Below, piece by piece: positions 1 to 15,268 of a stretch of 15,268 bases of DNA. The position numbers and the translations under genes are program-made. The stretch spans positions 1 to 15,268 of the forward strand of contig DAIEML010000028.1 of NCBI GenBank assembly GCA_027349615.1, given 5' to 3'. The DNA is from Ignavibacteriales bacterium (GTDB lineage Bacteria > Bacteroidota > Ignavibacteria > Ignavibacteriales > Ignavibacteriaceae). Position 1 is the first letter of the stretch. Every line of letters begins with the position of its first letter. The notes below the pieces were generated by a model, which saw only the letters and a list, made by a program, of their open reading frames with translations, made no database searches and was not told the DNA's origin.

Positions 1-1
1 G

Positions 2-460
2 GGCGGAAATCCGAAATACGGTAATGATGACACAAGATCCATTTCTCTAAAATATTTCTCACTGCTTTCTACTATTAAAAATATACAGCTTTTTTCTTTA
101 CAGAAGGGAAAGCCGTTAGAACAAATTGAAAAATACAATTTCAATATCAAGAACCTTTCTTCGCTGGGGCAGAATTCCTTTGTGGATACCGCTGCAATAA
201 TTCAAAATCTTGATTTAGTAATTTCTGTCGATACTTCGGTCGCGCATCTTGCCGGAGCGCTTGGAAAGCCGGTGTGGACGCTGCTTCCGTATTTTTCAGA
301 TTGGCGCTGGCTTTTGGATAGAAGCGATTCGCCCTGGTACCCGACGATGAAATTATTCCGTCAAAAAACCTCCGGCGATTGGAACGAAGTAATTTATCGG
401 GTTGCAGAAGAATTGAAAAATAGTATCGTTGAAAAATCTTTTAGCATGGAAGTTAAATGA
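2..460 (+). CDS. C-terminal part of a GT-B glycosyltransferase (OGT/GT9-like, probably TPR-linked), 5' truncated
   Basis: The frame is open from the first bases of the window, so the gene begins upstream; 152 residues are visible. The segment around positions 182-290 carries DTAAIIQNLDLVISVDTS followed by VAHLAGALGKPVW. This is the nucleotide-sugar-binding end of the GT-B fold found in GT9/heptosyltransferase-like and OGT-like enzymes. DWRWLLDRSDSPWYPTMKLFRQ (positions 299-364) is typical of the large bacterial TPR-glycosyltransferase proteins, so an N-terminal TPR array is expected outside the window. The GTG at position 182 is internal, not a start, because conserved sequence continues upstream of it. 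The stop overlaps the next ATG (ATGA), so the two genes are translationally coupled. The sugar and acceptor cannot be read from sequence. Position next to flagellin makes flagellin or surface-polymer glycosylation plausible (inference). Confidence 0.85.
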   Translation, partial: GGNPKYGNDDTRSISLKYFSLLSTIKNIQLFSLQKGKPLEQIEKYNFNIKNLSSLGQNSFVDTAAIIQNLDLVISVDTSVAHLAGALGKPVWTLLPYFSDWRWLLDRSDSPWYPTMKLFRQKTSGDWNEVIYRVAEELKNSIVEKSFSMEVK

Positions 461-1968
461 TTTCATTAAGCATGATAGTGAAAAATGAAGAGAAGCATTT
501 GCGCGTTTGTCTTGAATCAGTTAAAGGAATAGTTGATGAAATTGTTTTAGTCGATACCGGCTCAACTGACGCAACGATTAAAATAGCTGAAGAATTCGGC
601 GCAAAGATTTTTCACTTCCACTGGGTAAATGATTTTGCCGCTGCAAGGAATTATTCTTTGGAACATTCCACCGGCGATTGGATTCTTTATTTGGACGCAG
701 ACGAACGACTCACTGCTAACTCCGCGGCTGAATTAAAAAAGCTGACTTCGACAAAAAAGAAAACGGCATATTACTGCAATGTTCGAAGCATCGATGAAAT
801 GAATGACAGACCGTCGCTGATGGCTTATGCAAGACTATTTCCAAACGAAAAGGAAATTAGATTTGAAGGCGCTGTTCATGAACAGATAGAGCCTTCGCTT
901 AGAAGAAATAATTTTGAAATTAAGCATTCCGGGATTGAAATTTTACACGTCGGCTACAACCTCGATAATGACGGACTAAAAAAGAAGGCGCGTAGAAATC
1001 TTGAAATTCTTTTAAATGAATATAAGAAAAGCGGAACTTCTTATTACGCGTTTCAGCTAGGGCAGACTTATGGGATTTTATCCGACAAAGAAAATGCAAT
1101 AAAATATTTTAAGATAGCGCTGGAAGATGCGTCGCTAAACAATCATTATAAATCTACTGCGTACAGATATATTGCAGTCGATCAAGCGGAAAAGCAGCAG
1201 TGGGATGAAGCTTTAGAAAACATTATGAGAAGCATTCAAAATGATGATAAGCAGCCTTTGGCATTACTTACTGCAGCAAAAATTTTTGTTAAGCTTGGGA
1301 ATTTTGCAAACGCTGAATCAATGTGCATAAAAGCTTTTGATGCAAATACAAAATTGCTAAGAAGCGGAAGTACTTCAAGCCAAGTTATTTTTTTGAGCCT
1401 AAAAGATTTTTTAGTAAATGCATTAGGTATAGCAATCCAAACCGGAAATGTTAAGTTGTTTAATTTTTTCTATGAAAAACTTAAACTATCAGATCAAAAA
1501 CAAAATAGTAATAAAATAGAGATTGAACTTAAGCTTTATGAAACTCTATTAAACAAAAATAACATTGATGAAAAAGAAGCAGTTAAATTTTTACAAGTTA
1601 TAAATCAAAATAATTTAGACTTAATACTTACAATGTTAGATAAGTATGATGTTAGTGGAAGTAAGATTGCTGTTTTAAAAATGTTAAGCGATAAATTTCC
1701 AAACAGTTCATTAATAATAAATAAACTTGGTATTGCATTAGCTTCGATTAAAGAGTTTAGTAAATCGGAAATGTATTTGGAAAAATCGCTTCAGATAAAT
1801 CCAAATGACCCATCAACAATTTTTTATTTAGTTTCTGTTTATCTTCAAGAAAATAAAATCCAACAAATAACAAGCTTGCTTGAATCTGCTGAAAAAAAAT
1901 TTTCGAATAAGAATGTTGTGTTAGAAAAGTTGAAATTGATAAGGCAGAAATTAGATTTAAATTTTTAA
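457..1968 (+). CDS. Family 2 glycosyltransferase with C-terminal TPR repeats
   Basis: The protein has 503 residues. Residues 1-110 are a GT-A domain: the opening strand MISLSMIVKNEE, the VDTGSTDAT loop (32-40) that binds the nucleotide, and the metal-binding LYLDADERL (D80, D82). This is the SunS/WaaE-like subset of GT2. Residues about 190-490 are helical repeats of TPR type, for example the ALASIKEFSKSEMYLEKSLQ unit near the C terminus. No signal peptide or membrane segment is seen, so it is cytoplasmic. The ATG lies inside the stop of the preceding glycosyltransferase, which indicates an operon. Base composition drops sharply near position 1380: several upstream lines are about 33-38% G+C and most downstream lines about 20-27%, which is odd within one gene. 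TPR-GT2 proteins often sit beside flagellin genes and can modify flagellin; that role is inferred here. Confidence 0.87.
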   Translation: MISLSMIVKNEEKHLRVCLESVKGIVDEIVLVDTGSTDATIKIAEEFGAKIFHFHWVNDFAAARNYSLEHSTGDWILYLDADERLTANSAAELKKLTSTKKKTAYYCNVRSIDEMNDRPSLMAYARLFPNEKEIRFEGAVHEQIEPSLRRNNFEIKHSGIEILHVGYNLDNDGLKKKARRNLEILLNEYKKSGTSYYAFQLGQTYGILSDKENAIKYFKIALEDASLNNHYKSTAYRYIAVDQAEKQQWDEALENIMRSIQNDDKQPLALLTAAKIFVKLGNFANAESMCIKAFDANTKLLRSGSTSSQVIFLSLKDFLVNALGIAIQTGNVKLFNFFYEKLKLSDQKQNSNKIEIELKLYETLLNKNNIDEKEAVKFLQVINQNNLDLILTMLDKYDVSGSKIAVLKMLSDKFPNSSLIINKLGIALASIKEFSKSEMYLEKSLQINPNDPSTIFYLVSVYLQENKIQQITSLLESAEKKFSNKNVVLEKLKLIRQKLDLNF

Positions 1969-2205
1969 TCTTAATTATAGTTTATTAAAATTAACTCGAT
2001 AAAAATTATTTAGATTGTTCAACCGAGCCTACCACTAAAATTTTTATTCAACAATAAGAAATTAAATTACCTCTTAATGAATATTAAATTTCAAAATTTA
2101 ATTAATATATAAAACGGATATAATTTGCTGTCTATATGAATAATCATTTAATCAATAAAGTTTATTCAAATTAGTTTTGGTTAAAATTAATTAATTATAA
2201 ATCGC
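1969..2205. other. AT-rich intergenic region upstream of the flagellin promoter
   Basis: No coding sequence is recognisable in this stretch. It contains an AT-only inverted repeat (ATTAAATT-TCAA-AATTTAAT, 2083-2102) and a TATAAT hexamer at 2119-2124 without a convincing -35 element. No good intrinsic terminator for the glycosyltransferase operon was found, so readthrough into the flagellin operon cannot be excluded. Confidence 0.5.
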
Positions 2206-2232
2206 TAAACTTTTTTTTCACACAGCCGATAA
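2206..2232 (+). promoter_or_regulatory. Sigma-28 (FliA/SigD) promoter of the flagellin gene
   Basis: TAAACTTT at 2206-2213 and GCCGATAA at 2225-2232 give TAAA-N15-GCCGATAA. This matches the classical sigma-28 consensus exactly in the -10 box, the -35 TAAA and the spacer length. The expected start of transcription is near 2239-2241, which leaves a leader of about 95 bases before the flagellin ATG. It identifies the downstream genes as late (class 3) flagellar genes. Confidence 0.93.
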
Positions 2233-2238
2233 TGATGT

Positions 2239-2305
2239 TGAGATGCGAATCTCATAAATAATTAACAAGTAAGCATAAAGCTTACATACCGGGAAAGGAT
2301 TCCCG
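2239..2305 (+). promoter_or_regulatory. Structured flagellin 5' leader: three consecutive hairpins
   Basis: Three perfect 6-bp stems lie in a row between the predicted transcription start and the ribosome binding site. The first is TGAGAT-GCGA-ATCTCA (2239-2254), with a GNRA-type GCGA tetraloop, placed at the predicted mRNA 5' end. The second is GTAAGC-ATAAA-GCTTAC (2269-2285). The third is CGGGAA-AGGA-TTCCCG (2290-2305), which displays AGGA in its loop. A 5'-terminal hairpin commonly protects abundant mRNAs from decay. A loop GGA is the preferred form of a CsrA site. Both functions are inferred; the stems themselves are read directly. Confidence 0.72.
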
Positions 2306-2316
2306 ATAAAACAAAA

Positions 2317-2328
2317 TTACACGGAGGT
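2317..2328 (+). promoter_or_regulatory. Flagellin ribosome binding site overlapping a candidate CsrA site
   Basis: GGAGG at 2323-2327 lies six bases before the ATG and is a strong Shine-Dalgarno sequence. The surrounding TTACACGGAGGT matches the CsrA SELEX consensus RUACARGGAUGU at 9 of 12 positions. Together with the loop GGA at 2297-2299, 26 bases upstream, it has the two-site layout by which CsrA blocks flagellin (hag) translation in Bacillus. Neither csrA nor fliW lies in this window. Confidence 0.6.
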
Positions 2329-2333
2329 TTTTT

Positions 2334-3155
2334 ATGGCTTTCTCAGTTTATGGTAATATGGGCGCTTCAGAGGCCTATAATTCGTTGCTGCAAGTTCAAC
2401 AGCAAACTCAAGCTGCTCAGCTCCAGCTTGCTTCACAAAAAAGTATCAACAAAGTATCGGATAATACATCCGGTTATCGAGTTGGTAAAGAGCTCGAAGC
2501 TAAAATAGCATTATACCAATCAGCGCAATCAAACGTTCAATCAGCTCAGAGTTTACTTTCTACCGCTGAAACTGCGTTGTCAAGTATCAATGACTTATTA
2601 AATCAGATTCAAGGTAAAGTTGCTCAGGCAAGTGACCCGACAAAGAATTTGACATCGTTAGCAAACGATATTAACTCTCTTGGAAACGAAATTAGTGCTG
2701 TATTCTCCAATACAGTATTCGATAGTACCGCATTGTTAAGCGGCGGTAGTGTTCCTTCTGGCGCTAACTTTGTATTCCAGACCGGTGTTACAGCTTCTGG
2801 AACTGAAATGACAACTATTAACTTCGGTACAATGAGCACATTGAACCTTGGTTCTATTTCCGGTACAGGCGCAACTGCATCTAATATTACCTCAATTGAT
2901 GTCAGCAGCTTACAAACAGCAGTTCAGAATGCTTTAGGATCTATTGGTAACTATGAACAAAGATTGAGTGTTAAGAGTGATTATATAAACTCTGCTATTT
3001 CAAATGCTCAATCAACTGTGGATCAAATCTTCGGTGCAGATGTAGCTAAAGAACAGCTTGCATCAACACAAGGACAGATAGCTGGACAGATTGCTACAAC
3101 AATGCTTTCTCAGCTCAACAGCGCTCCACAACAACTCTTAAGGTTATTCCAATAA
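2334..3155 (+). CDS. fliC: Flagellin, short form (D0/D1 domains with a small central region)
   Basis: This is the filament subunit, secreted through the flagellar type III apparatus. At 273 residues it is at the short end for flagellins. Residues 1-135 form the N-terminal helical D0/D1 domain with heptad-like helices (QVQQQTQAAQLQLASQKSIN, then SAQSLLSTAETALSSINDLL). Residues about 205-273 form the C-terminal helices, ending in QQLLRLFQ, comparable to the usual PQ-LLSLLR-type ending. The central part (about 136-200) is small, G/S/T-rich and without cysteine, so the surface domain is minimal and offers many possible O-glycosylation sites. The usual N-terminal signature INSAKDDAAGLAI is replaced by INKVSDNTSGYRVG. 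It has its own sigma-28 promoter, a strong ribosome binding site and a terminator just downstream, as expected for a very highly expressed gene. Confidence 0.93.
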   Translation: MAFSVYGNMGASEAYNSLLQVQQQTQAAQLQLASQKSINKVSDNTSGYRVGKELEAKIALYQSAQSNVQSAQSLLSTAETALSSINDLLNQIQGKVAQASDPTKNLTSLANDINSLGNEISAVFSNTVFDSTALLSGGSVPSGANFVFQTGVTASGTEMTTINFGTMSTLNLGSISGTGATASNITSIDVSSLQTAVQNALGSIGNYEQRLSVKSDYINSAISNAQSTVDQIFGADVAKEQLASTQGQIAGQIATTMLSQLNSAPQQLLRLFQ

Positions 3156-3170
3156 AATAAATCTTAAATT

Positions 3171-3225
3171 TCTTATCTCCGGCTGCATAAAAAAATTAAG
3201 TGCAGAAACCGGAGATAAGATTTTT
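3171..3225 (+). terminator. Strong intrinsic terminator between flagellin and fliS
   Basis: TCTTATCTCCGG (3171-3182) pairs perfectly with CCGGAGATAAGA (3209-3220). The stem continues with CTGCA/TGCAG (3183-3187 with 3201-3205) across a three-base AAA bulge, and five T residues follow at 3221-3225. It would end most flagellin transcripts and let only a fraction continue into fliS-fliD, matching the large excess of flagellin needed over cap and chaperone. Confidence 0.9.
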
Positions 3226-3244
3226 ATTAACGGCTTTCAAAATT

Positions 3245-3583
3245 ATGTACAGTACAAAATTTAACAACAAAAAAAGTAAATTAAATCCGTATCTTGTAAA
3301 AGAGATAATGGAAGCCACCCCTCAACAGCTTTTAATAAAAATTTATGATTTTGCAATTGCAAGCTGTCAAAAGCACGACCTCTTTAAAACCAATGAAGCT
3401 ATTCAACAGCTTATTTCCGCTCTTCGATATGAAACACCTGAAGTTAGAGATATATCAATTGGGTTTTTGAAATTATACCAATATTGCCAAACTCAAATGC
3501 GGAAGAAAAATTACTCTGAGGTATTACACATTTTAACTGAACTTAGAAAATCCTGGTTAAAAGCGTTTGGCGTACCGGAGTAA
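3245..3583 (+). CDS. fliS: Flagellar export chaperone FliS
   Basis: FliS binds the C-terminal helices of flagellin in the cytoplasm and prevents premature polymerisation. The 113-residue protein has the family pattern: a Tyr-containing N terminus (NPYLVKEIMEATPQQLLIKI, where ATPQQL corresponds to the usual ASPEQL), helices throughout, and a closing SWLKAF. The ATG at 3245 is preferred. The longer reading frame starts at a GTG at 3200, inside the 3' arm region of the flagellin terminator, and adds 15 residues without family similarity. No clear Shine-Dalgarno sequence precedes 3245. The order fliC-fliS-fliD is a common flagellar arrangement. Confidence 0.88.
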   Translation: MYSTKFNNKKSKLNPYLVKEIMEATPQQLLIKIYDFAIASCQKHDLFKTNEAIQQLISALRYETPEVRDISIGFLKLYQYCQTQMRKKNYSEVLHILTELRKSWLKAFGVPE

Positions 3584-3586
3584 GAT

Positions 3587-5416
3587 ATGGCAACGACAAG
3601 TTCAGTAACATCAACAAGCTCAAATCCAAATTCAGTTAGCAGTCAAATTGATTCTCTTGTTGCTGCTTATACTCAACAATTAACCGATCAGAAAGTTACT
3701 CCTCTTCAAAACGATGAAAAAAGATATCAGGATATTTCAAACGGCTATGATGTCTTAACTAAGAATTTAACCGATTTGCAGACAAGCGTAAATAATTTGA
3801 TGCAGACCGGAACAAGCTCTGTATTCGAAGATAAAACTGCAAATTCATCAGACAGTAAGTTTGTAAGTGCAACTGCAACTAGTGCAGCTTCATCAAGTGG
3901 TTACGATCTTAGAGTTAGCCAGCTTGCAAAAAGCGATGTTGCAGTATCACAGGATCAAACATCTTCCACAGCAAATGCTATAATTGGAACACATACGTTT
4001 GATATTTATGCTGGAGGGGGAACTGCTGGGCAGCTTGTTAGTCATGTGTCTGTTACTTTTGGTGCCAGCGAAACAAACCAAACTGCAATGCAGAAAATTG
4101 CCAGCGCAATTAATTCTAGTACTGCAGTAGTTACATCCGGTGCTAAAACAGATACTGCAATTCCTGCCGGAGGAGCAGCAACATCATTTACAATTAATCT
4201 TAATGGAACCACTACCACAATTCCTGTAACTAATGTTAGCTCTTACGGTGCCATGATGGATAATATTGTAGCTCAGGTAACGGCACTGGTACCTGGATTA
4301 ACAGTACAAAAACTTGCTAACACTCCGTCTGCTGGTCAGGATCAGCTTCAGATCAAGGTAAACAATCCTACAAATTATATAACAATAACTCCTCCAGCAA
4401 GCGGATATGATGTTGTTACTGATTTGGGAATTGGAGTTACTAATTTAGTTGCGGCTTCCGGAGTTGTTACCGGCTCAGTCTTTTCGCCTACAAGCACTAC
4501 TTCGCAGGTATCTATTACAGCAAATAAAACCGGGTTAGATTATCGAATTGAAGATCTTGTCGATACCGGCACAGGTACAGCTTTATCTTCTATAGGATTA
4601 AACTTAGGTACAACTCGTCCTACTTTCAGCCAAGGTACAACACCAAATACACCGGGATTTATTTATCCCGATACTACGACTGCCAACAACTTGTTGAATG
4701 CAAAGTTTACTTTTAACAGTTTGAACATACAACGAAATTCAAACAACATAAGTGACCTGGCAAGCGGTGTAACTTTTAATTTGAATGCAGTGCAGCAGTC
4801 TACCGATCCTGATACCATGGTAACTGTACAGCCAGACGTAAGTACAATTACTTCCAGCATTCAGGATTTTATTACAAAATACAATGCTGTTTATACCAAC
4901 ATAAAACAAAACAGTATTTCAAGTTTGAGTGAGCAGGGAATTTTTGTCGGTGATTCGAATGCGCAAACTTTATTCCAGACTCTTTCAAATCAAGCTCTAG
5001 GAAAAGTACCAGGAATACCAACTGGAAATCTTAATTTCTTAGCGTTGCTGGGAATAACTTTCGATGCTACAAACGGATTAAACATATCCGATAATAATCA
5101 ATTAAAAAGCCAAATAACATCTGTCCCGGACCAGGTAGGTGCGATTTTTAATTCAAGCAGCGGAATTGCAACTACACTTTATAATGATGTTACACCGTAC
5201 CTTGGCGCCGGCGGTTTCTTAGCTAAGACGAAACAGATTTTTGGAGATAATATTCAGAACCTTAGTGATAGAATTACAACAGCAAAGACGCAAATTGATA
5301 CTCAAGCCCAAGCTTTAAGAGATGAATATGTCAAACTCCAGGTAGAAATGTCTCAGCTTTCATCTACCTACTCAATGTTTGGTATAGGAAACACAACTAA
5401 TACTTTATTTGGTTAA
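3587..5416 (+). CDS. fliD: Flagellar filament cap protein FliD (hook-associated protein 2)
   Basis: FliD caps the filament tip and promotes insertion of flagellin. The protein has 609 residues. An N-terminal FliD_N region (about 15-120) includes SQIDSLVAAYTQQLTDQ, equivalent to the usual GLASGLDVDSIV start, and a helix through DVLTKNLTDLQTSVNNLM. A long Thr/Ser/Gly-rich central part (about 120-370) corresponds to the variable D2/D3 surface domains. A FliD_C region (about 380-595) begins with SIQDFITKYNAVYTNIK and ends in a coiled coil before FGIGNTTNTLFG. No cysteine is seen. GGAG at 3577-3580, inside the end of fliS, serves as the ribosome binding site, so the two genes are coupled. The stop overlaps the next start (TAATG). 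Confidence 0.93.
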   Translation: MATTSSVTSTSSNPNSVSSQIDSLVAAYTQQLTDQKVTPLQNDEKRYQDISNGYDVLTKNLTDLQTSVNNLMQTGTSSVFEDKTANSSDSKFVSATATSAASSSGYDLRVSQLAKSDVAVSQDQTSSTANAIIGTHTFDIYAGGGTAGQLVSHVSVTFGASETNQTAMQKIASAINSSTAVVTSGAKTDTAIPAGGAATSFTINLNGTTTTIPVTNVSSYGAMMDNIVAQVTALVPGLTVQKLANTPSAGQDQLQIKVNNPTNYITITPPASGYDVVTDLGIGVTNLVAASGVVTGSVFSPTSTTSQVSITANKTGLDYRIEDLVDTGTGTALSSIGLNLGTTRPTFSQGTTPNTPGFIYPDTTTANNLLNAKFTFNSLNIQRNSNNISDLASGVTFNLNAVQQSTDPDTMVTVQPDVSTITSSIQDFITKYNAVYTNIKQNSISSLSEQGIFVGDSNAQTLFQTLSNQALGKVPGIPTGNLNFLALLGITFDATNGLNISDNNQLKSQITSVPDQVGAIFNSSSGIATTLYNDVTPYLGAGGFLAKTKQIFGDNIQNLSDRITTAKTQIDTQAQALRDEYVKLQVEMSQLSSTYSMFGIGNTTNTLFG

Positions 5417-5748
5417 TGGTTATGTTATCAGTAGAAATTGAAAATATCAAAAATATACTTCGAGAAGTTATTAAAGATTTGAGTTTAATTGAAACTGATG
5501 ATTTCCAGGCTAATTTTGAAAGTGCTAAAGATAAGATGCGAATATTTCATGAAATGAAAGAAAAATTGATAAAAGACTATTCATTAGAAGAATTAAGAAA
5601 CTATGAACAAGAATTGCTAATTATCACTAAACAAATTAACAATAAATACGATAATGTAATTGAAGTTAAAAAGAAACAACTTCAAGAAGTTGGTTTGAAG
5701 ATTAGACTACTTCAAAATAGAAAAAAATTAATAAACTATAGCAGGTAA
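5416..5748 (+). CDS. Small coiled-coil protein in the FliT position, putative flagellar chaperone
   Basis: This is a 110-residue, charged, almost wholly helical protein with no signal peptide or membrane segment, lysine-rich near the C terminus (KKKQLQEVGLKIRLLQNRKK, then LINYSR). Its size, helical character and place directly after fliD match FliT, the FliD-specific export chaperone, or a FlgN-like chaperone. Sequence identity to either family is not evident by eye, so this is a positional call. The ATG at 5416 overlaps the fliD stop; a second in-frame ATG at 5422 is also possible. There is no Shine-Dalgarno sequence, so translation probably depends on coupling to fliD. Confidence 0.68.
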   Translation: MVMLSVEIENIKNILREVIKDLSLIETDDFQANFESAKDKMRIFHEMKEKLIKDYSLEELRNYEQELLIITKQINNKYDNVIEVKKKQLQEVGLKIRLLQNRKKLINYSR

Positions 5749-5754
5749 CTAGAA

Positions 5755-6018
5755 ATGGATATTAAGCCACTTTCTAATAATATATATTTTCCAAAAGAAC
5801 TACCGCAAAACGGTAAGGAACAATCAAAAAATCAGAATTATAAAATACAGGATAAATTGGAGCTTTCGCAAGAAGTTCAGAATATGAAAAATCCAAACAC
5901 ACAAGACACAAAGCTTGCACAAATTTCAGAGAAGATTAAAAACAATTATTACAATTCTGATGAAGTAATTAATAAAGTAGCTGATAAGATTTATTCTGAA
6001 ATTTCGAAAACCAAATAA
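5755..6018 (+). CDS. flgM: FlgM-like anti-sigma-28 factor
   Basis: The protein has 87 residues and is hydrophilic, as expected of the largely unfolded FlgM family (usually about 90-100 residues). KLELSQEVQNM (34-44) corresponds to the conserved (D)-V-E-L-S segment. ISEKIKNNYYNSDEVINKVA followed by DKIYSEI (57-83) corresponds to the C-terminal sigma-binding region, normally I--I-----G-Y-VD---IA-K--. FlgM binds and inactivates sigma-28 until the hook is complete and FlgM is exported. AGGT at 5743-5746 lies eight bases before the ATG, and the gene starts six bases after the preceding stop. It is therefore the last gene of the fliC-fliS-fliD operon, so sigma-28 would drive its own inhibitor. The call rests on motif pattern plus context. 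Confidence 0.75.
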   Translation: MDIKPLSNNIYFPKELPQNGKEQSKNQNYKIQDKLELSQEVQNMKNPNTQDTKLAQISEKIKNNYYNSDEVINKVADKIYSEISKTK

Positions 6019-6067
6019 ATCAAATTTCTGCTTAATATAATCTCGCTTCCATTCAATTCAAAATTTA

Positions 6068-6115
6068 ATAAATTTTAATTAGTAAAAGATGTTTGCTAAT
6101 TAAAATTTATATTTT
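6068..6115 (+). terminator. Hairpin terminator at the end of the flagellar operon
   Basis: A perfect 15-bp inverted repeat, ATAAATTTTAATTAG (6068-6082) with CTAATTAAAATTTAT (6096-6110), can extend by four more pairs into the loop (one of them G-U) and is followed by ATTTTTAT. The stem is AT-rich but very long. It separates flgM from the kinase/activator pair and could act as terminator or mRNA 3'-end stabiliser. Confidence 0.65.
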
Positions 6116-6170
6116 TATACTTCACACCGAAAAAAAATTTTTCAAACTTAGAGGGCCAATTCTATAAAAA

Positions 6171-6902
6171 ATGTCTACTATTGACGATAAAGTTCAAGAT
6201 AATAAGCTTCAAGTAATCGGGAAATTAACCGCAAGCTTAATTCATGAAATCCGAAATCCGCTTTCAGCAATAAAATTGAATCTTGATTATTTATCGATGA
6301 TTGAGCAAGAGCTTCCTAAAGAAGTAAATGAATCTGTAGATGTTTGCAAAGATGCGCTGTCAAGAATTCAATACTTAATAGATAATATGTTTACCTTTAC
6401 AAAACGAAATGCTAAAGGTGACCAGAAATGTTCTTTAAATGATATTACAAAAAATGCTGTCGGAATGATGAAAGCAAACGCCGAGCGGCGAAATATAAAT
6501 ATACAATTAGAATTAGATGAAAAACTGCCGCTTGGATATTTTGATAAAAGTAAGCTGCTTCAAGTATTTCTAAATCTTATTACTAACGCAATCGAATCAT
6601 GCGATGATCGAGGTAATATAAAAATTAGAACTTATTTTGAAGTGCCGGATTACATAATTTGGGATATTGAAGATAACGGCGTAGGAATTTGCGAAGACGA
6701 TAAAGAAAAAATATTCCAAGATTTTTTTACCAGCAAAGAAAAAGGAACGGGACTTGGTTTAAGTGTTTGCAAAATGCTTCTAAAAGAATATCAAGCTGAT
6801 TTAGGTTTTGAAAGCGAACTAGGGAAGGGCACTAAATTCTATATTAAATTTAATTCAAACCTTATGGATGTTAATGATGAAATTCAAAATATTAATAATT
6901 GA
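6171..6902 (+). CDS. Soluble histidine kinase without sensor domain, FlgS/NtrB-like
   Basis: The 243-residue protein consists of almost nothing but the catalytic core. The HisKA H-box is LTASLIHEIRNPLSAIKLNL, with phospho-acceptor H25. The HATPase_c domain shows the N-box NLITNAIESC (N139), the D-box DNGVGI (168-173) and the G2 box KGTGLGL (191-197). There is no PAS domain, membrane segment or signal peptide, so the input must come through a partner protein or the short N terminus. The HEIRNPL form of the H-box is typical of NtrB/AtoS-type kinases that phosphorylate sigma-54 activators, and the next gene encodes one. FlgS of Helicobacter and Campylobacter is likewise soluble and senses the state of flagellar assembly, so a similar role is inferred. 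An in-frame stop at 6165-6167 fixes the ATG as the earliest possible start; GAGGG at 6151-6155 is rather far upstream. Confidence 0.85.
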   Translation: MSTIDDKVQDNKLQVIGKLTASLIHEIRNPLSAIKLNLDYLSMIEQELPKEVNESVDVCKDALSRIQYLIDNMFTFTKRNAKGDQKCSLNDITKNAVGMMKANAERRNINIQLELDEKLPLGYFDKSKLLQVFLNLITNAIESCDDRGNIKIRTYFEVPDYIIWDIEDNGVGICEDDKEKIFQDFFTSKEKGTGLGLSVCKMLLKEYQADLGFESELGKGTKFYIKFNSNLMDVNDEIQNINN

Positions 6903-8268
6903 TGACGACCATCTGGTTTGTATTTCATTAAAAAAACTTTTAATGAAACTTGACTACGATGTTGAAATATGCATGGAAGGCAAAGATGCTTTAGATACTG
7001 TTGAAAGATATGAGCCTGATATTATTCTTCTTGATATCTACCTTACAACTCATAACGGTTTAGAATTATTAAAACAATTTCAGAAAAAATTTTACCATAT
7101 TCCTGTAATAATGATTACAGGTTATTCCGATGTTAAAATTGCAGTTACTGCAATTAAATCCGGTGCATTCGATTTTTTATTGAAACCTATTGATATTGAA
7201 CAACTCCAAATGGTTCTAAAAAAAGCGCTGGAAAATATAACATTGAAAGCGGAGGTTGAAAAGCTTAACCAGATTATTCATCAGGATGAATTACCAAAAG
7301 AATTTTTTGGTAAGAGCAACAAAATATTAAGACTGCTTTCTTCAGTTGAAAAGTTAGCAAAAAGTTCAGACACAACTATTTTAATTGAAGGAGAAAGCGG
7401 AACTGGTAAAGAAATTTTTGCAAGGTTTATTCATCAAAGCAGCCCACGAAGAACCGGACCGTTTATTCAAATAAATTGTTCTGCAATTCCCAAAGAATTA
7501 GCAGAAAGTGAATTATTCGGACATGAAAAAGGTGCTTTTACCGGCGCTTTACAAAAAACCAAACTAGGAAAATTCGAACTTGCAAACGGCGGTACAATTT
7601 TACTTGATGAAATTGGTGAACTGTCTTTAGATCTTCAAGTAAAACTTTTAAGAGTTTTGCAGGAGAGAAAATTTTATAGATTAGGCGGTGAAAAAGAAAT
7701 TTCTATTGATGTTAGAGTATTAGCTGCAACAAATAAAAATTTGGAAGATGAAGTTAAAAGAGGAAATTTTCGAGAAGATCTTTATTACAGATTGAATGTT
7801 GCGAAAATTAATGTGCCCCCCCTTCGCGAAAGGAAAGAAGATATTCCAATTCTTGTCTTAAGATTTTTAAACGAATTCGCTTCAAAGTTTAATAAGCAAA
7901 TTAGAGGGATCGATAAAAATGCGCTTGATATTCTCGTTTCATATCAATGGAAAGGGAACATACGGGAATTAAGAAATGTTATGGAACGCGCTGCTTTATT
8001 AATTGAAGATGATGAGTTGAAAGAATATCATTTAAATTTTCTCATTGATTCTAATTCACCTAAAGAAATTGAAGATGAAAATTTTGTTTTAAAAATTCCA
8101 TCTAAAGGTGTAAAAATTGATTTAGTGTTAAGAACTTTAATTCAACAGACTCTTAAAATTACAAAAGGCAATCAAGTTAAAGCTGCTAAAATTTTGGGAT
8201 TATCTCGTTCAAAGCTTAGATACCGAATGGAACAACTTGGAATTGAAGTAACTAAAAACATTAAGTAA
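6877..8268 (+). CDS. NtrC-family sigma-54-dependent response regulator, FlgR-like
   Basis: From the chosen start the protein has 463 residues in three domains. The receiver (1-120) has acidic residues IIDDD, phospho-acceptor D53 (LLDI), T81 and K103. The sigma-54 AAA+ domain (about 143-370) has Walker A GESGTGKE (172-179), GAFTGA (219-224) for contact with sigma-54, Walker B ILLDE (D244, E245) and arginine-containing motifs around [10 protein letters not shown] and [10 protein letters not shown]. The Fis-type helix-turn-helix lies at 431-456 ([20 protein letters not shown]). All catalytic motifs are intact. ATGs occur at 6868, 6874 and 6877; 6877 gives the usual start just before the first strand, with GGA at 6866-6868 as a weak ribosome binding site. 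The gene overlaps the kinase gene by 26 bases, so the two are a coupled pair. Beside flagellar genes, control of sigma-54-dependent rod/hook genes is the likely role (inference). Confidence 0.9.
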
Positions 8269-10504
8269 GTTTTTTTGCCGCACCTGGAATTGTAAGAATA
8301 AATTCACTTCCTTTCCATTTTTCACTATTTACTTTTATTTCAACATTATTTATCTCAGCATATTTTTTTACAAGTGCCAGTCCTAAGCCAGTGCCTTCAA
8401 AGTGCCGATTTATTCCTGTTTCTTCCTGCGAAAAAGGATTGAAAAGATAGGGAAGATATTCTGAAGAAATACCAATACCGGTATCGCAGATTTTTACACA
8501 AAGTGAATTTGAATTTTTATTATAAACATCAACTTTGATTTCGCCTTCATTAGTATATTTTATTGCATTATCAATCAGATTTAAAAATATTTGTCCCAAA
8601 GAATAATGATCGCCATAAATAATAGTGTTTGAGGCTTGCTTGTTATAAACGAGAGACAAGTTTTTCATTTTTGCGCGAGAATAAAATTCAAGAATCAAAT
8701 CTTCAAGTAAATCATTATCAATATCAAATTCGCTGAAGTTAGTATCAAAATTTCCAGTTTGAATCCTGGATAGATTAAGTATCAATTCTATAGATCTAAT
8801 TAAACGCTGCGAGCTTGAATCTATTACATTAAATGTTGATTCCATACCTTGAGGTAATTTTTCTTCAAACTCTTCTTTGAGAAGCGATGTATAAGTTAAA
8901 ATATTATTTAGCGGAGTCCTGATTTCGTGCGACATTTGAGCTAGAAATTCTGTTTTTAATCTATCGGATTTTTCAGCTTCATCTTTTGCCTGAATTAATT
9001 GTGCTTCTTGAATTTTTCTATCAGTTATATCCTGCAAAATAATTAAGTAATATTCTATCTTATTTCCATCAACAATAATTGGCGAGATGTTTACAGATTC
9101 CCAATATCTCAAGTCATCTTTTCTTTTATGCTGAAATTCACCTTTCCATTCTTTACCTGAAGAAATTGTTTCCCAAATTAAGTCTTTCTCCTCAGAAGAT
9201 AATTCATGAGCTGCTAAAATACTTGGGCGTTTTCCAATTACTTCTTCTGGAGTAAATCCGCTTGCATGGATAAATTTAGAATTTGCATATTCTATTTTTC
9301 CATCCTTGCTCATTATTACTACCGATACCGGGCTTTGTTGAATTGCTCGACTTAATTTGAAAATTTCTTCTTCAGCTTTTTTACGCTTATTTATATCTCT
9401 TACAAAACCTTCAAAGTATAACGTTCTTCCTAAGGAATCTTTTATTGAATGTGCGTTTAACTGAATCCAAATCGGTTCACCGTTTTTCTTTTTCCATTTA
9501 AGCTCAACATCAGCAGCGTTGCCCATCGGCTCATATTCTTTAATTAATTTTTCTCGCTCTTCAGCATCAAAATAAATATCTCTTTTAAGATTTAGCTTTA
9601 AAATTTCTTCTGTCGAAGAATAATCCAATAATTTAGCCAATGCCAAATTAGCAGCTAAAAAATTTCCTTCTTGATTTGATCGGTAGATGCCTATTGGTGC
9701 AAATTCGAAAATGTCTTTATATTTTTGCTCGGAATTCTTTAATGCAATCTCATCTTGTTTATGCTTTGTAATGTCTCTGGCAATTCCTTGGATTGCAAAC
9801 GGATGTCCATTCTTAAATATCAGTGAGCCGTTTGTTTCAATATAAATTTCTTCGCCAGATTGATTAATAATTTTATATTCTTGAACACCGCTCTGGAAAT
9901 TGTTTTGCTTAATTTCATGAATTATTTTATTGGCAATTGAAAGCTGAGCAGGGTCAATAAAATTTCTGATATTTAATTTTTTAATTTCTTCTTTCCCATA
10001 GCCGAACAATTTTAACGCTGCATTATTAGCATCAATAAAATTTCCATCGAAGTCGTGTATATAAACTAAATCAAGTGAATAATTAAAAAGTGCATTGTAC
10101 CGTTCTTCGCTTTCTCTTATTTTTTGATCCGCATGAAATTTATTAACCACCATTTCGATGGTTCGAATTAAATTAAGTTCATCCAAAGGTTTAATTAGAA
10201 ATGTTATTGATCCGGAATATTTTTTCTTATACAGCAATGATTCGTATGAATGTTCAACGATATAAATTTTGGGGATTTTAATATTTTCTAAAATTTTATC
10301 AACAACAATTTTTTCTTCGCTAAAGCTATCTGATTTTAAATTCTTAATTATAAGTTCAGGCTCATTTTCATTTAATACATCAATTATTTTTTCACTGGAT
10401 TTTATAATACCTACTACTTTGTATCCAATCTCTTCCAAAATTTTTTTTAGACGAGTTGCATCGTTGAAATTATTTTCAATTATCAAAATTCTGTAGCTGT
10501 TCAT
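8261..10504 (-). CDS. Multi-PAS histidine kinase with degenerate N-terminal receiver (pseudo-receiver)
   Basis: The 747-residue protein has no membrane segment. Residues 4-122 have the receiver fold pattern, but the phosphorylation site is gone: N11 and N12 replace the acidic pair, N55 (LIIKNL) replaces the phospho-acceptor Asp and V83 replaces the conserved Thr/Ser; K105 (LIKPL) is kept. Three PAS domains follow (about 130-250, 257-375 and 383-505), then HisKA FLAQMSHEIRTPLNNIL with H526, and HATPase_c with N646 (LIDNAIKY), DTGIGI (674-679) and GTGLGL (704-709). The catalytic core is intact. There is no output domain, so it must pass phosphate to a separate regulator. The gene lies 93 bases downstream of a related kinase with an intact receiver, on the same strand, and has no recognisable promoter of its own, so it is probably cotranscribed. 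Its 3' end overlaps the NtrC-type gene tail-to-tail by 8 bases. Confidence 0.88.
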   Translation of the reverse strand: MNSYRILIIENNFNDATRLKKILEEIGYKVVGIIKSSEKIIDVLNENEPELIIKNLKSDSFSEEKIVVDKILENIKIPKIYIVEHSYESLLYKKKYSGSITFLIKPLDELNLIRTIEMVVNKFHADQKIRESEERYNALFNYSLDLVYIHDFDGNFIDANNAALKLFGYGKEEIKKLNIRNFIDPAQLSIANKIIHEIKQNNFQSGVQEYKIINQSGEEIYIETNGSLIFKNGHPFAIQGIARDITKHKQDEIALKNSEQKYKDIFEFAPIGIYRSNQEGNFLAANLALAKLLDYSSTEEILKLNLKRDIYFDAEEREKLIKEYEPMGNAADVELKWKKKNGEPIWIQLNAHSIKDSLGRTLYFEGFVRDINKRKKAEEEIFKLSRAIQQSPVSVVIMSKDGKIEYANSKFIHASGFTPEEVIGKRPSILAAHELSSEEKDLIWETISSGKEWKGEFQHKRKDDLRYWESVNISPIIVDGNKIEYYLIILQDITDRKIQEAQLIQAKDEAEKSDRLKTEFLAQMSHEIRTPLNNILTYTSLLKEEFEEKLPQGMESTFNVIDSSSQRLIRSIELILNLSRIQTGNFDTNFSEFDIDNDLLEDLILEFYSRAKMKNLSLVYNKQASNTIIYGDHYSLGQIFLNLIDNAIKYTNEGEIKVDVYNKNSNSLCVKICDTGIGISSEYLPYLFNPFSQEETGINRHFEGTGLGLALVKKYAEINNVEIKVNSEKWKGSEFILTIPGAAKKLT

Positions 10505-10597
10505 TTGAATCTTTCAAGTGAATTTATAATTGAATGAATTAATTATAAAAAGTAAAATTTTTATTTAAAAATATAATAAAGTAATTTTTTGTGCAGG

Positions 10598-13336
10598 CTA
10601 AACAATCGAGGCCGGTAAAGTGAAGGAAAAAGAGGAACCTTCTCCTAATTTGCTTTTTACCCAAATCTTGCCTCCTTGTCTTTCTATTAATTCTTTACAA
10701 ATTACAAGACCTAGCCCAGTACCAGATTCTCTCTCAGTTCCAAGCGTAGAAACTTGAGTATCAACCCTAAATAATTTTTGTAAATTATCTTCAGAAATTC
10801 CAACACCATTATCTATCACTGTTACTTTTATAAATTCATTTTCTTTTTCTGAAAAAATCTTTATTTCCCCTCCGGGCTTAGTAAATTTTATTGCGTTAGA
10901 AATTAAATTTTGTAATGTGGAAGTTAATACATTTATATCAGATTCTACAAATAAATTTTGACTTACATTATTTGTTAATCTGAGATTTTTATTATCTGCA
11001 TTTTGCTTTAGCAGATTTATTATATAAAGAACTTCTTCATAAAGTTCAATAGATGCCGGCTTAAGATCTAATTTACCTCTTTGAATTCTAGACCACTGAA
11101 GAAGATTTTCAATTAGATTAAATAAATTTTTAGCTGAGTTATGCAAATTATTAATGAAAAGTTTTATTTCATCTTGAGATAAGTTTTCATATTCTTCTTT
11201 AATAATATTTGATATGCCAAGTAATCCTTGGAATGGACTGCGGAGATCATGAGAGATTATAGAAAAGAATTTATCTTTTTCCGCATTAACTTCTTCCAAT
11301 TCCTTAGAATATTTTTTGATTGCTTCTTCAGCTTCTTTTCTTTCCGAAACATCAAATCCTAATCCAATTAGACCTACAACGTTTCCATTCTCATCTTTAA
11401 GCGGAACTTTTCTTGTTCCTATTGTAAAATATTTTCCATTAATTAAGATCTGTTCTTCTCTTATATAATGAACATTTCCTGAATTAATAACTTTTAAATC
11501 GTCAGCATTATATTTTTCAGCAATGTGGCTTGGCAATAATTCGAAATCTGTTTTACCTATTATTTCCTCTTTTGTATAACCCATTCCATCACAAAATTTT
11601 TGATTAACTATTAAGTAACGAAGATTTTTATCTTTGAAAAACGCCATTCCAGGTAAACTGTCTAAAAGAGTATTTACTTCAAGTTGACGTTTCCTCAATT
11701 CGTTTTCAACATGCTTCCTTTCGGTAATGTCTCTTATTATTACTTGAATCGAAGATTCATTCTGAAAAATAATCGGACTGGCAGATACTTCAACGCTAAC
11801 CGAAGTTCCATCTAACCGAAGGAATTTTTGTTCTTGTAAAAGAACATTATTTCCGTTCTTAAAATTATGTTTATTCCTTACTCTTACAATGTCAATTGAA
11901 TCCGGATGTAAAAACTTTGTAATCGATTTATCAATTATTTCTTCTTTCTTAGATGTTCCAAATAATCTTAGCGAAGCTTCGTTTATATAAATGATTCTAC
12001 CTTTAGTGTGAACAATAACAGCGTCTGGTGATAATTCTACTAATTGGCGATAACGCTTTTCACTTTCTACTAAAGCTTCTTCCATCTGTTTTCTTTCGGT
12101 AATATCACGAGAAATATTATGGAAGCCGATAACATTATTATTCTCTAAAAGTAAAGTTGTATTTTGACCATACCACTTTATCTCACCTGTTTTTGTATAA
12201 AATGGAAATTCTGTATAAGCCGATTGCTGTCTGTTTTTAAATTGTTTCAAATAAAAGATTTTTACTTTCTCCCGATATTCCGGAAGTATTAAATCCATAC
12301 AATTTAGTTTCAGCAGCTCGTTTGACGAATACCCAGTATCTATAACTCCGGAATTATTCACGTAAGTAAAATTTCCTTGAAGATCATTTGTGAAGATTAT
12401 GTCAGTTGCATTTTCAATTACCTGCCGGTACCTTCTTTCTGATTCGATGAGGTTTGATTCAGTTAATTTATTCTTTGCTTCAAGCTCAATGTTTTGGATT
12501 GCCAAACTGATGTCTGTTGCAATACTATTTATAAAAGAAATTTCTTCACGATCAAAATTTTTATTCATTATGGAGAATGAAATTATACCAAATAATTTTC
12601 CATCAGTCTCTAATTTTATAAATAGAAATTCTTTTTCATTAATTTTATCAAAGAAAACATTTCCATTCTCATGATTTTTGTGGTTATTGTTAGAAAATAT
12701 TTTTTGAGTCCAGCCTGCATTATTATTGTTCATTGAATCTAGAATGATTTTAGACTCTTTGGACAAATTATATTCCGCAAATTCATCTATTTGAAATTGA
12801 TTATTAAAAACAGCAATCCAAGTTGAACTAAAAACTTTTGATTCGGGAAAACTTTTGCAAATTTTTTCTAACAATTTATTAAGTTGTTTCTCGGATGCAA
12901 TTATTTTATCTATTTTCCTGGCACATTGCAGCAATGAATCTAGACGAAATTTTTTCTTTTCTATTTTGCTTTTATAAAGAGCCATTTCAATTGATGCGTA
13001 AAGTTCTCTATCATTAAAAGGTTTTATCAAATAACCATATGGCTCTGAAAGCTTTGCATGTTCTAAAAGATGCTTATTAAAATATGCGGTAAGAAAAATG
13101 ATCGGAACAAAATATTCTTGTCGTATTCTTTTAGCGGCTTCAGTTCCTGTCATTTCGCTGTTAAGGACAATGTCCATTAAAACGAGATCAATGTTATTAT
13201 CTTTAGTTTTTAAAATAGCCTCTTCGCCGGTAGAAACAATTGAGTTTACTTCATAACCTTTCTCTTCCAAAGAAGATTTTATCAGCTCAGCTATTTCCGG
13301 TTCATCCTCTACAACTAATATTTTGGAACTATTCAT
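10598..13336 (-). CDS. Receiver-GAF-PAS-PAS-PAS histidine kinase
   Basis: The 912-residue cytoplasmic protein starts with an intact receiver (5-120): acidic E10/D11/E12, phospho-acceptor D55 (LVLMDIVL), T83 and K105 (LIKPF). A GAF-like domain follows (about 137-290, including LFGIISFSIMNK). Three PAS domains come next (about 300-420, 425-545 and 550-672), then HisKA SIISHDLRSPFQGLLGI with H696, and HATPase_c with N814 (LISNAIKF), DNGVGI (842-847) and GTGLGL (872-877). A receiver at the N terminus means that the kinase is probably controlled by phosphorylation from another kinase. GGGGAAG about ten bases upstream of the ATG (13346-13352, minus strand) is a suitable ribosome binding site. A sigma-28-like box at 13426-13452 faces this gene, suggesting expression with late flagellar genes. 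The signal and the target regulator are unknown. Confidence 0.9.
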   Translation of the reverse strand: MNSSKILVVEDEPEIAELIKSSLEEKGYEVNSIVSTGEEAILKTKDNNIDLVLMDIVLNSEMTGTEAAKRIRQEYFVPIIFLTAYFNKHLLEHAKLSEPYGYLIKPFNDRELYASIEMALYKSKIEKKKFRLDSLLQCARKIDKIIASEKQLNKLLEKICKSFPESKVFSSTWIAVFNNQFQIDEFAEYNLSKESKIILDSMNNNNAGWTQKIFSNNNHKNHENGNVFFDKINEKEFLFIKLETDGKLFGIISFSIMNKNFDREEISFINSIATDISLAIQNIELEAKNKLTESNLIESERRYRQVIENATDIIFTNDLQGNFTYVNNSGVIDTGYSSNELLKLNCMDLILPEYREKVKIFYLKQFKNRQQSAYTEFPFYTKTGEIKWYGQNTTLLLENNNVIGFHNISRDITERKQMEEALVESEKRYRQLVELSPDAVIVHTKGRIIYINEASLRLFGTSKKEEIIDKSITKFLHPDSIDIVRVRNKHNFKNGNNVLLQEQKFLRLDGTSVSVEVSASPIIFQNESSIQVIIRDITERKHVENELRKRQLEVNTLLDSLPGMAFFKDKNLRYLIVNQKFCDGMGYTKEEIIGKTDFELLPSHIAEKYNADDLKVINSGNVHYIREEQILINGKYFTIGTRKVPLKDENGNVVGLIGLGFDVSERKEAEEAIKKYSKELEEVNAEKDKFFSIISHDLRSPFQGLLGISNIIKEEYENLSQDEIKLFINNLHNSAKNLFNLIENLLQWSRIQRGKLDLKPASIELYEEVLYIINLLKQNADNKNLRLTNNVSQNLFVESDINVLTSTLQNLISNAIKFTKPGGEIKIFSEKENEFIKVTVIDNGVGISEDNLQKLFRVDTQVSTLGTERESGTGLGLVICKELIERQGGKIWVKSKLGEGSSFSFTLPASIV

Positions 13337-13372
13337 TATCTTAAAACTTCCCCATAAAAATACCTTTGTTAA

Positions 13373-13390
13373 AAATGAGGTTTCTCATTT
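13373..13390 (-). other. Hairpin in the leader of the receiver/GAF/PAS kinase mRNA
   Basis: On the minus strand the leader reads AAATGAG-AAAC-CTCATTT, a perfect 7-bp stem followed directly by TTA (the arm and tail give five T in a row). It lies between the predicted start of transcription (about 13419) and the kinase ATG. It could be a weak attenuator or a stabilising structure. The stem has only two G-C pairs, so termination would be inefficient. Confidence 0.4.
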
Positions 13391-13425
13391 GTGAATTAAT
13401 ATTAGTATATGCCCTCTATATATCA

Positions 13426-13452
13426 TTATCGAATCTTTTTTATGATTATTTA
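13426..13452 (-). promoter_or_regulatory. Sigma-28-like promoter facing the kinase gene
   Basis: Read on the minus strand, TAAA (13452-13449) is followed by exactly 15 bases and then TTCGATAA (13433-13426). This differs from the flagellin -10 GCCGATAA only in the first two bases and is identical to the -10 box in front of cheW. The predicted start of transcription is near 13419, giving a leader of about 80 bases. Confidence 0.68.
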
Positions 13453-13454
13453 AT

Positions 13455-13473
13455 ATTTAAAACAATTTTAAAT
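13455..13473. repeat. Inverted repeat beside the kinase-facing promoter
   Basis: ATTTAAAA-CAA-TTTTAAAT has perfect 8-bp arms around a three-base centre and lies two bases upstream of the -35 box of the minus-strand promoter. It could be an operator or an UP-like AT element for the divergent promoters. The AT-only sequence makes chance occurrence possible. Confidence 0.35.
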
Positions 13474-13567
13474 GATTAATAATTATTCCCTTTCAATAGT
13501 TAGCGATAGAAAACATTGCAGCATAATAAAAAAAAGAATGTGCGATTTTTAATTTAATCAACTTAAC

Positions 13568-13594
13568 TAAAGAAAGGCAAAATAAATTCGATAA
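13568..13594 (+). promoter_or_regulatory. Sigma-28-like promoter of cheW-mcp
   Basis: TAAA at 13568-13571 is followed by exactly 15 bases and TTCGATAA at 13587-13594. Spacer length and the CGATAA core agree with the flagellin promoter, and the -10 box is identical to that of the divergent promoter at 13426-13452. Predicted start near 13601, about 49 bases before the cheW ATG. Chemotaxis genes are common sigma-28 targets, which supports the call. Confidence 0.72.
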
Positions 13595-13649
13595 TACTAT
13601 GAACGTGGATAAAAGAAATTTCAATTTTGTCAATGAAAAGGATAATTAG

Positions 13650-14135
13650 ATGACAAATTTAGAAGAACAAAAAAAGGAAACGACAGAGCTGCTTCAGCTT
13701 GTAAGCTTTACAATCGGCAATGAAGAATTCGGTGTTGATATTTTATTTGTACAGGAAATTAACCGGATGATTCAAATAACTAAAGTTCCAAATGCACCTT
13801 CTTTTGTTGACGGAGTAATAAATTTAAGAGGGCGTATAATTCCTGTTATTGATCTTAGAGCTAAATTGGGATTTGAACGAAAAGAACACGACAACAATAC
13901 GCGGATTATTGTCGTAGAAGTTTCCGGCAAAGTTGTAGGTTTTATTGTTGATGCTGTGAAAGAAGTTTTAAGAATTCCTAAAAGCATAACAGAACCACCT
14001 CCGGAATTGGTTGCCGGAGTTAATTCAGAATTTATTATGGCTGTAGGAAAATTAGAAGACAGGTTGATTACACTAATTGATCTTGAAAAAATTCTTTCCA
14101 ACAATGAAAAACAAAGCTTAAGCAACGTTGCCTAA
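13650..14135 (+). CDS. cheW: Chemotaxis coupling protein CheW
   Basis: CheW is the scaffold that links chemoreceptors to the kinase CheA at the inner face of the membrane. The 161-residue protein is a single CheW domain (about 15-152). Typical motifs are SFTIGNEEFGVDILFVQEI near the start, VPNAPSFVDGVINLRGRIIP and VIDLRAKLG in the middle, and VGFIVDAVKEVLRI towards the second SH3-like half; it ends with LITLIDLEKIL. It has the usual length and no extra domain. AAAAGGA (13636-13642) lies seven bases upstream of the ATG. A chemoreceptor gene follows after 38 bases, so the two probably form one operon driven by the sigma-28-like promoter at 13568. Confidence 0.95.
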   Translation: MTNLEEQKKETTELLQLVSFTIGNEEFGVDILFVQEINRMIQITKVPNAPSFVDGVINLRGRIIPVIDLRAKLGFERKEHDNNTRIIVVEVSGKVVGFIVDAVKEVLRIPKSITEPPPELVAGVNSEFIMAVGKLEDRLITLIDLEKILSNNEKQSLSNVA

Positions 14136-14173
14136 TTAAATATTTTCTATTTCATAAATATTTGAGGATGGCT

Positions 14174-15268
14174 ATGGACTGGTTTAATAATCTAAACCTT
14201 AAGGGAAAGCTATTAATAAATTCAACTTTGATAATTGTATTTTTAATAGTAATTGGTTATTTCGGATATACTACCCTAATTAATATTACCGGACAAGCGA
14301 AAGTAATTTATGAAAGCCCTTTAATTGCGCTTCAGCAGTTAGGAAACGCCAATACTATTTTTATACAACAGCGTGCCGATAATAGAATGCTGCTGGATAA
14401 TAACGATGCAAATAATAAAGCTTTAGTTTTAAAAAAAGTAAATAAAGAAACTAGTGAATCCGAAAATTATTTTAAGGAATATTTAAAAGGAGAAATTACT
14501 GACCAAGAACAAATTTTAATTGATAAATTCCAAAATACATGGAAAACATATTTGCAGGAACGTAATAAAGCTATAGCTGCTGCAATGGATAATAATAATG
14601 ATCTTGCAAAAAGCATAATGTATGGAACATCTAAAGATCTTGCTGATTCTTCTGAAGCTGAGTTAAAAGCAATTATCGCATTTAATGTTGTTAAAGCCGG
14701 GCAAATGTATAATACTTTGTATAATGCTTCGCAGCAATCAAAAACAATGATTTTAATTCTTGTCCTTTTCTCTGTTCTTTTTTCACTTGCAGTTGGCCTT
14801 TTGATTGCAAAGCAAATTACCAAACCTGTAAAAGATTTGACTGAAAATGCTGACAAAATTGCAAATGGCAATCTTGAAGTATTAATAAACCAAACGACTA
14901 AAGATGAAGTCGGCAGACTTGCTGGTTCATTTAAAATTATGGTTGAGAAAATTAAAATGGGAATAGAAGAACTTCAGTCAGAAAAAGTTAACGTCCAAAA
15001 TAAAGTTGATGATGCCGTAAAAAAATCAGAAGAAGAAAAAGCATATTTATCTTTGAATGTAGAGAAGATTTTAGTAGGTATGGAAAAGTTTGCCGGCGGA
15101 GATTTAACAATTGGATTAGCAATTGAAAAAAATGATGAGATCGGTAAATTATCCGAAGGTTTCAATAAAGCAGTTAGTAACGTTGGCTCTTTACTTTCAC
15201 AAGTGAATGAGGCAGTTCAAGCCACAGCAAGTGCAAGCAACGAAATTTCATCGAGCACAGAACAAATG
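14174..15268 (+). CDS. Methyl-accepting chemotaxis protein, 3' truncated by the window edge
   Basis: The reading frame stays open to the last base; 365 residues are visible. The first membrane helix is at about 13-35 (LLINSTLIIVFLIVIGYFGY). A periplasmic four-helix-bundle (4HB_MCP-like) ligand-binding region covers 36-190. The second membrane helix is at 191-212 (MILILVLFSVLFSLAVGLLI). A HAMP domain follows at about 213-265 (starting KQITKPVKDLTENADKIANG), then a charged helix and a second HAMP-like segment at about 291-345 (FAGGDLTIGLAIEKNDEIGK). The window ends at the start of the cytoplasmic signalling coiled coil (ASASNEISSSTEQ). The ATG at 14174 is chosen because GAGG (14164-14167) lies six bases upstream; it abuts the in-frame ATG at 14168 and could not serve that one. 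The receptor probably signals through the adjacent CheW. Confidence 0.93.
   Translation, partial: MDWFNNLNLKGKLLINSTLIIVFLIVIGYFGYTTLINITGQAKVIYESPLIALQQLGNANTIFIQQRADNRMLLDNNDANNKALVLKKVNKETSESENYFKEYLKGEITDQEQILIDKFQNTWKTYLQERNKAIAAAMDNNNDLAKSIMYGTSKDLADSSEAELKAIIAFNVVKAGQMYNTLYNASQQSKTMILILVLFSVLFSLAVGLLIAKQITKPVKDLTENADKIANGNLEVLINQTTKDEVGRLAGSFKIMVEKIKMGIEELQSEKVNVQNKVDDAVKKSEEEKAYLSLNVEKILVGMEKFAGGDLTIGLAIEKNDEIGKLSEGFNKAVSNVGSLLSQVNEAVQATASASNEISSSTEQM

Follow-up and report, generated by a model that had tools for sequence, protein, structure and literature searches.

The window, which is the whole stretch of 15,268 bases analysed here, carries the genes of a flagellin, a CheW protein, a chemoreceptor-like protein and several sensor kinases (Table 1). 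Pfam also matches a FliS-like protein, barely above its score, and FliD. The cheW gene and that of a 912-residue kinase diverge from a 313-base intergenic region. The first-pass annotation had described the latter product as a receiver/GAF/PAS kinase; the receiver and PAS domains were confirmed, but GAF falls below the Pfam cut-off (24.7 vs 28.6 bits). The gene of a 747-residue kinase starts 93 nt downstream of the 912-residue kinase gene, and this gap holds a sigma-70-like match and no terminator-like match. Pfam finds no Response_reg match at E 0.001 in the N-terminus of the 747-residue kinase, where the phospho-acceptor Asp is apparently missing, as judged by eye. The gene that follows the 912-residue kinase gene varies, encoding 739 residues in G001 (MAG WY5.bin127, the nearest relative found, with a kinase 85% identical), 375 in G019 and 499 in G018, and in G014 and G020 no gene lies between the first kinase and the regulator. 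The response regulator after the histidine kinase of the window is of the sigma-54 type according to Pfam, and we take this histidine kinase and NtrC-type regulator to resemble the flagellar FlgS/FlgR pairs. Convincing sigma-54 promoters were found neither in the window nor in the flagellar stretch of G001. With up to two mismatches allowed, a search of L153-L156 for such promoters for the NtrC-type regulator gave 9 matches, and five shuffles gave 3-7, so no firm signal emerged.

Table 1. Genes and putative promoter sites of the window, with the basis of each assignment
Feature	Position	Strand	Basis or remark
Flagellin, 273 aa	2334..3155	+	Pfam
Putative sigma-28-type promoter of flagellin	2206..2232	+	pattern; equivalent position occupied in relatives
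Sigma-28-type site inside 110-aa ORF 5416-5748	5628..5654	+	pattern; recurs in relatives
87-aa FlgM-like anti-sigma candidate	5755..6018	+	Pfam FlgM 16.6 bits, E 0.0091
Histidine kinase and NtrC-type regulator adjoining the FlgM-like gene	6171-8268	+	
747-aa PAS kinase, receiver-like N-terminus	8261..10504	-	Pfam PAS, HisKA, HATPase
912-aa kinase: receiver, three PAS domains, HisKA, HATPase	10598..13336	-	Pfam
Putative sigma-28-type promoter towards the receiver/PAS kinase	13426..13452	-	exact pattern; predicted start ~13419
Putative sigma-28-type promoter towards cheW	13568..13594	+	exact pattern; predicted start ~13601
cheW, 161 aa	13650..14135	+	Pfam CheW E 7.6e-41
Chemoreceptor-like gene downstream of cheW, truncated at the window end	14162..15268	+	Pfam 4HB_MCP_1, HAMP

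Two sites of the layout TAAA-N15-TTCGATAA lie back to back in the intergenic region, and both direct reading and a pattern search place them where the first-pass annotation had. The cheW site reads TAAAGAAAGGCAAAATAAATTCGATAA and its 3' end is 55 nt from the cheW ATG at 13650, and the kinase site reads TAAATAATCATAAAAAAGATTCGATAA on the minus strand, with its 3' end 89 nt from the kinase ATG at 13336. Both conform to the sigma-28 pattern of TAAA, N15 and then NNCGATAA. The full consensus octamers TAAAGTTT and GCCGATAA are absent at both sites, the -10 element being TTCGATAA in each, and TAAA is followed by GAAA at the cheW site and by TAAT at the kinase site. The view that such sites are unlikely by chance was borne out, as TAAA-N17-CGATAA has 4 exact matches in the window against a mean of 0.13 in 200 dinucleotide shuffles (maximum 2, none with 4). 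None of 2000 dinucleotide shuffles of the intergenic region had exact sites in both directions, and 0.3% had one in a given direction.

The divergent cheW/receiver-kinase region was compared in ten genomes, namely the window, G001, G019, G017, G024, G018, G014, G020, G016 and G021, in which the kinase ranges from 656 to 922 residues. The cheW site is exact in all ten, 43-103 nt upstream of the start, and the kinase site is exact in six, with CGATTA in the other four. Seven genomes have 89-113 nt between the kinase site and the start codon, and the other three have 50, 165 and 340 nt. Shuffling the region of each genome gave a one-direction exact site in 0.1-1.0% of cases and both exact sites in 0/2000, for each of the ten. 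Between the window and G001, all 20 specified bases of the two sites are identical, against 159 of the 259 intergenic positions outside both sites (61%) and 21 of the 34 spacer positions. The change of CGATAA to CGATTA at the kinase site is one and the same in G014, G020, G018 and G024 (L180:16496-16522, L181:3215-3241, L179:14580-14606 and L114). In G018 a 455-aa ORF sits between cheW and the kinase gene. An exact site also lies closely upstream of cheW in G047 and G080, in which no receiver kinase passed the filter in the stretch read, and in G051 the closest exact site is more than 400 nt upstream of cheW.

The sites can also be set against the distribution of FliA (sigma-28) in the family of G001. 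Among 80 genomes of this family, FliA was found in 38, all of which are among the 39 with a flagellin-family protein. A close homologue of the kinase (E up to 1e-150) occurs in 8 of the 80, and all 8 encode FliA. A stricter motif, TAAACWWWT-N12-CGATAA, was derived from the flagellin and flgM-type sites and is matched at neither of the two intergenic sites. It has 163 matches in the 38 FliA genomes (mean 4.29), against 17 for a reversed control, and 25 matches in the 41 genomes that have neither FliA nor flagellin (mean 0.61), against 7 for the control; the two groups differ with a Mann-Whitney p of ~1e-12, kinship uncorrected. The single genome with flagellin in which no FliA was found has 8 matches. 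The conservation of the sites and the concentration of the stricter motif in FliA-encoding genomes make it very probable that the receiver/PAS kinase is under sigma-28 control. The proposal that a sigma-28-type promoter divergent from that of cheW ties the kinase to the flagellar regulon is thus well supported, because the sites recur in ten genomes, the stricter motif tracks FliA and the genomes bearing the homologue all encode FliA. Production of the kinase in flagellated cells only, as the first-pass annotation predicted, would be a further step, as would a transcript shared with the 747-residue kinase.

The broad ten-base pattern alone is unselective genome-wide. It has 57 matches in G001 against 37 for the reversed control, so raw genome-wide counts were rejected as proof, and its counts over the family, read by eye, do not single out the flagellated genomes. 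A genome scan had been proposed as a check on concentration at motility genes, and its outcome was mixed: 9 of the 57 matches fall in a 100-kb flagellar/chemotaxis stretch of the 3.5-Mb genome, against 0 of the 37 control matches, but many others lie inside unrelated genes. Nor is the pattern enriched before genes, since manual reading placed 13 of the 57 in intergenic positions with a start codon within 300 nt, against 6 of the 30 control matches examined out of 37. Signal is separated from noise only by place, conservation and the stricter motif. Six of the nine matches in the motility stretch are positioned as promoters, the other three being inside genes. Four of the six belong to flagellin, the kinase, cheW and, in an intragenic position, the FlgM-like gene; of the other two, one precedes a HEAT-repeat gene that is followed by cheR, and one lies 245 nt upstream of a chemoreceptor gene. 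Beyond the flagellar genes, intergenic sites of G001 (L095, L100, L177, position 1501) lie before the genes of a two-component-propeller protein and of two PAS proteins, one of the latter judged by eye. The lineage FliA may control several sensors, or these sites may stand there by chance. Other intergenic matches precede metG and an aspartokinase-like gene (both by eye) and further genes, and may be due to chance.

A further site, unlisted in the first-pass annotation, lies 100 nt upstream of the 87-residue FlgM-like ORF. This ORF misses the Pfam FlgM gathering score (16.6 vs 25 bits) and is a candidate FlgM anti-sigma factor by position and weak likeness. The site falls inside the 110-aa ORF, and several relatives have it at the equivalent position. 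Judged by eye, its in-frame translation gives a peptide resembling K-(Q/L)-I-x-x-x-(F/Y)-D in several of the relatives. Since the same bases encode a conserved peptide, the site is weakened as evidence of a promoter, and it was not retained as pure promoter evidence. According to PMC4183435, 30 of 52 E. coli FliA sites lie inside genes, and three of the intragenic promoters are responsible for canonical mRNAs downstream of them; a flgM promoter within a gene would therefore not be unusual.

The sigma factor itself seems to have an unusual architecture in this lineage. FliA of G001 has 208 residues (L121:1174-1800) and its gene follows a flhG-like gene; lineage FliA proteins have about 209 residues. 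TIGR02479 matches the G001 protein in two separate pieces of 86.6 and 65.3 bits, each under the cut-off of 189.6, and Pfam Sigma70_r2 and Sigma70_r4 are both present. Residues 41-94 and 158-238 of E. coli FliA (6pmi) align to it, with the intervening stretch unaligned. The AlphaFold model (mean pLDDT 74.8, pTM 0.41) has helices to residue 93 and from 138, low confidence between, and no helix between 94 and 137 except a three-residue one. A structure search with this model gave TM-scores of at most 0.43 against the PDB, low because the two domains float, with an integrative model and then WhiG in the top rows; these matches served only to see which sigma factors rank high. By sequence, the best PDB matches are sigma factors of the FliA/WhiG kind. 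The best 120 of 1982 FliA homologues have 186-213 residues with Pfam regions 2 and 4, and none has region 3. In a phylum-wide draw of 395 genomes, 60 had FliA matches: 27 single and near full length, one (G402) in two frames, and 32 partial or split inside frames of 245-439 residues.

Between positions 93 and 110 (G001 numbering), 38 lineage FliA proteins have 15-20 residues and 19 sigma-3-bearing ones from other Bacteroidota have 53-62. The 38 are the loci that passed a motif filter out of 55 scanned, two of which (L271 and L272) are sigma-3-bearing and were counted as such; the loci lacking the sigma-3 body are L121:1174-1800 (G001), L185-L214 and L248-L269. The sigma-3-bearing set comprises 19 of 22 loci. 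Among the failing three, L315 visibly has the sigma-3 stretch as printed, and L309 and L322 were left out, the wrong ORF having been taken. A tree groups the 38 into a single, weakly supported clade (0.24). Two sigma-3-bearing FliA genes checked in full also follow a flhG-like gene. The lineage FliA retains the helix preceding the deletion and also a stretch that presumably resembles the region-3.2 finger. Two positions separate the 19 sigma-3-bearing proteins completely from the 38 of the lineage (19/19 vs 38/38): at 93 the former have Asp and the latter Gln, and at 185, in region 4.2, the former have Glu and the latter Val or Ile. The lineage's FliA thus seems to be without the sigma-3 body.

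The flagellin promoters differ along with the sigma factor in the base after TAAA. That of the window reads TAAA-N15-GCCGATAA. Counting one site per genome, TAAAC stands in 32 of 33 genomes of the sigma-3-less lineage and TAAAG in 22 of 24 genomes of the sigma-3-bearing relatives, kinship uncorrected in both counts. The former side comprised 37 genomes, including the window and G058, in which no FliA was found; 35 were parsed and the layout precedes flagellin in 33. On the latter side, 32 genomes were asked, 30 had a flagellin locus, 29 were parsed and 24 carried a site when one mismatch was allowed. The base can matter, as in E. coli aer a G-to-A change after TAAA cut activity from 223 to 50 units, according to PMC2859248. 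C follows TAAA at 0/10 of the cheW sites and 0/10 of the kinase sites, which may be weaker than the flagellin site or reflect looser recognition. The suggestion that the first two -10 bases are relaxed locally holds, but the sigma-3-bearing relatives vary there too. The first base is G in 12/24 sigma-3-bearing and 6/33 sigma-3-less genomes (p ~0.02, kinship uncorrected), and the second is C in 13/24 and 19/33. Loss of sigma-3 as the cause of the relaxation is unsupported by these base counts.

We consider it likely, with a probability of roughly 0.86, that both intergenic sites function as class-3 flagellar promoters for RNA polymerase with the lineage's own FliA. The sites, their places and conservation, the presence of FliA in relatives and its co-occurrence with the motif are apparent from sequence; recognition by FliA and timing by the FlgM-like protein are inferred, and the organism of the window presumably has a FliA of the kind seen in its closest relative. 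A FlgM-like anti-sigma factor would hold FliA until it is exported, once the basal body is built. Free FliA would then initiate transcription in both directions, to the left into the kinase gene and to the right into cheW and the receptor gene that follows, and would co-activate flagellin and the FlgM-like gene. The kinase would be a late, motility-associated sensor.

It is unlikely that only the cheW site works, with the kinase site weak or decayed and the kinase made mainly from a housekeeping promoter. Such a state would suit the one-base difference in four of the ten genomes, and sigma-70-like matches do lie upstream of the kinase, at chance frequency (23 in a scan of 3.5 kb, where the mean is 19.0). 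However, the kinase site is exact in the other six and keeps 10/10 of its specified bases against G001, and the -33/-7 pattern, which we take to be the Bacteroidota-type promoter consensus, has no match in 13337-13649 (13 in the window vs 13.3 expected). It is more improbable still that the CGATAA elements are sites of another regulator rather than sigma-28 -10 elements. Their recognition by FliA is a prediction, which leaves this reading some room, but TAAA at a fixed N15 spacing fits the E. coli sigma-28 consensus given in PMC2859248, the layout precedes flagellin in nearly all parsed genomes and the motif tracks FliA. As for chance matches in AT-rich DNA, the ten-base pattern does have many apparently chance matches elsewhere in G001, yet the shuffles never yielded both sites in any of the ten regions and conservation stands above background; the genome comparison effectively refutes this reading.

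Beyond the window, the class-3 reading can be widened, at slightly better than even odds, to the whole Ignavibacteria-like Bacteroidota lineage. Its late flagellar regulon, including the kinase next to cheW, would be run by a FliA reduced to two domains by loss of the sigma-3 body, with the pre-deletion helix and a region-3.2-like finger retained. This FliA would prefer TAAAC over the TAAAG of sigma-3-bearing relatives at -35, plausibly because Val or Ile replaces Glu in region 4.2. That sigma-28 controls cheW and receptors is classical, and a receiver/PAS kinase would be a new member of this known kind of regulon. In the literature searched we found no report of a sigma-3-less FliA with a different base after TAAA, which does not establish its absence from print. 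Little-studied environmental bacteria gain a testable flagellar regulon to which a conserved sensor kinase is assigned. A sigma-3-less FliA that worked as predicted would reveal what in sigma-28 is dispensable for composite -10 reading and anti-sigma control. It would also provide a natural example in which the promoter code, here the base that follows TAAA, shifts along with the recognition helix.

The class-3 promoters of E. coli, read by FliA, have the consensus TAAAGTTT-N11-GCCGATAA (PMC2859248), and the class includes flgMN, fliC and motAB-cheAW (PMC4183435). The sites described here share TAAA and CGATAA at the same spacing and precede cheW, flagellin and a flgM-like gene. Unlike E. coli, the lineage varies in the first two -10 bases, has C and not G after TAAA at its flagellin promoters, and appears to count a receiver/PAS kinase among the targets. 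The lineage FliA resembles the FliA/WhiG factors (TIGR02479; E. coli FliA, 6pmi) in that it aligns in sigma-2 and sigma-4, has its best PDB sequence matches among them and is encoded after flhG; it differs in that the sigma-3 body seems missing and TIGR02479 is found only in two sub-cut-off pieces. Group IV (ECF) sigma factors have a two-domain layout of sigma-2 and sigma-4, as described in PMC10575876. The lineage FliA shares this layout, but it is nearest to FliA/WhiG by sequence, lies in a flagellar cluster and goes with promoters of the sigma-28 type.
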